From Allomuricauda sp. CP2A (lineage in GTDB: Bacteria; Bacteroidota; Bacteroidia; Flavobacteriales; Flavobacteriaceae): a stretch of 64,000 nucleotides of DNA. The number at the start of each line of letters is the position of its first letter. Within the stretch, counting starts at the first letter, position 1. The stretch spans positions 1-64,000 of the forward strand of contig NZ_LXTT01000139.1 in assembly GCF_001683915.1 (NCBI RefSeq), read 5' to 3'. Of the stretch, positions 1 to 64,000 are shown one piece after another. Below the pieces are notes generated by a model. The model saw nothing but the letters and a program-made list of their open reading frames with translations. It was not told the origin of the DNA and made no database searches. The position numbers and the translations under genes are program-made.

Positions 1-273
1 AAAAAAAATAAACTTATTAAGTGTAGTACTATAACTACTAAGGATGATGTAACAATTCTTTTTTCTGATAATGGCATAGGAATTAAAGAAGAAGATAAGT
101 TTAGGATTTTTGACATTTTCTTTACAAAGACAGCAGAAGATGGCGGAGCTGGGATGGGACTTTACATGGTTAAGACTAGAATAGAGGCCATGCAAGGAGA
201 AATTGAAGTAGTTGAAAATGAACTTAAACCTACTGGAGCAACTTTTAAGATAAAATTGCCCTTTAAAAAATAA
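1..273 (+). CDS. Sensor histidine kinase, C-terminal fragment (5' end outside window)
   Basis: Open from the first base in frame 1 to a TAA at 271-273, giving about 90 residues of an HATPase_c domain. The ATP-lid motifs are visible: DNGIGI (G1 box), then a phenylalanine-rich segment (FRIFDIFFTK) and GGAGMGLYMVK (G2 box), followed by the usual terminal strands. The kinase would autophosphorylate a His located upstream, outside the window, and pass phosphate to a receiver. The next gene is a receiver protein that starts 5 nt after this stop, so the two are almost surely one operon and a cognate pair. The sensor domain cannot be seen. The coding is clearly A+T-richer than the genes from 1666 onward. 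Confidence 0.88.
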   Translation, partial: KKNKLIKCSTITTKDDVTILFSDNGIGIKEEDKFRIFDIFFTKTAEDGGAGMGLYMVKTRIEAMQGEIEVVENELKPTGATFKIKLPFKK

Positions 274-278
274 AATCA

Positions 279-875
279 ATGGAAGTGACAATTGTTGTAA
301 TTGATGATAACAAAGATATAGAAGAGCATGCATTGCTTTTTAGCCTTGAGGACAAATATGGTAAAGTTGAGTTTTTTGATAAGCCTTCGGAAGGTTTGAA
401 TTTCATTAAAACAAACTTGGACATAAATCAAATTGTTCTACTTGATATTGAATTTTCAGGGAGTGATCGAGAAGATGGTCACAAATTACTAGAAGAAATT
501 AACAAAACATCAGCCTTGATTCCTGTTATATTATGGAGTGGAATTAATCAAACTGAAGAGGAATTTGGTGATTTCATAAATAACCACGCCTATGGTTTTT
601 TAAGTAAAGATTCTACCTTAGAAGAATCCATAGAAATGGTTGATAAAGCATATTTAAAACTCGAAACAAGCTTAGATAATACAATAGAAGACTGGATTAT
701 AGAAAATGAAGAAGATAAGGATAAACCAATTTATATCAGTACAGATGGAAAATCATACTCTTTAAATGATATTTTGAGAGAAATTAGGGCGCAAACAGAA
801 ATTGGGAAAGAGTTTGCGGTGAAACTTAATGCTCTTACGATTGATTTATTATTAAGAGGGAAAAAGGAGTTGTAA
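279..875 (+). CDS. Response regulator: receiver domain plus unusual C-terminal extension
   Basis: 198 aa. Residues 1-125 are a CheY-like receiver: acidic pair D9/D10 in VVIDDN, phospho-acceptor D56 in LLDIEF, the Ser/Thr switch position S87 in ILWSG, and K110 in FLSK. All catalytic positions are present, so it should be phosphorylated by the kinase encoded just upstream. Residues 140-198 are not a recognisable DNA-binding output domain; they contain an Ile/Asp-rich strand (KPIYIS), then two probable helices (NDILREIR and KLNALTIDLLLRG). I infer that this tail is a protein-contact module, possibly for the protease of the next gene. The stop TAA overlaps the next ATG by one base (873-875/875), so translation is probably coupled. 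Confidence 0.85.
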   Translation: MEVTIVVIDDNKDIEEHALLFSLEDKYGKVEFFDKPSEGLNFIKTNLDINQIVLLDIEFSGSDREDGHKLLEEINKTSALIPVILWSGINQTEEEFGDFINNHAYGFLSKDSTLEESIEMVDKAYLKLETSLDNTIEDWIIENEEDKDKPIYISTDGKSYSLNDILREIRAQTEIGKEFAVKLNALTIDLLLRGKKEL

Positions 876-1480
876 TGGCTGATATTCTTATTGTTTGTGA
901 TGAGGAAGATTTATCTATGGGTAAATTTTTCTTAGCGTGCAAGGAAAGATTAAATGCCTTTTTAAAATCAAAAAGCATAAAATTTTCAGAGCTAGGCAGT
1001 CAACAATTAAATGATTTGTCAATATCTATGCACATAAGCCCCCTACCAAAATTTATATTTGGTGCTTACTCACATGGCTCTAGCAATTCGCTATTAAAAT
1101 CAGCTACAACAGAATATGTTTCTATAGCACAAAATGGAAAAGATTTTGAAGGAGGTTTTGTGTACACCTTTTCCTGTAGTTCTGGAAAAGAACTAGGAAA
1201 AGATCTGATATCTTGTAATTGTCAATGTTTCATTGGTTATTCAGAGGTAATATACATTTGGACAAATTTTTTCGATCCATTTATTGAATGTGCTAATTTT
1301 GGGTTAATTGAATTTTTTAACGGCCAAGATACAAGCAAAGTTTTTGATTCTATGATTGATAAATATAACCGGGAAATTGATAAAATGTATGAAATAGACC
1401 CAATGGTTGCGGCAGACTTAGTAGCAAATAGGCGTGCTCTGGTTATGCATGGCAATAATATTAACATATCTGATTTTTAA
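875..1480 (+). CDS. Caspase/CHAT-like cysteine protease (putative effector of the two-component cassette)
   Basis: 201 aa, no signal peptide and no membrane segment, so cytoplasmic. A hydrophobic strand FIFGAY leads to SHG (H67) and a second strand FVYTF leads to SCSSG (C101). This spacing and the strand-His-Gly / strand-Cys-x-x-Gly pattern are those of clan CD peptidases (caspase, CHAT, separase). The segment after the Cys, KELGKDLI...CFIGYSE, resembles the CHAT segment in which a helix is followed by a strand ending in G(Y/L)(S/W). Only the catalytic core is present, with no repeats or STAND ATPase. Together with the upstream kinase and regulator it forms a signal-controlled protease unit. 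The substrate is unknown. The family call is by motif, with no sequence search behind it. Confidence 0.7.
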   Translation: MADILIVCDEEDLSMGKFFLACKERLNAFLKSKSIKFSELGSQQLNDLSISMHISPLPKFIFGAYSHGSSNSLLKSATTEYVSIAQNGKDFEGGFVYTFSCSSGKELGKDLISCNCQCFIGYSEVIYIWTNFFDPFIECANFGLIEFFNGQDTSKVFDSMIDKYNREIDKMYEIDPMVAADLVANRRALVMHGNNINISDF

Positions 1481-1540
1481 TAACTTGACAGAAGAAATAC
1501 AGGCCGGTGTACAGAACTGATATTATATCAAATAGCAAAT

Positions 1541-1563
1541 CCGCCTGCTGCAGGCAGGGCTGC
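1541..1563. repeat. GCCTGC/GCAGGC palindrome at the right edge of the A+T-rich cassette
   Basis: Six bases GCCTGC at 1543-1548 are matched by GCAGGC at 1550-1555 around a single T, followed by more G+C-rich sequence. It lies between the protease gene and the convergent uspA-like gene, in otherwise A+T-rich DNA. The same palindrome type occurs at 24041-24061, 50750-50771 and 60448-60471. It may serve as a hairpin terminator or be a mobile palindrome. Confidence 0.5.
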
Positions 1564-1665
1564 CCGCAATTTGTTTATGATTATAATTTGAACTATAATC
1601 TACATTATGTAAAACAGAACAACTCAAAACCAAAGAAAGCCATAAAACTCCCCTTTCTATTCTTT

Positions 1666-2463
1666 CTATGCCATAATAAAAATCGGTACGGTGGCTTTGC
1701 GCATTACCTCTTTGGCAGGATTGGTTTGAAACGCCAAGGTTTTACCCTCGTTTTTGGAAACGCACAACAATTGTGTATTGGTCCGTGATACATAGCTCAC
1801 CAGACCGTCCATGGCATTGGCGCCTTCAGTAAACACATAGGAAACGGTTTTAGGCCAAGGGTTACTATCTTGTTCGCCTAGTGCTATTTTACCTTTAATA
1901 TTAAAAATTCGCACAGGCTTTTCGCTGTCCCGCTTCAAATCTTTTATGATTTCCAAACCATTTTCGCGCAGTCCACTGCCAAAAACCCCCAAATTAATGT
2001 CCTTGAATGTATGGAATTTGTCATCTTTTCCAGTAATCAGCACATTGATATTGGTCTCATTGATCACAAAATCGGTGATACTTTCCCCTAGGAAATTGGG
2101 TCTGCGTTTGCCCAGGACCAAAATATCTGGTTTTTGGAGGGCCAAATAGTCCCTTACCCTGTTTTTTACATTGCCATATTCCAATTTATAGGAAAGCTTA
2201 ATGCCTTCCTCTTCTTCTATGGTACGGATCAAATCCTGCATTTTGGAGCGGGTGTCCCGGTCATCTTTATAAATGGTTCGGATGGCGGACAATTGACTTT
2301 CCCGTTTTACGATATCCGTCGCCGGCTTTACGTGAAAGACCTCCACCGACCCATTCAAGGCCTTTGCCAGTTGCACGGCATTGGTCAATACAAGCTCGGA
2401 GCTTTTGGATAGATCAAGTAAAACGGAGATGCGGTATTTGCTCGAGGTGTTTTTAGCGTTCAT
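1666..2463 (-). CDS. Universal stress protein family (two-domain)
   Basis: 265 aa, about twice the length of a single UspA domain, so a tandem two-domain protein. Domain 1 (about 8-145) opens with a strand RISVLLDLS and carries the ATP-loop-like stretch LGKRRPNFLGES (117-128) followed by the strand NVLITG, as in ATP-binding UspA proteins. Domain 2 (about 150-265) is weaker and lacks a clear nucleotide loop. UspA proteins are cytoplasmic and induced in stationary phase or stress; a regulatory rather than enzymatic role is usual. It stands alone: the cassette on its left is convergent, and an aldehyde dehydrogenase gene lies upstream in the same direction with about 140 bp between. Confidence 0.8.
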   Translation of the reverse strand: MNAKNTSSKYRISVLLDLSKSSELVLTNAVQLAKALNGSVEVFHVKPATDIVKRESQLSAIRTIYKDDRDTRSKMQDLIRTIEEEEGIKLSYKLEYGNVKNRVRDYLALQKPDILVLGKRRPNFLGESITDFVINETNINVLITGKDDKFHTFKDINLGVFGSGLRENGLEIIKDLKRDSEKPVRIFNIKGKIALGEQDSNPWPKTVSYVFTEGANAMDGLVSYVSRTNTQLLCVSKNEGKTLAFQTNPAKEVMRKATVPIFIMA

Positions 2464-2602
2464 GGTGTCATTGTTTTGGTGTGTATTTTAAATATAGCAC
2501 CAAATTTGCACAACATTTCCCAGTTTAACTTTTGATTAATAAATAAATGTTTGGTATTCAGTGAGATACCCTTAAAATTACGGATTTCACAAAAAAATGC
2601 CG

Positions 2603-3973
2603 CTAAAAAAGGTGCTTAAAACGCTTTGCCCATGCCGTTGAGAGCTTGTAGGGCGCATACCGCAAAGGGATGTCGAGCCAATTGCCCCGCTTTACAATCG
2701 ATTTTTTATGCGAAAACAAATCAAAGGAATGTTTGCCGTGGTACCCCCCTATTCCCGATGGGCCCACACCGCCAAAAGGCAGACGTTTGTTGCTGATATG
2801 GATCACGGTGTCGTTGATGGTTCCCCCACCAAAAGAGTATTGCGACATCAGCTTTTTTTGGAATTTTTTATCGGTGGAAAACAGATAAAACGCCAAGGAT
2901 TTTCCATAGTTTGAAATATAACGGTGCAGGTCACCCTCGGTTTCATACGCAATGATGGGCAGAATCGGCCCAAAGATTTCCCCTTCCATCAATTTGCTGT
3001 TCATATCGGGTTCATCCACCAAGGTGGGCGCCACATATTTTTCGGAATCCACACAGCTTCCCCCAAAAAGAAGGGTTTGACCCTCAAGTTTTTCTTTAAG
3101 TTCCCGATAGTGTTTTTCGGTGGTGATTCGGGCAAAATCCAGGGATTTCTGAATGTCCGACCCATAAAATTCGGTGATATGGTGTTTGAGCTCCTCCACA
3201 AACCGCTCTTTGACTGTTTTATGGACCAAAATATAATCCGGGGCGATGCAGGTTTGTCCCGCATTGATGAATTTGCCCCATGCAATACGTTTGGCCGCTA
3301 ACTTGACGGATGCCGTTTCGTCCACTACGCAAGGGTTTTTGCCCCCAAGTTCCAAGGTCACTGGGGTCAAGTGTTCCGCAGCACTTTTGTACACGATTTT
3401 ACCCACACGGGTGCTTCCGGTAAAGAAAATGTACTCCCATTTTTCGGCCAAAAGCGCTTGTGAAGTCTCCACGCCCCCTTCCACCACTGCCACGTATTCA
3501 GCAGGAAATACATTCTGAATGATCTGGGCAATGATCCGTGAAGTGTTGGGGCTCAATTCCGAGGGTTTCAAAACAGCCGTATTCCCGGCGGCCAACGCAC
3601 CCACCAACGGGGCCAAAGTCAACATAAAAGGATAATTCCACGGCGAAATGATCAATACTTTGCCAAAGGGTTCGGGCTGGATCCAGTCCTTTGACGGGAA
3701 ATTGGTCCACGAAGCTTCAACGGGAATGGGCCTGCTCCACCGCTCCACATTTTGTATGGCATGGCCCAGCTCGGCAAGCACCAATTGGGTCTCCGTGGCC
3801 AGGGCCTCAAACTTCGGTTTCTTAAAATCGGCATACAGTGCATTGCAAATGGCATCTTCCTGCACTTCGATTTCTTGTTTCAACCGTTTTAAGAGTTGTT
3901 TTCTAAGAGCGACATTCTTGGTCTTTTGGGTCGCAAAAAAATCGTTTTGGGCATTTACAATATCCTGTACCAT
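2603..3973 (-). CDS. Aldehyde dehydrogenase, ALDH3 type
   Basis: 456 aa from the first in-frame ATG at 3973; a longer reading from a TTG at 4015 would run into a dispersed repeat and is not favoured. It shows the NAD(P)-dependent ALDH signature: PWNYP (109-113) with the oxyanion Asn, the general base in LELGGKNP (E208), and the nucleophile in NAGQTC (C242). The length and the short N-terminus are those of class 3 enzymes that oxidise medium and long-chain aliphatic or aromatic aldehydes to acids. C-terminal basic and aromatic residues (KSIVKRGNWLDIPLRY) could tether it to membrane, as in ALDH3A2. No operon partner is evident. Confidence 0.93.
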   Translation of the reverse strand: MVQDIVNAQNDFFATQKTKNVALRKQLLKRLKQEIEVQEDAICNALYADFKKPKFEALATETQLVLAELGHAIQNVERWSRPIPVEASWTNFPSKDWIQPEPFGKVLIISPWNYPFMLTLAPLVGALAAGNTAVLKPSELSPNTSRIIAQIIQNVFPAEYVAVVEGGVETSQALLAEKWEYIFFTGSTRVGKIVYKSAAEHLTPVTLELGGKNPCVVDETASVKLAAKRIAWGKFINAGQTCIAPDYILVHKTVKERFVEELKHHITEFYGSDIQKSLDFARITTEKHYRELKEKLEGQTLLFGGSCVDSEKYVAPTLVDEPDMNSKLMEGEIFGPILPIIAYETEGDLHRYISNYGKSLAFYLFSTDKKFQKKLMSQYSFGGGTINDTVIHISNKRLPFGGVGPSGIGGYHGKHSFDLFSHKKSIVKRGNWLDIPLRYAPYKLSTAWAKRFKHLF

Positions 3974-4013
3974 GGTCAAGTTCGAAAGATTTCCATAAAT
4001 ATAGTCAAACCCC

Positions 4014-4219
4014 AATAAAGAATTTCTTGAAGCCGACTATCCGCAAGGCAAGCATAGGGGTATTTCCCCAGTTTCATTTTGACCTAAAGATCAAAAACCG
4101 AAATTCTTTATTTTCATCACCCGAAACTGCCCATGGCAATTTCGACCTCTCCAAAGGAGAGGTGAAGCGAACTGACAAAATAAACCAAGGGCAAAGCCCC
4201 GAGGAATTCTATGATTAAG
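4014..4219. repeat. 205 bp dispersed palindromic repeat, copy 1
   Basis: Runs from aataaagaatttcttgaa to tgattaag and matches 43779-43988 along its whole length with only scattered differences. Internal structure: outer arms aataaagaatttc and gaaattctttatt enclose roughly the first 95 bp; then a second palindrome cgaaactgc/caatttcg, then cctctccaaaggagagg. A 63-codon open frame (4027-4218) lies wholly inside the repeat and is not thought to be a gene. Here the repeat sits directly upstream of the aldehyde dehydrogenase start. It resembles MITE or REP-type elements moved by an enzyme encoded elsewhere. Together with the terminator at 4242-4270 it fills the 320 bp without a gene between 3973 and 4294. 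Confidence 0.8.
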
Positions 4220-4241
4220 GTTGTGTTGGAATTGGGGAAAC

Positions 4242-4270
4242 AAAAAAAGCACCGACCTGCGCCGATGCTT
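4242..4270 (-). terminator. Rho-independent terminator of the 4294-5088 lipoprotein gene
   Basis: On the minus strand a 7 bp stem with one mismatch (4248-4254 against 4263-4269) and an 8 nt loop is followed by a run of seven T. It lies 24 nt beyond the stop of the lipoprotein gene, in the right orientation. Confidence 0.7.
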
Positions 4271-4293
4271 TCTCTTATGTTGTTCTTGGAAAC

Positions 4294-5088
4294 TTATAGT
4301 GTTATCTCTTCCGAAGCCCCGTTGGGATAAACCAAAGTGGCGGTGTTGTCACACTCACCAGCTCCAAAATCCACCACAATGTCGAGACCGTTTTTGGTGA
4401 CGATCATGCTTCCCGAGGTTATATTTTCACAACTAAGGCTACCTTCAAGGGTGTCCACTATTTCTACCGCGTAGGTGTTGCCGTCAGCCTGAATGGTCCA
4501 ATCGCCGGCAAGGCTAAAGGTGCTGCTCTGCAGGTCTTCGCCAAAAGTAAAGCCAAAGGTTTTTGTACCTGATTCAGAAATGATGCTTTCATCCTCAAAC
4601 TCAACGTTCATATCGCTGGTAACGGTAAATGAAAAGGAGTTGGTGTCCATATTTCCATTCATAACAAAGCTTCGGGTTCCATTTATTTTGATGGTACCCA
4701 CATAAAAATCCACATACGTGGCGGTAAAAGAAGCCGATTCCTCCCCTACTTCGTAGGTCACGGTCACAGTACCGTTCACGTTGTCCGTTCCGTTCAATAC
4801 ACAGTTATTGAATGTGGCCACAAATCCGGTTTCTGAATATTCCGCAACATAACAATCATTGGTTTTGGCAGAGACGGCAGATTTGCCAGCACTGTTATCC
4901 GCAAAAAGTTCGGCGAGGGCATTATCGGCAACACTGGAGATGTCATCGGTCTCCATAATGGTCTGCAACTCGGTCTGGGTCAATTCTTGTTCAGCGTTTG
5001 GTTTGCCATCTTCGCTACAAGATTGGGCAAAAAGCAAAAAAGCACCCGATATGGCAATCGTGTAAATTTTTTTCGTAAGTCCGTTCAT
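4294..5088 (-). CDS. Secreted lipoprotein of unknown function
   Basis: 264 aa. An N-terminal basic patch (GLTKK) and a hydrophobic stretch end in FAQSC, so C24 should be lipidated after signal peptidase II cleavage. The next residues SEDG are acidic, which in Bacteroidota often marks export to the cell surface. The rest is rich in Thr, Ser, Val and Asn with alternating hydrophobic residues, suggesting a beta-sandwich or barrel; paired Cys (CYVAEY, NNCVLNG, SCENITSG, GECDN) could form disulfides. I do not recognise the family. Single gene with its own terminator; its upstream region carries an inverted-repeat element. Confidence 0.75.
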   Translation of the reverse strand: MNGLTKKIYTIAISGAFLLFAQSCSEDGKPNAEQELTQTELQTIMETDDISSVADNALAELFADNSAGKSAVSAKTNDCYVAEYSETGFVATFNNCVLNGTDNVNGTVTVTYEVGEESASFTATYVDFYVGTIKINGTRSFVMNGNMDTNSFSFTVTSDMNVEFEDESIISESGTKTFGFTFGEDLQSSTFSLAGDWTIQADGNTYAVEIVDTLEGSLSCENITSGSMIVTKNGLDIVVDFGAGECDNTATLVYPNGASEEITL

Positions 5089-5240
5089 TTTACTTTAGTT
5101 AAGGGTTACGGTTCACTAACGATATGGCATATCTTTTAGTGTTTTTTGAAATCATTTATCGATAAAATGCAACCCTTTTAAAATAATACATCCTGATTTG
5201 TGTTATTTTAAGGGTATAAAACTTGAACTTGAATATCCGT

Positions 5241-5382
5241 AATCAATCATATAAATAAAGAGTTGTCAGGTCGAGCGCAGTCGAGACCTTATTTTTAAGA
5301 CGTTGAATCCAATAACTTCTCGACTTTAGTTTATCCTGAGCGTAGTCGAAGGTCTCGAAGTGACAGGGCAATATGATTGATT
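5241..5382. repeat. 142 bp inverted-repeat element (MITE-like), copy A
   Basis: Perfect 12 bp ends: aatcaatcatat at 5241-5252 and atatgattgatt at 5371-5382. The core is the reverse complement of the core at 50643-50806, with only a few differences apart from a 22 bp insertion in that copy. The outer flanks (gaatatc.gt on the left, ggacaatc.g on the right) are conserved between copies in the same orientation, so the core is inverted relative to its flanks. It fills most of the gap between two divergent lipoprotein genes and ends 36 bp before the 5419 start codon. No transposase gene is inside. The rest of the 330 bp gap (5089-5240) shows no other clear feature. Confidence 0.8.
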
Positions 5383-5418
5383 TCGGACAATCTGTAACTT
5401 GAACTAAACAATTGAACT

Positions 5419-5895
5419 ATGAAAAAAATTAGAGCCTTTTTCCCCTGTTTATTTTTAATTTTCTTGATGATGTCCTGCAGCAGCGATGATGGTGATGGAG
5501 CTGTTGCGGCTGAAGTACAGGTAATCGGGATATGGGATTTGTCCGAGGTAAATGTGAGTTCGGCCCAGGATATTGATATGGATGGTACTTCTTCCACCAA
5601 TCTGATGAATGAATTGGACTGTGCTTCAGGCACCATATTGATCGATGGGGACAATACCTGGACTTTTGAGCAGACCGACATATCTGTTACAGCCATTACC
5701 GGGGGTCAATATTTTGCCCAATGCACCGATAATACAACAATGGGCACAGGTGCTTGGATTGTCAGTGGAAACCAAATCACATTTCAAGGCAGCAACACCT
5801 TGGGGACGCTTAGTTTTAGTGGTGACCGTCTTACCTATGCCGTTGGGGATGATTTACCCGGCATCCAGAGTTATGTGTACGTTCGCCGTGAGTAG
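5419..5895 (+). CDS. Small secreted lipoprotein, lipocalin-like
   Basis: 158 aa with a type II signal peptide ending LMMSC (C20) followed by SSDDGD, a surface-export type acidic sequence. After that, the opening IGIWDLSEVNV and the later pattern of short strands (TWTFEQTD, AWIVSGNQITF, TLSFSGDRLTYAV) match the lipocalin-like beta-barrel lipoproteins common in Flavobacteria, whose ligands are mostly unknown. Two Cys (about 62 and 101) could pair. The start codon is 36 bp from the right arm of the 142 bp inverted-repeat element, which therefore occupies the promoter region. The stop is 9 bp from the stop of the convergent methyltransferase gene. Confidence 0.75.
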   Translation: MKKIRAFFPCLFLIFLMMSCSSDDGDGAVAAEVQVIGIWDLSEVNVSSAQDIDMDGTSSTNLMNELDCASGTILIDGDNTWTFEQTDISVTAITGGQYFAQCTDNTTMGTGAWIVSGNQITFQGSNTLGTLSFSGDRLTYAVGDDLPGIQSYVYVRRE

Positions 5896-5904
5896 TATCA
5901 TCCG

Positions 5905-6555
5905 CTAGTCTGATTTTTTGGCAAGGATTACCCACATCTGCTTATCGGTTTCCCGTTCCCAATCGCCATGGTCTTCTATTTCAGAAACTAGGGTGAAGCC
6001 CGCTTGTTTCAACTCTTCGCGGACATACTCTGGGCCCAAGGAATGTGATGCAGTTTGTTGATTTCTTGATTTACCGCGCACCCAATCCTTTAGTTTTTCC
6101 ATGAGGATGAGCTGTCCTCCCGGTTTCAAGGCCTTTTTTACATGCTGAAGGATTTCCTCATGGGCATCCATCTCGTGATAAGTGTCAAAAATGAAAACGG
6201 CATCCAATGTGCCTTCCGGTAATTTTGGATTATCGGTATCCCCCAGAATAGTGATGATGTTCCCAAGGCTTCTGTCATGGGCATTGGTACGCAGCTTTTG
6301 CAATCGGTCTTCCCGAATGTCCACGGCATAGACCCTGCCGGTCTCTGATACCTTTCTGGCCAAATGCATGCTCAAATAGCCTTCATGGCAACCAATATCA
6401 GCCACCTTGTCCCCTTCGCCCACTGCTGTCATCGCAAGTAGGGAATCGGTTTTCATCCATTTGTCCCGTTCCCCCCAATCCGACGCTGTGTACTGCGCCT
6501 GAAGCCCAAACACAGAACTTATAAAGATCAACAGGAAGGAACGGAAAAATGGCAT
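5905..6555 (-). CDS. Class I SAM-dependent methyltransferase with N-terminal signal peptide
   Basis: 216 aa. Residues 1-21 look like a cleavable signal peptide (hydrophobic FLLIFISSVFGLQAQ). The mature part is a Rossmann-type methyltransferase: motif I VADIGCHEGY (51-60), acidic motif II VYAVDIRED, post-motif LGDTDNPKLPEGTLDAVFIF and motif post-III LKPGGQLILMEK. Substrate not predictable. The export signal is odd because SAM is cytoplasmic; either the protein is retained by its hydrophobic end or it uses imported SAM. It follows the BNR-repeat protein gene with 5 bp between them, so they are likely co-transcribed. Confidence 0.8.
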   Translation of the reverse strand: MPFFRSFLLIFISSVFGLQAQYTASDWGERDKWMKTDSLLAMTAVGEGDKVADIGCHEGYLSMHLARKVSETGRVYAVDIREDRLQKLRTNAHDRSLGNIITILGDTDNPKLPEGTLDAVFIFDTYHEMDAHEEILQHVKKALKPGGQLILMEKLKDWVRGKSRNQQTASHSLGPEYVREELKQAGFTLVSEIEDHGDWERETDKQMWVILAKKSD

Positions 6556-6560
6556 AAACT

Positions 6561-9500
6561 TTAGTTTTTGATGAGTCCTTGACTTTCAATCCAAGGTGCT
6601 CCTGCGGCCTTCAATTCAGATTCCAAAGCAGGTAATGTGCTATTGACCAAAACGGACAATTCGTTTTTAATTTCCTGCAACTGGTTGTCTGCCCTATCCA
6701 CGGCTGCTTTTTGGTTTCCAGTAGGTCCATAGGTGTTTCCTAGGGCCACCGTTCCAATAAATACGCCATCTTCAGGTAGTGGAGGGTTCCGCTTCCCTAT
6801 TTCATTTTTGGCCGGATTTCCGCGCATTTTTACATCCAAGGCCAATAATTGGGATTTTGCCTCAAAAATTTTGTTGGAAAGCGCAGTGCTCGGCCGTTCG
6901 GCTTGTTCCATGGCCCGTTTCATGGCATCCACCTTCTGTAAACTTTTCTGCAATACAGTGGTAGTGGCCGTAAGGTCTTGTTGGAATTTCTGGAACCTAT
7001 CACGGAACGCATCAATTTCAGCAACTGGTTTTGAAGGAAGTGCGCCTTCGCCCAAGGGTTTCACCTCAAAGCTTTGGGCAGTGGAAAGTTGCACTAACTC
7101 TCCATCCACGCTTTGGTACAATTCCACGGAATAGGTTCCTGGTGTGGCTTTGTATGGTGAAGGTAAAAACTCTTCATCCCCTCCTGCACTAGTTGGGCTT
7201 TCCAGAGGGATACCACTTCGGTTCGCATAGGACAAGTCCCAAGCTACGCGGTTGAAGCCCTTTTTGTTGGTTCCTTCCACTGTATTGACCACTTCTCCAT
7301 CAGCATTCTTTACCATAAGCACTAAAGCCGGTTTTTCCTGAAGGGTTTCATCCTCAAGTTTGTCCCATCCCGGAAACGGAATGTTGGCCTTTTGTTTGGT
7401 GAGTTCTTTTTCTTTCTCGGTCCGTACTTCTTTTAAGGATTTTAGTTTTTCAGGTAAATAATAGGTGAATGTGGCCCCATAAGGTGGATTTTTGGCCGCA
7501 TATTCTGAATGCCCTTGTCCATATACGGCTTCTTTTTCCATATACCAATAGGCCGGTTGTACTTTAAATAAGGTAGGCTCTTTTGTGGAAGCATCAAAAT
7601 CCCGAAGTGGGGAAATATCATCCAAAATATAAATACCACGCCCGAAGGTGCCTCCAACCAAATCATCTTCCCTTCTTTGGATGGTGACATCCCTAAAAGA
7701 AATGGTGGGGACTCCCCCATCCAGTTTTGTCCAGGTGCTCCCCCCATTGTTGGTGAAATAAATGCCAAATTCCGTAGCGGCAAATAGCATTTCCTTCTTT
7801 TTGTGGTCTTGCACAATCCGCCAGGTGATCAATCGCTTGGGCAAATTCCCATTGATAAAGGTCCAAGTGCTGCCTTTGTCCGTGCTCTTGAGCAGATAAG
7901 GTTTAAAGTCTCCTTCCTTGTGGTTGTCCAGAACCAAATAAACGGTATTGGCATCATGCAGATCGGCCCTAACATCGTTGACAAAGGCCCTGCTGGGAAC
8001 ACCTTTTATGTTGCCCAACATGATTTTTCGCCAAGTGTTGCCGCCATCATCCGTAACCTGAAGGATTCCATCGTCCGTACCTGCGTAGATGAGCCCCTCT
8101 TGTACCGGGGATTCCGCCAATGAGGTGATGGTGTTGTAGTTGGACATGGCATCGACATCCCAAGGATTGTCCCAACTTTGTTGCCCTCCCATGATGGGAA
8201 GGGTCAAACGTTCTTCATTTCGGGTAAGGTCTGTTGAAATTGGGGTCCACTCATCTCCCCTGTTTTCTGATTTCCACACACGGTACGAGGCAAAATAAAG
8301 GCGTTCGGGCTTATGGGGACTCACTAAAATGGGGGCATCCCAATTGAAACGTTCGTGGGGTTCCCCTGCCCTTGGCTGTGGTTGTACAAAAACGGTTTCT
8401 CCAGTGGTCTGGTCTATTCGCCATAACCACCCTTGTTGAAACTCACCGTAGGTGATATCTGGATTTCCCGGTTCTGTTGCGGATTGGTGACCGTCTGCGC
8501 CCAAGGTGATCCACCAATCGGAATTCAGTATTCCAGCTTGGTTTTTGGTTTGGGATGGCCCTCCGTGGGAGCCATTGTCTTGGGTGCCACCATAAATATT
8601 GTAAAAGGGTGTGGAATCGTCAACGGCAATTTTATAGTATTGGGTCACGGGAAGATTGTCAAAGTAGCGCCATGTTTTGGTGTGGTCGTAGGATTCATAC
8701 AGGCCACCATCCGTTCCGAAAAGCACATAATCCGGGTCAGACTTTTTAAAGGCCATGGCATGACTGTCCACATGCTTTTTCTCTTCATTCATTTGTGTAA
8801 ATGTTTTTCCATAGTCATTGGAAATCAACACAATGTAACTCATTAAATAAAGTCTTCCTTCATGATGAGGGGAAGCGTACAATTCTTGATAGTAATGTGG
8901 CCCGGTTCCTCCTGAAACCGCATCGGATTGCTTGGTCCAAGAAGCACCACCATTTTCGGTCATGTACAGCCCTCCTTTTTTTCGGTCCAATTCAATGGCC
9001 GCATAAACCGTTTCGTGGTCAAAAGGAGAAATGGCCAAACCGATTTTCCCCAAATTCGAGGTCGGGATTCCGTTGGTCAATTCGGTCCATGTATCGCCAC
9101 CATCGCTACTTTTGTGAATTCCAGACCCGGGCCCTCCCCCCATATAGGCAGCAACTGTTCTATGGCGGTCCCATGTGGCAGCGTACAACACATCTGGATT
9201 GGTAGGATCCATCACAATATCCGTAACCCCGGTCCATTCACTGTTGCCGAGGGTTCTGTTCCAGGTATTTCCGCCATCCGTGGTTTTATAAAAGCCTCGC
9301 TCCCCACCTTTGGCCCAAAGCGGCCCTTGAGCGGCCACCCAAACAATATTGGAATTTTCGGGATGGACAATGATTTTGGAAATATGTTCAGAGGTCTTTA
9401 GCCCTGTGTTTTTCCAGGTTTTGCCCTCATCGTGACTCACATAAACCCCGTCGCCGAAACCAACGTGTCTACCTCCCACATTTTCACCGGTTCCGACCCA

Positions 9501-9842
9501 AATGGTACTGGGGTTGTTGGGGTCTATGGTAACACATCCAATGGAATAGCTGGATTGGTCATCAAAAATGGGGTCCCAAGTGACCCCAGCGTTGATGGTT
9601 TTCCAAACGCCACCCGAACCAACGGCAACATACCAAATACTTTCGTTGTTTGGATGAATAGCAATATCAGCGATACGCCCAGAGGTCAGCGCAGGCCCGA
9701 TACTTCTGAATTCCAATCCCGCATATGGGGAAGGATCAGGTTTTTGGGCAGTTGTTGATAAAGAAAAAAGAGTGAATAGAAAAAGTGCAGAACAGAATTT
9801 GTAACAATGTCCCATATATAACAGTTTTAGTTGAATTAGCAT
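6561..9842 (-). CDS. Large secreted BNR/sortilin-like beta-propeller protein
   Basis: 1093 aa from ATG 9842; an ATG ten codons in (9815) would give a more typical signal peptide (FCSALFLFTLFSLSTTAQ). At least seven Asp-box motifs of S-x-D-x-G-x-T-W type are visible (for example DEGKTW, DGGNTW, DGGDTW, NGGASW, DDGGNTW, DKGSTW, NNGGSTW), as in VPS10/sortilin or sialidase-type propellers. They fill roughly residues 40-760. The remaining 330 residues include a beta-rich part and a probable coiled coil near 950-1060. Such proteins are often labelled glycosyl hydrolase in Bacteroidota, but no catalytic residues are evident, so enzymatic activity is unproven. Probably periplasmic or surface located. 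Confidence 0.85.
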   Translation of the reverse strand: MLIQLKLLYMGHCYKFCSALFLFTLFSLSTTAQKPDPSPYAGLEFRSIGPALTSGRIADIAIHPNNESIWYVAVGSGGVWKTINAGVTWDPIFDDQSSYSIGCVTIDPNNPSTIWVGTGENVGGRHVGFGDGVYVSHDEGKTWKNTGLKTSEHISKIIVHPENSNIVWVAAQGPLWAKGGERGFYKTTDGGNTWNRTLGNSEWTGVTDIVMDPTNPDVLYAATWDRHRTVAAYMGGGPGSGIHKSSDGGDTWTELTNGIPTSNLGKIGLAISPFDHETVYAAIELDRKKGGLYMTENGGASWTKQSDAVSGGTGPHYYQELYASPHHEGRLYLMSYIVLISNDYGKTFTQMNEEKKHVDSHAMAFKKSDPDYVLFGTDGGLYESYDHTKTWRYFDNLPVTQYYKIAVDDSTPFYNIYGGTQDNGSHGGPSQTKNQAGILNSDWWITLGADGHQSATEPGNPDITYGEFQQGWLWRIDQTTGETVFVQPQPRAGEPHERFNWDAPILVSPHKPERLYFASYRVWKSENRGDEWTPISTDLTRNEERLTLPIMGGQQSWDNPWDVDAMSNYNTITSLAESPVQEGLIYAGTDDGILQVTDDGGNTWRKIMLGNIKGVPSRAFVNDVRADLHDANTVYLVLDNHKEGDFKPYLLKSTDKGSTWTFINGNLPKRLITWRIVQDHKKKEMLFAATEFGIYFTNNGGSTWTKLDGGVPTISFRDVTIQRREDDLVGGTFGRGIYILDDISPLRDFDASTKEPTLFKVQPAYWYMEKEAVYGQGHSEYAAKNPPYGATFTYYLPEKLKSLKEVRTEKEKELTKQKANIPFPGWDKLEDETLQEKPALVLMVKNADGEVVNTVEGTNKKGFNRVAWDLSYANRSGIPLESPTSAGGDEEFLPSPYKATPGTYSVELYQSVDGELVQLSTAQSFEVKPLGEGALPSKPVAEIDAFRDRFQKFQQDLTATTTVLQKSLQKVDAMKRAMEQAERPSTALSNKIFEAKSQLLALDVKMRGNPAKNEIGKRNPPLPEDGVFIGTVALGNTYGPTGNQKAAVDRADNQLQEIKNELSVLVNSTLPALESELKAAGAPWIESQGLIKN

Positions 9843-9917
9843 TGTAATATAACCAAAACCGTAGGTTTATTCCTAAAAGAAATGTGAAAAAACAATCGAA
9901 TATGGAAAAAATGAAAG

Positions 9918-10328
9918 TTACTTTCTGTCCCTTAATCGATATACAAATTTGAGTCCGCTCCAATCCTCGTCGATGGCAGCAACTTTGGTGTCAACCAATC
10001 CAAGCGAGAGCAAATGGTCGCGAACGGGCTCACGTTTTAAATCAGTTTGTATTTTGGACGTACCCTTGGGCCAGCTTACCCAAAGAATTCCATCCATTTT
10101 TAGTATTTCTTTGTATGGAGAGGCAACACTGACCAGTTCTTCCAAATCTGTGCAGAAAATGTGGATGAAATCCTGCTTGTCCTCTCCCAGTCCATTGCGA
10201 ACATCCAAATTGCCGGGCAAATCCGTGAACAAATCCCAATAGTATTTTGGCGCATTGTAGAGCGTAATGGAAAATCCTTCTTTGATTCCCAGTTTTTTGG
10301 CCAAAGGTGTTGCTGAGTAGCCTGCCAT
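9918..10328 (-). CDS. DUF3052 family protein
   Basis: 136 aa, cytoplasmic. It starts with the family pattern AGYSATPLAKKLGIKEG, then a core with DLFTDLP, FIHIFCTDLEELV, GILWVSWPKG and a C-terminal WSGLKFVYR. The function of DUF3052 proteins is not established. It is divergent from the GntR regulator gene at 10441, with 112 bp between; the regulator could therefore control both, though that is only inferred from the arrangement. Confidence 0.85.
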   Translation of the reverse strand: MAGYSATPLAKKLGIKEGFSITLYNAPKYYWDLFTDLPGNLDVRNGLGEDKQDFIHIFCTDLEELVSVASPYKEILKMDGILWVSWPKGTSKIQTDLKREPVRDHLLSLGLVDTKVAAIDEDWSGLKFVYRLRDRK

Positions 10329-10411
10329 GAAAGTTTAGTTTATGTCTTTTTACTTCATTTCACCAAAAATTGATTCTAAATATAGGATAATAAGCGCAAT
10401 GGTTTCCCGTT

Positions 10412-10427
10412 AAATCGTATACGATTT
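10412..10427. promoter_or_regulatory. 16 bp perfect palindrome, probable GntR operator
   Basis: AAATCGTATACGATTT is a perfect palindrome ending 13 bp before the GntR start codon. The core TCGTATACGA matches the GTnnAC-type half-sites used by FadR/GntR-subfamily regulators. Its place between the divergent genes 9918-10328 and 10441-11076 and across a possible -7 box fits autoregulation. Confidence 0.6.
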
Positions 10428-10440
10428 GTAATTTAGTGCC

Positions 10441-11076
10441 ATGAGCCAAATTACCATCCTAAGGGATAAAGTGAAGGACCATTTGTTGGGCCAGATAGAA
10501 AAAGGGGAGCTTACCATTGGAAAAACCATCAATCTTGCGTCCTTATCGCGAACTATTGGCATTAGTGTCACCCCTATCCGTGAGGCGTTGAGCCAGTTGG
10601 AGCAGGCCCGGGTAATCAATGCGGTCCCCAATCGAGGTTTTGTAGTCACACACTTAACCAAAAAAGAAGCCGGAAACCTTTACGAGACCGTAGCACAGCT
10701 GGAAGTAATTGCACTGGAGAGTTCCCTGTTCCATCCGGAGGATGTTGAGCATTTGTGGCGCCAAGCGAAGCAATTGGATGATGAAAAAAGCCTGAATGGC
10801 CGCTTTGAATTCCATCGACTTCTTGTAAAAAACTGTACCAATACGGTTTTGTTACAAACCTTGGAAAGCCTTAAAGTTCGACTACGCTTTTATGAACAAG
10901 GTTTTGCTAAGGACACTACTTTTTTTGAATCGGCCAACCGACAAAATAAGTCAATTACACAAGCTATTGAGCAGGACAACATTCCTACCGCCGCTTTGAT
11001 CTTGAAAATGAACTGGATGACGGTTTTGGAGTATGTTCAGCGAAAAATGGATGAGAAAGGAACAGCAACCCCCTGA
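10441..11076 (+). CDS. GntR family transcriptional regulator (FadR/FCD type)
   Basis: 211 aa. Residues 1-70 form a winged helix-turn-helix with the GntR signature LRDKVKDHLLGQIEKGEL...LASLSRTIGISVTPIREALSQLE. The remainder, rich in helices, has FCD-domain features: ETVAQLEVIALE, FEFHRLLVKNC with the metal/ligand His, and a late SITQAIEQDN where FCD proteins carry a conserved His. FCD regulators sense small carboxylic acids or sugar acids. A perfect palindrome lies just upstream of the start. The neighbouring divergent gene is DUF3052; the amidohydrolase and molybdenum block is convergent, on the other strand. Confidence 0.88.
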   Translation: MSQITILRDKVKDHLLGQIEKGELTIGKTINLASLSRTIGISVTPIREALSQLEQARVINAVPNRGFVVTHLTKKEAGNLYETVAQLEVIALESSLFHPEDVEHLWRQAKQLDDEKSLNGRFEFHRLLVKNCTNTVLLQTLESLKVRLRFYEQGFAKDTTFFESANRQNKSITQAIEQDNIPTAALILKMNWMTVLEYVQRKMDEKGTATP

Positions 11077-11127
11077 AAATCAAAATAAATCGAACTGGAT
11101 TTCGTTTTTGAATAAAACTATTTTCCC

Positions 11128-11283
11128 ATGCAATTTTTAAATAAGGAAATTGAAGCATTGATCAAAAGGAAAAAATCTCCTTCATTGGTCAAAAAACAGA
11201 TATCCTGTGGCATTTTTCAGGATTTGGATACTGTGGAACTGGACCCAAAAAGGCCTGTTACCAAAAATAGGGCGCAGCCTTAA
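11128..11283 (+). CDS. Possible small protein, 51 aa, or gene remnant
   Basis: An ATG frame begins MQFLNKEIEALIKRKK and ends at a TAA overlapping the last bases of the convergent amidohydrolase gene. The sequence is basic and soluble. It follows the GntR gene in the same direction after 51 bp. I recognise no family, and there is no clear ribosome binding site, so it may be a chance frame. Confidence 0.25.
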   Translation: MQFLNKEIEALIKRKKSPSLVKKQISCGIFQDLDTVELDPKRPVTKNRAQP

Positions 11284-12362
11284 TCCGCAAACAAGGATTT
11301 GTCCAAGCCTGGAATCAGATTGAGCGCATTTTTGTAGTACACTTTCTTTAAAACCTCATCGGGGAGGTCCAGCCCGTACATGGCCCAGAACGCATGGTAT
11401 TTTTTGTAGTATGGGAAATACTCATCCGCGGTTTCCAGTACCCTGAAATAGGTAGGAAATTCCTCGGGTTGCCAACTATCCTTTCCAAAGAGAATGCGAT
11501 CTTGGTATTTAATGAAAAATTCCCGTGCCCGTCTCGGTTGTCGTCCCAATTCAGCAATAATGGCCCCTATGCCCACATTCATGTTGGGAATTTCATCCAT
11601 CAACTCCCCTAGCCTATCCAAATTGTTGGCGTACCATCCCATGTGCGCATTGATGAACTTGGTTTTGGGATGCTTTTTGAACATACGATGCTGTTCATCA
11701 ATGATTTGTTGCCAAGGCACTGGGTCTGTGGCCGAACGTAGTCTTCTGGGGTGTGTCTTCAGCTCCAACCATCGTTCGTTATCCCCATCCATGGGGTCCC
11801 AAAACGACTTTGGATCGGCAGAATGGATGAGTACAGGGATCCCAAGCTCGGCACATTTGGCCCAAATGGGGTCCAGTCTGGGGTCATCCACAGGAATTCG
11901 GTTTCCATTGACATCATTGTTTCGCAAGCCTAAACTTTTATAGACTTTTAATCCTTTAGCCCCATTTTTCACATCCTTTTCCAATTGCGCAGCGGCTTGT
12001 TCACCCCAATTTGGACTTCCCACCCCACTGTAGTCCACATTGGCAAAAATGGCAAACCGATTGGGATAATGCTCGTTCACATTCTTCAATTTAGCCTTGA
12101 GGTCCTCCCCAGAACCGCCGCTCAAATTCACCATGATGCCTTCATTGAGTTTGTCCATGTCCTTGATCAGTTCAGACAAATCTTGACTATCCATTCGAAA
12201 CTGGTGACTGTGCACGTCAATAAAAGTAAACTTGGCCCTTTCCACAGGGTGTTCTGGCACCACTAAGGTTGAAGTGGGGTTGTATTCCTCAAATCCCATT
12301 TCTTGGGCATGGGTGAATGCAAAGCAGGAGATGACTGCTAAAGTAAAAGTATAGATTTTCAT
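11280..12362 (-). CDS. Secreted amidohydrolase (amidohydrolase_2 family)
   Basis: 360 aa from ATG 12362, chosen because it begins a clean signal peptide (KIYTFTLAVISCFAFTHAQ); upstream codons would overlap the mocA-like gene. Metal-dependent hydrolase features: FIDVHSHQ (H51, H53), VLIHSADPKSFWDP, FINAHMGWYANNLDRL and a late LFGKDSW with the catalytic Asp. The family includes decarboxylases and lactonases of aromatic or sugar acids; the substrate is unknown here. It is the last gene of the molybdenum block, 7 bp after mocA, and its periplasmic location matches that of the Tat-exported molybdenum subunit, so both may act on the same substrate. Confidence 0.85.
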   Translation of the reverse strand: MKIYTFTLAVISCFAFTHAQEMGFEEYNPTSTLVVPEHPVERAKFTFIDVHSHQFRMDSQDLSELIKDMDKLNEGIMVNLSGGSGEDLKAKLKNVNEHYPNRFAIFANVDYSGVGSPNWGEQAAAQLEKDVKNGAKGLKVYKSLGLRNNDVNGNRIPVDDPRLDPIWAKCAELGIPVLIHSADPKSFWDPMDGDNERWLELKTHPRRLRSATDPVPWQQIIDEQHRMFKKHPKTKFINAHMGWYANNLDRLGELMDEIPNMNVGIGAIIAELGRQPRRAREFFIKYQDRILFGKDSWQPEEFPTYFRVLETADEYFPYYKKYHAFWAMYGLDLPDEVLKKVYYKNALNLIPGLDKSLFAD

Positions 12363-12369
12363 GTATAAA

Positions 12370-12960
12370 TTATTTAATATCAGTTGATTGGATGTAATCA
12401 TTTTTAGTGTCAATATCGATTTCCTTCCCTTCGGGAAATACAATGATGGTATCTGCTTTATATTTTTCAATGATGTGTTTGGCTCCAAAATCTTTATCCA
12501 ATTTGGAAAGTTCCAGGAATAAGGAAGGATGAAAAATTGCTGGCACGCCTAATTTATCCCCATAAGCAGTTGCCACTATTTTGCATTCGTTATTTTGAAA
12601 TTCCGTTTTTACTTCATCTAAATAGGAAGCATCCAACAAAGGTTGGTCTGCCAGCATGATGAGCAATCCAGATGGATTGCTGTTGGTGCCCAAAATATCT
12701 TCGACCCCCACAGAAATGGAACTGCCCATTCCTTTTTCCCAATTGGGATTGTCTATGATTTTCACATTGTTGGGGATGATTTTCTTGATTTCGTCAGCAT
12801 GGGCCCCTAAAACCACAAATACGGATTCGGTGATTTGCCTGGCCTGACGGATGGCATGGCCCAATAGCGTTGTGTCCTTCCAGGGCAATAGTTGCTTGGG
12901 CCCGCCCTCCATTCTTGTGGAGGCACCGGCAGCCAATATAAGAACAGTAATGGAAGTCAT
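12370..12960 (-). CDS. mocA: MocA-like molybdopterin nucleotidyltransferase
   Basis: 196 aa single-domain NTP transferase. Signature LAAGASTRM at 9-17 with PKQLLPW, then ISVGVEDI and the metal-binding LADQPL (103-108). The 'P-K-Q-L' instead of MobA's 'D-K-G' and the neighbouring xdhC point to molybdopterin cytidylyltransferase, which makes the MCD cofactor of xanthine dehydrogenase-family enzymes. This fits the IorAB-type enzyme at the head of the cluster. It begins 3 bp after the xdhC stop. A role in nucleotide-sugar synthesis is less likely given the context. Confidence 0.85.
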   Translation of the reverse strand: MTSITVLILAAGASTRMEGGPKQLLPWKDTTLLGHAIRQARQITESVFVVLGAHADEIKKIIPNNVKIIDNPNWEKGMGSSISVGVEDILGTNSNPSGLLIMLADQPLLDASYLDEVKTEFQNNECKIVATAYGDKLGVPAIFHPSLFLELSKLDKDFGAKHIIEKYKADTIIVFPEGKEIDIDTKNDYIQSTDIK

Positions 12961-12963
12961 TGG

Positions 12964-13962
12964 CTAACTGTGGATTTTCCCCATTTTATCTTTGAGCAAT
13001 TGGGGAGCTTTGTTATTGACCACCGACAGAATTTCGGATAAAATGGAAAGGGCAATTTCCTGGGGTGTTTCGGCACCTATGTCGATACCGGCAGGACCGT
13101 GGATTTTTTCCAAAAAATCTTCGGAAATGTCCGGAAACCGTTCCAACAGTTCGTCAAAAAGTTGTTCCCGTCTCTTGAAAGGCCCCAACAGTCCAATATA
13201 AGCGCCTTGCTCTTCTTTCAACGCCATGACAAACTGAAGGTCCTTCACAAAACTGTGGGTCATGATAACCACAGCAGTTTGATCGTCCAGGGTGTGTTGA
13301 AACATTTCAGGCTCCACTTGGATGAATTTATGGATGCCCGGAAAATCCTTTTTGGTCTTTTCTTCCCTGGGATTGGCCACTACACTTACCTCCCATCCGG
13401 TGAGGGAAGCATATTTGCACAGCTGGACGGCATCATGTTCTGCCCCTATAATCAGTAGTTGAAAACAAGGAAGCAATTCCTGCTCAAAAACAGAGAAATC
13501 GCTATTGGGTTCAGTATTTTGAGCGATTGGAACCTCATTTTCACCAAATTGAAATACCGAATGGTATCCAGCATCGTCACTTTGCTCTTTTTGGAAATAG
13601 GACCGAATATGAAACGATTTTCTACTTTCGATGGTCTTCCAAAATTCGGCCAAAAAGGAATGGTCCGGGCTGAAGGGTTCCAACAAAATGTAGAGAATGC
13701 CCTCGCACCCCAAGCGGTATCGACCATCGTATACCATGACCCGTGATACGCCCGTGGTAAAAACGGATTGAGCCTGTCGTAACACCTCTTTTTCCACACA
13801 GCCGCCGCTAACCGCTCCGATCATGTCACCATTTTCAAAAATCAACATACGGACACCGGGCCTACGATAGGAAGAGCCGTCCAAAGCGACAACCGTAGCC
13901 AATATGGCGTTTTCCTGTCTTGCTTCGTAATGTTGGATAATGGTTTTTAGCTCATGTGTCAT
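12964..13962 (-). CDS. xdhC: XdhC/CoxI family molybdenum hydroxylase maturation protein
   Basis: 332 aa from ATG 13962, which overlaps the moeA stop as ATGA; a longer frame would lie inside moeA. The N-terminal XdhC_CoxI domain has LDGSSYRRPGVRM and GAVSGGCVEKEV; the C-terminal half is a Rossmann-like domain with LLIIGAEHDA, VVIMTHSF and GLLGPFKRR, ending HGPAGIDIGAETPQEIALSI, the conserved XdhC closing motif. XdhC proteins bind molybdenum cofactor, promote its sulfuration and insert it in xanthine dehydrogenase-type enzymes. Context with IorAB supports this. Confidence 0.9.
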   Translation of the reverse strand: MTHELKTIIQHYEARQENAILATVVALDGSSYRRPGVRMLIFENGDMIGAVSGGCVEKEVLRQAQSVFTTGVSRVMVYDGRYRLGCEGILYILLEPFSPDHSFLAEFWKTIESRKSFHIRSYFQKEQSDDAGYHSVFQFGENEVPIAQNTEPNSDFSVFEQELLPCFQLLIIGAEHDAVQLCKYASLTGWEVSVVANPREEKTKKDFPGIHKFIQVEPEMFQHTLDDQTAVVIMTHSFVKDLQFVMALKEEQGAYIGLLGPFKRREQLFDELLERFPDISEDFLEKIHGPAGIDIGAETPQEIALSILSEILSVVNNKAPQLLKDKMGKIHS

Positions 13963-15161
13963 AGTACACCGTTGTTTCTGGTTGGGATAAGGGGTACAAC
14001 CTTGTCTTTTGGTATTTCTTCCTTTGGAAGTACCTTTATAAAGCCATCGTATTTGGTCAAAGCCAACAAATCCCCAGAACCTGTTGAGGAGATGGTGCTG
14101 GCAGCCCATTTTCCCGCTATCATTTTTATTTTAACCCCAACGAACAGCGTCAAATCTGTATGGTTTACGTAGGGCTCGTTTAAAAATACACCAAATTGCA
14201 ATGTGTTCGTTCCTAAAGTTTTGTTAAGCCATGGCTTGAAGTACAAGTGGTAGTTGACAAAGGTGGAGACCGGATTTCCCGGAAAGGAAAACACGGTGGT
14301 GTTAAACGCTTTATGTTGTCCGAACCAAAATGGTTTCCCGGGGCGTTGCAATACCCTGTGAAAAACTTTTTCAACCCCCAGGCTATCAAAAGCCTCTGGC
14401 AGAAAATCATATTTTCCTTTGGAAACACCACCGCTCAGCAAGAGCACATCGTAATTTTTCAGGAGGTTTTCCAATGTCTGCTTAATAGTGGATGGATCAT
14501 CCAAAAGGTGGTGGATATCCCCTTTAATTTTCTCATTTTCCAAAAGGGAAATCAAGGAATACGAATTGGATTTTCGAATTTGGAACGGCAATGGGCTTTT
14601 GTCTACATCCACAAGCTCATTCCCTGTGGATATTACCGCAACTTTTGGAAGCTTTTTTACTGTAACCTTGGCCTTTCCCACGGTGGACAGCACCCCAATT
14701 TCGGCTGCAGTGATTTTTACACCGGGTTGAAGTAAAACTTCACCTTTTTCAACATCACTGGCCTGATAGTGAATATTCTGTCCTTTTTTGAGAGGTTCAT
14801 TAATGATAAAAGCCTCTTCATTCTTTGTGGTATGCTCGTACATGACCACGGTGTCGGCGTTGTGGGGCACAATGGCCCCGGTCATCACTTCAATACAGGA
14901 ATCTGCATCTTCCAAAACCAATTGTGGGCTTCCCGCTTGCGCAATACCTGCGATCTTAAAACCTCGATTTTGGGCATTGAGGGCATCAAACCGAATCGCA
15001 ATACCATCTTTGGTGGATCTATCAAAAGGAGGAAAATCTCGGTCTGCTCTAATGGTTTCCGCTAAAATTCTTCCATGGGAATCAACCAATTCAATCGATT
15101 CATCCCCATAGTCTTGGGAATGATCCAGAACTTTTTGTAAAGCTTCATCAAATGCAATCAT
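13959..15161 (-). CDS. moeA: Molybdopterin molybdenumtransferase MoeA
   Basis: 400 aa, normal length. MoeA features in order: RDFPPFDRSTKDGIAI near residue 40-55, MTGAIVPHNADTVVMYE, GQNIHYQASDVEKGEVLLQPG, then the MPT-binding LLLSGGVSKGKYDF and the late PGKPFWFG...SFPGNPVST. It inserts molybdate in adenylated molybdopterin. The start overlaps the stop of the permease gene (15158) and its stop overlaps xdhC, so it is translationally coupled on both sides. Confidence 0.95.
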   Translation of the reverse strand: MIAFDEALQKVLDHSQDYGDESIELVDSHGRILAETIRADRDFPPFDRSTKDGIAIRFDALNAQNRGFKIAGIAQAGSPQLVLEDADSCIEVMTGAIVPHNADTVVMYEHTTKNEEAFIINEPLKKGQNIHYQASDVEKGEVLLQPGVKITAAEIGVLSTVGKAKVTVKKLPKVAVISTGNELVDVDKSPLPFQIRKSNSYSLISLLENEKIKGDIHHLLDDPSTIKQTLENLLKNYDVLLLSGGVSKGKYDFLPEAFDSLGVEKVFHRVLQRPGKPFWFGQHKAFNTTVFSFPGNPVSTFVNYHLYFKPWLNKTLGTNTLQFGVFLNEPYVNHTDLTLFVGVKIKMIAGKWAASTISSTGSGDLLALTKYDGFIKVLPKEEIPKDKVVPLIPTRNNGVL

Positions 15162-15940
15162 GAAAAGAGGGCTATTTCAAATCCGTTTTTCAACAATACG
15201 CGAATGCCTACAAACAATACCAAAATACCGGTCAGCATCCGAATGCGTTTTGCGGACAATTTACCAATACTGAGCCGAACGCCTAACTGGCCGCCCAACA
15301 ATACGGCAAAAAGGAGACCCAATATTTCGGGCCAAAATAGTTCAAAGGAATTGCTGGTGAACAATCCACCAATTCCCGAAACGGAGTTGACCAAAATAAA
15401 AAAACTGGCCAGGGATGCAATCACAATGGGTTTGTCCCATTTCATGTGATTGAGCACTGGGGCCAAAAAGATTCCTCCACCAATACCCACAAGCCCAGAC
15501 AAAAATCCAATTCCAGCACCTAACAAATAGGACATATACGGAGGGTATTTTTTTACATTGAAGTTTGAATTAAGCGCCATGGTCTGATAAATGAGCGCAA
15601 TGGCGGAAACAATCAGTGCCAGTGCCAATAGGATAAAGAAAACCTGTTCCTTTAGTCTGAACGAAGCTCCAATGAATGCCATGGGAATACTGGTGATGAC
15701 AAAGGGCAAGAATTTTTTAAGCGGTAAATGCCCATTTTTGTAGTAGAGGTAACAACTTCCCGTAACCACGGTCAGGTTGCAAAGCAATGCGGTAGTCCTA
15801 ATGGCAAAAAAGCTGGTCAGGACCAAGGTTAAAATGGCCAAATAACTGGACCCGCCGCCAAAGCCCACAGCGGAATAGAGCGTAGCAACCACGAAAAATG
15901 CCAAGGTCAACAAGATAAAATCCGTTGCATCTAGGGACAT
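15158..15940 (-). CDS. TauE/SafE family permease (probable sulfite or anion exporter)
   Basis: 260 aa, hydrophobic throughout, about eight membrane segments. TauE/SafE signatures: VGFGGGSSYLAIL near residue 25-37 and the second copy GLVGIGGGIFLAPVL near 151-165, the two inverted half-repeats of this family. Members export sulfite, sulfoacetate or other small anions. Being placed between moeB and moeA, overlapping both, it may deal with sulfur by-products of cofactor sulfuration, or supply an oxyanion; this is inference only. Confidence 0.88.
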   Translation of the reverse strand: MSLDATDFILLTLAFFVVATLYSAVGFGGGSSYLAILTLVLTSFFAIRTTALLCNLTVVTGSCYLYYKNGHLPLKKFLPFVITSIPMAFIGASFRLKEQVFFILLALALIVSAIALIYQTMALNSNFNVKKYPPYMSYLLGAGIGFLSGLVGIGGGIFLAPVLNHMKWDKPIVIASLASFFILVNSVSGIGGLFTSNSFELFWPEILGLLFAVLLGGQLGVRLSIGKLSAKRIRMLTGILVLFVGIRVLLKNGFEIALFS

Positions 15941-16995
15941 AGCGTCGCAATTTTGTTCATTCCACCTAAAATATTGAAGAACTGTTTGTTTGGATATTGG
16001 TTTTGAAACTGTTTTACGGCCAATTCACTTCGTTTTCCCGATTGGCAGACCACATACACCGTTTCTGCTGTATCTACATGCACTGAAGCATGTTCCAAAC
16101 TATCCAAAGGAATATTAATGGCTTCTTTCAGATTCCGATCCATAAACTCCTCTTCGGTCCTGACATCAATCAAAGTGATTCTTGTTTTGGATCCCAGTAG
16201 CGATTGGAAATCTTCAGCAGTTATCGCGGGAACCACATCACAATCCAAAGGTTCATAAAAATCCTGGAGTTTCTTCAACTCCAAATTCTTTGGATTTAGT
16301 TTGAAACCAATTTTAGTGGACTGTTGGCTCAATCCATCAAACAACAACAGTTTTCCTGAGAGCACCTCCCCTATTTCGGTCAATACTTTTATAGCCTCCA
16401 ACGCTTGAAACGTCCCGATAATACCCGGAATAACCCCCAGCACCCCATTCTCATTACAATTGGGTACTTCTTCGGCACTGGGCATATTGGGGTACAGGCA
16501 GCGATAGGTTGGCCCACCTTGATAATTGAAAACACTCACATGTCCTTCAAAACCGTGTAAGGCTCCATACACAAATGGTTTTTTCAGCAAAACACAGGCA
16601 TCGTTAATGAGATATCGCGTTGGGAAATTATCGGTGGCATCAACCACTAAATCGTAATCCTTGATGGTTTCCAACGCATTGTCCTTGGTCAAAAAAGTGT
16701 CGTAAAGGTTAAAGTGGGTCTGCGAATTCTGAGCGCTCATCTTTTCATGGACCACTTCCAGTTTCTGTCGTCCTAAATCATGTTCGGTGTAGAGTACCTG
16801 TCGTTGCAGATTGTGAAGTTCAATGATATCTTGATCCATCAACCCCAAAGTTCCTACGCCCATGGCATTCAGATATTGGAGCACGGGAAGCCCCAATCCG
16901 CCCAAACCCACGACCAAGACCTTACTTTGGGACAATTTCTTTTGCCCTTCGGGTCCAAAATCCTTCAATTGGGTCTGTCTGGTATACCTGCTCAT
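15931..16995 (-). CDS. moeB: MoeB/ThiF-type adenylyltransferase fused to a rhodanese domain
   Basis: 354 aa. Residues 1-240 are an E1-like domain: ATP site VLVVGLGGLGLPVLQYL (26-42), Arg/Asp motif DQDIIELHNLQRQVLY, DATDNFPTRY and the Cys of PNCNENGVLGVIPG (C180). Residues 255-354 are a rhodanese domain with LIDVRTEEEF and active Cys VVCQSGKRS (C317). It activates the MoaD C-terminal Gly-Gly and supplies sulfur. The usual zinc CxxC pairs are incomplete: the first reads PTYRC, with only one Cys, and the second is absent. It overlaps the TauE gene start by 10 bp. Confidence 0.9.
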   Translation of the reverse strand: MSRYTRQTQLKDFGPEGQKKLSQSKVLVVGLGGLGLPVLQYLNAMGVGTLGLMDQDIIELHNLQRQVLYTEHDLGRQKLEVVHEKMSAQNSQTHFNLYDTFLTKDNALETIKDYDLVVDATDNFPTRYLINDACVLLKKPFVYGALHGFEGHVSVFNYQGGPTYRCLYPNMPSAEEVPNCNENGVLGVIPGIIGTFQALEAIKVLTEIGEVLSGKLLLFDGLSQQSTKIGFKLNPKNLELKKLQDFYEPLDCDVVPAITAEDFQSLLGSKTRITLIDVRTEEEFMDRNLKEAINIPLDSLEHASVHVDTAETVYVVCQSGKRSELAVKQFQNQYPNKQFFNILGGMNKIATLCP

Positions 16996-16998
16996 GGG

Positions 16999-17592
16999 TC
17001 ACTCTATTTTGGATTTGGCATACTTGTAATCCTCAATATTATTGGCGTTGTAGAGCACTTCGTCTTGCTCGGGAAAGACCAATTTTGTATCAGAATTGAT
17101 CAAAAACTTGCGGGGACATGAACTTTCCGCAGTTTCCAGATATTGCATTGCCCCATTCAACCCCTCGGGCTCCCAAATAGTGATCAATGGTTCTGGAAGT
17201 CCTGTTTTTTTTGTGGCAAAGGAGGTGGCCCATTGGCTTGGATTCCTGTTTTCCACCAACTGTTGTAACGTTTTTAAATCTATCAGGGGAAGGTCGCAGG
17301 CCAGTACCAACCAGGCTATATTGGGGTGGGTTTTGTGGGCACTCAATATGCCATTGAACGGTCCGCGGTATTCATTTTTATCAATAATGGACTTGAATCC
17401 ATCGGGAATGGTGGGTTCTTGCTCCTCCCGAATACTGAGGAAGACATCATCGCAAAGCTGCCTCAATAACCCATATAAATATTCCTGTTGCGGAACATCA
17501 TGGTAGGTCAAAAGACCTTTGTCCGAACCCATTCGGGTGCTTTTTCCTCCGGCAAGGACCAATCCATATAATTGAGGTGTTGTGCTGGACAT
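16999..17592 (-). CDS. mobA: Molybdenum cofactor guanylyltransferase MobA
   Basis: 197 aa. The signature VLAGGKSTRMGSDKGLL (13-29) with D-K-G is that of MobA rather than MocA; also FNGILSAH, LVLACDLPLID (metal-binding Asp) and NRNPSQWATSF. It attaches GMP to Mo-molybdopterin to give MGD. Its presence beside mocA means the cell can make both guanine and cytosine dinucleotide cofactors, so at least one further, MGD-using enzyme probably exists outside the window. It ends 3 bp before moeB. Confidence 0.9.
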   Translation of the reverse strand: MSSTTPQLYGLVLAGGKSTRMGSDKGLLTYHDVPQQEYLYGLLRQLCDDVFLSIREEQEPTIPDGFKSIIDKNEYRGPFNGILSAHKTHPNIAWLVLACDLPLIDLKTLQQLVENRNPSQWATSFATKKTGLPEPLITIWEPEGLNGAMQYLETAESSCPRKFLINSDTKLVFPEQDEVLYNANNIEDYKYAKSKIE

Positions 17593-17614
17593 ACTATATT
17601 GTTTTATCCGAAAA

Positions 17615-18601
17615 TTAGCCTCCTATTGAGGTCATGGAACTGTCAAATACGGTTTGGGAATGCTTCTCTTGTGCCTCAAAACCTGTTTTCGCTCTGTCGC
17701 CAATGGCAGTAAGGATTGTTTCCTTTACTTTTTCGGTGTTGGGTTCATCACGAACCAAATCCCGTAAATTGGCCTTGGGTTTGCCATATAGACAGGTGAT
17801 GACATCCCCCGTTGCGGTAATCCGTAAGCGGTTGCAACTGCCACAAAAAGTCCGGCTAAAAGAAGGAATGATCCCAAAGGTGCCCTTATGCCCTTCAATC
17901 TTATAGTTGATGGAGGTTGATTCCTTGGGAGATTCCAGTTTCTCGTAATTGGGATAGGTCTCGGCGATATGCTCCAAAATGGCTTTGTAGTTCCATTTAA
18001 TGGTATTGAAATTCTTGGAGCCGCCATTGAACGGCATTTCTTCCAGAAAACGAACGGAAACCTTATGATGTTTCATTACATCCAGAATAGGAATGATGTC
18101 CTCCTCGTTTTGTCCCTCCAAAACTATAAAGTTGATACGTACATTGAACCCTTCGGTGATCAACCGGATGAGATTGTTGTGTACAGTATCAAATTGTTTT
18201 CTTCGGGTGATCCGCTCAAAGGTTTCCCTATTGATGGAATCCAAACTCACATTGATGTTGGTGATGCCCAACTCCTTGAGTTCATCAATATGGGGGCCGA
18301 TCAAGGTGGCATTTGTGGTGACGGATACATCATTGAGACCCTCCAATTTTGAAAGATGGCGCATCAATTTCATCAAATTTTTCCGTACAAATGGCTCTCC
18401 GCCGGTAATCCGTATTTTATCAATCCCTTGGGAAACCAATATTTCACTGACCTTTTTGAGTTCCGATATGGATAACAACCTGTCATTTTTCACAAAATTG
18501 ATGCCCTCCGAAGGCATGCAATAATTGCAACGCAGATTGCACCGGTCGGTTACGGCCAGTCTTAAATAATTGATTTTTCTTCCGTGATTGTCTATCAGCA
18601 T
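17615..18601 (-). CDS. moaA: GTP 3',8-cyclase MoaA
   Basis: 328 aa radical SAM enzyme for the first step of molybdenum cofactor synthesis. N-terminal cluster CNLRCNYC (C21, C25, C28), GGEPFVRKNLM, NVSLDSINRETF and the second Fe-S site CGSCNRLRIT plus the following CLYGK near 262-279. The chain ends in Gly-Gly, as required for activity in known MoaA proteins. The partner MoaC is not encoded in this cluster. 22 bp separate its stop from mobA. Confidence 0.95.
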   Translation of the reverse strand: MLIDNHGRKINYLRLAVTDRCNLRCNYCMPSEGINFVKNDRLLSISELKKVSEILVSQGIDKIRITGGEPFVRKNLMKLMRHLSKLEGLNDVSVTTNATLIGPHIDELKELGITNINVSLDSINRETFERITRRKQFDTVHNNLIRLITEGFNVRINFIVLEGQNEEDIIPILDVMKHHKVSVRFLEEMPFNGGSKNFNTIKWNYKAILEHIAETYPNYEKLESPKESTSINYKIEGHKGTFGIIPSFSRTFCGSCNRLRITATGDVITCLYGKPKANLRDLVRDEPNTEKVKETILTAIGDRAKTGFEAQEKHSQTVFDSSMTSIGG

Positions 18602-18648
18602 AAATCCTTTACTTCTTTTATAGGGGTAAGTTACCGATTTTGCATGGA

Positions 18649-18903
18649 TTATCCCCCACTTACCGGAGGGATAAGTGCAATTTCGTCATAGGAATTGATA
18701 ACCTGGTCATCTTCGGCATAGCTGTTGTTGACGGCCACGGCCAAAGAGGACAGTTTGTTCAGTTCTGGATACGTATTGCCCAGAAATGTTTTCAATTCCT
18801 TTACTGTTTTTGGTATTTTTTTTCCTGTAATGCTAGCTGTGGGAACGGACAAAGTGGGCGCACCCACGATGTCCTTTGTAATTCCAAACAAGAGTATTGT
18901 CAT
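18649..18903 (-). CDS. moaD: Molybdopterin synthase small subunit MoaD
   Basis: 84 aa ubiquitin-like sulfur carrier. It starts MTILLFGITKDIVG and ends EIALIPPVSGG; the terminal Gly-Gly is the site adenylated by MoeB and converted to thiocarboxylate. The start lies 4 bp after the stop of the IorB-like subunit gene. The large subunit gene moaE is not present in the window. Confidence 0.92.
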   Translation of the reverse strand: MTILLFGITKDIVGAPTLSVPTASITGKKIPKTVKELKTFLGNTYPELNKLSSLAVAVNNSYAEDDQVINSYDEIALIPPVSGG

Positions 18904-18907
18904 ATAA

Positions 18908-21145
18908 TCAACCTATAATTTCTTTTTCTGGTACTTTTAAAAGTTCTGGTGTTTTGGTGAATGGTTGTTTATATAGTCTATTGCCCGTAGCGGCTTTCAT
19001 GGCATTGGCCACAGCACCTCCCGCTGGTGGCAATGTCGGTTCTCCCAATCCAGTTGGTGAAAGTCCATTATCTATGAAATAGGTTTCCACTAGGGGAGCT
19101 TCTTTCATTCGGATGAGTCGATAGCCATCAAAGTTAGTGGCGGTGGGTTTTCCATCCTTAAAAGTAAAATCGCCATACATGGAATGCCCAACACCATCCA
19201 ACACACCACCTTCAACCAAATTTTTGGCCGCCAGTGGGTTCACAACGATGCCACAATCCACTACGCAAGTGATTTTCTTTACAACGGGCTCTCCGTTTTC
19301 AATTTCCACATCGGCTACCTCTGCTACGTGGCTGTTGTGGCAATAATAATTCACAAAGCCTTGATACACATTGTCTGGTTTGGTTCCCCAACCCGATTTT
19401 TCAACCGCTGTGCGAATCACCTCTTTCATCCGTTCAGGCGAATATTGGATGCGTTCGTCCTCTTCTGGTTTTACTTTATCCAAAAGGTCCAATCGCAATT
19501 GAATTTTGTCCACTTCCATCACTTCGGCCAACTCGTCAAAGAAACTTTGCTCGGCAAAGGCCAAGAAATTGGTATAGGGTGCCCGCCAGGCCCCTGTAGT
19601 TATATTACTGTTATAGGCCACGCTATCCACCTGATAATTTTCTATGGCTCCGGCCGGGAAGAAGTGGGGAATCAACCCATACATATTGGAATTGACCGCA
19701 GCTTCCTTTAAATGGTATGCCGAAACCTTACCATCTTTGATTCCTGCTTTTATGCGGTATTTGATGGACATCCTGTAGATTCCATCTTCCATGTCGTCTT
19801 CTCGGGAATAGACCAGTTTCACGGGCTTTTTGGCCTTATCGGAAATTTCAGCGGCTTCTATGGCAAAGTTTCCAAACAATCTTCTTCCAAAACCACCTCC
19901 AATCCGGGTCATTTCCAAATGAATTTCTTCTGGAGCACGGCCCAAAAGTTCGGACACAAATCCAGCAGTTCTTTCAGGAGTTTGAATGGGCCCTACCAAA
20001 TGTATCTTTTCATCGGTTATGTCCGCAAAAAAGTTCATGGGTTCCATACAGCTGTGCGGCAAAAAGGGCGACTCGTAAGTACGTTCTAAAATTTGGTCCG
20101 CTTCAGCAAAGGCCTTTGTAATATTTCCGTCCGATCTACGAGTTTCAAACTTGTTCCCATCCAGGAGGTCTGTCAAAATTTTGTCGTGTTCTTCGGTATT
20201 TTCCGCTTTGGTGGCTTGCTCCCATTCGGCTTTTATCGCTTTCTTGGCTTTCATGGCTTCCCATGTAGAATTGGCAAGGACCACCACCTTATCACTATCA
20301 CTGATGATATTTAATACCCCAGGGTCTTTTTCTGCAAGACCGCGTACTTTTTCCCCTATGGTGAAAATATCCACCACACCGGACATGGCCCGTGCTTCGG
20401 AATCATCATAGGAAACCAGTTTTTGACCAAAGGCAGGTGGACGCAAAACGGAAGCGTATACCATGCCATCAGCTTTGTAGTCCATTCCATATAAAGGCTT
20501 TCCGGTGATGATTTCATCGATGTCCACATTAGGGGTGGGTTTGCCCATGATTTTATACGCACTGGGCTTTTTGAGGGTCACATCTTCCGGAACTTCCAAT
20601 TGGGCCGCTTCTTTTACTACATCCCCATAGCCCAAAGTCTCTCCTGCTGCATTGGTGATGACACCTTCGCTCACCGTACATTCTGATGGGTCCACACCCC
20701 AGCGTGCCGCTGCGGCGCTCACCAACATCTGCTTGGCAGCCGCCCCGGTTTGGCGTAAAGCGTCCCATCCAAATCGGATGGACTGGCTACCACCAGCAAC
20801 TTGCCGGGTGTAATTGTTGGTATCTAAAATACCTTGTTCCACATGAACATTTTTCCATGCCACGTCCAGCTCTTCGGCTATGATCATGGGCATGGAGGTC
20901 TTTACATTCTGACCCACTTCTGGGTTTGGAGAAAAAATGGTGACCGCACCGTTGTCGGCGATTTTGATGAAGGCATTAAAATCGTTGTAATCCAAACTGG
21001 CCAAATCAATGGCGGGTTCTTTGATTACTTTGGGTTTGCACGCCTGGAAAAGGTTAAAGCCAATCAGCAGACCTCCTCCAGCAAGGGAAGTGTTGCGCAG
21101 AAATGACCTTCTATTTAGTGTATTATTGATATTGTTCGTTGACAT
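18908..21145 (-). CDS. iorB: Molybdopterin-binding subunit of IorAB-like molybdenum hydroxylase (isoquinoline 1-oxidoreductase type)
   Basis: 745 aa. The N-terminus NRRSFLRNTSLAGGGLL is a Tat signal, so the folded holoenzyme is exported. The body has duplicated aldehyde oxidase/xanthine dehydrogenase b-type modules with FGWDALRQTGAAAKQML, EMTRIGGGFGRRLFGN (MPT binding), TGAWRAPYTN and the C-terminal GLGEPTLPPAGG with the catalytic Glu. It hydroxylates a C-H next to a ring N or an aldehyde, with electrons passing to the 2Fe-2S subunit encoded upstream. The natural substrate is unknown. Single-chain 'b' arrangement with no FAD subunit is typical for IorAB enzymes. Confidence 0.92.
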   Translation of the reverse strand: MSTNNINNTLNRRSFLRNTSLAGGGLLIGFNLFQACKPKVIKEPAIDLASLDYNDFNAFIKIADNGAVTIFSPNPEVGQNVKTSMPMIIAEELDVAWKNVHVEQGILDTNNYTRQVAGGSQSIRFGWDALRQTGAAAKQMLVSAAAARWGVDPSECTVSEGVITNAAGETLGYGDVVKEAAQLEVPEDVTLKKPSAYKIMGKPTPNVDIDEIITGKPLYGMDYKADGMVYASVLRPPAFGQKLVSYDDSEARAMSGVVDIFTIGEKVRGLAEKDPGVLNIISDSDKVVVLANSTWEAMKAKKAIKAEWEQATKAENTEEHDKILTDLLDGNKFETRRSDGNITKAFAEADQILERTYESPFLPHSCMEPMNFFADITDEKIHLVGPIQTPERTAGFVSELLGRAPEEIHLEMTRIGGGFGRRLFGNFAIEAAEISDKAKKPVKLVYSREDDMEDGIYRMSIKYRIKAGIKDGKVSAYHLKEAAVNSNMYGLIPHFFPAGAIENYQVDSVAYNSNITTGAWRAPYTNFLAFAEQSFFDELAEVMEVDKIQLRLDLLDKVKPEEDERIQYSPERMKEVIRTAVEKSGWGTKPDNVYQGFVNYYCHNSHVAEVADVEIENGEPVVKKITCVVDCGIVVNPLAAKNLVEGGVLDGVGHSMYGDFTFKDGKPTATNFDGYRLIRMKEAPLVETYFIDNGLSPTGLGEPTLPPAGGAVANAMKAATGNRLYKQPFTKTPELLKVPEKEIIG

Positions 21146-21172
21146 TTTTCTGTTTTTTGGGATGAAAGCTGA

Positions 21173-21634
21173 TTATTCCATGTTGTCCGCAGCAATCTTT
21201 ACTGCTTTTCGAATTCTGGTATAGGTCGCACATCGACAGATATTGCCGTGCATGGCATTTTCAATATCCTCTTCTGTTGGGTTGGGATTGCTTGCCAGGA
21301 ATGCGGAGGCGGTCATGATCTGACCGGCTTGGCAGTAGCCGCATTGGGGCACATCCATTTCTTTCCAAGCCTCTTGAACAGGGTGATCTCCATTTTCGGA
21401 AAGTCCTTCAATGGTGGTGATGGATTTTCCTTCCACTTGCGAAAGGGTAAGCGAGCAGCTTCTCATGGCCGTGCCATCAACATGGATGGTACAGGCACCA
21501 CATTGCCCTATCCCACATCCATACTTGGTGCCTACTAGATCTAAATGATCTCTGAGCACCCATAAAACAGGGGTGTCCTCGGCAACGTCAACGGTTTTTG
21601 ACGCGCCATTGACTGTGATTTGATACGTTGGCAT
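21173..21634 (-). CDS. iorA: 2Fe-2S subunit of IorAB-like molybdenum hydroxylase
   Basis: 153 aa with the two clusters of this family. Plant-type ferredoxin site: C40, C45, C48 (CGIGQCGAC) and C60. Second helical cluster: C98, C101 (CGYC) and C133, C135 (CRC). No signal peptide; the subunit is expected to be carried across by the Tat signal of the partner. First gene of the block running down to 11280; its stop is 27 bp before the iorB start. The 176 bp upstream must hold the main promoter. Confidence 0.93.
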
Positions 21635-21810
21635 AGTTTCTTGAATTGATTATTGTTGTCAATGTTTGCTGTTGAAGTTACCAAAAAATGGATGGAATGT
21701 TCTTTTTTTAACAGCCGCTCCTTTTTTTTAACTTTTCTTTAAATCTATTGTGGTTTGGTAAGATAATTTTCAAGCAAATTCAACGTTCTGCATGGTGAAC
21801 CTTAACTTTT

Positions 21811-22905
21811 ATGAAAATGAAAAACGTTTTTCGCTATTGCTCTCTTTTTGCCCTTGCCCTTTTAATTTTTTCCTGTGGAAATGCTGATGATGATGTCAAT
21901 TTTGACATTAATGATGGAGAATTGGGACAAGGACAGAACCCCGATGATTGTCTTGGCTTTGAAGAAAATGATTTGTTGTTGTCCATACAGGATCAGTTTA
22001 CTGCATTGCCTGCCAAAGTCTCTATTCTTTTTAAGGTATCCGACCTTCAAGGAAACCCGGTCTCTGGATTGAGCGCAGATCAATTCACCATATATGAGCA
22101 AGGCCGGAACGATGATTGTTTCAATGAAATATCCCCTTCGGAATCACAAGCCCGAATTTCACCAAATACGCAGGTGTTCAACAATAATACGGTACTGGTG
22201 TTGGATTTAAGCAACAGTGTGCTTCAAGGTAGTTTGGAGGAATTGAAATCAGCTTCTACCAGTTTTGTCAACAATGTGATCCCCACCCCGGAAACAGATT
22301 CCTTTAAAATGGCCATTTATTGGTTTGATGGGGAAGATGAGTTGCATCTATTGAACCCGCTGACTTCTTCCGCAACGGAACTCACCACTGCCATTGACGG
22401 CATAACCTCGGATATCAGCAGTGATCCTTCCACGGATTTATATGGTGCGGTAATCAAGTCCACGGATATTGCCGAAGATTTATTGAGGGAGAGCCAACAA
22501 GAATCTGTAATTGGAGCGGCATCCATTGTATTGTTCACCGATGGAACGGACCAAGCTTCCCGCTATAGTGAGGAAAATGCATTGCGGGCCGTTGAAAACG
22601 CAAGTAGAAATATCTCCTACTACACCATTGGTTTGGGTGCGGAGATTGATGCGGACATTCTTATGGAAATTGGGAAAACGGCGAGTGTGTTTGCCGGAAA
22701 CAAGGAAGAATTGGAAACTACCTTCAACCAAATTTCGCAACGGGTGTCGGAGCAGGCCAATAGCTTTTATCTTTTTGAATACTGTACCCCAAAACGGGAT
22801 GGTAGTGGGGAAAACAACCTTGTGATCCAATTGACCAATGGGAGCCTTCAAGGTGCGGTACAGACCAAGTTCAATGCCAACGGCTTCACAGGTGGATGTG
22901 AATAA
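21811..22905 (+). CDS. Lipoprotein with von Willebrand factor A domain
   Basis: 364 aa. Signal peptide ends LLIFSC (C22) followed by GNADDD, consistent with surface export. A short beta-domain (about 60-105) precedes the VWA domain (about 125-320), which starts TVLVLDLSNSVLQG with an intact MIDAS D-x-S-x-S, has a later Thr near TSDISSDPSTDLYG and the Asp of IVLFTDGTD. It should bind a divalent metal and a protein partner. The C-terminal part has FYLFEYCTPKRDG. It is divergent from iorA and followed after 72 bp by the DUF1080 gene. Confidence 0.82.
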   Translation: MKMKNVFRYCSLFALALLIFSCGNADDDVNFDINDGELGQGQNPDDCLGFEENDLLLSIQDQFTALPAKVSILFKVSDLQGNPVSGLSADQFTIYEQGRNDDCFNEISPSESQARISPNTQVFNNNTVLVLDLSNSVLQGSLEELKSASTSFVNNVIPTPETDSFKMAIYWFDGEDELHLLNPLTSSATELTTAIDGITSDISSDPSTDLYGAVIKSTDIAEDLLRESQQESVIGAASIVLFTDGTDQASRYSEENALRAVENASRNISYYTIGLGAEIDADILMEIGKTASVFAGNKEELETTFNQISQRVSEQANSFYLFEYCTPKRDGSGENNLVIQLTNGSLQGAVQTKFNANGFTGGCE

Positions 22906-22977
22906 TGGATTTTTATAGGGTGATGCAGGGGACATTTACAAGATTGTGTATCTTGGATGTCAACTAAACATCAAACT

Positions 22978-23925
22978 ATGATTTCTAAAGCAAAACTGCT
23001 ACATCTTTTTATTTTTGTATGCATTACGGGAACGAGTATTAAATCGTATTCCCAACACATTAGCCCGTTGGAAGGACGATGGGACCTGGACATGGCGTTT
23101 AATGGCCAAACCGTTCCTTCTTGGCTGGAAATACTGCATTCGGGAACCGCAACATTGATTGGTCGATTTGTATTTGCCTTTGGCAGTGCTCGCCCTATTG
23201 CCGAAGTGGAAACCTACGGTGACAACAAGTTTACCTTCCGTATTCCCAACCAATGGGAGCCCAAGGGAAGCGATATGATCTTTCATGGAGAATTGGCCGA
23301 TGACAAACTCAAGGGTACGATGATCTACACCGATGGCTCCATTACCGAATGGACCGGGGTGAAAGCTCCTGAATTGACCTATATCGAGAATCCAAACTGG
23401 GATACACCAATCGATGTTTTTAACGGAAAGGACTTGACTGGATGGCATGTGGATGGCGAAAAGAACCAATGGGTGGTGAAAGATGGCATATTGACCAGTC
23501 CTGAATCGGGCTCCAACCTCATCACCAATGAAAAATTCCAGGATTTTAAGCTGCATACGGAGTTCAGATACCCCAAAGGAAGTAACAGTGGCATCTACCT
23601 ACGAGGCCGTTACGAAGTACAGATCGTGGACAGCGAAGGTCTGGAGCCCTTGGATATTTATTTGGGCGGCATCTACGGTTTTCTGGAACCCAATGAAAAT
23701 GCGGCCAAGCCCGCTGGGGAGTGGCAAACGTATGATATTACCCTAATTGGCCGACGCGTAACTGTGGTCCTCAATGGCAAAACCGTTATAAGCGACGCTA
23801 CTATCCCGGGTATTACCGGGGGTGCATTGGACAGTAAAGAAGGAGAGCCCGGTCCTTTCATGATTCAGGGAGATCACGGCCCCATAGAGTACAAAAGCTT
23901 TGTAGTGACTCCTTTGAAGAAATAA
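22978..23925 (+). CDS. Secreted DUF1080 (3-keto-disaccharide hydrolase family) protein with extra N-terminal domain
   Basis: 315 aa from ATG 22978; an ATG 21 bp earlier is possible but gives a poorer signal peptide. Signal peptide to about residue 25 (HLFIFVCITGTSIKSYSQ). Residues about 28-125 are a beta domain starting LEGRWDLDM. Residues 130-315 are the DUF1080 lectin-like jelly roll: DVFNGKDLTGWHVDG, NQWVVKDGILT, SNSGIYLRGRYEVQI and GEWQTYDITLIGRRV. The family acts on 3-keto-glycosides produced by GFO/IDH dehydrogenases. It faces the second DUF1080 gene (24106-24714) across a nested repeat. Confidence 0.87.
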   Translation: MISKAKLLHLFIFVCITGTSIKSYSQHISPLEGRWDLDMAFNGQTVPSWLEILHSGTATLIGRFVFAFGSARPIAEVETYGDNKFTFRIPNQWEPKGSDMIFHGELADDKLKGTMIYTDGSITEWTGVKAPELTYIENPNWDTPIDVFNGKDLTGWHVDGEKNQWVVKDGILTSPESGSNLITNEKFQDFKLHTEFRYPKGSNSGIYLRGRYEVQIVDSEGLEPLDIYLGGIYGFLEPNENAAKPAGEWQTYDITLIGRRVTVVLNGKTVISDATIPGITGGALDSKEGEPGPFMIQGDHGPIEYKSFVVTPLKK

Positions 23926-23944
23926 AGATTCAAATAAAAATCAT

Positions 23945-24106
23945 AAAAAGAGGGTGTCTAAAAAGTCAATTTTCGTCAACCTGAACTTGTTTCAGGTTCC
24001 CATAATGATTTGTTTATCAGTATGGTGAGATTCTGAAATACCTTGCCTGGCGGCAGGCAGGAATTCAGAATGACGTGTTTCAATACTTTTTAGACAGCTT
24101 CTTTTT
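23945..24106. repeat. Three-level nested palindromic repeat between two DUF1080 genes
   Basis: Outer ends tgtctaaaaagt (23955-23966) and actttttagaca (24085-24096) are perfect inverted repeats, and the match extends imperfectly to 23945 and 24106. Inside lies an element bounded by cgtca (23974) and tgacg (24071-24075) that starts with the hairpin cctgaacttgtttcagg, the same type as 60341-60409 and 60778-60853. Inside that, attctgaa/ttcagaat (24030-24037, 24064-24071) encloses a GCCTG..CAGGC palindrome (24041-24061). It overlaps the 3' ends of two convergent genes and may also stop transcription both ways. Confidence 0.75.
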
Positions 24107-24714
24107 TATCTAGTGCCCAAGGGCGTAACCTTAATATTTCGCCATTTTACCCGAATGCCACCGCCATCATGAATCTGAAGCGCGATGGCCCCTTTTCCCT
24201 CTCCAATTTTTTCATCTTCCAAATGCACCATTTCGGTTCCATTGAGCCAAGAGGTCACGCTTGAACCTACTGCCCGGATTTTTAGGGTGTTCCACTCCCC
24301 CATTTTTAGGGCTTTATCTTTTTCTGGGTCGGGCTTGATCAACCAACCGCGGCCATAGGATTCATAAATTCCACCGGTGTCTTTTCCGGGAGGGGCAACC
24401 TCTACTTGCCAACCATTGACTTTTGTGCCTTCAAATGTGGAGCGGATAAAAACACCGCTGTTGCCATCAGCTTCTTGTTTGAATTCCAAAGTCAGTTCAA
24501 AATCGTCGTAAAAATCTTCTGTGGATAAATAGCCGTATTCCGCTTTGGGGCCACTTTCGCAGATAAGTTCGCCATTTTCAACAAACCATTTCTCTTCACC
24601 ATGGTTGACCCATCCGTCCAGATTTTTACCGTTGAACAAATCGATGGTGTTTTCCTGTGCCGACATCCATTGTATGGCCAACAGGGATAATGCAGTTAAA
24701 ATCAGTTTTTTCAT
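24106..24714 (-). CDS. Secreted DUF1080 (3-keto-disaccharide hydrolase family) protein
   Basis: 202 aa, just a signal peptide (1-19, ending MSAQ) and one DUF1080 domain. Motifs: IDLFNGKNLDGWVN, EKWFVENGELICE, DFELTLEFKQEADGNSGVFIR, GGIYESYGRGWL, GEWNTLKIRAVGSSVTSWLNG and GKGAIALQIHDGGGIRVKWRNIKV. These are the standard family blocks. Single gene, with its own start region of about 150 bp. The window holds two other members, at 22978 and 49821, which points to repeated use of this chemistry on sugar substrates. Confidence 0.9.
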   Translation of the reverse strand: MKKLILTALSLLAIQWMSAQENTIDLFNGKNLDGWVNHGEEKWFVENGELICESGPKAEYGYLSTEDFYDDFELTLEFKQEADGNSGVFIRSTFEGTKVNGWQVEVAPPGKDTGGIYESYGRGWLIKPDPEKDKALKMGEWNTLKIRAVGSSVTSWLNGTEMVHLEDEKIGEGKGAIALQIHDGGGIRVKWRNIKVTPLGTR

Positions 24715-24867
24715 AATTGTGTGAATCTGGGCAAGAAAATACTGGAAATCTTTGTGAAAACCCTCAAAATGTAGGGTTTTTAGACCGATAGTTGTTTATA
24801 GTATACAGACGACAACTAAAAACATCCTAATGACCCCGAAGATAAGTTGAACTTAAAATGAAATGTG

Positions 24868-25035
24868 ATGGATGTAGTAAAAGAAATTATCGAAAACAGC
24901 GCCATAGGCCCATTTTCCAACGGATTTAAAAGCCTGGTACTTTCCCTATTCGCCTCCATTGTTTGCGTATTGCTGATTATGTTGACCATTTTAATCCTCC
25001 ATGGTTCCAGCATTACCTTCCATTATGGCTATTAA
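24868..25035 (+). CDS. Small single-span membrane protein, 55 aa
   Basis: An ATG frame of 55 codons: soluble start MDVVKEIIENSAIGPFSNGF, then one strong membrane segment of about 25 residues (SLVLSLFASIVCVLLIMLTILIL split here for brevity as SLVLSLFASI and VCVLLIMLTI), ending HGYG-like GSSITFHYGY. The hydrophobic pattern is unlikely by chance. It is followed immediately by the convergent M14 peptidase gene, whose stop it overlaps by 4 bp. No family recognised; role unknown. Confidence 0.5.
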   Translation: MDVVKEIIENSAIGPFSNGFKSLVLSLFASIVCVLLIMLTILILHGSSITFHYGY

Positions 25036-26477
25036 CGAAAAATCAAAGCATTGCCGAATTTTTGTTCGTCAAGCGGTTTGGAAAGATCCAATAAAAATCC
25101 ATTGATGACCGCATGGGTTATTTTGCCTTCTTTCTCCAAAAAAAAGGTGGGATTGACCCCGGGCTGTAGATTAAAAGAATTTAGTTTAAAGTTAGGTCCC
25201 GTCTTATGCAAGGGTTGATCTACCGAAAATCCGTTGTCCGGAAGCATTGTCTTTACATAAGCAATACCCTGCTGCAAGAGATTTTTTGGTTCCTGTCCAT
25301 TGCCCATCGCGGACACTTTTGGGGGCACTATGGTATACCCAGAAGCATCAAAGGTTTCATACCCGTAAAATGTGGAAAGGTCTCCCTGGTCATCAACAAC
25401 ACTTTTGTAATAAAAATCAATATGACCCTTTAAGTCCACTTCATTTCTAAAAATGCCCAAATCCAAAATATAATCATTCCCCAAAAGTTCATAGGTTACA
25501 TTTTCAATTTTCAGGTCGAACAACTTCCTATCGTTATGGGGAATTTTCTCGTAATCCTCCACAGGAATGTTCTTGTAACTGCCCGTGGCGATGGTATACA
25601 GTGCCGAAATAATGGAAACATAATTGAGCTTTCGAATTTCTTGTTTCTCCACATCGTTGGCATAACCACCGGATTCAATTAAAATAAGACTGGTGCCCCA
25701 TTTGGCAATATTGTCGCCAAAAGCACGGGGCTCAAAATCATCACTGTATCGTCCCACCTGCCCTGGCGCATAGTTTTGAATGATCTTGTTCATGTACACA
25801 ATCACCTTCATGGCATTGGCCCGCACCTCATTAATGTCTTTTTCATAATTAAAGGCCGTGGCCAAATAGGAAATGGTGGCGGGTTTGTCCGTCAATTCCG
25901 CATTGTAATAGGTGCTTTGATCATGGAGATTGAAGCCGAAATCCGCATCCAAACTGTCACGGATACGTTTCAGGGCCCGCCCTTCGGGCGATTGCAATCG
26001 CAAAGCGTCCCGGTTGATGTCAATGCCCAAAGCATTTCTACGTTGGAACACTTCTGCCCCATCTGGATTTACCATCGGTAAAAAGTGCAACTTCAGCTTG
26101 GATAGGATTTCTTCTTTCTCCTCCTTAAAGTCAGGGGCATCCAAAAAATGGAGGATGTCAAAAATGGCTTGGGTGGCCGTAGGTTCGTTGCCATGCATCT
26201 GCGACCATAAAAAAACATTGATATCTCCCGTTCCTATACTGATAAGGTGTAAATCCCGACCTTGAATGGACTCCCCTACTTTCTGTACCTCAAACTTTGG
26301 ATTGGCCTTGAATTGTTGGATCAAAGGCTGCAACTGACTATGCTTTATACGCCGTTCCCCCAAGGACGGTTCCTTGTACTTTTCATAGGTTTCGTAAAGT
26401 TTGGAGGTTATCGGGTCCTGACCCTGTACTGAAAGTGTCAGCAATGCAATAAAAATGGGAAGCAGTCTTTTGAGCAT
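25032..26477 (-). CDS. Secreted M14-family zinc carboxypeptidase-like protein
   Basis: 481 aa with signal peptide (1-19, LPIFIALLTLSVQGQ). Zinc motif SQMHGNEPT gives H95 and E98; substrate-binding Arg/Asn appear in NPDGAEVFQRRNALGIDINRD; a third zinc His is in FGFNLHDQS; and the catalytic Glu is likely in LILIESGGY. The catalytic domain covers about 60-310; the C-terminal 170 residues are beta-rich and unassigned. M14 proteins trim peptides or peptidoglycan stems. It begins 4 bp after the stop of the cell-wall amidase gene upstream in the same direction, so a role in wall turnover is plausible. Confidence 0.87.
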   Translation of the reverse strand: MLKRLLPIFIALLTLSVQGQDPITSKLYETYEKYKEPSLGERRIKHSQLQPLIQQFKANPKFEVQKVGESIQGRDLHLISIGTGDINVFLWSQMHGNEPTATQAIFDILHFLDAPDFKEEKEEILSKLKLHFLPMVNPDGAEVFQRRNALGIDINRDALRLQSPEGRALKRIRDSLDADFGFNLHDQSTYYNAELTDKPATISYLATAFNYEKDINEVRANAMKVIVYMNKIIQNYAPGQVGRYSDDFEPRAFGDNIAKWGTSLILIESGGYANDVEKQEIRKLNYVSIISALYTIATGSYKNIPVEDYEKIPHNDRKLFDLKIENVTYELLGNDYILDLGIFRNEVDLKGHIDFYYKSVVDDQGDLSTFYGYETFDASGYTIVPPKVSAMGNGQEPKNLLQQGIAYVKTMLPDNGFSVDQPLHKTGPNFKLNSFNLQPGVNPTFFLEKEGKITHAVINGFLLDLSKPLDEQKFGNALIFR

Positions 26478-26481
26478 GGTT

Positions 26482-27162
26482 CTATTGTGTTGGAACGGGT
26501 TTAAAGTTAAATTTTTTCGTCGCTTTTCGCACCTTTTTCATGAAATCCATGCCCGGGTCGGTCTTTTTGGTCCGATAGCCATCATCCACTTCCAACCATA
26601 GTGGGTGACCTTCAAATTGGGTATATTCCTGATGGCCAATTAGGTAATCAATGTCATATTTTGAAGCGAGATACTGTACCAGATAGATGTTCGACCTCAA
26701 TTGTTTTCTGGTCAACGGAAGTCCCTCCGTACCACCCACATTCTCAATGCCAATGGCGCAATGGTTCAGGCCAATGGTGTGTCGCGCCATGGTGGTTTCG
26801 GGCATCAATCTGTAAATGGTGCCGTTGCGATCCACCAAAAAATGGGAGGAAACGTTCAGTCCACTCACATTTTCCAAATCAGGTCGCCAATTGGGCAAGG
26901 TAGACCTATTGAAAGCAGCAAAAGACCTTTTCAGCGTTGGAATGGCCGTCCAATGCAACACGATCATTTTGGGAACAATCGTGGTGGTGTCCTGCTCCAG
27001 ACCATAGCGCTGGGCCATATATTCCTTGGTGAGTTCGATGCGCTGTTCATCAAAGATGATGGGAATGTCCACAATCTCTTTTTGAATAGTGCACGACATG
27101 AAAAGAACACTTATAAAACCAAAAAGCCTAATTTTTTTCAAAAAAGATTGAAATGGAACCAT
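26482..27162 (-). CDS. N-acetylmuramoyl-L-alanine amidase (Amidase_2/AmpD-like) lipoprotein
   Basis: 226 aa from ATG 27162; the longer frame needs a TTG at 27186. Lipobox VLFMSC gives C24. The amidase domain has the first zinc His in MIVLHWTA, MPETTMARHTIGLNHCAIGIENVG with the second His, and the conserved TDPGMDF segment near the end holding the third ligand; KYDIDYLIGHQEY is also typical. It would cleave the bond between muramic acid and L-Ala in the periplasm. Upstream of, and likely co-transcribed with, the M14 peptidase gene. Confidence 0.88.
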   Translation of the reverse strand: MVPFQSFLKKIRLFGFISVLFMSCTIQKEIVDIPIIFDEQRIELTKEYMAQRYGLEQDTTTIVPKMIVLHWTAIPTLKRSFAAFNRSTLPNWRPDLENVSGLNVSSHFLVDRNGTIYRLMPETTMARHTIGLNHCAIGIENVGGTEGLPLTRKQLRSNIYLVQYLASKYDIDYLIGHQEYTQFEGHPLWLEVDDGYRTKKTDPGMDFMKKVRKATKKFNFKPVPTQ

Positions 27163-27188
27163 ACCCAAATGTAGCCCAAAATTCAAAA

Positions 27189-27216
27189 TTGGGTCAACGA
27201 TTATTTAATATCTTTA
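27189..27216 (+). promoter_or_regulatory. Bacteroidota-type promoter of the DUF6807 gene
   Basis: TTG at 27189-27191, 17 bp spacer, then TATCTTTA at 27209-27216, close to the TAnnTTTG -7 box of Bacteroidota primary promoters. It lies 21 bp before the ATG at 27238, giving a short leader. Confidence 0.5.
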
Positions 27217-27237
27217 GAAACACCAACAACCTTAACC

Positions 27238-28176
27238 ATGAAATATTCCCTTGTTTATCTTTCTGTACTGTTCATACTGATAGCTTCCTGTGACAAAAGC
27301 CCCTACGCATCCAGAAAAGAAGCTGAAAGGTTGGTGTTGTCCATTTCCGATACCGATGTTCTCTCCTATCAATTTGAAACCATGCCCCCACCGGAAGGCG
27401 TTGATTCCGCTTTCCATCGCAGTGGATTTATCCATCCCTTAAAAACTTTGGGGGGACATACCTTGACGGCCATTCACCCTGAAGATCATTACCACCATTT
27501 TGGGGTGTGGAACCCATGGACACGGGTTGTTTTTGAGGGTGACACCATCGATTTTTGGAATTTGGGCGATAAGAAAGGTACGGTACGGTTCAAAGAATTC
27601 AAGGAAATCGGGGACAATACGTTCCGTACACACCATGAGCATGTTGTGTTGAAGCAAGAACCGGAGAAAATAGCACTCAATGAAGTTCAGACCGTGACCG
27701 TAACCGAATTGGATGACAAAACCTACGCTTTGGATGTTGACATTGAATACCAGACCACGGATAGTGATTTTAAACTTATTGAATATCGGTATGGTGGGTT
27801 TTCCATCCGGGCTACCAAAGAATGGACCGATGCCACTAGCGAAATTTTGACCTCAGAAGGCATTACCCGGGAGAATGTGGATGGCTCTTTGGCCAAATGG
27901 TGTTTGGTTCAGGGTAAATTGGGTGATGGTCATGGTGGCTTTTTGCTGATGTCCAATCCAAACAACTACAACCACCCCGAACCTTTACGAATTTGGCCCA
28001 AGGAAATGCACGACGGCTATATTTTTGTGAACGTTTGCCCTATCAAGACCATGGATTGGCTCATGAAGGCTGGAAATAGCTACAACTTACAATACCGATT
28101 AGTGGTTTTTGATGGCGAAATGGATGCAGAACGAGCGGAAAGTTTGTGGAATTCCTATAAAAATCAAAAGGGATAA
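27238..28176 (+). CDS. DUF6807 (PmoA-like) lipoprotein
   Basis: 312 aa. Signal peptide ends LIASC (C18) followed by DKS. The family block HPEDHYHHFGVWNPWT lies near residue 80-96, with FWNLGD, HHEHVVL, IEYRYGGFSIRATKEW and NPNNYNHPEPLRIW after it. Pfam names the group after PmoA, but these proteins have no membrane or copper-oxygenase features; in Bacteroidota they sit in sugar catabolic regions near DUF1080 and GFO/IDH genes. The enzymatic role is not settled. Own promoter upstream; convergent with the 3D-domain lipoprotein gene, 1 bp apart. Confidence 0.85.
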   Translation: MKYSLVYLSVLFILIASCDKSPYASRKEAERLVLSISDTDVLSYQFETMPPPEGVDSAFHRSGFIHPLKTLGGHTLTAIHPEDHYHHFGVWNPWTRVVFEGDTIDFWNLGDKKGTVRFKEFKEIGDNTFRTHHEHVVLKQEPEKIALNEVQTVTVTELDDKTYALDVDIEYQTTDSDFKLIEYRYGGFSIRATKEWTDATSEILTSEGITRENVDGSLAKWCLVQGKLGDGHGGFLLMSNPNNYNHPEPLRIWPKEMHDGYIFVNVCPIKTMDWLMKAGNSYNLQYRLVVFDGEMDAERAESLWNSYKNQKG

Positions 28177-28177
28177 T

Positions 28178-28648
28178 TTATTCCTCAATGGGGATGGCGT
28201 AGCAGATCATGAGTTTCTTTCGCCCCCACTCCCGTGCCTTTTTCACATCTTTTCCCATATAAATATCGATTCGGTTTCGCCACCGATAGTGCATTTTGTC
28301 CTTTACGTAAAAAGTGTCGGGAAAGGTGTCGATTTTCACCATGGTATTGTGCTTCAATCCCATTTTGATCAGGTCGCGTGATACCGCAATGCTCTTCATG
28401 CCGGGTTTTAGGGTATCGCCCCAAGCCGCCACTGTGGGATTGACACTATCCGTCTGCCAAAACACCGAATTGTAGGCCGAAGCCGTAACCTCACGCCCTA
28501 TCCACTCATGGGTGGGTTTTTGGATAGGCTCGTTACTGGTGCAAGCCGCCACCACAATAAAACAGAAGAGTAATTTTTTCAATAGGCATTGGGAATGGTT
28601 GCATCCTAAAGATACATATTTCCACAATTTACTCGGGCAAGGGAACAT
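28178..28648 (-). CDS. 3D-domain (double-psi barrel) lipoprotein
   Basis: 156 aa from ATG 28648, but that start lies inside the pirin gene; a TTG at 28582 gives MKKLLFCFIVVAAC, a much better lipoprotein signal, and a TATCTTTA box lies about 28 bp ahead of it. I favour the TTG. The domain shows EVTASAYN, TVAAWGDTL, SIAVSRDLI and the three-Asp signature in the segment YVKDKMHYRWRNRIDIYMG, as in MltA/Rpf-type 3D proteins. These are peptidoglycan lytic or binding domains. It would act in the periplasm on the cell wall. Confidence 0.8.
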   Translation of the reverse strand: MFPCPSKLWKYVSLGCNHSQCLLKKLLFCFIVVAACTSNEPIQKPTHEWIGREVTASAYNSVFWQTDSVNPTVAAWGDTLKPGMKSIAVSRDLIKMGLKHNTMVKIDTFPDTFYVKDKMHYRWRNRIDIYMGKDVKKAREWGRKKLMICYAIPIEE

Positions 28649-29501
28649 AGGTGTTATCGTTTTCCATCATGGGAAAAGTTTTGTTCCGCCATGCTTCTTT
28701 GGCCGCTTCAATTTTTTCTTTACTGGATGATACAAAATTCCAATAAATATGGCGTTCCTCTGGAAAAGGCTCTCCACCAAACAACAATAAATGAGTGTTT
28801 GGGCGCAAAATAATGTTGCAGGTGTCCTCAACCTTGGACACGAGAATGTTCCCTTTTTCAACCACCTCTCCACAAGCTTCAATACTGCCTTCCACAATGC
28901 AGATCCCGATTTCACCCTTAAGCTTCCCGTTCACATTAAGGGAATAGCTTTCGGTGTTTTTCACTTCAACCATAAACAAATTGGAATGCACAGGCACTGG
29001 GGACTCTTTTCCGTACCCTTCCCCTGCCACCAAGGTGAATTCTACACCATTATCCAGCCATTTGGGCAAATCCTTACCATCAATGTGATGAAATTGGGGT
29101 TCCATATCCTCCAACTCTTTCGGCAAGGCCACCCAAATTTGATAGCCATGGGCCGTAAAAATAGTCCCCTCCCGCATATCTTTTGGAGTACGTTCGGTGT
29201 GTGTGACCCCTTTTCCGGCGGTCATCCAGTTTACCGAACCCGGTTTTATGCGTTGTTGTGTACCCAAACTGTCCTCATGAATAATTTCCCCCTCCAGCAT
29301 AAAGGTTAAGGTGGAAAGCCCCAAATGCGGATGCTGGTTTACATCCATATATCTATCAGGGCCTAGTTCTGTGGGCCCCATATGATCGATGAAAATAAAG
29401 GGGCCTATCATCCGTTTCTTCCGAAAAGGGATAAGTCGTCCCACCAAAAAATCCCCGATATCCCTGCTGCGTTCCTCAATGATCAATCCAATGTTAGACA
29501 T
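28629..29501 (-). CDS. Pirin family protein
   Basis: 290 aa bicupin. Metal site of the N-terminal cupin: NQHPHLGLSTLTFMLEGEI and later WMTAGKGVTHTER, giving three His and a Glu. The C-terminal cupin (about 175-285) has FMVEVKNTESYSL and LLLFGGEPFPEERHIYWNF. Pirins are cytoplasmic iron proteins with quercetinase-like or redox-regulatory roles. Divergent from the serine hydrolase gene with 44 bp between. Its 3' end overlaps the longest reading of the 3D-domain gene. Confidence 0.92.
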   Translation of the reverse strand: MSNIGLIIEERSRDIGDFLVGRLIPFRKKRMIGPFIFIDHMGPTELGPDRYMDVNQHPHLGLSTLTFMLEGEIIHEDSLGTQQRIKPGSVNWMTAGKGVTHTERTPKDMREGTIFTAHGYQIWVALPKELEDMEPQFHHIDGKDLPKWLDNGVEFTLVAGEGYGKESPVPVHSNLFMVEVKNTESYSLNVNGKLKGEIGICIVEGSIEACGEVVEKGNILVSKVEDTCNIILRPNTHLLLFGGEPFPEERHIYWNFVSSSKEKIEAAKEAWRNKTFPMMENDNTYVPLPE

Positions 29502-29545
29502 ATATTTTATATTTAGATGCAGAAAGTTACAACAAATCCAAAACC

Positions 29546-30883
29546 ATGAAACTACTTAAACGCATTTTGCTGCTGCTTCTGATTGTTATAGGAGTGGTGG
29601 TCTATCTCAATTACCCCAAGCTGAACATTATCTCTGGCTATGCTGCCAAAAATATGGCATCCGGAGTATTTGTTGCCGAACGTTCTGAAGCATCCATGAA
29701 CCTGAACGACAATAATGTGCCTATGATAAAATTGGCTACCACGGAAGTGAACGAAGCTTCAAATTCAGCTTCTTCAACAGTGTATGGGCTCATGGAACGT
29801 ACAGCGGTGTATCGTGATGGATTGGGAACCGTACTGATCAACGATGATTATGACCCAAGCAAACTCACCATTCGGCCTAACCGAAACCGATCAATGGACA
29901 CCATTCCTTATCCATATGGTCAAGCTGCCCCTTTGGATTCTATTTTTGAAGAAGTGGATATGGATCAAATCAACAAAGCATTGGCGGTGGCCTTTGCCAA
30001 TCCCGAAGTGCAGAAAACTCGAACTTTTTTGATTTTGTACAAAGGACATTTGTTGGCCGAAAAGTATGTTGATGGCTTTACCAAGGGCACCCCAATTTTA
30101 GGATGGTCCATGACCAAAAGTGTTTTGGCAACCTGTTTCGGAATTTTGGAACATCAAGGAAAACTGGAGATGGACTGGCCGGCTCCCATTGCAGAATGGA
30201 AGGATGATGAGCGCAAGGATATTACCTTGAACCATTTGCTTCGCATGCAGAGCGGGTTGGAATGGGATGAGGATTATAGCGGTATTTCTGATGTGACCAA
30301 GATGTTGTTCTTGGATAGTGACATGACCCAAATACAAAAGGAGAAAAAAGCCATTGCCCAACCTACCGAAATTTGGAACTATTCCTCAGGCACTACCAAT
30401 TTGCTTTCCGGGATTCTTCGACAGCAGTTTCGGAGCCATCAGGAATATTTGGATTTCCCCTATTCGGCATTGATTGACAAAATCGGGATGTATTCCATGG
30501 TCTTGGAAGCCGATATTGCCGGAAATTATGTGGGCTCGTCCTATGCGTGGGCCAGTACAAGGGACTGGGCCCGATTTGGTCAATTGTATTTGGATAGAGG
30601 CACATGGAACGGGGAACAGATTTTTGATGCTGAATGGGTGGATTATATTGCCACTCCTACCCTACATTCTGATGGGGAATATGGCGCACACTTTTGGTTG
30701 AACGCTGAAGGCAAATATCCCGATGTACCCAAAGACCTGTTTTCTTGCAATGGATATCAGGGGCAGCATGTGTTTGTGATTCCTTCAAAGGATTTGGTGG
30801 TGGTACGCACTGGTCTGGCAGAAGAACCGGAATTTGATGCCAATGGTGTCTTAAAAGCGGTAGTTGATGCCATTAAGGGATGA
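29546..30883 (+). CDS. Serine hydrolase, class C beta-lactamase family
   Basis: 445 aa. An N-terminal membrane anchor (LLKRILLLLLIVIGVVVYL, residues 3-21) places the rest in the periplasm. Catalytic pair S188-x-x-K191 in GWSMTKS; the Tyr of the second motif is Y279 in IWNYSSGT; the third motif region has YGAHFWLN and NGYQGQHVFVIPSKDLVVVR. These enzymes cleave esters or D-amino peptides; most relatives are not antibiotic resistance factors. The upstream 44 bp region carries a TATATTTAG box. A possible terminator follows at 31153-31187. Confidence 0.9.
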   Translation: MKLLKRILLLLLIVIGVVVYLNYPKLNIISGYAAKNMASGVFVAERSEASMNLNDNNVPMIKLATTEVNEASNSASSTVYGLMERTAVYRDGLGTVLINDDYDPSKLTIRPNRNRSMDTIPYPYGQAAPLDSIFEEVDMDQINKALAVAFANPEVQKTRTFLILYKGHLLAEKYVDGFTKGTPILGWSMTKSVLATCFGILEHQGKLEMDWPAPIAEWKDDERKDITLNHLLRMQSGLEWDEDYSGISDVTKMLFLDSDMTQIQKEKKAIAQPTEIWNYSSGTTNLLSGILRQQFRSHQEYLDFPYSALIDKIGMYSMVLEADIAGNYVGSSYAWASTRDWARFGQLYLDRGTWNGEQIFDAEWVDYIATPTLHSDGEYGAHFWLNAEGKYPDVPKDLFSCNGYQGQHVFVIPSKDLVVVRTGLAEEPEFDANGVLKAVVDAIKG

Positions 30884-31290
30884 TCACTTCCAAAACCATG
30901 TCCCCTGTACTGTATGATGTTGGGTAGGAAGTCAGTATTGCACGCAAAAACAGGGCTAGAATATTGATTTTCATGGCGTTGGTATTTCCGATTAAGTCTT
31001 TAAAAAAACGGATGACTTACAAAAACAATCCTCATCGCCACAACAATGGGGAGTTTCACAACAATAATTTCATTTGCGGGCACTCTGGTGGTACTTTTAC
31101 AATGTAATTAAAAACGAAAGTAAATTTTTTCATTTTCATATAGTGTTCTCGTAAAAGAGTCTTGACCCAAGTGGCAAGGCTCTTTTTGGTTTAGCACCTT
31201 TTGTGATTAAGCTAAACTGACACAAATTTCACGAATAGCACCAATTACCCTCCACTATTGATAATTGCTCATTGAAAATTGTCCATTGTG
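30884..31290. other. 407 bp intergenic region without a convincing gene
   Basis: Holds a 33-codon minus frame (30873-30974) with a signal-peptide-like start, MKINILALFLRAIL, that dies after GDMVLEVIIP and may be the stub of a lost gene; a run of A+T-rich sequence; one hairpin terminator (31153-31187); and near 31255-31285 the low-complexity phrase ttgctcattgaaaattgtccattg. Nothing else could be assigned. Confidence 0.4.
31153..31187. terminator. Hairpin terminator between serine hydrolase and menB genes
   Basis: aaaagagtcttg pairs with caaggctctttt (one G-U pair), loop of ten, followed by T-rich sequence on the plus strand and, on the other strand, by a T run as well. It can end transcription from both convergent genes. 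Confidence 0.65.
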
Positions 31291-32142
31291 CTACGGAATC
31301 CATTTGTCCTTCCCAAAGTCAGGTTTGCGTTTTTCCAAGAAAGCATTTCTTCCTTCTTTGGCCTCATCGGTCATGTAGGCCAAACGCGTGGCCTCTCCGG
31401 CAAAAACCTGTTGCCCCACCATGCCATCATCAGTAAGGTTCATGGCAAACTTGAGCATTTTAATTGAGGTGGGCGACTTGGCCAGTATTTCCTGTGCCCA
31501 TTGATAGGCCGTATCTTCCAACTCATCATGGGGAATCACGGCATTCACCATACCCATTTCAAAGGCTTCCTGGGCGGAGTAGTTTCGGCCCAAAAAGAAA
31601 ATCTCACGGGCTTTTTTCTGTCCTACCATCTTGGCGAGATACGCAGAACCGTAGCCACCGTCAAAACTGGTAACATCGGCGTCGGTTTGTTTAAAAATAG
31701 CGTGTTCTTTGCTGGCCAATGTCATATCACAGACCACGTGAAGGCTGTGCCCTCCCCCAACGGCCCAACCGGGCACTACGGCAATGACCACTTTGGGCAT
31801 AAAACGGATAAGGCGTTGCACTTCCAGAATGTTGAGGCGGTGGTAGCCATCATCCCCAACATACCCCTTATGACCCCTAGCCTTTTGGTCACCACCACTG
31901 CAAAAGGCCCATTTGCCATCTTTGCTGGACGGTCCTTCCCCAGAAAGCAACACCACACCTATGGAGGTGTCCTCTTGTGCATCATAAAAGGCTTTGTAAA
32001 GCTCGCTGGTGGTTTTGGGTCGGAACGCATTGCGCACATCTGGTCGGTTAAAGGCGATGCGGGCGACGCCGTCACATTTTTTATAGGTAATGTCCTCAAA
32101 TTCCATGGCGGTCTGCCAGTTGGGTGATTTCATGGTAAACAT
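31291..32142 (-). CDS. menB: 1,4-dihydroxy-2-naphthoyl-CoA synthase MenB
   Basis: 283 aa crotonase-fold enzyme that closes the second ring in menaquinone synthesis. The match to MenB is strong and specific: FNRPDVRNAFRPKT, WAFCSGGDQKARG, WAVGGGHSLHVVCDMTLAS, DVTSFDGGYGSAYLAKMVG and the closing RNAFLEKRKPDF. The SxDGG Ser-Asp motif and the GDQ bicarbonate-type positions are present. Alternative starts at the fourth codon are possible. No other men gene is adjacent. Confidence 0.95.
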   Translation of the reverse strand: MFTMKSPNWQTAMEFEDITYKKCDGVARIAFNRPDVRNAFRPKTTSELYKAFYDAQEDTSIGVVLLSGEGPSSKDGKWAFCSGGDQKARGHKGYVGDDGYHRLNILEVQRLIRFMPKVVIAVVPGWAVGGGHSLHVVCDMTLASKEHAIFKQTDADVTSFDGGYGSAYLAKMVGQKKAREIFFLGRNYSAQEAFEMGMVNAVIPHDELEDTAYQWAQEILAKSPTSIKMLKFAMNLTDDGMVGQQVFAGEATRLAYMTDEAKEGRNAFLEKRKPDFGKDKWIP

Positions 32143-32361
32143 ATTTGTTGAACCACAAAATAACGGAAAATCCCAATCATTGCCATTTTAAGGGAAGTGG
32201 GAAATCTCCTTTTGGGTTTTTTAGGACTTTTATGTTGGGAATTATAGCGTAATCTCTTTTATTGCTACTGGATTTTTACCAAAATTTCACTGATCTTCGG
32301 GAACGGTAGATATAATTTATTAAAACGAATCATATCTTTAAGCCTTAGCGGTACTATTGTA

Positions 32362-33162
32362 ATGACCAGGGAGATAAAAATATCACGACTTACAAGCAGA
32401 ACTATCACAAGCCAAAAAGGTGATTTTTATTCAGTTCTTTGGATAAAGGATGCTGTGCAAAGCATTACAATAGACAATACTTTATACGAAGACATTGTAA
32501 GTGCTGTTTATTTCCTGAAACCGAATTTTAAATGGGAAATAATACGAAAAGACACTTCAATTTCTTCAGGGTATGTGCTTTATCTTCCTAAAAATATTTT
32601 GGAAGACCCCTTATTTAAAAATCTACATATCAATGAAGTAAGGGTTTTTAATTCGGAACAAATTCCCAAAGTAAATTTGGCACCCGGAATTGAAATACGC
32701 ATACAGGCCATTCTTGAAATGCTTGACGAATTGATCAGCACCAATCTCAAACATAAAGAAAACGCCATACTTTCATTAATCAGTACTTTCTTTGTCTATA
32801 TAGATGGAAAATGCAACATAAAATCATCAATTGACCAAAATAGTGCAAAATCTGTGCTTGTATATAAATTCAAGAAAGCAATAAACGAACACTTTTCCGA
32901 ATTTCACGAAGTGGGCGAATATGCCCGGAAACTCAATGTTTCTGATAAATACCTGCACGAATGTGTGAAAGAAGTATTAGGCACGAGCGCCAAACACCTC
33001 ATTGACGAACAATTGACAATGAGCGCACGTAGAGAATTAAAGTTCACCGACAAATCAGTAAAAGAAATAGCCTACGGTATCGGCTTCAGTTCCCCAGAAT
33101 ATTTTAGCTACTACTTCAAAAAGCAAACAGGAAAGACCCCATCACAGGTAAGAAAAGAATGA
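32362..33162 (+). CDS. AraC family transcriptional regulator
   Basis: 266 aa. The C-terminal 100 residues form the two-HTH AraC domain: VGEYARKLNVSDKYLHECVKEV, then LIDEQLTMSARRELKFTDKSVKEIAYGIGFSSPEYFSYYFKKQTGKTPSQVRK. The N-terminal part (1-160) is a cupin-like sensing domain with strands such as VLWIKDA and YVLYLPK. It is followed 70-90 bp later by a cupin protein gene in the same direction, a common pairing in which the regulator controls its neighbour. Codon use is a little A+T-richer than the genes around it. Confidence 0.9.
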   Translation: MTREIKISRLTSRTITSQKGDFYSVLWIKDAVQSITIDNTLYEDIVSAVYFLKPNFKWEIIRKDTSISSGYVLYLPKNILEDPLFKNLHINEVRVFNSEQIPKVNLAPGIEIRIQAILEMLDELISTNLKHKENAILSLISTFFVYIDGKCNIKSSIDQNSAKSVLVYKFKKAINEHFSEFHEVGEYARKLNVSDKYLHECVKEVLGTSAKHLIDEQLTMSARRELKFTDKSVKEIAYGIGFSSPEYFSYYFKKQTGKTPSQVRKE

Positions 33163-33222
33163 CCATCCCTAAATTCTACTGAAATACCGTGTTTTTCTAA
33201 GTGTCCACAACTATTGGGCCCG

Positions 33223-33230
33223 GTAACTTT
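33223..33230 (+). promoter_or_regulatory. -7 box TAACTTTG ahead of the cupin gene
   Basis: Exact match to the Bacteroidota TAnnTTTG -7 consensus, 23 bp before the ATG at 33254. No clear -33 TTG is seen at the right distance, so it may need an activator such as the AraC protein encoded upstream. Confidence 0.45.
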
Positions 33231-33253
33231 GTTTGCAAACAAAAACCAGTAGT

Positions 33254-33808
33254 ATGAACAGAAAAAAGTTTATTCAAGCAGCAGGAGTTGGACTTGGACT
33301 TGGAGTTTCCATTATGCCAGGTGTGGTCTTTGGAAATACCAAATCTGAAAACAATAAAAACAATATTGACCTTTATCCAAAGATTATTAAGGACAGCGAA
33401 GGAGAAGTACTAAACGTCATAGGCGACATTCAAACCCACAAATTAGTAGGGAGCGACACCAACGACCAGATAACGGAATGGGTGGATAATGTAGAGCCCG
33501 GTGTTGGCATTCCGCCTCACATCCACACCAATGAAGACGAAATTTTCAGGGTTATCAAAGGGCAAGTAGAGATAATGGTTAACGGAGAAACTGTTGTTTT
33601 GGAGGCAGGGGATACTGCATTTGCACCGAGAAACCTACCGCATTCTTGGAAAGTAGTTGGGACAGAAAAAGCAAAAATGATAACAAGTGCTTTCCCCGCT
33701 GGAATCGAAAAAATGTTTGAGGAATTAGCTGAATTACCTCCCGGCCCGCCAGATTTCGAAAAAGTATCCAAGATTTGTGGAAATCACGGTATCTCATTCG
33801 TGAAATAA
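33254..33808 (+). CDS. Secreted cupin-domain protein
   Basis: 184 aa from ATG 33254; the frame is open further up only to a TTG. The N-terminus NRKKFIQAAGVGLGLG resembles a Tat-type or Sec signal with a two-residue basic patch. The cupin core follows: GVGIPPHIHTNEDEIFRVIKGQVEIMV with the metal-binding HxH...E set, then the second His in PRNLPHSW. Likely a small-molecule binding or dioxygenase-type barrel outside the cytoplasm. Its place right after the AraC regulator gene suggests co-regulation. Confidence 0.82.
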   Translation: MNRKKFIQAAGVGLGLGVSIMPGVVFGNTKSENNKNNIDLYPKIIKDSEGEVLNVIGDIQTHKLVGSDTNDQITEWVDNVEPGVGIPPHIHTNEDEIFRVIKGQVEIMVNGETVVLEAGDTAFAPRNLPHSWKVVGTEKAKMITSAFPAGIEKMFEELAELPPGPPDFEKVSKICGNHGISFVK

Positions 33809-33901
33809 ACACTACCAACAACATTGGAGGGGTATAATAGCCTACATTGAGTTTAGTTTTCAGCCGTAATTTTGCATTTTTTCTACTTACTTTGATTGAT
33901 T

Positions 33902-33919
33902 TACGCAATCGATTGCGTA
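33902..33919. promoter_or_regulatory. 18 bp perfect LacI-type operator upstream of the GH115 gene
   Basis: TACGCAATCGATTGCGTA is a perfect palindrome with the central CG and the GCAA/TTGC half-sites typical for LacI/GalR family regulators. It lies 57 bp before the GH115 ATG at 33977. No lacI-type gene is in the window, so the regulator must act from elsewhere. Confidence 0.7.
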
Positions 33920-33976
33920 TATTCGGGCAACAAACTACGCCTGTTTTTTAATTAGGCCCATATCAGTCACATAAAA

Positions 33977-36844
33977 ATGAGAAAACTAATTCTAGGGCTT
34001 CTGCTATTGCCCCTTTTATCCCATGCCCAATTGCAGGTAAGCAGTACCAGGGACAACAACCAGCAACTTCCAATTGTAAGTGAAACTTCCACAGCAACGA
34101 TTTTGTATGACGCTTCGGATGAGGAATTAATCCATAAAACGGCATCATTTCTAGCCGACGATATTGAAAAAGTGACCGGGAAAAAACCAAAAGCGGTTAC
34201 TTCAAAGGCATCTCTTGCTGAGAACCTGGTCATTATAGGCTCTATTGGGAATAGCACATTCATTGATGAATTGATAGCCTCAAAAAAATTGGATGTCGAA
34301 CCGATTCAGGGGCAATGGGAACGTTTTATAATGCAGACCGTTAAAAATCCCTATCCCGGTGTTTCCCAAGCCTTGGTCATTGCCGGTAGTGACAAACGCG
34401 GCACCGCTTATGGTGTTTTTTCGCTTTCCAAAGAAATTGGGGTATCCCCTTGGCATTATTGGGCCGATGTTCCCGCCAAACAAAGAGAGGCCATTTATGT
34501 GGAAAGGGGCAAGTACGTTTCCAATGCACCTTCGGTGAAATACCGAGGTATTTTCCTCAATGATGAAGCTCCGGCTCTCCGCGGATGGGCCGAAGAAACA
34601 TTTGGAGGTTTCAACCATCAATTTTATGAAAAGGTGTTTGAACTGCTATTGCGAAACAAAGCCAACTATTTATGGCCAGCCATGTGGCAGCCCACGGCCT
34701 TTGCGGATGATGACCCAGAAAATGCCCGCCTTGCGGATGAATACGGCATTGTAATGTCTACCAGTCACCATGAACCCATGATGCGTGCCCATGACGAATG
34801 GAGTCGCTATGGAGAAGGGGCATGGAATTATGAGACCAACAAAGAAAAGTTACAGGAGTTTTGGCGTAAGGGTATTGAACGAATGGGCGATCATGAAAGT
34901 GTGGTGACCCTGGGTATGCGGGGCGATGGCGATGAGGCCATGTCCGAAGAGACTGCGGTTGACCTTCTTAAAACCATCATTGCCGACCAGCGCAAGATCA
35001 TTGCCGATGTAACCAAAAAACCCGCTGAGGAAACCCCTCAGGTTTGGGCCATTTACAAAGAGGTCCAGGATTATTATGACAAAGGCCTACGGGTAGATGA
35101 TGATATTTTGGTATTGTATTGCGATGATAACTGGGGCAATGTCCGCATTCTTCCCAAAAAGGAGGACTTGAATCACTCCGGTGGGTATGGAATGTACTAT
35201 CATTTTGATTTTGTGGGCGGTCCCGTGTCCTACCGATGGCTCAATGTTACCCAACTTGAACGAGTTTGGGAGCAGATGAATTTGTCCTACGAATGGGGCG
35301 TGAAGGATTTATGGATTGTAAACGTGGGCGACTTGAAGCCCATGGAGCTTCCCATTAGTTTTTTCTTGGATTTTGCTTGGAATACCGATGCTATTCGAGC
35401 CAAAGACCTGCCCAACTATTATGTGAGTTGGGCCGCACAGCAATTTGGGGATGAACACGCCGAGGAAATCGCAGAAATTTTGTCCCTCTACACCAAGTAC
35501 AATGCCCGACGTACCCCCGAAATGCTAAAACCTGATACGTACAGCCTCAACAATTATCGGGAAGCGGATAGAATCGTGGATGAATACAAAAAGTTGGTGG
35601 AGAAAAGTAAAGCCATTTACAACAAACTGCCAGAGCGATATAAATCAGCCTTTTATCAATTGGTGCTCTCCCCAGTGGAATTGTGCAGCAATTTGAATGA
35701 AATGTATGTGGCCGCCGGAAAGAACGCCCAATATGCACAACAGGGAAGAGCCTCGGCCAATACGTATGGGAATCAAGTAAAGGAGCTGTTTTTCAAGGAC
35801 GAAGCCCTTACCAAGGAATTTCATGAGGAGCTTGAGGACGGGAAATGGAACCACTTCATGGCCCAGACCCACATTGGCTATACCAGTTGGAACAATCCTC
35901 AATACAATAAGATGCCAGCCGTTTCCTATCTTCAGAACAACCCCAATGCCTCAATGGGATATGTGGTTGAACACGGCATAGGGACCCGTTGGAATACTAC
36001 GGGATTGTTCAGTCAGAGTTTTTCCACTTTTGACCCCATCAACGACCAAAGCTATTATTTGGAAATCTTCAATCAAGGGGAAGAAGATTTGGGTTACACC
36101 CTCACCCCAAAAGATGATTGGGTGCAATTATCCGCTACCTCGGGCACCGTTCAGTTTGAGGAAAAAGTGCTTGTCAGTATCGATTGGGACAAGGCACCCG
36201 AAGGAAGAGCGACCAGTGAAATCGTAATTTCTGGAGCGGGCAGGGAGTATTCGGTAAAAGTTCCTATCAGAAATGATGTGCCCAAAGCAGCTGGTTTTGT
36301 GGAAAATAATGGGGTGGTTTCCATTAACGCGGCCCATTTTTCGGAAAAAACGGATACCAAAAACATACGTTGGACGGTAGTTCCAAATTTGGGGCGAACC
36401 CACTCTTCCATTACCGTGGAACCTGCCAATGCGGAACGTCAATCCCCAAAAAATGGACCTTCAGTGGCTTACGAGTTTACCGTTTTTGATGAAACCGAAC
36501 TGGCGGTGGAGACCTACCTCTCCCCTACGCTCAATTACAAGAAAAATGAAGGATTGAAATACGCCATCGCCATTGATGATGAAGCACCCCAGATTGTGAA
36601 TATGCACGAGAGCGAAACCCAACCCGATTGGGAATATCCGGATTGGTGGAACAATTCCGTAACGGATCACATCAAAAAGAAGCGAACCGAACATACATCT
36701 GTAAAATCGGGAAAACATACCCTAAAAATCTGGATGGTGGATCCAGGGGTGGTATTTCAAAAATTTGTGATTGATTTGGGAGGGCTGAAATCCAGTTATT
36801 TGGGCCCGCCTGAAAGTAAATCGGTAAGCACAGGTACCAAATGA
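33977..36844 (+). CDS. GH115 glycoside hydrolase, probable xylan alpha-1,2-glucuronidase
   Basis: 955 aa secreted protein (signal peptide ends LLSHAQ). Family blocks: GTAYGVFSLSKEIGVSPWHYWADV, VKYRGIFLNDEAPALRGW, KANYLWPAMWQPTAFADD, STSHHEPMMRAHDEW, VTLGMRGDGDEAM, LYCDDNWGNVRILP and HFDFVGGPVSYRWLNV, all characteristic of GH115. The C-terminal 200 residues are an extra beta-sandwich region. GH115 enzymes remove (4-O-methyl)-glucuronic acid from xylan. A perfect LacI-type operator sits in its promoter region, so induction by a sugar is expected. A small secreted protein gene follows 29 bp downstream. Confidence 0.94.
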   Translation: MRKLILGLLLLPLLSHAQLQVSSTRDNNQQLPIVSETSTATILYDASDEELIHKTASFLADDIEKVTGKKPKAVTSKASLAENLVIIGSIGNSTFIDELIASKKLDVEPIQGQWERFIMQTVKNPYPGVSQALVIAGSDKRGTAYGVFSLSKEIGVSPWHYWADVPAKQREAIYVERGKYVSNAPSVKYRGIFLNDEAPALRGWAEETFGGFNHQFYEKVFELLLRNKANYLWPAMWQPTAFADDDPENARLADEYGIVMSTSHHEPMMRAHDEWSRYGEGAWNYETNKEKLQEFWRKGIERMGDHESVVTLGMRGDGDEAMSEETAVDLLKTIIADQRKIIADVTKKPAEETPQVWAIYKEVQDYYDKGLRVDDDILVLYCDDNWGNVRILPKKEDLNHSGGYGMYYHFDFVGGPVSYRWLNVTQLERVWEQMNLSYEWGVKDLWIVNVGDLKPMELPISFFLDFAWNTDAIRAKDLPNYYVSWAAQQFGDEHAEEIAEILSLYTKYNARRTPEMLKPDTYSLNNYREADRIVDEYKKLVEKSKAIYNKLPERYKSAFYQLVLSPVELCSNLNEMYVAAGKNAQYAQQGRASANTYGNQVKELFFKDEALTKEFHEELEDGKWNHFMAQTHIGYTSWNNPQYNKMPAVSYLQNNPNASMGYVVEHGIGTRWNTTGLFSQSFSTFDPINDQSYYLEIFNQGEEDLGYTLTPKDDWVQLSATSGTVQFEEKVLVSIDWDKAPEGRATSEIVISGAGREYSVKVPIRNDVPKAAGFVENNGVVSINAAHFSEKTDTKNIRWTVVPNLGRTHSSITVEPANAERQSPKNGPSVAYEFTVFDETELAVETYLSPTLNYKKNEGLKYAIAIDDEAPQIVNMHESETQPDWEYPDWWNNSVTDHIKKKRTEHTSVKSGKHTLKIWMVDPGVVFQKFVIDLGGLKSSYLGPPESKSVSTGTK

Positions 36845-36873
36845 AAAGGCAACTGATCAATTGAATCTTTTTT

Positions 36874-37473
36874 ATGAAAAATTATCTTTTTGTCCTCTAT
36901 GTTGCATTCCCTCTGGTCTTTTGGGCACAATCCGAAACCAAACAATTTGTCCTTTTTGATGAGGAATTCACCTATACCAAGGCAGATGCGGACAATTCTT
37001 CGCCCAGTAAATCACATTATTATGTCACTGGGGACAAGTTGAACCCAGACATCCCCAAAGACTGGACCACTCCAGTGGATTATAGGAACGGTACCGTGCA
37101 CATTCGTTTGGAAGTATTGGAAAAACCGCCAGGAAAAGAACCCACCAAATGGACCTTGTGCTATATTCCCAACAAAGGTCAGGGAAATGGATATGGCTGT
37201 ACGTCCACAGACCTGTTTTTGGATGAGGGAATTTATGAAAAAGACGTTTCCATGACAGAATTTTGGGAAAATGAAGCCATAATCTGGGCTGAGGGCATCA
37301 AACAAATGGACTTGGTCATCAAAGATGATAGCGGAGGTCAAGGACATGCCCACAAACGAGCCGATCACGAAAAGTTCTTCCCAACCAAAGTCAGGATTAC
37401 CATGGTTCAGGTGGCCAAGGGTGCAACCTACAATCCTTCATTGCTGCCTGCTTTTTCAGCGGGAGGCCACTAG
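36874..37473 (+). CDS. Secreted protein of unknown function linked to GH115
   Basis: 199 aa with a signal peptide ending FWAQS (about residue 19). The mature part looks like a beta-sandwich: FVLFDEEFTYT, VHIRLEVLEKPPG, WTLCYIPNKGQG, LVIKDDSGGQGHAHKRAD, KVRITMVQVAKG. Two Cys (near 93 and 103) may pair. I do not recognise the family; a carbohydrate-binding role beside GH115 is possible but only by context. Co-directional with GH115 at 29 bp, so probably the same transcript and under the LacI-type operator. Confidence 0.7.
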   Translation: MKNYLFVLYVAFPLVFWAQSETKQFVLFDEEFTYTKADADNSSPSKSHYYVTGDKLNPDIPKDWTTPVDYRNGTVHIRLEVLEKPPGKEPTKWTLCYIPNKGQGNGYGCTSTDLFLDEGIYEKDVSMTEFWENEAIIWAEGIKQMDLVIKDDSGGQGHAHKRADHEKFFPTKVRITMVQVAKGATYNPSLLPAFSAGGH

Positions 37474-37545
37474 GAAATCGACCTGCCTGAATTATCTTTA
37501 CCACAATTTTTTCCGTTCTGGAAATTGTGAACGAAACCATACCGT

Positions 37546-38097
37546 ATGAAAAAACAGGGAGCCTCTGTCGTCATCAACCATCAAATCCTTGAAGGAAAGC
37601 AACCGGAATATGAGAATTGGCTCAATGAAATTGGTCCGCTGTGCCGAAACTACGAAGGGCATATCGATTGGCAGATCATCCGTCCTATTCCGAATGTAAC
37701 CTTTACCTATACCGTCATTCTTCGGTTTGATACCATTGAAAATCTAAAGAACTGGATGCATTCCGAAGACCGGAATAACCTGATTGCCAAAGTACGCCCG
37801 CTTTTGGCCAAAGGGGATGACTACCAAATCAATAGTGGGCTGGACTTCTTGTTTGCCCCAAAAGATACGACCTCCAAAGCACCTGTAAAATGGAAACAGT
37901 TTTTGGTGACCTGGTCGGCCATTTATCCCTTAGTACTTTTCACCCCCTTGTTGTTGCTACCTTTATTAAATAGCTTCCACATCGCTGGCAATACCTATGT
38001 TGATACCCTCTTTGTTACGAGTGTGATTGTTTTTTTGATGGTCTATATCATTATGCCCTACTACACCAAACTGATTAAAAGGTGGTTGTATAGTTAA
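37546..38097 (+). CDS. Antibiotic biosynthesis monooxygenase (ABM) domain fused to membrane segments
   Basis: 183 aa. Residues 8-100 are an ABM ferredoxin-like barrel: ASVVINHQILEGKQPEYENWL, HIDWQIIRP, TYTVILRFDTIENLKNWMHSEDR. Residues 115-183 carry two membrane helices (VTWSAIYPLVLFTPLLLLPLL and TLFVTSVIVFLMVYIIMPYY), with the short charged end on the same side as the ABM domain. Proteins with this layout are common in many bacteria, function unproven; relatives oxidise quinone-like small molecules or degrade haem. Not obviously part of the GH115 transcript. Confidence 0.82.
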   Translation: MKKQGASVVINHQILEGKQPEYENWLNEIGPLCRNYEGHIDWQIIRPIPNVTFTYTVILRFDTIENLKNWMHSEDRNNLIAKVRPLLAKGDDYQINSGLDFLFAPKDTTSKAPVKWKQFLVTWSAIYPLVLFTPLLLLPLLNSFHIAGNTYVDTLFVTSVIVFLMVYIIMPYYTKLIKRWLYS

Positions 38098-38271
38098 ATT
38101 TGAAGGGTTTGGTTATTGAAAGCTGTTGTATCACCTATTTTGTAGTATATTGATTTCAAAAGAAATTTCACCGAACTTGGATTCAAAAGTCGGATTGCGC
38201 TTACCATGGCCTCAAGGAACAGTTTTGGAATGCCGAGCTAAAATTTAATGTGCTATAAAAAAATTGAATGA

Positions 38272-39798
38272 ATGAAAATCAGCGAAATTGATACTATAGA
38301 ATTACAATATCTTCAGTTTAAGGATTATTTGGAGATAAAGGATGTCATGGTCTCGGCTTACTCTACCATGCCGGAAGCTTTTTGGAAAGAGCACCATATT
38401 CAGACATTGCTCGATAAATTTCAAGAAGGTCAGGTGGTCATCAAAGTCAATGGTCAGATTGCGGGATGTGCCCTATCAATTATTATCGACTACGACAAAT
38501 TTGATGATAGTCACACGTATCGGCAAATTACTGCGGACTACACTTTTGATTCCCATGACCCTGAAGGCGATATGTTATATGGCATAGATATTTTCATCAA
38601 GCCTGAATTTAGAGGGCTACGACTGGGGAGAAGGTTATACGATTACAGAAAGGAACTTTGCGAAAAAATGAACCTCAAAGGAATAGCTTTTGGGGGAAGG
38701 ATTCCCAACTACCATAGATATTCGCAAGAAATGAGTCCCAAGGAATACATTGAAAAAGTACGGAGAAAAGAAATTGAGGACCCCGTACTGAATTTTCAAA
38801 TATCAAATGATTTTCATCCGGCCAGAATATTAAAAGGATATTTGGAAGGTGATGAAGCCTCCAGGGAATTTGCGGTGCTCTTGGAATGGGACAATATTTA
38901 TTATGAAAAGCCGATAAAAAAGGCAGCTACCAAGAAAAAAGTGGTACGGTTGGGGCTTATTCAATGGCAAATGCGCCCGTATGAAAATATTGACTCCTTA
39001 CTTCAGCAAGCTGAATATTTTATTGATGCCGTTTCAGGATATCGGTCAGATTTTGCACTTTTTCCAGAATTTTTCAATGCGCCACTAATGGCTAAAAACA
39101 ACCATTTGGGTGAAGCGGAAGCTATTCGGGAGTTGGCAAAGCATACCGAGGAGATTGTACAAAAATTCTCCAATTTTTCCATCTCGTACAATATCAACAT
39201 CATTGCAGGGAGCATGCCCGAAATAAAGGACGGAAAGTTGTACAATGTGGGCTATTTATGCAAAAGAAATGGAACCGTGGAGCGGTATGAAAAATTGCAT
39301 GTTACTCCCGATGAGGCCAAAGTATGGGGGTTACAGGGCGGCAAGGAACTCAAGGTTTTTGATACGGATTGTGGTAAAATAGGGGTCCTTATATGCTATG
39401 ATTCAGAGTTTCCGGAATTAAGCCGACTTCTTGCCGATGAGGGAATGGACATCCTCTTCGTTCCTTTTTTGACCGATACCCAAAATGGGTATTCCCGAGT
39501 TCGGAATTGTGCACAGGCAAGGGCCATTGAAAATGAATGTTATGTGGCTATCGCGGGAAGCGTAGGTAACCTGCCCAATGTCCATAATATGGATATCCAG
39601 TTTGCCCAGTCCATGGTCTTTACCCCTTGTGATTTTTCATTTCCTACCAATGGGATCAAAGCTGAAGCAACACCCAATACTGAAATGATACTTATTGCGG
39701 ACTTGGATATTGATTTATTACGGGAACTGCATCAATTTGGTGCAGTAAGAAATTTAAAAGACCGGAGAAAGGATATTTTTGAGTTGAGAAAACGGTAG
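38272..39798 (+). CDS. Fusion of GNAT acetyltransferase and nitrilase-superfamily amidase
   Basis: 508 aa, cytoplasmic. Residues 10-210 are a GNAT domain with the acetyl-CoA loop RGLRLGRRLYDY (114-125). Residues 225-505 are a carbon-nitrogen hydrolase with the full triad: E266 in LFPEFF, K341 in YEKLHVTP and C375 in LICYDSEFP. The two-domain form is a known conserved family in Bacteroidota and Proteobacteria, likely acting in sequence on an amide or amine substrate. Start ATG 38272 follows a 174 bp gap. The stop is 2 bp from that of the convergent glycosyltransferase gene. Confidence 0.92.
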   Translation: MKISEIDTIELQYLQFKDYLEIKDVMVSAYSTMPEAFWKEHHIQTLLDKFQEGQVVIKVNGQIAGCALSIIIDYDKFDDSHTYRQITADYTFDSHDPEGDMLYGIDIFIKPEFRGLRLGRRLYDYRKELCEKMNLKGIAFGGRIPNYHRYSQEMSPKEYIEKVRRKEIEDPVLNFQISNDFHPARILKGYLEGDEASREFAVLLEWDNIYYEKPIKKAATKKKVVRLGLIQWQMRPYENIDSLLQQAEYFIDAVSGYRSDFALFPEFFNAPLMAKNNHLGEAEAIRELAKHTEEIVQKFSNFSISYNINIIAGSMPEIKDGKLYNVGYLCKRNGTVERYEKLHVTPDEAKVWGLQGGKELKVFDTDCGKIGVLICYDSEFPELSRLLADEGMDILFVPFLTDTQNGYSRVRNCAQARAIENECYVAIAGSVGNLPNVHNMDIQFAQSMVFTPCDFSFPTNGIKAEATPNTEMILIADLDIDLLRELHQFGAVRNLKDRRKDIFELRKR

Positions 39799-39800
39799 GT

Positions 39801-41036
39801 TCAACGGTTTTTTGCCTCGATCCACTTCGCCATGTATTTGGTGCTGGCTTGGGTATGGTGTTGGAGCATCCGTCCGATAAAGTTTTGGGAGCGGTGGGCT
39901 TGCAAATGCTGCTTTTTAGCATCAATTTCTTGTTCCAATCTGGGCTGAAGCACTTCCTTATCATATAAATTGTTGATCAGTCCCACCCCATTTTGTTGGA
40001 CTTCTTCCCATTTTGTTGGATTTTGATAGAATTCCACGGCAGTATGGGCAAAAGATTCCCAATCATCACAAACAGCACCAGGCCAGGGCAAACCGTTGTG
40101 CATGCCTTCTGCACCCATGGAGGTGGTGATACTTGGGGTTCCACAACGCATGGCATCCAATAATTTCCCTTTGATGCCCGCTCCAAATTGTAAGGGAGCC
40201 AACAGAAGCCGAGCGTTTTGCAGAACAGTGTCGATGTCCTCAGCCCACCCCTTCACATGAAAACCTTCCTTGATATTGTGCATTTCCGCAATATGTTGTG
40301 GTAAGTATGCACCGTACACAAACAGGTTTGCATCGGGAAGCTGTTTCCGAATCAAGGGCCAAATTTCCGTTTTCAATATGCGAATAGAATCCACATTGGG
40401 AGCATGTTTTCCATTTCCCACACAGACAAAATCCTTCCGTTCGGCATAGTTGGGCCATTGCGAAATGGTTTCAGTGGTGATTGGGGCCATCATGATCGGC
40501 AGATGAAAAAGCAGTGACTTTGATATGCCCAATTCGTTCTGAAGAATCTCCATTTCGTAGGAGGACACCATCAAAGAAACATCGGAACGGAAAATACTGG
40601 CCACTTCCCGCAGGGTCATGGGATGGTTTTTCCAATCTTCTACCCTAAAGGGTAGTTCTTTCTTGTGGGCTTCTTCCCTAGCCTTTCGCAAGGCATGAAG
40701 GTCTTCTGTGTTCAAAATCCGAAGCGCTTGTGGGGCAAATTCGGCTACCCGCCAACCAAATTGTTCCTCGATCATAAAACGATCAAAGACCACAACATCG
40801 GGTTTCAGCGCTGTGATAAAATCATCAAAACTGGAATTGTTCAGGGCAATAGTTACCGATTCCACCCCCAAACACTCCAAATCAAAGCTATAAGCGGTTT
40901 TTACGGCTGTGGAACCAAAAGTGATGTGATATCCAAAACCCTGAAAGGCTTTCAGCAATTGCAGCATACGGTGTCCCGCTGCCGTGGTACTGGGTTCAGG
41001 CCAAACATAGCCAATGACAAGGAGCTTTTTTTGCAT
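39801..41036 (-). CDS. Glycosyltransferase, GT4-like (group 1)
   Basis: 411 aa, two Rossmann-like halves. N-terminal half: LLVIGYVWPEPSTTAAGHRML with the start loop, then VVVFDRFMIEEQ. C-terminal half: FVCVGNGKHAPN for the donor site and the family motif FGAGIKGKLLDAMRCGTPSITT with the acidic/glycine loop for the nucleotide sugar. The sugar and acceptor are unknown. It stands alone between a convergent gene and the helicase gene, with no capsule or O-antigen neighbours. Confidence 0.87.
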   Translation of the reverse strand: MQKKLLVIGYVWPEPSTTAAGHRMLQLLKAFQGFGYHITFGSTAVKTAYSFDLECLGVESVTIALNNSSFDDFITALKPDVVVFDRFMIEEQFGWRVAEFAPQALRILNTEDLHALRKAREEAHKKELPFRVEDWKNHPMTLREVASIFRSDVSLMVSSYEMEILQNELGISKSLLFHLPIMMAPITTETISQWPNYAERKDFVCVGNGKHAPNVDSIRILKTEIWPLIRKQLPDANLFVYGAYLPQHIAEMHNIKEGFHVKGWAEDIDTVLQNARLLLAPLQFGAGIKGKLLDAMRCGTPSITTSMGAEGMHNGLPWPGAVCDDWESFAHTAVEFYQNPTKWEEVQQNGVGLINNLYDKEVLQPRLEQEIDAKKQHLQAHRSQNFIGRMLQHHTQASTKYMAKWIEAKNR

Positions 41037-41159
41037 GGTGAATCAATGGTAAACGATAAAAGTACAAAGTTGGGTACACAATGGACAATTGCAAACCCAA
41101 GTGTCAAGAGCAAGACTCAAGTTCTATAGCTGAAAATCAAATAGCTCAACAATTCCCGA

Positions 41160-42671
41160 TTACATGCGGGCCGCGAATTTCTTGGAAATGCTGGAGCGCA
41201 GTTTCCGCTCATAATCCTCCTCCAACCACTCTTTGTAGTTTTTGGTGTTGTTCATGATACAATAGGAATATTGGCGCACGCGATAGGCAATTTCTTCCTT
41301 GAGTTCCTTGGCCAGAATCCGGGCATCAAAAACATCCTCGCTGTTTTCCACACATATTTTGGCATGCTGCTCAATGCTGCGTTCCAAGACTTCCTTGGAT
41401 TTTTTTCCTTCAGCAAATACTTTTTTGTATTCCGCTTTAATGTCGAAGGTAATATCGTCTGATTTGCTGAACTTGGCCTTGAGTTCATCCGGCATTTCAT
41501 AGACAAATTCCCGCTCAATGTCCTCATCATTCTTGATGTTCTCCAAATAAAAATCGGGAAAATGGAAGATTTCCTGCCAATCCACCGGAGTGTCCCAAGG
41601 CCCGAAACGGGCAATGTTGTTCCCCATATCAATGACATTGAACTCGTCCTTGTCGGGCAATATCCGAGAACCCCGTCCAATCATCTGAAAATACAAGGTG
41701 AGGGATCGTGTGGCCCTGTTCAGGATAATGGATTGCACGGTGGGCTCATCAAAGCCGGTGGTGAGGATACTCACGGAAGTAAGAATGGCATCCGGGGTCT
41801 CTGCGAACCAGTCCAAGATTTCGCGCCGTTCCGTAGCCGTATTTTTATTGTCCAAATGCCGAATGTTGTACCCAGCCTTTTTAAAGGTTTCGTACACGTA
41901 GAGGGACGTATTGATACCGTTATTGAAAATCAAGGTCTTGGTGCCTTTGGCAATTTCCTCATAGGCGGTCAACAGTTTGCCCAACATACTGTGGTTCCCG
42001 TAGAACTCATCGGATGATTTTACAGTGTAATCCCCATGAATGCCCAGTTTCAGGGTTTTAAGGCTTACATCATAGTTGTATAGATTGGCCTTGGCCAGAA
42101 ATCCCTTTTCAATCAGCGATTTAATGGATTCCCCTATGATTAAATGTTTGTAATGGTCCTTCATGGGGAGTTTTATGTTGGAACTCAACGGAGTTGCCGT
42201 TACCCCAAGAATGGTGGCTTTGTCAAAATATTTGAACAACTTCCGGAAGGAATTGTAGTGGGCTTCATCAATGATCACCAGACCAATGTTGTTGATGGTC
42301 ACTTTCTCCTCTTGCAGTCTGTTGTTGAGGGTCTCCACCATGGCAACAAAGCACATGTAATCGTCCTGATCGTAGAGTTCCTTTACTTCGCTGTTGATGA
42401 CTTTATTGGCCACACCAAACCCATGGAGCATTTGTGAGGTCTGCTTGCTCAACTCAATCCTATGGGTGAGCACCATCACCTTTTTGCCCGTATTTTGGAT
42501 GTATTTTCGGGTTATTTCAGAAAAAACAACTGTTTTCCCCCCACCCGTAGGAAGTTGGTACAAGATATTGGTACCCTCGGGCAGTTCATCAAGATGCTTG
42601 AAGATTTTTCGTAAATCTTCTTGCTGGTAATCGTACAATGTTTTTTTGTTTACTCCTTTTTTTACCTCCAA
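41160..42671 (-). CDS. DEAD/DEAH-box superfamily 2 helicase
   Basis: 503 aa. No in-frame ATG near the start: the frame opens with TTG at 42671, or TTG at 42638 that has a GGAG 12 nt ahead. Motifs: Q-like YDYQQEDL, Walker A LPTGGGKT, LTHRIEL (Ia), IDEAH (II), GVTATPL (III), then TGFDEPTV (V) and QMIGRGSRI (VI). The C-terminal 130 residues are charged and helical. It resembles type I/III restriction-like or UvrB-type DNA translocases but has no nuclease domain and no restriction neighbours, so the role in DNA or RNA metabolism is open. Confidence 0.88.
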   Translation of the reverse strand: MEVKKGVNKKTLYDYQQEDLRKIFKHLDELPEGTNILYQLPTGGGKTVVFSEITRKYIQNTGKKVMVLTHRIELSKQTSQMLHGFGVANKVINSEVKELYDQDDYMCFVAMVETLNNRLQEEKVTINNIGLVIIDEAHYNSFRKLFKYFDKATILGVTATPLSSNIKLPMKDHYKHLIIGESIKSLIEKGFLAKANLYNYDVSLKTLKLGIHGDYTVKSSDEFYGNHSMLGKLLTAYEEIAKGTKTLIFNNGINTSLYVYETFKKAGYNIRHLDNKNTATERREILDWFAETPDAILTSVSILTTGFDEPTVQSIILNRATRSLTLYFQMIGRGSRILPDKDEFNVIDMGNNIARFGPWDTPVDWQEIFHFPDFYLENIKNDEDIEREFVYEMPDELKAKFSKSDDITFDIKAEYKKVFAEGKKSKEVLERSIEQHAKICVENSEDVFDARILAKELKEEIAYRVRQYSYCIMNNTKNYKEWLEEDYERKLRSSISKKFAARM

Positions 42672-42842
42672 TGGAAATGGCTTATATGTTCCAAACTAAC
42701 AAACCTTGCAAAATTAGGAGTTTTTTGTAGTTCAGTCTAACCCTGGAAATGCATTTCTATTAAGATACTATCAACAATGGGTAAAATGTGCAAATTTTCA
42801 TTTTTCACCGTCCTGCTTATAACATTTTGATAACAATAACAT

Positions 42843-42871
42843 TTGAGACTTGGAAAATAGGGTTTTATAAT
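42843..42871 (+). promoter_or_regulatory. Sigma-70-like promoter (TTGAGA-N17-TATAAT) ahead of the sigma factor gene
   Basis: TTGAGA at 42843-42848 and TATAAT at 42866-42871 with a 17 bp spacer, 44 bp before the ATG. This is close to the Escherichia coli consensus, not to the TTG/TAnnTTTG pattern of Bacteroidota. A second TATAATG follows directly. The region is very A+T-rich, so chance is possible. Confidence 0.4.
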
Positions 42872-42914
42872 GTATAATGTAAGCTTATAACACGTACAAA
42901 ACCATAATATAAGA

Positions 42915-43778
42915 ATGAGGCAGTTAAAAATCATCAAGCAGGTCACCAACCGAGAATCCAAATCCCTTGACAAATATCTACAAGACATCAGTAAAATTGA
43001 TCTGATTACTGCCCAGGAAGAAGTGGAGTTGGCCCAAAGGATCAGAGCGGGTGATCAATTGGCTCTTGAAAAATTGACCAATGCCAACCTGCGATTCGTG
43101 GTTTCTGTGGCAAAACAATACCAAAACCAAGGGTTAAAACTCCCCGATTTGATCAACGAGGGCAATGTTGGCCTTGTGAAGGCTGCCAAACGATTTGATG
43201 AGACTCGTGGATTTAAGTTTATTTCCTATGCGGTGTGGTGGATCAGGCAGTCCATTCTTCAGGCGTTGGCCGAGCAATCACGTGTGGTTCGACTTCCCTT
43301 GAACAAAATTGGTTCCATCAATAAAATCAAAAAGACGTTTTCCTATTTGGAGCAGGCCCATGAGCGTCCGCCTTCAGCCGAAGAGATTGCCAAGGAATTG
43401 GACATGACTGTCTCCGAAGTAAAACAATCCCTAAAAAATACGGGTCGGCACGTTTCCATGGATGCACCCCTGAAGGAAGGGGAAACCTCCAATTTATACG
43501 ATGTGCTCAATGCAGGGGATTCACCAAAACCGGACAAAGGCTTGATGCACCAATCCCTGAACACGGAAATCAACCGGGCCTTGGATACGCTTTCCCCCCG
43601 TGAGGCGGATGTGGTCAGATTGTACTACGGAATTGGCGACCAGCCTTCCATGACCTTGGAAGAAATAGGAAGTACGTTTGACCTGACCCGGGAGCGTGTA
43701 CGGCAAATTCGGGAAAAAGCCATCCGTAAGTTGCGACATACCTCAAAAAGCAAGATTTTAAAATCGTATTTGGGATAA
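42915..43778 (+). CDS. rpoD: RNA polymerase primary sigma factor (short Bacteroidota type)
   Basis: 287 aa, the standard length for the Bacteroidota housekeeping sigma, which lacks most of region 1.1. Region 1.2: [16 protein letters not shown]. Region 2: [51 protein letters not shown]. Region 3: [19 protein letters not shown]. Region 4: [27 protein letters not shown], the -33 element HTH. It directs transcription of most genes. Stop followed by the second copy of the 205 bp repeat and a terminator. Confidence 0.95.
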
Positions 43779-43988
43779 AATAAAGAATTTCTTGAAACAA
43801 ACCATCCCTGAGGCTAGCCATAGGGGTATTTCGCCAGTTTCATTATGATTTTTAGGTCAAAAACCGAAATTCTTTATTTTTCCTCACCCGAAACTGCCCA
43901 AAGCAGTTTCGACCTCTCCAAAGGAGAGGTGAAACGAACTGAAAAAGTAAGCCATGGGTCAAAGCTCCTGATGAATTCCATGATTAAG
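43779..43988. repeat. 205 bp dispersed palindromic repeat, copy 2
   Basis: Begins one base after the sigma gene stop (aataaagaatttcttgaa) and ends tgattaag. Matches 4014-4219 throughout, with the same three nested palindromes: the outer aataaagaatttc/gaaattctttatt, cgaaactgc/gcagtttcg and cctctccaaaggagagg. Here the middle palindrome is perfect, whereas copy 1 has changes in one arm. The open frame 43845-44081 in it is not a gene. Confidence 0.8.
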
Positions 43989-44006
43989 CCCAAACAAACG
44001 GAAAAT

Positions 44007-44038
44007 AAAAAAGGGGATGTTTTTGACATCCCCTTTTT
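44007..44038. terminator. Bidirectional terminator after the sigma gene
   Basis: aaaaaaggggatgt and acatccccttttt form a strong G+C-topped stem with a 5 nt loop and T runs on both strands. It ends the sigma transcript and also the minus-strand micro-ORF operon, whose last stop is at 44059. Confidence 0.85.
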
Positions 44039-44058
44039 CATGATATTCACTAAAACTA

Positions 44059-44160
44059 TCAAGGTCTACTCAACTGGGTAATATCAAAATCAGTGAGCAT
44101 TTCGTTCAAACTTTGAATAAAATTCAAGTACGCGTTGTTTTCTTGGTTATGATTTTTCAT
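44059..44160 (-). CDS. Micro-ORF A, 33 aa, paralogue of micro-ORF B
   Basis: Starts MKNHNQENNAYLNFIQSLNE and ends DITQLSRP. Aligned with micro-ORF B it shares Y-L-x-F-(I/L)-Q-x-L-N-E-(M/I)-L in the same register. Amphipathic helical pattern, neutral to acidic, no signal peptide or membrane segment. It lies 22 nt after the stop of ORF B and 20 nt before the terminator, so the pair looks like the end of the operon that begins with the gene at 45555. Function unknown; no modifying enzyme nearby to suggest a RiPP. Confidence 0.5.
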   Translation of the reverse strand: MKNHNQENNAYLNFIQSLNEMLTDFDITQLSRP

Positions 44161-44182
44161 GGAAAAACGTTTGGGGTGTTAT

Positions 44183-44281
44183 CTATAAATAATCCAATTC
44201 GGCCAGTTCGTTTATGCTCAGGATTTCGTTGAGTTCTTGCAAAAAGGCCAAGTATTCTTCTCCGTAGGTATCGTATAGCAT
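44183..44281 (-). CDS. Micro-ORF B, 32 aa, paralogue of micro-ORF A
   Basis: Begins MLYDTYGEEYLAFLQELNE and ends NELAELDYL; strongly acidic. Shares the helix motif YLxFxQxLNExL with micro-ORF A, which argues that both frames are under selection, since their flanking DNA is not similar. It follows the 44400-44759 gene after 118 bp, which could hold its own promoter. Confidence 0.5.
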   Translation of the reverse strand: MLYDTYGEEYLAFLQELNEILSINELAELDYL

Positions 44282-44399
44282 GATAATCTTGCGTTTAAAT
44301 GTTTGGGTCTTTGTTATAACGTGAATCTATTGTAAAGATTATGCTGTTACAATAAATTGTGGTGAAATCCTATTTTCTGGTTGTGAAATCACTACCGGT

Positions 44400-44759
44400 T
44401 TATTTTTCCATTTCCATAATGTCCAAGGCCACTTCAAAATCTAGGTCAGCATCTATTTTATGGGGCCTAATATTGAATTCATCATAGATGAAGCACAGGT
44501 TCATGGGCAATCTTCTCCGCTCCCTTTCCGAAGCAACAACCCCCAATTTTTCCTGTAACGCACATTTTATTTCGTAGGCTTTGTTACTGATCTTGGTTTC
44601 CTCAGCGTTTTCCAATTCTTCCAAAAAGGGAATCTCTCTTTTGTCGCCTACCTCCAACATTTGATCCAATAATAGCAACTTGCATTCCAAATCGGGCGTA
44701 TGCTGAAATAGTTGGTAAAAAATGCTTTGTAGGTATTTGGGAAGTTCATTGTTTGCCAT
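44400..44759 (-). CDS. Small helical protein of unknown function
   Basis: 119 aa from ATG 44759; a longer reading from 44804 would overlap the upstream gene. All-helical and acidic, cytoplasmic: NELPKYLQSIFYQLFQHTPD, CKLLLLDQMLEVG, IPFLEELENAEETKISNKAYEI, ending DFEVALDIMEMEK. I do not recognise the family. It begins 16 bp after the stop of the degenerate-Hpt gene, so the two are co-transcribed. Confidence 0.7.
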   Translation of the reverse strand: MANNELPKYLQSIFYQLFQHTPDLECKLLLLDQMLEVGDKREIPFLEELENAEETKISNKAYEIKCALQEKLGVVASERERRRLPMNLCFIYDEFNIRPHKIDADLDFEVALDIMEMEK

Positions 44760-44775
44760 GGCAACAGATTTTTTA

Positions 44776-45555
44776 TTACATAGCTCGTAGCAATTCCATT
44801 TCAAAATCCACCTGCTCTTCCACTTTGGGATATTCCTTCACAAATTGTTCATATAGAAACGAGTGGTGTTTGTGGTCATTGTCCGTGCGGCATAGGGTGA
44901 TGATTTCCTGGGTGATTTCCAATAGGCCATCGGTTTTCATCATTCTCAAACAGGATTGTACGTTTTGGCACGACAGATCCAACGCGTTAAAGTTTTCGTT
45001 TTGGAGATGGATTTTGGCACTGCCCACAAATTCCAATACATTTTGTTTGAACAGCTTCACCAATTCTTCCAAAAGCTCCATTTGCCCCATACAGTCATCC
45101 AAGACAGGTCTTAAATTGATGTTGTTTGAGGAAAAGCTGGATTCCAAGCTTCGCTCAATAGACTTCATTTTGCCAGACTTCCTAATATTTTCAGTGGATT
45201 TCTTATTCAAACCTTGGGCAACATGCCTCAATGTTGACACAATTTCTTTTTGCTTTGGGGATAACGGGGTTTTATCCAAGGTATCTATAAGGGAAAGTAA
45301 GGTTTGGTGTGTAACATCTCCATCTTTTGATGTTGAGGGCCTTCCTTCTGAACCCTGAATGCCCACTCGCTCATAGATCACTTCCAATTGTTTCATTTCA
45401 GGAACTCCAAAAACCTTGTTTTCCAATCCTTGCTTGAACACTTCAAATGATTTTTTGAGTTCTCCCGCTTCAACAGTGCCCAATTCCTCATACGAAAAGT
45501 TGCTGAGCCCTATTTCCAATTTTTCCAAATACGTGAGTAGTTCCCTTGTTTCCAA
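44776..45555 (-). CDS. Helical protein with degenerate histidine-phosphotransfer (Hpt) domain
   Basis: 259 aa, no membrane segment. Residues about 145-259 read like an Hpt four-helix bundle: PVLDDCMGQMELLEELVKLF, NVLEFVGSAKIHLQNENFNALD, then CQNVQSCLRMMKTDGLLEIT where Hpt proteins have A-H-x-L-K-G. The phosphorylatable His is replaced by Gln, so phosphotransfer is not expected; it may instead bind receiver domains. The N-terminal half is helical and unassigned. Heads a four-frame minus-strand operon (45555 to 44059) and is divergent from the M19 dipeptidase gene. The Hpt call is from pattern only. Confidence 0.6.
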   Translation of the reverse strand: METRELLTYLEKLEIGLSNFSYEELGTVEAGELKKSFEVFKQGLENKVFGVPEMKQLEVIYERVGIQGSEGRPSTSKDGDVTHQTLLSLIDTLDKTPLSPKQKEIVSTLRHVAQGLNKKSTENIRKSGKMKSIERSLESSFSSNNINLRPVLDDCMGQMELLEELVKLFKQNVLEFVGSAKIHLQNENFNALDLSCQNVQSCLRMMKTDGLLEITQEIITLCRTDNDHKHHSFLYEQFVKEYPKVEEQVDFEMELLRAM

Positions 45556-45681
45556 GTTGTTTCCTTTAGTTGGTTAATCCTCTTAAAAATCAGGAATAGA
45601 CCTAGGGAAACCAATTTATTGTTCTGTAGCATGTGGATTTTGTTGTCAAATTGCTTTATTTGTAGGTGTAAACGACCCACC

Positions 45682-46965
45682 ATGAAACATTTCCATCTTT
45701 TGTGCAGCATTGCCTTGCTGATGGGCTGTGCGGAAAAACAACAGAACAAACCTGAAACCTTGGAAGAAAAAGCCCAACGCATCCATGACGCTGTCATTAC
45801 CATTGACACGCATGACGACATTAACATCAACAACTTTACGGACAGCATCAATTACACCCAAAATCTCAATACCCAGCTAAACCTGCCCAAAATGGAGGAA
45901 GGCGGTTTGGATGTGGCCTGGTTGATTGTGTACACCGGACAGGGCGCATTGAATGCCGAAGGCTACGCCAATGCTTCCGAAAATGCGATTTCCAAGTTTG
46001 AGGCTATCCACAAACTCTGTGAGGAAATCGCACCCGACCAGATAGAATTGGCATTGACCTCGGATGATGTACGCAGCATTGTGGCATCGGGCAAAAAAGT
46101 GGCCATGATCGGGGTGGAAAATGCCTATCCCATGGGTGAGGATCTGTCAAAAATTGAAGAATACCATAAGCGAGGCGCTCGCTACATGTCACTGGCGCAT
46201 AACGGCCATAGCCAATTTTCGGATTCCAATACCGGAGAAAAGGACAGTATTTGGTTGCACAATGGCCTAAGTGAATTGGGAAAACAAGCCATTGCTGAAA
46301 TGAACCGGGTGGGCATCATGATCGATATTTCACACCCTTCCAAAGAAGCGATGCTCCAAATGGTGGAACTGTCCAAAGTTCCGATCATTGCTTCGCATTC
46401 CTCAGCAAGGGCCCTTTGCGACCACAGCCGAAACCTGGATGATGAACAATTGTTGTTGCTCAAGGAAAATGGAGGCGTGGTACAGACTGTGGCCTTTAGT
46501 TCGTATTTGAACACAGAAAAGCATGAGGCACGAGCTGCCTTCATGAAGGACATTTACCAAGCCGCAGCGGATTCGTTGGGCTTGAATTGGTACGAGCGTT
46601 CCCAGTTTTCATCCTTGACCAAGGAACAGCAAGAGGAATACATGGAAAATTACCCCAAAGTGACCCAATTGGGCGATGAAATGGCAGCGACCAAACCTGA
46701 TGCCCCACCTGCCGTCAATGTTTCTGATTTTGTGGATCATATTGATTATATGGTGAAGCTCATTGGGATAGACCATGTGGGTATCAGCTCCGATTTTGAT
46801 GGCGGAGGCGGTATTGAAGGCTGGTCCGATGCTTCGGAAACCTTCAACGTGACCTTGGAACTGGTAAAACGGGGCTATACCGAGGAGGAAATCGCAAAAT
46901 TGTGGGGTGGAAACCTGTTGCGGGTTCTGGATGAGGTGCAGGCCTATGCCGCCTCTCACGACTAA
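45682..46965 (+). CDS. Membrane dipeptidase (M19) lipoprotein
   Basis: 427 aa from ATG 45682, chosen because it starts a lipoprotein signal (FHLLCSIALLMGC, C15). Zinc-site elements of renal dipeptidase-like enzymes: DTHDDIN near residue 40, the bridging Glu in IGVENAYP, SLAHNGHS, DISHPSKE and ASHSSARALCDH. It hydrolyses dipeptides in the periplasm or at the surface. The end DGGGGIEGWSDAS is also characteristic. It overlaps the convergent thioesterase gene by 4 bp at the stop codons. Confidence 0.92.
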   Translation: MKHFHLLCSIALLMGCAEKQQNKPETLEEKAQRIHDAVITIDTHDDININNFTDSINYTQNLNTQLNLPKMEEGGLDVAWLIVYTGQGALNAEGYANASENAISKFEAIHKLCEEIAPDQIELALTSDDVRSIVASGKKVAMIGVENAYPMGEDLSKIEEYHKRGARYMSLAHNGHSQFSDSNTGEKDSIWLHNGLSELGKQAIAEMNRVGIMIDISHPSKEAMLQMVELSKVPIIASHSSARALCDHSRNLDDEQLLLLKENGGVVQTVAFSSYLNTEKHEARAAFMKDIYQAAADSLGLNWYERSQFSSLTKEQQEEYMENYPKVTQLGDEMAATKPDAPPAVNVSDFVDHIDYMVKLIGIDHVGISSDFDGGGGIEGWSDASETFNVTLELVKRGYTEEEIAKLWGGNLLRVLDEVQAYAASHD

Positions 46966-47378
46966 GATTTCGCTTCTTCTTCCTTTTCTTTTTTGGCCAA
47001 TCGGTCTTTGACGAACTCTATCTTGGTTTTCCCATGAGGTTTGGGATTGCCCTTATCGTCCAAGTTCACCATGATGATGTTGTCCACGGTAACAATGCTC
47101 TCGTGGGTCATCTTGTTCCGCACCTCACAGTTCAAGGATATGGAAGTGGTTCCGAATTTGATGACATCAATCCCAATTTCAATCACGTCGCCTTCAACGG
47201 CAGTGCTCATAAAATTGATCTCGGACATATATTTGGTGACCACTTTTTTATTTTCCAGCTGTATGATGCTGTATAGTGCTGCTTCTTCGTCAATCCAGGC
47301 GAGGACCTTGCCTCCAAAAAGAGTTCCATTGGCGTTCAAATCCCCTGGCTTTACCCATTTTCTTGTATGAAATCGCAT
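46962..47378 (-). CDS. Acyl-CoA thioesterase (hotdog fold)
   Basis: 138 aa. Hotdog signatures: LNANGTLFGGKVLAWIDEEAALYS with the Asn and Gly before the long helix and the acidic catalytic pair, KYMSEINFMSTAVEGDVIEI, and VDNIIMVNLDDKGNPKPHG. It matches the YciA/acyl-CoA hydrolase group acting on short and medium chains. The C-terminus is a charged helix (KKEKEEEAKS). It has its own upstream region of about 155 bp. Confidence 0.9.
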   Translation of the reverse strand: MRFHTRKWVKPGDLNANGTLFGGKVLAWIDEEAALYSIIQLENKKVVTKYMSEINFMSTAVEGDVIEIGIDVIKFGTTSISLNCEVRNKMTHESIVTVDNIIMVNLDDKGNPKPHGKTKIEFVKDRLAKKEKEEEAKS

Positions 47379-47535
47379 TTTTGAAACGTTAACTATTCAG
47401 TACAAAGTTAGCCTAATCGTATGAAGTTTGGTTGAAATAATGTTTTGTTTTCTGTTATTTACGGATTTGAAATATTTCCCTATTTGGCAGTAAAGAGGTC
47501 ACAATTTTCAGTCCTTGGATTTCCCAATCCATAAA

Positions 47536-48435
47536 TTATTTGAATAAATCCCCAACAGAAGTCAATGTTGATTTTGGAATAATGAGATCAGAACCTAATT
47601 GAGGGTTCAATTTTTGGATGAAATATGCGGAAAGCAAGGGCGATTCCACCTCCAGGTTTTGGTGCACAAAAAAATGGATGTTTTCCAACCCCAATTTTTT
47701 CCAGGCTACCAAGCGTTCCACCCAATCCTCCAAACGGGCATAATCCGATTCGTGGTTGGCACCAACATATCTAATAAATGCTTCATTGTTGGTGAGTCGC
47801 ATGTGCATAAGATCACGCCTACCTGCCGTATCCACCAAGACATTGGCCATTTTGTTCTCTTCCAGTAAGTGGTAAAGTTCTTGGGCCACGGTTTCATCAG
47901 TGAACCAATCCGTATGCCGAAACTCCATGGCCAACGGAAACTCCTTGGGCCAATATTCCACAAAGCGCACTACCCTTTCCCAGTTTTTGGGACCAAAATT
48001 GTTGTGCATCTGTAAAAAAATGGTGCCAAGTTTCTCCTTTAACAACGATGTGACCTCCAAATAACGGTCCGCTACTTCGTAGACCTTGTCGTTAAGGCGG
48101 CGTAAATGGCTGACTTCATTGGTCATCTTGGGAAAGAACTTAAAGTTTTCGGGAGTCTTATCGTACCATTTCTCATAGGTTTCCGCAGGAAAAATTCTAT
48201 AAAAGGTAGCATTCAACTCAATACAATTAAATTGAGACGAATAATAGGTCAACTCGTCTTTTGTGCCGCGAGGGTAAAAGTTTTTGAGGTCCTGTCGGTT
48301 CCATTTGGCGCAGCCCACAAACACCTTGGTTTTTCCTTCTTGTCTGGTTTTGGACAAAACCACCGGCGTATCGGGATGGTCGGGTGGTATGGTAAAATCT
48401 ATAAGTTCTGGGTGGTCTACTTTGCCGAATTTCAT
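47536..48435 (-). CDS. DUF72 family protein (YecE-like)
   Basis: 299 aa, TIM-barrel-like. Family blocks: VFVGCAKWNRQDLKNFYP, YSSQFNCIELNATFYRIFP, FKFFPKMTNEVSHL, GTIFLQMHNNFGPKN, MEFRHTDWFTDE, VLVDTAGRRDLMHMRLTN and IHFFVHQN. DUF72 has no proven activity, though the barrel mouth carries conserved acidic and His residues. Cytoplasmic, single gene. Confidence 0.92.
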   Translation of the reverse strand: MKFGKVDHPELIDFTIPPDHPDTPVVLSKTRQEGKTKVFVGCAKWNRQDLKNFYPRGTKDELTYYSSQFNCIELNATFYRIFPAETYEKWYDKTPENFKFFPKMTNEVSHLRRLNDKVYEVADRYLEVTSLLKEKLGTIFLQMHNNFGPKNWERVVRFVEYWPKEFPLAMEFRHTDWFTDETVAQELYHLLEENKMANVLVDTAGRRDLMHMRLTNNEAFIRYVGANHESDYARLEDWVERLVAWKKLGLENIHFFVHQNLEVESPLLSAYFIQKLNPQLGSDLIIPKSTLTSVGDLFK

Positions 48436-48559
48436 GAACTGGGATTTAGAAGCTTAAAAATATAAAAATGGAATCATTGTAGCTATTTCAGCAATTTCTA
48501 TCTCAAAATCGCTTGAAAATTTCTACATTCAATGAGGTTACAAAACGAATTTAAGTAGT

Positions 48560-49375
48560 ATGAAACGTCTTCTTCAGGTTGTAAACATCATCGCATTTTT
48601 GGCAACGGTTTTTGTCAATTACCTTTCGAATACAGGAATAATTAACCATACAACCATTGGTGAAGTTTCCAAGGGTCTGAATTCGCTTTTTACTCCAGCA
48701 AGCTATGCTTTTTCCATTTGGGGACTGATTTATATGTTGTTACTGGGCTTTATTATATATCAAGGAAGAAGTCTGCTCACCCATGTGCGCGATGATGGTT
48801 TTATAACTAAGGTGGGATGGAACTTTGTTTTCTCCTGCGCGGCAAATATCGCTTGGGTGTTTTGTTGGTTGTATGGGTATACGGGCTTATCCTGCTTGTT
48901 CATTTTTGTAATGCTCATTTCACTTTTAAAAATTGTAGTGGACAATGACATGGAATTATGGGATGCGCCAATCAGTGTCATTGCATTTTTGTGGTGGCCC
49001 TTTGTGTTCTATTCCGGTTGGGTAACTGTGGCAAGTATAGCAAACGTAGCTGCATATTTGGTAAAGATGGGGTGGAATGGTTTTGGAATTTCTGAACCGG
49101 CATGGACCCTGATCATGATCGTTATTGCGCTGATTATAAACCTACTCGTTACCTGGAAACGAAATATGCGTGAATTTGCTCTTGTGGGTGCTTGGTCCTT
49201 GGTGGCGATTGCCTATGCCAATTATGGGCAACATCAAAGTATTGTCTATGCCGCTGGTGCAGCAGCACTAATTTTAGTAGTAAGTTCCGGTATTCATGGT
49301 TTTTTGAATAGAGATACCAACCCATTGATCAAATTCATGGAGTTTAGAAGCGGAAAAGGTTCTAGGCAAAATTAA
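48560..49375 (+). CDS. TspO/MBR-related tryptophan-rich membrane protein
   Basis: 271 aa, about eight membrane helices, longer than classical five-helix TspO. TspO-like positions: FTPASYAFSIWGLIYML, GWNFVFSCAANIAWVFCWLYG, LWDAPISVIAFLWWPFVFYSGW and many Trp in helix ends. Relatives bind porphyrins or act in stress signalling. It is divergent from the DUF72 gene (124 bp between) and is followed by a small membrane protein gene after 165 bp. Confidence 0.85.
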   Translation: MKRLLQVVNIIAFLATVFVNYLSNTGIINHTTIGEVSKGLNSLFTPASYAFSIWGLIYMLLLGFIIYQGRSLLTHVRDDGFITKVGWNFVFSCAANIAWVFCWLYGYTGLSCLFIFVMLISLLKIVVDNDMELWDAPISVIAFLWWPFVFYSGWVTVASIANVAAYLVKMGWNGFGISEPAWTLIMIVIALIINLLVTWKRNMREFALVGAWSLVAIAYANYGQHQSIVYAAGAAALILVVSSGIHGFLNRDTNPLIKFMEFRSGKGSRQN

Positions 49376-49540
49376 CAACCTGACCGATAGAGCATAGTAA
49401 TCTTTGATCGGACAATGAAAAGTTAATTTTATGAACGGCAATAAACATAATCCCCAATTTTTTTAAGGTTTTCCTGCAACAAGGTTTTGCGGCGATTGAT
49501 TAACTTACCAACACTTCCCCCTTAACAAAACACATATCGT

Positions 49541-49807
49541 ATGGCCATATATTTAATATTGGTGGGAGTACTCTTTTTGATTCTTGTGTATAGCAATGTA
49601 AAAGCTGGGCTTGACACAGACTGGTTAATATGGACGTTGGCCACCATTGCTGTGCTCGTTGGAGTTCTGTATCTGTCCAATTACATAGATTGCAAAATGA
49701 ACAAAAGTGGTTACTGTGGAACGGTGCCGACCTCCATCTGGATGTACGCCGCCCCTGTTGCCCTCTGCTTGATGCAGTTTATTTACTTAAAAAGAGGCAG
49801 AATTTAA
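49541..49807 (+). CDS. Small membrane protein of unknown function
   Basis: 88 aa with three membrane segments (IYLILVGVLFLILVYSNV, LIWTLATIAVLVGVLYLS, WMYAAPVALCLMQFIYL) and a short loop holding DCKMNKSGYC, whose two Cys may pair. Basic end LKRGRI. Family unknown. It ends 13 bp from the stop of the convergent DUF1080 gene. Confidence 0.7.
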   Translation: MAIYLILVGVLFLILVYSNVKAGLDTDWLIWTLATIAVLVGVLYLSNYIDCKMNKSGYCGTVPTSIWMYAAPVALCLMQFIYLKRGRI

Positions 49808-49820
49808 TTAAAGGGCTTTT

Positions 49821-50585
49821 TTAAAGCTTCCGAATCTTTATATCCCTAAACCAGACTTCAAAATACCAATCCTGCAAGGCTATTTTGCCTTGGGTGGCTT
49901 TGCCAAACTCTGGATAATTCTTAAAATGGGTCGAAGCAACTTTTTCGTGCCATTCGGGTGTTGTAAAGTCTTGCGTTGCGGTTAGGACGCCGTTCAGGTA
50001 AAATTCCACTTTTCCATCCACCTGTTTAATGCGGGTTTGGTTCCACTGCCCCGCTTGGGTAATCGCCTCATTCTGCTGTGGGGAGAGCGCATACAGACAT
50101 CCCGATTTTTTCACCGCTAAATCATGATCCATGTGGTTGGGATCCAAAATTTGATACTCTGGCCCAGTTTGGTACGCAGTGGCCACTTCAGGTTTCTCCT
50201 GAACATTGATAAAAACACCACTGTTCCCCCGGTTGGAGATTTTCCACTCCAAAACCAGCTCGTAGTTTTCAAAGGACTTTTCAGTGACCAAATCCTCATT
50301 ATGTTCGGTTTCAATGTTTGGGTTGCGATGGAGCGCACCGTCCTTCACCTCCCATACCGATGGCGCATTTGGAGCGTTGTACACATGCCAGCCGTTCAGT
50401 GTCTTGCCATCAAACAACAATTCCCAGCCCTGTTCCTTTTCGATATCATATAAGGTATTATGGCTCTCATTTTCCTCCGCTATTTGTTTGGTGTGCCATT
50501 CGGAGGATTTTTCTTCTTTATCCTGGGTTTTGCAGGAAACAATGAAAAGGACAAGGCAGAATAGGCCAGAAATTTTTAGGTGCAT
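49821..50585 (-). CDS. DUF1080 (3-keto-disaccharide hydrolase family) lipoprotein
   Basis: 254 aa. Lipobox LVLFIVSC (C18) followed by KTQDKEEKSS. The DUF1080 domain spans about 55-250: WELLFDGKTLNGWHVYN, SVWEVKDGALHRNP, NYELVLEWKISNRGNSGVFINV, TGPEYQILDPNHMD, AGQWNQTRIKQVDGKVEFYLNG and GKIALQDWYFEVWFRDIKI. Third family member in the window, most likely surface or periplasmic. Its upstream 362 bp holds the second inverted-repeat element and nothing else I can assign. Confidence 0.9.
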   Translation of the reverse strand: MHLKISGLFCLVLFIVSCKTQDKEEKSSEWHTKQIAEENESHNTLYDIEKEQGWELLFDGKTLNGWHVYNAPNAPSVWEVKDGALHRNPNIETEHNEDLVTEKSFENYELVLEWKISNRGNSGVFINVQEKPEVATAYQTGPEYQILDPNHMDHDLAVKKSGCLYALSPQQNEAITQAGQWNQTRIKQVDGKVEFYLNGVLTATQDFTTPEWHEKVASTHFKNYPEFGKATQGKIALQDWYFEVWFRDIKIRKL

Positions 50586-50642
50586 GGGTTTGTTGAATTA
50601 ATGGCCTTAAAAATACTCAAATAAAATTTTGTGAATATCAGT

Positions 50643-50806
50643 AATCAATCATATTGCCCCGTCACTTCGAGGCCTTCGACTACGCTCAGGATAAACTAAA
50701 GTCGAGAAGTTATTGGATTCAACGTCTTAAAAATAAGGTCTCGACTGCGCCTGTCTGCCGACAAAGGCAGGCTCGACCTGACAACTTTTTGTTTATATGA
50801 TTGATT
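50643..50806. repeat. 164 bp inverted-repeat element (MITE-like), copy B, with inverted core and 22 bp insertion
   Basis: Same perfect 12 bp ends as copy A: aatcaatcatat at 50643-50654 and atatgattgatt at 50795-50806. The core is the reverse complement of copy A's, plus an extra 22 bp (50750-50771) that is itself a CTGCC/GGCAG palindrome of the family seen at 24041 and 60448. Flanks match those of copy A in direct orientation. It lies between the divergent DUF1080 and 50948 genes. Confidence 0.8.
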
Positions 50807-50947
50807 GTGGACAATCAGATAAAATTTTTGAACCAGCGAATTGAATGTCAGGGTTTCTGGGGACATGTTTATAACATCGTTAAAAACTATTGACGCCAAC
50901 AAAATTGTGCGGTTTCTGATTATGTAATTTTAGTAAAACTTACAACC

Positions 50948-51364
50948 ATGGATTCACGATCCAAAAGTCTTTTGGAAATCCGTCCGGACATTCCACAGTC
51001 ACACTTTAATAGCGAAATGGGTTTTGATGAACGTTTTCAGAACCAAACCCTGCGTCCCGTAATTAAATTGCAGAACTTTTTGCTGGTAGAGGCGTTTAAA
51101 AATTACATCAACAAACACAAGGGTGTTTTTTACGACCTTCCGCTGGAAAAACGCATGGCGTACATTGAACGGGCCATACAAAAGGACATCAAATTCAGAA
51201 ATTCCTTGAAGGGCATGGTCATCGGTCAATTTACCGTTGAAGAATATCAGGACTACATCAAAAATTCTTCTGCCCTGAACAAAAGAATGATGAATATGGT
51301 CATTGAGCGGCTAAAGGACCAGGTACAGATTTTGGACAAAGAGGAAATCCTTCTACAGAATTGA
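50948..51364 (+). CDS. Conserved-looking helical protein of unknown function
   Basis: 138 aa, soluble, mostly helical: RPVIKLQNFLLVEAFKNYINKHKGVFYDLPLEKRMAYIERAIQKDIKFRNSLKGMVIGQFTVEEYQDY is one continuous helical region (quoted pieces: RPVIKLQNFLLVEAF, LPLEKRMAYIERAIQ, LKGMVIGQFTVEEY). No enzyme motif, no signal. Family not recognised. A TAATTTTA box about 20 bp before the start could be its -7 element. It overlaps the convergent DUF2461 gene by 12 bp. Confidence 0.72.
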   Translation: MDSRSKSLLEIRPDIPQSHFNSEMGFDERFQNQTLRPVIKLQNFLLVEAFKNYINKHKGVFYDLPLEKRMAYIERAIQKDIKFRNSLKGMVIGQFTVEEYQDYIKNSSALNKRMMNMVIERLKDQVQILDKEEILLQN

Positions 51365-52030
51365 TTCCCCGTTCAGGTTGGTGGTCAAAATATCGCTCAT
51401 AAGATCAAAATATGGTCGTATGGAACGATACGATTCGTCCACTTCCCGGGAAAAAGAATCCGACAGTACTTCCTTATCTGAAAAGTTTCGGATAAATATA
51501 AACTGCTTTTTCCGGATCAAATCAATATCAGGATGTTCCCGGTCAAAGCCTTTTGGGGCTGTTTTTACGGCATCACCGGCCAAATCGCCCCATATTTTTT
51601 TGAAGGATTTCTCACCAATGACCTCACGGAACTCCGAAGCATCCGTTTCCAATTCCTTCCGAATTCGAAAAAGGTCTTCCTTGTTCGGATCCCAAAATCC
51701 AGTGGCCAAAAAGGAACCGCCAGGCGTTAAATGAATGTAATACCCACCCCGTAAATGGGCGCCCAATCTTGAAAATGAAGCGGAAAGATGGGTTTTGTAA
51801 GGTGTTTTGTCCTTTGAAAACCGTACATCCCGGTAAATGCGGAACATTTTCATTTTCTCGATTTCATCATGGTGGTTCAGTCCCTCCTTAATGGTTTCAA
51901 AAAAGGATTTTACGGCTTTTTCATGTGTCTTGAAAGTGGGTTTATGCTGTTCGAACCAATCTTTGTTGTTATTTTTGGACAGTTCTTTTAAGAAATCAAA
52001 TGCATCTTTTGAGATAGTGGAATTGCTCAC
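51353..52030 (-). CDS. DUF2461 family protein
   Basis: 225 aa. Family blocks: FDFLKELSKNNNKDWFEQHK at the start, FRIYRDVRFSKDKTPYKTHL, HLRGGYYIHLTPGGSFLATGFWDP and the central GDAVKTAPKGFDREHPDIDLIRKKQFI. The function is unproven. Cytoplasmic. It overlaps the 3' end of the neighbouring gene, a compact convergent arrangement, and is divergent from cysE. Confidence 0.92.
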   Translation of the reverse strand: MSNSTISKDAFDFLKELSKNNNKDWFEQHKPTFKTHEKAVKSFFETIKEGLNHHDEIEKMKMFRIYRDVRFSKDKTPYKTHLSASFSRLGAHLRGGYYIHLTPGGSFLATGFWDPNKEDLFRIRKELETDASEFREVIGEKSFKKIWGDLAGDAVKTAPKGFDREHPDIDLIRKKQFIFIRNFSDKEVLSDSFSREVDESYRSIRPYFDLMSDILTTNLNGESIL

Positions 52031-52127
52031 AGTCTTAATTGATAATATGTTATTTTTTATCTAAAGTTAGCCTTTTATCTGGGTGCATGGTAAGGATTTG
52101 TCTAATTTTAAGACAATAAAGTATAGT

Positions 52128-52916
52128 ATGGACAAGGAAAAAATAATTTCTGAGTTGAACAGGCATAAAAAACTGCCCTATCTTGACTTTAGATTAAAAC
52201 AGGAAACCGAAGATTTCACCGATACCCTTTTTTACACCCTTTTTGATGCCAACACGCCAGTTGCCGTAAATCTGGAAATGTTGGAGAAAAAGTTCAATAC
52301 CCTACTGGACATGGCTTGTTGGGAATTGGAAAGACCCAGCAGTGAATTTTGGGACAGCTATGTGACCAAATTGCCAGAAATTCTGGAAAAGCTCAATCTG
52401 GATGCGGAGGCCATTCTCAATTGCGACCCAGCCTCACTGTCCATCCAAGAGATTTATATGGCGTATCCCGGATTTTATGCCATTGCCATATATCGATTGG
52501 CACACGAACTTTATGTGCAAGGCGTACCGTTGATTCCACGACTGATGACCGAATATGCGCACAGACAGACCGGGGTTGATATAAATCCAGGAGCCACAAT
52601 TGGCAAATCATTTTTTATAGATCACGCTACCGGAGTGGTGATTGGTGAGACTGCGGTGATCCATGATAATGTAAAAATCTATCAAGGGGTTACTTTGGGA
52701 GCACTTTATGTGGCCAAAAATCTACAAAAGACCAAAAGGCATCCCACCATAAAGTCCAATGTTACCATTTATGCCAATGCCACTATTTTAGGGGGCGAGA
52801 CCGTGATTGGGGAAAATTCGGTTATTGGGGGAAATGCTTGGCTTACTTCCTCCGTTCCGGCAAACTCAACGGTTTATCACTCCCCAGAAATCAAAATAAA
52901 GACAACGAATGCCTAA
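52128..52916 (+). CDS. cysE: Serine O-acetyltransferase
   Basis: 262 aa from ATG 52128; a GTG 45 bp earlier is less likely. The N-terminal helical domain is followed by left-handed beta-helix hexapeptides: [41 protein letters not shown] in pieces such as [15 protein letters not shown] and [15 protein letters not shown], with the catalytic His of [12 protein letters not shown]. It makes O-acetylserine for the next gene, cysM, whose start overlaps its end by 8 bp. The longer N-terminus resembles the EpsC-type enzymes. Confidence 0.92.
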
Positions 52917-53793
52917 AAGCATACTAGACCTCATTGGAAACACCCCCATGGTGGAATCCAAAGTTTTAAATACCAATCCCAACGTAAAACTATTCTTTAA
53001 ACTTGAAGGACAGAATCCCGGCGGAAGTGTCAAGGACCGACCTGCGTACAATATGATCAAAAGTGGTCTGGAGCGGGGCGATTTTACGAAGGAATCCAAA
53101 TTGATTGAGGCCACCAGCGGCAATACAGGCATTGCTTTGGCGATGATTGCAGGTGTTTTTGGATTGGATATTGAGCTTGTTATGCCCGAAAATTCCACTA
53201 AGGAACGTGTACAGACCATGCGGGCCTATGGCGCCAAAGTAACCTTGACCCCTTCGGATGTAGGGATTGAAGGTGCTCGGGATTATGCCGAGGCCAAAGT
53301 AAGGGATGAGGGCTATATCATGTTGAACCAATTTTCCAATAACGACAATTGGAAGGCCCATTACAAAACCACCGGGCCCGAAATTTGGAATGACACCCAA
53401 GGAAAAATCACCCACTTTGTCTCCAGTATGGGCACCACGGGAACCATAATGGGAACATCCACCTATTTGAAGGAACAAAATCCATCTGTTGAGATTGTTG
53501 GGGTGCAACCTACGGATGAGTCCCGTATTCCAGGAATCAGAAAGTGGCCTGAAGCGTACCTTCCCAAAATTTTTGATCCTGCCAAAGTTGATCGTATTAT
53601 GGAAGTCAGTGAGGCAGATGCCGTTACTATGGCCAAAAAACTGGCCAAGGAAGAGGGCATTTTTGCAGGTATGAGCAGTGGCGGAGCAGCTACTGTGGCA
53701 TTACGATTGGCTAACACTTTGGAAAGCGGTATCATCGTATCCATCGTGTGTGACCGGGGTGACCGCTACTTGTCTTCGGATTTGTTTGATTAG
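52909..53793 (+). CDS. cysM: Cysteine synthase (O-acetylserine sulfhydrylase)
   Basis: 294 aa PLP enzyme. Schiff-base Lys K42 in [11 protein letters not shown], phosphate/substrate loop [20 protein letters not shown] and the late [15 protein letters not shown]. The length and the internal [16 protein letters not shown] loop fit CysM. It converts O-acetylserine and sulfide (or thiosulfate) to cysteine. The overlap with cysE supports coordinated synthesis. Convergent with the hydrolase gene with 2 bp between. Confidence 0.93.
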
Positions 53794-53795
53794 GA

Positions 53796-54593
53796 TTATT
53801 GCAACTCCATTTTTATCGCATTCCAATACGCCTCAAATTCGCTGAGGTTGTTGTGGTTCCCTTCAGGAATGGTATACATTCTTTTATCGCTCTGCGGAAT
53901 GACATCAAACAATTTTTTTCCAGAGTCATACGAAACCACAGCATCATCGGTGCCGTGAAAAATACGGATGGGACATTGCACCTCCCGAATAAATTTATGT
54001 GAAGGCATTTCATATCGAAGCAGTTGCTTTAACGGCAAAAAAGGAAATCGTCCTTGTGCAGCATCCAAAAGACTGTAAAAAGGGGTTTCCAATAACAGCT
54101 TTTGGGATTGATTTTTTGATGCCAATTGTGTTGCGATGCTTGCTCCAAGTGATCTTCCGTAAATAATAATATCATCGGCAGTGTATTTATCTTCAACATA
54201 GTTGTAGAAAAGTTGGGCATCTTGGTACAGAGCTTCCTCACTGATTTCACCAGTACTCTTTCCATACTTCCGGTAATCCATCACCAAAACATCATAATCC
54301 ATATCCACAAATGGGAGTACAATCTCCCCCCATCGGGACAAATCCCCGGCATTCCCATGAAAATACAGAATCACACCTTTGGGTTCCGCTGCATAAAAAT
54401 GAAGCGCATTTAAGCGGGCACCGTCTTTAGCTTCGAGGAAAATTTCATCAAAATCAGCTTGGAATGAATACGTATGGCCTTGGGGCAGCTTTGTGGGCAA
54501 AAAAATCAATTTTTCCTGAAATAAATACGCCATGAGTGTAAGTAGAATCAAAGCAATTCCCGCAAAAATACCAAAACACTTAAGCTTTTGCAT
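53796..54593 (-). CDS. Alpha/beta hydrolase, membrane anchored (paralogue 1)
   Basis: 265 aa from ATG 54593; a longer reading runs further into the upstream gene. One N-terminal membrane helix (FGIFAGIALILLTLMAYLF), then a BEM46/ABHD13-like fold: oxyanion segment YFHGNAGDLSRWG, nucleophile IIYGRSLGAS, Asp in FHGTDDAVVSYDSG and His in PEGNHNNLSEF. Likely a membrane-bound esterase or lipase facing the cytoplasm or periplasm. Tandem with a paralogue of the same layout (54580-55455), overlapping it by 14 bp. Confidence 0.88.
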   Translation of the reverse strand: MQKLKCFGIFAGIALILLTLMAYLFQEKLIFLPTKLPQGHTYSFQADFDEIFLEAKDGARLNALHFYAAEPKGVILYFHGNAGDLSRWGEIVLPFVDMDYDVLVMDYRKYGKSTGEISEEALYQDAQLFYNYVEDKYTADDIIIYGRSLGASIATQLASKNQSQKLLLETPFYSLLDAAQGRFPFLPLKQLLRYEMPSHKFIREVQCPIRIFHGTDDAVVSYDSGKKLFDVIPQSDKRMYTIPEGNHNNLSEFEAYWNAIKMELQ

Positions 54594-55455
54594 TGGCGGG
54601 TTTTGATGAATGTCTAACATTGATACTGGACCCTTCCAGATTTACCTTGGTAGGCTTGCTGGTAATAATTTCCTCCAACATTTTGTGGTATGATTCAAAA
54701 TTATTCAGGTCTTTGTGCCCACCTCCTATTACGGTATAAAGTTTTGTCAATTCCGGTTTGATTTTGGACAATTTCACACTGGTTTTATAGGGAATGAGTC
54801 GGTCATCGGTTCCATGGATGATGTGTATGGGGCAATTCACATACTTCAACCATTTGTAGGTAGGCATGGGAAATTTGATCAGCAACGAAAGCGGCATAAA
54901 TGGGATAAATTTTTTGGCGACTTTGCTCAGGCTGTAATAGGGCGCGTCCAGAATAAGCATTCGGGGGTTGTTCATGGAAGCCAGTTTGGCGGCAAAGCCC
55001 GAACCCATGGAACGCCCATAAAGAATGATGTATTTTTCGGCCACTTGCTCCTTTATTTTGTTGTACACCACCTGCATATCCCGTTTGATGGCTTTTTGGG
55101 TCCTGCGGCCTGTGCTTTTTCCAAAGCCGCGGTAATCCACCATGATCACATCATAGCCATGGCGGGTAAAATCCACCGCAAACTTGCCCCACCCTTTTAT
55201 GCTCTTTGAATTTCCCTTCAAATAAAAGACCACACCCTTGGGTTCCTTGGATTTGAACCGAAGTCCATTGATCATAGCTCCATCCCGGGTCTCAATATTG
55301 TATTCCTCTATCTCTTGGTTATCGTAATAAAATTGAAAATCCTTGGGCAGCTTTTCAGGTTTGAACAGGAAATAATCTTGTAGGTAATACAACAAAACGC
55401 TCAACAAAATGTATACGCCGAGAACGATCCATACCATGTAAAGCCAGTTTTGCAT
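54580..55455 (-). CDS. Alpha/beta hydrolase, membrane anchored (paralogue 2)
   Basis: 291 aa. N-terminal membrane helix (MVWIVLGVYILLSVLLYYLQ), then the same core as its neighbour: VFYLKGNSKSIKGWG (oxyanion), ILYGRSMGSGFAAKLAS (nucleophile Ser), IIHGTDDRLIPY and GGGHKDLNNFESY (His). The oxyanion block has Lys instead of His, unlike paralogue 1, so substrates may differ. Tandem duplication is the likely origin. The gene upstream is divergent. Confidence 0.88.
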   Translation of the reverse strand: MQNWLYMVWIVLGVYILLSVLLYYLQDYFLFKPEKLPKDFQFYYDNQEIEEYNIETRDGAMINGLRFKSKEPKGVVFYLKGNSKSIKGWGKFAVDFTRHGYDVIMVDYRGFGKSTGRRTQKAIKRDMQVVYNKIKEQVAEKYIILYGRSMGSGFAAKLASMNNPRMLILDAPYYSLSKVAKKFIPFMPLSLLIKFPMPTYKWLKYVNCPIHIIHGTDDRLIPYKTSVKLSKIKPELTKLYTVIGGGHKDLNNFESYHKMLEEIITSKPTKVNLEGSSINVRHSSKPANAKA

Positions 55456-55694
55456 AGGAAAGGAATTTATCCAAAATACAAAAAATACAGATACCCCACC
55501 TTCATGATCTTATGAATCAACAAGTTGGGTTTACTTGTGTGGAAAACCATTTCAGATATCACTGAAAACTGCGTTTTCACATCAGATTTTTCTGATTATC
55601 CAACATTGTTTGCGGGTCATCGAATTCTTTAAAATAAGTTTTTGAAAAAAACCGTTCTTTACCCTAATTAGAGTCCCAAAATCTATAGTTGAAT

Positions 55695-56177
55695 ATGAAT
55701 ACGCTGTCTAAAATAATCACTTGGAAAAGAAATATCCTGGCCAGTTTAGCAGTGCTGTTGATCTTAATTGTTCTGAACTTTTACGGTGTCTACACCAATC
55801 AGTTCTATTTTGTAAAGCCTGATAATTACATATTTCCCGTACTTAGTTCAGTGCACTTTCTTTATCTGTACGTTATGTGGTTTAAAATCTCGGAAGATGA
55901 GCTTCCAGATCCCAAAATGCGGAACATTGAGTACGTCCTATATGCCGTTATGATTGTGTATTTTTTCAAGATCTATGATAGTGCCATTGTTCTCAATTCC
56001 ATTGAAACCTATGGCGAATACATAATTCCGGAAACCTTTAAACCAATGGCCACAATAACACTGATACTTTATAGCATATTACCCATATTGACACTGTACA
56101 CGTTTTGGCTCAGAAAACAGTACGTTGGGGTGTACAATTTTGATAACTACAACGATAATTTGAATATCTGGCAATAG
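55695..56177 (+). CDS. Small integral membrane protein of unknown function
   Basis: 160 aa from ATG 55695 (the longer frame uses TTG). About four membrane helices: NILASLAVLLILIVLNFYGV, YIFPVLSSVHFLYLYVMWF, IEYVLYAVMIVYFFKIYD, MATITLILYSILPILTLYTFW. The C-terminus is Asn/Asp/Tyr-rich. Family not recognised. Convergent with the MoxR gene, 12 bp between stops. Confidence 0.75.
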   Translation: MNTLSKIITWKRNILASLAVLLILIVLNFYGVYTNQFYFVKPDNYIFPVLSSVHFLYLYVMWFKISEDELPDPKMRNIEYVLYAVMIVYFFKIYDSAIVLNSIETYGEYIIPETFKPMATITLILYSILPILTLYTFWLRKQYVGVYNFDNYNDNLNIWQ

Positions 56178-56189
56178 ATTTTGGCTGAA

Positions 56190-57659
56190 TTAGAGCCCTC
56201 GGATATAGCTTCCATACAAATCTTTAAACTGGAATCCCTTTACAAAACGGTGTTTGCTCAATTTTTTATGGGCAACCAATCCCCAGAGCAATAGTTCTTT
56301 CATAAAATAGGAATCTTCCTTGGAAACAGAGGGTTGATATTCCTTGATGAGATTATTGAGTGGTCCTACCGAATCCAGTTTGGTTCTGTAGTCTTCATCT
56401 GAATCATCGTCCAAAAGGTCAAATCCTTCCCCTTCAAAGAACCAACTTACCAATCCATCATATTCGGTCTCAGCATCTTTGCGCTGCAGTTTGTCAATTT
56501 TCGGAAAATAATTGGGAAAAAGGGATTTTATGGCATCATCAATAAGGGTCTCGGCCACAAATCCGGCGCCCTCCTGTTCACCTTCATAAACCAGTTCAAT
56601 TTTTCCGGTGATGGAAGGAATCACTCCCATAAAATCACTTAGCCTGATTGAGGTTTTTGTATCCCCTGAATGAACGGCCCTTCGCTCCGCCGTACTCAAT
56701 AGATTTTCAAAAGCCGTGATGCTCATCCGCGCACTCACCCCGCTTTTGGCATCCACATATTCGCTGTCACGGGCCTCAAAACTGATTTGTTCCAAGAGAT
56801 CCATGGCGATTTCTGGCACATGGATGGTATCGGACTGCCTTTGGTCCAGTTGCGCCTCTTGTTTGGTGATTTTTTTGGCAATTTCGATGCTTTCCGGATA
56901 GTGTGTCAAAATTTGGGAACCGATCCTGTCTTTCAACGGCGTAACAATGCTACCCCGATTGGTATAATCTTCGGGATTTGCAGTAAATACAAACTGAAGA
57001 TCCAACGAAAGCCGCAACTTAAATCCCCGAATTTGAATATCGCCCTCTTGCAAAATATTGAACAAGGCTACTTGAATCCGCGCTTGAAGGTCGGGCAGTT
57101 CATTGATGACAAATATGCAGCGGTTCGCTCTTGGAATCATCCCAAAGTGAATCACCCGGTCATCCGCATAGGAAAGCTTGAGGTTGGCAGCCTTTATGGG
57201 GTCCACATCCCCGATTAAATCCGCCACGGTAACATCTGGCGTAGCCAGTTTTTCATAAAATCGTTCGTTCCTGTGAATCCAATCAATGGGAGTTTCATCT
57301 CCCTTTTCCTTGATAAGCTCTGTGGCATATCGGGAAATGGGCTTAAGCGGGTCATCATGTACTTCAGATCTTTCAATAATGGGCATCCACTCATCCAAAA
57401 GTTGAACCATCAATCGCGCTAAACGGGTTTTGGCCTGTCCACGAAGACCGAGCAAGTTAATATTGTGCCGAGAAAGAATGGCACGTTCCAACTCTGGAAT
57501 TACGGAGTTTTCATAGCCCCAAACGCCTTCAAACACTTCTTCTGCCTTTGAAATTTTATGGAGGAGATTTTCACGAAGCTCATCCTTAATGCTTTTACTT
57601 TGATACCCTGCGGCTTTTAAATCTCCTAAAGTCTTTATTTTGGTATGATCCAATTTCAT
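56190..57659 (-). CDS. MoxR-type AAA+ ATPase (magnesium-chelatase-I-like)
   Basis: 489 aa. The nucleotide site is altered: the Walker A reads LLGLRGQAKTRLARL (G-x-x-G-x-A-K-T), with Ala where Gly is usual, and the Walker B reads CIFVINELPDL with Asn-Glu instead of Asp-Glu. Sensor 1 is likely DLQFVFTANPEDYTNRGSI, and the Arg finger region TPLKDRIGSQI is kept. The C-terminal half is a lid plus a unique helical region. It would remodel protein partners with its VWA neighbour, encoded 8 bp upstream. Confidence 0.87.
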   Translation of the reverse strand: MKLDHTKIKTLGDLKAAGYQSKSIKDELRENLLHKISKAEEVFEGVWGYENSVIPELERAILSRHNINLLGLRGQAKTRLARLMVQLLDEWMPIIERSEVHDDPLKPISRYATELIKEKGDETPIDWIHRNERFYEKLATPDVTVADLIGDVDPIKAANLKLSYADDRVIHFGMIPRANRCIFVINELPDLQARIQVALFNILQEGDIQIRGFKLRLSLDLQFVFTANPEDYTNRGSIVTPLKDRIGSQILTHYPESIEIAKKITKQEAQLDQRQSDTIHVPEIAMDLLEQISFEARDSEYVDAKSGVSARMSITAFENLLSTAERRAVHSGDTKTSIRLSDFMGVIPSITGKIELVYEGEQEGAGFVAETLIDDAIKSLFPNYFPKIDKLQRKDAETEYDGLVSWFFEGEGFDLLDDDSDEDYRTKLDSVGPLNNLIKEYQPSVSKEDSYFMKELLLWGLVAHKKLSKHRFVKGFQFKDLYGSYIRGL

Positions 57660-57667
57660 ATAACTGC

Positions 57668-58834
57668 TTATCCTTTTATTCTTCTTATTCTGTTCTGTTC
57701 GTAATCTTCAAAAATCATTTCCCCCAATCCTTTCAATCCGGTGTAGAAGGCCTTGCCTTTGTTTGCTTGGGTAAACTCGCGTACAAATTGCATCAAATAC
57801 GGGTCTTGGGCAATCATAAAGGTGGTGATGGGAATATGGAGTTTTCGGGCCTGTTGGGCCATTGCATAGCATTTTTCCACAATGTAATCGTCCAAGCCGA
57901 CACTATTTTTGTAATAATCCCCATTGGGAAGACGCAAGCAAGAGGGTTTTCCATCCGTGATCATAAAGATTTGCTTGTTGGTATTCCGTTTTCTTCGGAG
58001 CATGTCCATGGCCAACTGCAAACCGGCCACGGTATTGGTATGGTATGGGCCCACTTTCAGATAGGGTAAATCCTTTATGGGAATGGGCCACGCATCGTTA
58101 CCAAAAACCAGGATATCCAAGGTATCTTTTGGGTATCGGGTTGTGATCAGTTCCGCCAAGGCCATGGCCACTTTTTTGGCCGGGGTGATTCGGTCCTCAC
58201 CGTATAGAATCATACTATGGCTGATATCGATCATGAGCACCGTGCTCATTTGGGCTTTGTACTGGGTATCTTCCACCACCAAATCCTCCTCATTCAGGGA
58301 AAAATTGTCCAAACCATGGTTAATCTGGGCATTTCGTAAACTTTCGGTCATCGAAATATGCTCCAAGGAATCCCCAAAGCGATATTCCCTAAAATCACCA
58401 GTATGCTCATCTCCCCTGCCCGATTTTCCGGTTCGGTGATTGCCCGCTCCGCTCCGCTTGAGTTTTCCGAAGATTTGATCCAAGGCACGTTGCCTTAGCA
58501 TACGTTCCAATTTGGCGGTAATGGACAAGCTTCCTGGGCCTCCACCATCTTCATCTCCCTCCTCGCCCTCGCCGCCTTCACGGTCATCCATGTCAAACTC
58601 TTCACGAATGAATCCTTTCGCTTTAAGGTCTTCTATAAAATCATCAATGGTGTAATCGTCGTCGGTAAGTTCGTATTCCTTGTCCAGCTCGCGGAGCCAA
58701 TCCAAGGCTTCCTCCACATCCCCGGAGGTATGTGTGATCAGTTCTTGAAAAATCTCGAAGAGTTTTTCAAACGGGGTTTGGTCTGGGGCTTCGTATGTAG
58801 TAAAACGAAACCCTTTTCTTGTATTCATAGCCAT
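57668..58834 (-). CDS. VWA-domain protein partner of the MoxR ATPase
   Basis: 388 aa, cytoplasmic. The N-terminal 130 residues are acidic, with an Asp/Glu/Gly-rich linker EGGEGEEGDEDGGGPG. The VWA domain (about 195-375) has a MIDAS MIDISHSMILYGEDR, a later Thr in LAELITTRYP, and LVFGNDAW and FMITDGKPSCLR. MoxR/VWA pairs work as metal-dependent chaperones or adaptors. Stop 8 bp before the ATPase start, so one transcript. 63 bp separate it from hisIE, which is transcribed toward it. Confidence 0.9.
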   Translation of the reverse strand: MAMNTRKGFRFTTYEAPDQTPFEKLFEIFQELITHTSGDVEEALDWLRELDKEYELTDDDYTIDDFIEDLKAKGFIREEFDMDDREGGEGEEGDEDGGGPGSLSITAKLERMLRQRALDQIFGKLKRSGAGNHRTGKSGRGDEHTGDFREYRFGDSLEHISMTESLRNAQINHGLDNFSLNEEDLVVEDTQYKAQMSTVLMIDISHSMILYGEDRITPAKKVAMALAELITTRYPKDTLDILVFGNDAWPIPIKDLPYLKVGPYHTNTVAGLQLAMDMLRRKRNTNKQIFMITDGKPSCLRLPNGDYYKNSVGLDDYIVEKCYAMAQQARKLHIPITTFMIAQDPYLMQFVREFTQANKGKAFYTGLKGLGEMIFEDYEQNRIRRIKG

Positions 58835-58897
58835 TACATAAAATTACGGTATTTCCGTGTAACGACTAACCCTTTAGAAAAAACTTAACGCTATTGT

Positions 58898-59494
58898 TCA
58901 ATGCCGTTTTTGGAGCAATTGGGCGATATCATCCAAATGATACCCTTTGGCCTGCAACAAAATGAGATAGTGGAACAGTAGGTCTGCACTTTCGTTCAGG
59001 AAAAGGTTGTCATCATTGTCTTTGGCCTCAATGACCGTTTCCACGGCTTCTTCCCCTACTTTTTGCGCAATTTTATTGATGCCCTTTCGGAACAAGGACG
59101 CCACGTAACTATCTGGATTTTCGGGGTCGTTTTTCCTTGAGGCAATGATCTCCTCCAAGGTTGAAAGAAAACCATAGCCCTGAACATTCTCCTCGGCCCA
59201 GCAGGTATCCGTTCCTTTGTGGCAGGTAGGCCCAACAGGATTTACGGAGATCAAAAGGGTATCATTGTCGCAATCCACCTTTATGCCGACCAATTCCAAA
59301 AAATTGCCACTTTCCTCGCCCTTGGTCCACAGTCGTTGTTTGGTTCGACTGAAAAAAGTGACTTTTTGGGTCTTTCGGGTGACCTCCAAAGCTTCTTGGT
59401 TCATATAGCCCAACATCAACACATTTTTGGTAGTGGCATCTTGAATGATGACAGGCACCAGATTGTCCGGGTTTTTAGTGAAGTCTATTTTCAT
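58898..59494 (-). CDS. hisI: Bifunctional phosphoribosyl-AMP cyclohydrolase / phosphoribosyl-ATP diphosphatase HisIE
   Basis: 198 aa from ATG 59494; the further upstream codons give no family match. HisI half (1-105): MLGYMNQEALEVTRKTQKV, LWTKGEESGNFLE, the metal Cys/His set CDNDTLLISVNP and GPTCHKGTDTCW. HisE half (110-198): SLFRKGINKIAQKVGEEAVETVIEAKDND and LFHYLILLQAKG. Catalyses steps 2 and 3 of histidine synthesis. Last gene of the operon; separated from hisF by a short palindromic repeat. Confidence 0.94.
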   Translation of the reverse strand: MKIDFTKNPDNLVPVIIQDATTKNVLMLGYMNQEALEVTRKTQKVTFFSRTKQRLWTKGEESGNFLELVGIKVDCDNDTLLISVNPVGPTCHKGTDTCWAEENVQGYGFLSTLEEIIASRKNDPENPDSYVASLFRKGINKIAQKVGEEAVETVIEAKDNDDNLFLNESADLLFHYLILLQAKGYHLDDIAQLLQKRH

Positions 59495-59519
59495 TTCTTC
59501 ATATTTTTTGAATGCAAAA

Positions 59520-59572
59520 CATCTCGACAACTCCTTCGACTGCGCTCAGGATGACAGCTCGATGTGACATTC
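59520..59572. repeat. Short dispersed repeat between hisF and hisIE
   Basis: acatctcgac...ccttcgactgcgctcaggatgaca...gctcgatgtgaca has imperfect inverted ends and shares the phrase ccttcgact.cgctcaggat with the 142/164 bp elements (5241, 50643). Probably a degenerate member of the same repeat pool. It lies inside the his transcript and would form a hairpin in the message. Confidence 0.55.
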
Positions 59573-59574
59573 AA

Positions 59575-60330
59575 TTATATTCTAACAGGAATTCCCTCTT
59601 CCTTGAGTTTGTTTTTTAAATCTTTGATTTCAATTTCCTTAAAATGAAAAACACTGGCTGCCAAGGCAGCGTCCGCTTTTCCATTTGTAAAGGTATCGGT
59701 AAAATGGGAAACAGTTCCAGCACCACCAGAAGCAATCACAGGAATATTGACCAATTCGGATAATTTGGCCAATGCCTCATTGGCAAAACCGTTTTTGGTG
59801 CCATCATGATCCATGGAAGTGAACAGAATTTCTCCGGCACCCCGTTCTTCCACTTCCTTGGCCCATTCAAATAGGTCAATTTCTGTTGGGACCTTACCCC
59901 CGACCAGATGGACTTTCCAGTTTCCATCAATTTGTTTGGCATCAATGGCCACCACAATGCACTGGGAACCAAATTTCGCCACCAGTTCATTGATAAGTTC
60001 TGGCCGTTTCACCGCAGATGAGTTGATGGAGACTTTATCCGCGCCATTTTTTAATAGGATATCCACATCTTCCACAGATGAGATTCCACCACCAACCGTA
60101 AAGGGAATATTGATGGTTTCGGCCACATGATACACCAATTCCGCCAAGGTCTTTCGTTTTTCTTCGGTAGCGGAAATATCCAGGAAAACCAATTCGTCCG
60201 CACCTTCTTTGGCATAAATGGCTGCCAATTCCACAGGATCTCCTGCATCGCGAAGGTCGACAAAATTGATGCCTTTAACGGTTCTTCCATCTTTGATGTC
60301 CAAGCAAGGTATGATTCGTTTTGTGAGCAT
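59575..60330 (-). CDS. hisF: Imidazole glycerol phosphate synthase cyclase subunit HisF
   Basis: 251 aa TIM barrel. Start [23 protein letters not shown] with the catalytic Asp, phosphate loops [26 protein letters not shown] and [13 protein letters not shown], and [16 protein letters not shown] with the second catalytic Asp. Joins with HisH to make IGP and AICAR. In the operon it follows the GIY-YIG insertion rather than hisA directly. Confidence 0.96.
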
Positions 60331-60340
60331 AGTTTATTAT

Positions 60341-60485
60341 CGTCACCCTGAGTTCATCTCAAGATTCTATCTATCTATTATGTGATGCTGAAACAAGTTC
60401 AGCATGACGCTATTCTTTTTATTAAAAGTTGGTTCGTCACCCTGAACTCCTGCCTGCCCGTAGGCACGGTGTTCAGGGTCGCATT
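60341..60485. repeat. Two cgtca-type palindromic repeats left of the GIY-YIG gene
   Basis: R1 (60341-60409) runs cgtcaccctgag ... tgtgatgctgaaacaagttcagcatgacg and is the same kind as R3 at 60778-60853. R2 (60435-60482) is a left-half copy, cgtcaccctgaac ... gttcagggtcgcattattt, whose loop holds a GCCTGC..GGCA palindrome (60448-60471) flanked by perfect ccctgaac/gttcaggg arms. Together with R3 they bracket the GIY-YIG gene. Confidence 0.75.
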
Positions 60486-60488
60486 ATT

Positions 60489-60767
60489 TTAGTAATCCAA
60501 TGTTTCCAATGTTGGATTTTGTTCCTTGATTAAGTTGATTTTCCATTCGTGATGCCAATTTTTCAGTTGTTTTTCTCTTGCAATGGCCTGATTGATATCT
60601 GTAAAAGTTTCAAAATAAACCAAATCTGTGAGATTATATTTATTAGTGAATTTTGAACCATCACCATCTGCATGTTCTGCCATTCTTTTAGATAAATTCG
60701 ATGTGACACCAATATAAAATGTTGTCCTGTACTTATTGGTCATTATGTAAACAAAGCTCTGTTTCAC
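60489..60767 (-). CDS. GIY-YIG nuclease-domain protein inserted in the his operon
   Basis: 92 aa, a stand-alone GIY-YIG domain of the UvrC/YhbQ-like group: SFVYIMTNKYRTTFYIGVTSNLSKRMAEH with both the (V)YI(M) and (Y)IG strands, the catalytic Arg in SKRMAEH, and the later TDINQAIAREKQLKNWHHEWKINLI with the acidic Glu (REKQLK). The gene is not part of histidine synthesis and is bracketed by the cgtca-type repeats at 60341-60485 and 60778-60853, which suggests a mobile or repeat-linked origin. Confidence 0.9.
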   Translation of the reverse strand: MKQSFVYIMTNKYRTTFYIGVTSNLSKRMAEHADGDGSKFTNKYNLTDLVYFETFTDINQAIAREKQLKNWHHEWKINLIKEQNPTLETLDY

Positions 60768-60777
60768 CTCTCTCTTA

Positions 60778-60853
60778 CGTCACCCTGAACTTGTTTCAGG
60801 GTCGCATTATTTAATCTATTGCTATGTGATGCTGAAACGAGTTCAGCATGACG
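60778..60853. repeat. cgtca-type palindromic repeat right of the GIY-YIG gene (R3)
   Basis: 76 bp: cgtcaccctgaacttgtttcagggtcgcattattt ... tgtgatgctgaaacgagttcagcatgacg, given here in parts. Two hairpins (cctgaacttgtttcagg, and ctgaaacgagttcag) inside cgtca/tgacg ends. Same type as R1 (60341) and the inner element at 23974-24075. Confidence 0.75.
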
Positions 60854-60863
60854 TGTGATTATA

Positions 60864-61391
60864 TTATTGATTCTCAGATTTATTTTTTGTATTCAAGTCA
60901 ATACCATCATAAAAACCTAAATCCGTATTGTTCAACATCTTTGTCCAAAGGGCTATCTGGCCCGTGTGGTACGACAAATGCTCTGTAACATGGATGATAT
61001 TGGCCACACCCGAAAAATGAAACCCTTGCACCGATCTTTTACGAAGTAATTCTTCCAAAGGAGCTTCATAAAAAGCTCTTTTGGCTTCGTCAATGGTATT
61101 GCTCAGTTTCTGAATCAATTCCTCCTTCGTAAAGCCAGATGATACAGCAAATTCCTCGTCACGTTGTCGATTGTCCTCCAAATTCTGGATTGAAGCAATC
61201 CCGTATTGGGTAATGTTGCCACAGAGGTGCAGGATCAAGTTTCCAATACTATTTGAGGATTCGTTGGGCTTTTGCCAAATGACTTTTTCGGGGAGTTGGT
61301 CCAAACAGATTTTGATCATACGAAGGCTTTCGTTCATGCGGTAGCCTGCATTCCAAACGAGTTCTTCCTGAAGTTGCTTTTCCTTATCCAT
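60864..61391 (-). CDS. DinB family protein
   Basis: 175 aa from ATG 61391, overlapping the hisA stop by 8 bp. Four-helix bundle with metal-binding His positions of DinB/Yfi[14 protein letters not shown] (first His) and [17 protein letters not shown] with the H-x-x-x-H set. Members are thiol-S-transferases or of unknown role. It has no known link to histidine synthesis but is co-transcribed. Confidence 0.88.
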
Positions 61392-62163
61392 TTTCAAGAA
61401 TGTAGTGTTCCAATTGTTTTAAACTGATTCTGTTCTCATAAATGGCCTTGCCGATTATGGTACCCTCACAGCCAATTTCGGCCAGTTTTGGGAGTTCGTC
61501 AAATGTTGAAATTCCACCACTGGCAATCAAATTTATTCCAATGGTCTCCCTGTCCTCCACCCCACTTCCGGTAATCAAGGTTTCATGTTTCATGGTCTTG
61601 GAGAGAATTTTTTTGTACAGCCCAAAAGATGGTCCTTCCAGCATACCATCCTTACTGATATCGGTACAGATGACGTATTGAATTCCCTTTTTTTGATACG
61701 ATTGAATGAACGGCACCAATTCTTGGTTGGATTCTTCCTGCCATCCGGAAACGGCTACTTTTTCATTGTTGGCATCAGCTCCCAGAATGATTTTATCGGA
61801 CCCGTAGCTTTCCAACCAACCCAAAAAGGTTTCTTTGTCTTTTACAGCAATGCTCCCACCCGTAATCTGATGGGCTCCACTTTCAAAAGCAATATTGAGG
61901 TCCTCATCGGTCTTTAGCCCCCCTCCAAAATCAATCTTTAATTGGGTTTTTATGGCAATGTTTTCCAACACCTTATGGTTGACAATATGTTTGGATTTGG
62001 CACCATCCAAATCCACTACGTGCAAGTACTGAATGCCATGGGCCTCAAATTCTTTGGCCACTTCCAGAGGATTTTCATTGTATACCTTTTTGGTACTGTA
62101 ATCTCCTTTGGATAGGCGTACACACTTCCCTTCAATAATATCTATAGCAGGAATCAATCTCAT
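61384..62163 (-). CDS. hisA: Phosphoribosylformimino-AICAR ribotide isomerase HisA
   Basis: 259 aa TIM barrel from ATG 62163. Motifs: [20 protein letters not shown] with the catalytic Asp, [24 protein letters not shown] (phosphate), [15 protein letters not shown] with the second Asp, and [14 protein letters not shown]. Step 4 of histidine synthesis. Overlaps the DinB gene downstream and starts 3 bp after the GNAT stop. Confidence 0.96.
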
Positions 62164-62165
62164 AT

Positions 62166-62582
62166 TCAATCATATTTTGCTTTGTCCATGGCCATCCACA
62201 TTTCAGAATTCCCCACTTTTGAAAAACCAAGCGGCTCATATAGGCCATGGGCATCTTTGGTCTTCAGGGCCACGGTAAAAACCACTTTTACGTCTGGATG
62301 CTCCAAAATCTGCTTCACCAACATTTTCCCAAGCCCTTTTCCTTTGTGCGGCTCAAAGATTATAACATCCATGATATAGGCGAAGACCACTTTATCGGTA
62401 AGGACCCTGGCAAAACCAATCTGCACGTCTCCTTGCGTGTACAATCCAAAACACAAACAGTTTTCAATGGTCTTTTCGGTCAACTCCAAGGTTCGATACC
62501 CACCCCAATACGTACTTTTGACTTCTTGGTGAATTTTAGGGATATCCAACTTGTCCTTATCGGTTGAAATATAGTAATCCAT
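62166..62582 (-). CDS. GNAT family N-acetyltransferase in the his operon
   Basis: 138 aa. GNAT core: [42 protein letters not shown] with the acetyl-CoA loop (KGKGLG), and [16 protein letters not shown], the typical YxxxGF end. Substrate unknown. Between hisH and hisA, one base from the hisH stop, so co-transcribed. Confidence 0.9.
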
Positions 62583-62583
62583 A

Positions 62584-63168
62584 TTAGATGACCGTTAAAA
62601 AGTTTTTCAATATTTCACTGCCCACATCACTGCTTTTTTCAGGGTGAAATTGCACACCGTAGAAATTGTCCTTCTGCAAGGCCGCACTATAGGGCAAGGC
62701 ATATTCTGATGTTGCTATCGTTTCCGCATCCAAAGGCGCATAAAAACTGTGCACCAAATAAATATAGGATTTGTCAGGAATTCCCTTGAACAAATCGGTT
62801 TTTAAGTCCGTAATTTGGTTCCACCCAATCTGCGGTACTTTTACGGTTTTTGGGAATTTTACCACATCCAAATCAAAAATATTCAGTCCTTTTGTATTGC
62901 CCTCTTCGGATGACCTGCACATCAACTGCATTCCCAGACAGATGCCCAAAACGGGCTGTTTTAATTGGGGAATGATTTTATCCAAACCACTGGCCCTTAA
63001 TTTTGCCATGGCCGAACTAGCCTCACCCACTCCGGGAAAAATGACCTTATCCGCATTTTGGATTTCTTCCACAGCATGGCTCAAAACAGCTTCATAACCA
63101 AGCCTTTTTATAGCGAACATAATGCTCTGGATGTTTCCCGCACCGTAATCGATTATGACTATTTTCAT
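62584..63168 (-). CDS. hisH: Imidazole glycerol phosphate synthase glutaminase subunit HisH
   Basis: 194 aa class I glutamine amidotransferase. Nucleophile C77 in GICLGMQLM, His-Glu of the triad in VQFHPEKSSDVG, and VIFPGVGEASSAM for the oxyanion strand. It feeds ammonia to HisF. Starts directly at the hisB stop (63168/63169). Confidence 0.96.
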   Translation of the reverse strand: MKIVIIDYGAGNIQSIMFAIKRLGYEAVLSHAVEEIQNADKVIFPGVGEASSAMAKLRASGLDKIIPQLKQPVLGICLGMQLMCRSSEEGNTKGLNIFDLDVVKFPKTVKVPQIGWNQITDLKTDLFKGIPDKSYIYLVHSFYAPLDAETIATSEYALPYSAALQKDNFYGVQFHPEKSSDVGSEILKNFLTVI

Positions 63169-64000
63169 CTACAGCATTCCTTTTGTTGAGGGCAGCACCA
63201 TTTTCTCAGCATCCCGCTTTACCGCCATTTTAATGGATTTGGCAAAGGCCTTGAAAATCGCTTCAATTTTATGGTGCTCATTGGTGCCTTCCGCTTTAAT
63301 GTTCAAATTGGCTTTGGCACCATCGGTAAAGGATTTAAAGAAGTGCAAAAACATCTCGGTGGGCATGTCTCCCACTTTTTCCCGTTTGAAATCTGCATCC
63401 CAAACCAGCCAGTTTCGCCCTCCAAAATCAATGGCGACCTGCGCCAAACAGTCATCCATCGGTAGACAAAATCCGTAGCGTTCTATGCCAAGCTTGTTTC
63501 CGAGCGCTTTTGAGAACACTTCGCCCAACGCAATGGCTGTATCCTCAATCGTATGGTGCTCATCCACTTCCAAATCACCGTCCACTTTTATTTCCAAATC
63601 CATTTGACCGTGACGTGCCAATTGGTCCAACATGTGGTCAAAAAAAGCCAGACCAGTTTGTATGTCGCTCTTGCCGGCTCCATCCAAATTCAACTTGATC
63701 TGGATATCCGTTTCATTGGTCTTTCTGGAAATTTCCGCGATGCGGTTCTCTAACTTCAAAAACTCATAGATCTTTTCCCAATCGTTGCTTTCCAAAGCGA
63801 TGTATTCATCCAATTCGTCACGCTTCACAGTGATTTCCCCTGTTCCCAAATGGGTTTCATCATTGATGAAAATGCCTTTGGCACCCAAATTTTTGGCCAG
63901 TTCCATATCCGTCAACCGATCACCGAGCACAAAGGAATTTTTTAGGTCATATTCTTCAGAAAAATAAGAAGTGAGCATACCGGTTCCTGGTTTTCGGGTA
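63169..64000 (-). CDS. hisB: Bifunctional HisB (histidinol-phosphatase / imidazoleglycerol-phosphate dehydratase), 5' end outside window
   Basis: The frame is open to the window edge; the ATG at 63978 is internal. From the edge it reads TRKPGTGML, the HAD motif of the HisB-N phosphatase, then [24 protein letters not shown]. The dehydratase half begins near [16 protein letters not shown] and has its two metal-binding H-H-x-x-E sets: [15 protein letters not shown] and [15 protein letters not shown]. First his gene seen here; hisG, hisD and hisC would be expected further upstream. Confidence 0.95.

What the first reader, a model, noticed from the sequence alone, without database searches (positions are those of the whole stretch)
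44059..44281. Two tandem paralogous micro-ORFs next to the sigma gene
Two minus-strand frames of 33 and 32 codons share the helix motif Y-L-x-F-(I/L)-Q-x-L-N-E-(M/I)-L, though the DNA around them is not similar. They lie behind two helical proteins and just ahead of a strong terminator, so they are probably transcribed. They could be signalling peptides, small regulators of the pseudo-Hpt protein, or antitoxin-like helices.
Basis: seen in the sequence. Interest (0 to 1): 0.6.

Follow-up and report, generated by a model that had tools for sequence, protein, structure and literature searches.

The report
Two conserved microproteins beside a dead kinase
Two tiny neighbouring genes of 32 and 33 codons, absent from the family databases searched, look like real and very strongly conserved genes with their own on-switch and stop signal in a group of mostly marine bacteria, kept beside a signalling protein that has lost its catalytic parts; what they bind is still unknown.

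Summary
Both frames (u1 44183-44281, u2 44059-44160, minus) occur in the same order in 68 of 68 congener loci long enough to tell. u1 has pN/pS 0.07 and is as conserved as the primary sigma factor; u2 has 0.19. They are paralogues (0 of 200 shuffles). They have their own conserved promoter, with 9-bp direct repeats 12 bp apart found once in the genome, and a conserved terminator.

In relatives the pair ends a hybrid-kinase/polysaccharide cluster. In the window's genus that cluster has shrunk to a kinase-less protein with an Hpt-like fold, its phospho-histidine replaced (67 of 68 Gln), plus a HEAT-protein remnant. u2 accompanies the kinase-derived protein in 48 of 49 genomes and none of four with u1 alone. 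It co-diverges with the Hpt-like domain in the genus, but not outside it once the response regulator is controlled for.

Best reading: intracellular helical microproteins, u2 docking on the pseudo-Hpt, u1 on a more conserved partner. Translation and binding are inferred. Secreted-signal, antitoxin and RNA readings are disfavoured.

The parts
44183..44281 (-). u1, 32-codon microprotein gene, MLYDTYGEEYLAFLQELNEILSINELAELDYL; 8 acidic and no Lys/Arg residues
   Evidence: 68 of 68 congener loci; pN/pS 0.071, RpoD 0.057; strong matches in 53 of 299 family genomes; AlphaFold2 helix 2-31, mean pLDDT 76.9, pTM 0.39
44059..44160 (-). u2, 33-codon paralogue of u1
   Evidence: 68 of 68 congener loci, 19-28 nt after u1; pN/pS 0.194; E<=5.2e-7 in 48 of 299 family genomes; paralogy
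44359..44388 (-). operator-like tandem repeat TTTCACAAC (44388-44380), 12-bp spacer, TTTCACCAC (44367-44359)
   Evidence: xACCACA in 132 of 141 distinct u1 upstream contexts, consensus of both repeats 21 bp apart; single place in the whole genome at <=3 mismatches; absent from 5 of 5 outlying u1 loci
44322..44352 (-). promoter-like element: TTG (44352-44350), 20 nt, TAGATTCA (44329-44322); relatives mostly TAnGTTTA. Start of transcription inferred near 44317
   Evidence: conserved; resembles the sigma-A -7 box TAnnTTTG of Flavobacterium (PMC9723704, passages); start of transcription is inferred, not measured
44005..44041 (-). intrinsic terminator, 16-pair stem, after u2
   Evidence: the only consensus structure of the transcript alignment, 7 of 16 pairs with changes on both sides
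44776..45555 (-). P0001, kinase-less protein with Hpt-like C-terminal domain (about residues 149-258), TTG start; derived from a hybrid histidine kinase
   Evidence: 70 of 71 congeners; ends match those of 580-610 aa kinases of relatives; Hpt fold; His to Gln in 67 of 68, Lys in 1
44400..44759 (-). P0002, 119 aa, remnant of the C-terminal part of the cluster's HEAT-repeat protein
   Evidence: best E 2e-13 to L162; HEAT_2 in the relative's protein; present in 68 of 68 congener loci
42915..43778 (+). primary sigma factor gene, convergent neighbour; not thought to be part of the system
   Evidence: Pfam sigma-70 regions 1.2-4 on the homologue in L159; gene position; not found near u1 in L167, L170, L171, L177

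Best explanation
u1-u2 is a two-gene micro-operon with its own regulated promoter and terminator. It encodes two paralogous, mostly helical, intracellular microproteins that act by binding other proteins. u1 is the older one: it occurs without u2 and without the kinase cluster in sister lineages and is as constrained as RpoD, so its partner is probably a widely conserved protein. u2 is the paralogue that goes with the hybrid kinase cluster and most likely docks on the Hpt-like domain of the kinase-derived protein (P0001 in the window). In the window's genus the kinase, receiver, phospho-histidine and polysaccharide genes are gone, so what is left would be a phosphate-free complex of pseudo-Hpt (P0001), P0002 and the microproteins, whose level is set by the u1-u2 promoter. 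SHOWN by sequence: frames, conservation, paralogy, promoter and terminator conservation, co-occurrence, loss of the histidine. INFERRED: translation, helical binding, the u2-Hpt contact, an intracellular site, a LytTR-type regulator at the repeats. My odds: real protein-coding micro-operon 0.97; own promoter used 0.9; u2 binds P0001 about 0.4.
For: Coding: pN/pS 0.071 and 0.194 over 68 loci, RpoD 0.057, P0001 0.344, P0002 0.293; u1 93.8% against RpoD 94.3% mean pairwise identity in the 38 loci with a whole RpoD. Own unit. Co-occurrence in 299 family genomes: 49 have P0001 homologues outside six weak matches at E 7.6e-7 to 8.1e-4; all 49 have u1 and 48 have u2; the four genomes with u1 but no P0001 match (G077, G288, G021, G250) have no u2. 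In 7 of these 49 genomes (5 lineages besides the window's genus) the P0001-u1 distance is under 3 kb instead of 5-10.5 kb, that is, the polysaccharide part is missing, and u1 stays in all (gene content read in L166-L170, and L168). Two of them (L167, L169) also lack a P0002 match. Co-divergence: u2 with the Hpt-like domain is the top pair given all other proteins: 0.67 of 15 pairs, n=68, 0.58 of 36 pairs with dipeptidase, DUF72 protein, helicase and RpoD as controls, n=41; rank-based 0.54. P0002 and u1 lie between the two, so one shared recombination tract is not an easy explanation.
Against: u1 exists without the kinase, so the kinase is not its needed partner. The holders of u1, u2 and kinase form one clade in the RpoB tree (11 of 30 genomes), so the co-occurrence is largely one inheritance, not many independent events. 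Outside the genus the u2-Hpt signal is 0.35 (n=30) but -0.02 (n=21) and -0.25 (n=13) once the response regulator is a control, where u2 follows that regulator (0.47, 0.59); in the congeners whose u2 has an 'LK' motif (n=22) it is 0.17. The 41 named loci largely repeat the 68, and label permutations ignore the tree. No similarity of u1 or u2 to any part of P0001 was found. Synonymous divergence of u1 (0.674) and u2 (0.738) is below that of P0001, P0002 and RpoD (0.80-0.84), which hints at codon bias or some RNA constraint. No co-folding, proteomics or ribosome data were at hand.
Confidence: 0.42

Rival explanations
1. Both microproteins serve one conserved housekeeping partner elsewhere in the cell and only happen to sit behind the kinase cluster; u2 is a diverging spare copy.
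For: u1 as constrained as RpoD; u1 alone, with other neighbours, in L171 and L177; own promoter; u1 kept whenever the cluster shrank.
Against: u2 is absent from the four genomes without P0001, present in 48 of 49 with it, and co-diverges with its Hpt-like domain in the genus.
Confidence: 0.33
2. They were post-translational controllers of the polysaccharide synthase of the cluster, as HfiA is for a holdfast glycosyltransferase (recalled; only the start of an abstract, PMC6530869, was seen), and persist by inertia.
For: In the relatives the pair closes the kinase-glycosyltransferase-sulfatase-YaiO cluster.
Against: Strong purifying selection in a genus where 63 of 70 genomes have no YaiO match at all, the window genome among them; u1 predates the cluster or outlives it.
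Confidence: 0.08
3. The ~310-nt transcript works as a regulatory RNA, the frames being secondary or leader peptides.
For: Lowered synonymous divergence; folding z-score -2.74, 0 of 100 shuffles as stable, terminator included; short autonomous unit.
Against: In the alignment of 22 transcripts the only consensus structure is the terminator; changes sit at third codon positions (u1 30 of 32, second positions 4 of 32); nothing lies downstream to attenuate; no Rfam match over the frames.
Confidence: 0.07
4. Secreted signalling or two-peptide bacteriocin-like pair, or an antitoxin/toxin component.
For: Tandem short paralogues behind a promoter with LytTR-like repeat geometry, as in peptide quorum systems of Gram-positives (PMC2766830, passages).
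Against: u1 is almost invariant, the opposite of diversifying signals; no leader seen and no exporter among the genes read; no toxin partner; 68 of 68 fixed; no PADLOC or PHROG match; none in viral contigs.
Confidence: 0.05

Closest known systems
Small-protein regulators of sensor kinases (MgrB of PhoQ; PMC8404706 and PMC10576120, starts of abstracts in a listing only; Sda of KinA, recalled)
   Same: Under 50 aa, linked to a two-component protein, probably act by binding
   Different: MgrB is a membrane protein that binds a live kinase; u1/u2 look soluble and acidic or near neutral, and in the window's genus the kinase is gone
Hpt domain proteins (PF01627) and hybrid-kinase phosphorelays
   Same: P0001's C-terminal domain has the fold (HptB 7c1i, TM-score by target 0.82) and descends from a hybrid kinase's Hpt
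   Different: No phospho-histidine, no kinase, no receiver; below Pfam's cut-off (12.9 of 24.6 bits)
LytTR-type operators (9-bp repeats, 12-bp spacer; PMC2766830, passages)
   Same: Repeat length, spacing and place upstream of the promoter
   Different: No regulator identified; the sequence is not a named LytTR site; single copy in the genome at <=3 mismatches
HfiA, small inhibitor of a holdfast glycosyltransferase in Caulobacter (recalled; start of abstract PMC6530869)
   Same: Small cytosolic protein tied to polysaccharide synthesis and two-component signalling
   Different: No sequence comparison made; the target class is missing from the window's cluster

Membership tests
Protein-coding small genes (real microproteins) | Purifying selection at the protein level | tested here: met
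   pN/pS 0.071 and 0.194, 68 loci
Protein-coding small genes (real microproteins) | Translated product detected | not testable with these tools
   no ribosome profiling or proteomics at hand
u1 and u2 as one paralogous family | Profile similarity beyond composition | tested here: met
   hhalign E 4.9e-9; 0 of 200 shuffles
Hpt domain (PF01627), for P0001 | Hpt helical-bundle fold | tested here: met
   Foldseek: 18 of the first 20 PDB chains are titled as Hpt proteins; best E 0.012, none at E<=0.001
Hpt domain (PF01627), for P0001 | Score over Pfam's gathering cut-off | tested here: not met
   12.9 bits against 24.6; 0 of 32 congeners list Hpt at E<=0.01
Hpt domain (PF01627), for P0001 | Phospho-accepting histidine | tested here: not met
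   Gln in 67, Lys in 1 of 68 congeners; His in 14 of 17 homologues outside the genus
Small regulators of sensor kinases (MgrB/Sda type) | A live kinase as binding partner | tested here: not met
   P0001 lacks the kinase core; binding itself not testable
LytTR-regulated promoter | 9-bp direct repeats separated by 12 bp upstream of the promoter | tested here: met
   exact 15-base distance ACAAC to xACCA in 96 of 103 contexts that have both (of 145)
LytTR-regulated promoter | Bound by a LytTR response regulator | not testable with these tools
   no regulator looked for in the genome
Toxin-antitoxin module | Adjacent toxin and patchy distribution | tested here: not met
   68 of 68 fixed; no PADLOC or Pfam match for the four proteins
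Secreted peptide signal | Leader or signal sequence and exporter | tested here: inconclusive
   none seen by eye in the frames or in the neighbouring genes read; no signal-peptide program run
Structured regulatory RNA | Conserved structure apart from the terminator | tested here: not met

The most novel reading that the evidence does not exclude
A class of bacterial microproteins outlives the phosphorelay it served: u1, a 32-residue helix as constrained as RpoD, holds a conserved core partner, while its duplicate u2 has become the dedicated ligand of a pseudo-Hpt domain that no longer carries phosphate, so that peptide docking has replaced phosphotransfer as the signal.
Probability: 0.25. Interest if true: 0.82.

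Novelty: new variant of a known kind. Interest (0 to 1): 0.6.

Why it matters
Genes under 40 codons are mostly missed by annotation and by family databases (no Pfam, NCBIfam, PHROG or PADLOC match here). This one is kept with the constraint of a primary sigma factor over a large group of Flavobacteriaceae, has a defined promoter with an operator-like repeat, and sits beside a phosphorelay protein that an entire genus kept after losing its chemistry. That gives a small, genetically simple system in which to ask what an Hpt-like domain does without phosphate, and what a 32-residue protein must touch to be held so still.

Tried and rejected
Decoy idea: u1/u2 look by eye like the N-terminal helix of the kinase (LL..L..LE..L.NFS.EEL). 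Rejected as homology: hhalign probability under 1%, and kinase frames do not stand out in hmmsearch of 271 frames.

Regulon of the operator: a first genome pattern with the wrong spacer (N12-14) gave four unrelated places and missed the window's own site; the right spacing gives one place only. More degenerate sites of a regulon are not excluded. My notes first counted the repeat spacer as 13 (22 bp apart); recounted on the sequence it is 12 (21 bp apart).

u1 outside the family: 296 genomes of the order and 198 of the phylum gave strong matches only in the same family (10 and 4 genomes); the weak ones (E 0.002-0.02) lie in long frames, carry stops, or are u2. The G030 match is an out-of-frame stretch without a start. 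Three weak matches (G072, G144, G248; E about 0.005-0.008) lie in frames of 214-335 aa and are taken as chance.

Solved structures: nothing for P0001's profile at E<=1, nothing meaningful for u1 or u2. No copy of u1 or u2 beside the separate YaiO genes of three congeners, within the about 1.5 kb on each side that was held. Literature: none listed a paper that appears to describe these peptides; only listings and, for three papers, passages were seen, so this is no proof of absence.

Full report
WHAT WAS CHECKED. The window lies in a 4.27-Mb genome (G000, 173 contigs). I call them u1 (44183-44281) and u2 (44059-44160), both minus; P0001 is the 44776-45555 gene and P0002 the 44400-44759 gene.

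CONSERVATION IN THE GENUS. P0001 was found in 70 of 71 genomes of the genus (the miss is 75% complete). The stretch downstream was read in all 70; in two (L096, L098) the contig ends too early. In the other 68, u1 and u2 are both there, once each, in the same order and 19-28 nt apart. There are 24 versions of u1 and 51 of u2. Over all pairs pN/pS is 0.071 for u1 and 0.194 for u2; P0001 has 0.344, P0002 0.293 and RpoD 0.057. In the 38 loci that hold a whole RpoD, mean pairwise identity is 93.8% for u1 and 94.3% for RpoD. Synonymous divergence of u1 and u2 (0.674, 0.738) is somewhat lower than that of the other three genes (0.795-0.835), which may be codon bias or some RNA-level constraint.

PARALOGY. 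u1 (50 versions) and u2 (83 versions) align as profiles over 24 columns without a gap, and no column shuffle of 200 comes near. The shared block is Y..F(I/L)..LN..L, which looks like an amphipathic helix. AlphaFold2 draws u1 as one helix, residues 2-31, with moderate confidence (mean pLDDT 76.9, pTM 0.39). u1 has eight acidic and no Lys/Arg residues; u2 has four and two.

DISTRIBUTION. In 299 genomes of the family (236 genera) u1 is found strongly in 53 (51 with the first profile) and u2 in 48. The same sample has 55 genomes with a P0001 match. Six of these are weak (E 7.6e-7 to 8.1e-4: G010, G030, G200, G223, G242, G256) and have no u1. The other 49 (one of them, G106, by its N-terminal part at E 2.2e-5) all have u1, and 48 have u2; the exception is G057, an assembly with 8% contamination. 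Four genomes have u1 and neither P0001 nor u2 (G077, G288, G021, G250). Outside the family no strong match was found among 296 genomes of the order and 198 of the phylum, many of which belong to the family itself. A scan of GTDB contigs with the pattern MLYD[TI]YGE gave 242 confirmed stretches, of which 80 were kept; names include Allomuricauda/Flagellimonas/Muricauda, Croceitalea, Croceivirga, Maribacter and Kriegella. Two scans of viral contigs gave none. In an RpoB tree of 30 chosen genomes the 11 holders of u1 and kinase form one group (99/98) within a larger group (98/96) that includes the four with u1 alone (midpoint root). u1 is thus either older than the cluster or outlives it; the co-occurrence is mostly one inheritance.

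THE ANCESTRAL NEIGHBOURHOOD. In L159 the genes are: hybrid kinase (HisKA, HATPase, receiver, Hpt; 586 aa), a 123-aa receiver protein, a 914-aa HEAT-repeat protein, a family-2 glycosyltransferase, a sulfatase-fold/TPR protein, a YaiO barrel protein, u1, u2, and then the convergent sigma gene. P0001 matches the two ends of that kinase, and P0002 the C-terminal part of the HEAT protein. By coordinates, 42 of the 49 genomes have 5-10.5 kb between the P0001 homologue and u1, and 7 have under 3 kb: G000 and G229 (window genus), G050, G057, G203, G212, G225. I read the gene content of five of the short ones in full (L166-L170). L167 and L169 also lack a P0002 match. In genus g51 one genome is short (G050) and one long (G270), so shrinkage happened more than once. 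YaiO is absent from the window's genome and found elsewhere in 7 of 70 congeners. A lineage that lost u1 together with the cluster would not show in this count.

A PHOSPHORELAY PROTEIN WITHOUT CHEMISTRY. The histidine of the Hpt motif (AAHKIK in relatives) is Gln in 67 and Lys in 1 of 68 congeners. Of 17 homologues outside the genus, 14 keep His; the three that do not (L167, L169, L170) are all short-cluster loci, while 2 of the 5 short ones (L166, L168) keep it and 12 of 12 long ones do. The predicted structure of P0001 has a confident C-terminal bundle (blocks of pLDDT 90-97; whole protein 78.3) whose best PDB matches are Hpt proteins (HptB 7c1i first, E 0.012, TM-score by target 0.82; none at E<=0.001). 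By sequence it is below Pfam's Hpt cut-off (12.9 against 24.6 bits).

OWN TRANSCRIPTION UNIT. Directly upstream of u1 lies a conserved block: TTTCACAAC, 12 bp, TTTCACCAC, AATTTATTG, 20 nt, TAnGTTTA (TAGATTCA in the window). The last two elements fit the Flavobacterium sigma-A promoter, whose -7 box is TAnnTTTG at -12 to -5 (PMC9723704, passages seen); the start of transcription would then be near 44317. xACCACA is present in 132 of 141 distinct upstream contexts (133 of 145 when the outlying u1 loci are included) and in none of the five outlying ones (G057, G077, G288, G021, G250). In the 103 contexts of 145 that hold both ACAAC and xACCA, their distance is exactly 15 in 96. Two 9-bp repeats 12 bp apart is the geometry given for LytTR regulators (PMC2766830, passages seen). 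With up to three mismatches the element occurs once in the genome. After u2 stands a terminator, the only consensus structure in an alignment of 22 transcripts. The window's transcript folds better than its shuffles (z -2.74), terminator included.

WHO BINDS WHOM. As an indirect test I correlated divergence between proteins. Over the 68 congeners, with all others held constant, u2 with the Hpt-like domain is strongest of 15 pairs (0.67), followed by the P0001 N-terminus with P0002 (0.60); the rest are 0.32 or lower. It stays first with ranks (0.54), without the five most diverged loci (0.70) and for close pairs only (0.62), but is 0.17 (sixth of 15) in the 22 congeners with an LK-type u2. In 41 named loci with dipeptidase, DUF72 protein, helicase and RpoD as extra controls it is first of 36 pairs (0.58); these are largely the same species. 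In 33 genomes of other genera (30 with all fields) it is 0.35, and 0.34 with the kinase core as control (n=20), but -0.02 (n=21) and -0.25 (n=13) when the response regulator is a control; u2 then follows that regulator (0.47, 0.59). So the contact is supported in the window's genus and not settled elsewhere; since Hpt and response regulator are each other's partners, a u2 site at their interface would fit both results, but that is a guess.

MECHANISM. I therefore hold that u1 and u2 are intracellular helical microproteins made from a regulated micro-operon; that u2 docks on the kinase-derived Hpt-like domain; and that u1, kept far more strictly and also found without the kinase, has a more conserved partner. 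Translation, binding and location are inferred. The closest comparisons are small regulators of kinases (MgrB and the like), but a live kinase, which defines them, is missing here.

VERDICT. Novelty: a new variant of a known kind (small helical regulators near two-component proteins). Interest 0.6: unusually strong constraint on 32 residues, a kept but chemically dead Hpt protein, and clear tests; no partner proven.

Noticed in passing
43880-43932 (-): Match to Rfam whalefall-1 RNA (RF01762, 41.2 bits, cut-off 37) made of two palindromes. Relatives L031-L033 pass straight from the terminator to the end of the sigma gene, so this stretch looks like an insertion; the exact palindrome occurs only in the window's own loci among 322 fetched, with a related one at 4122-4144 (3 mismatches). 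It may be a mobile repeat rather than an RNA gene.
   Followed up: partly
45555 (start of P0001) and named loci L193-L272: The codon aligned with P0001's start is TTG in 49 of 51 named loci (one GTG, one ATG), and homologues in other genera also begin in frame with a Leu codon there: a conserved weak start.
   Followed up: no
44400-44759 (P0002): P0002's divergence follows that of P0001's N-terminal 60 residues (partial r 0.60 of 68 loci; 0.34-0.37 in the named loci): a possible second contact in the same complex.
   Followed up: partly
L159 and similar loci of Maribacter-like genera: Hybrid kinase, receiver, HEAT protein, glycosyltransferase, sulfatase-fold protein and YaiO barrel form a long cluster between a dipeptidase and the primary sigma gene; the literature searches made listed no paper on it.
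   Followed up: partly
L167 (G225), L169 (G050), L170 (G057): The Hpt histidine is lost only in loci where the polysaccharide part is gone (3 of 5 such loci outside the genus, 0 of 12 long ones), as if the phosphorelay loses its chemistry with its output.
   Followed up: partly
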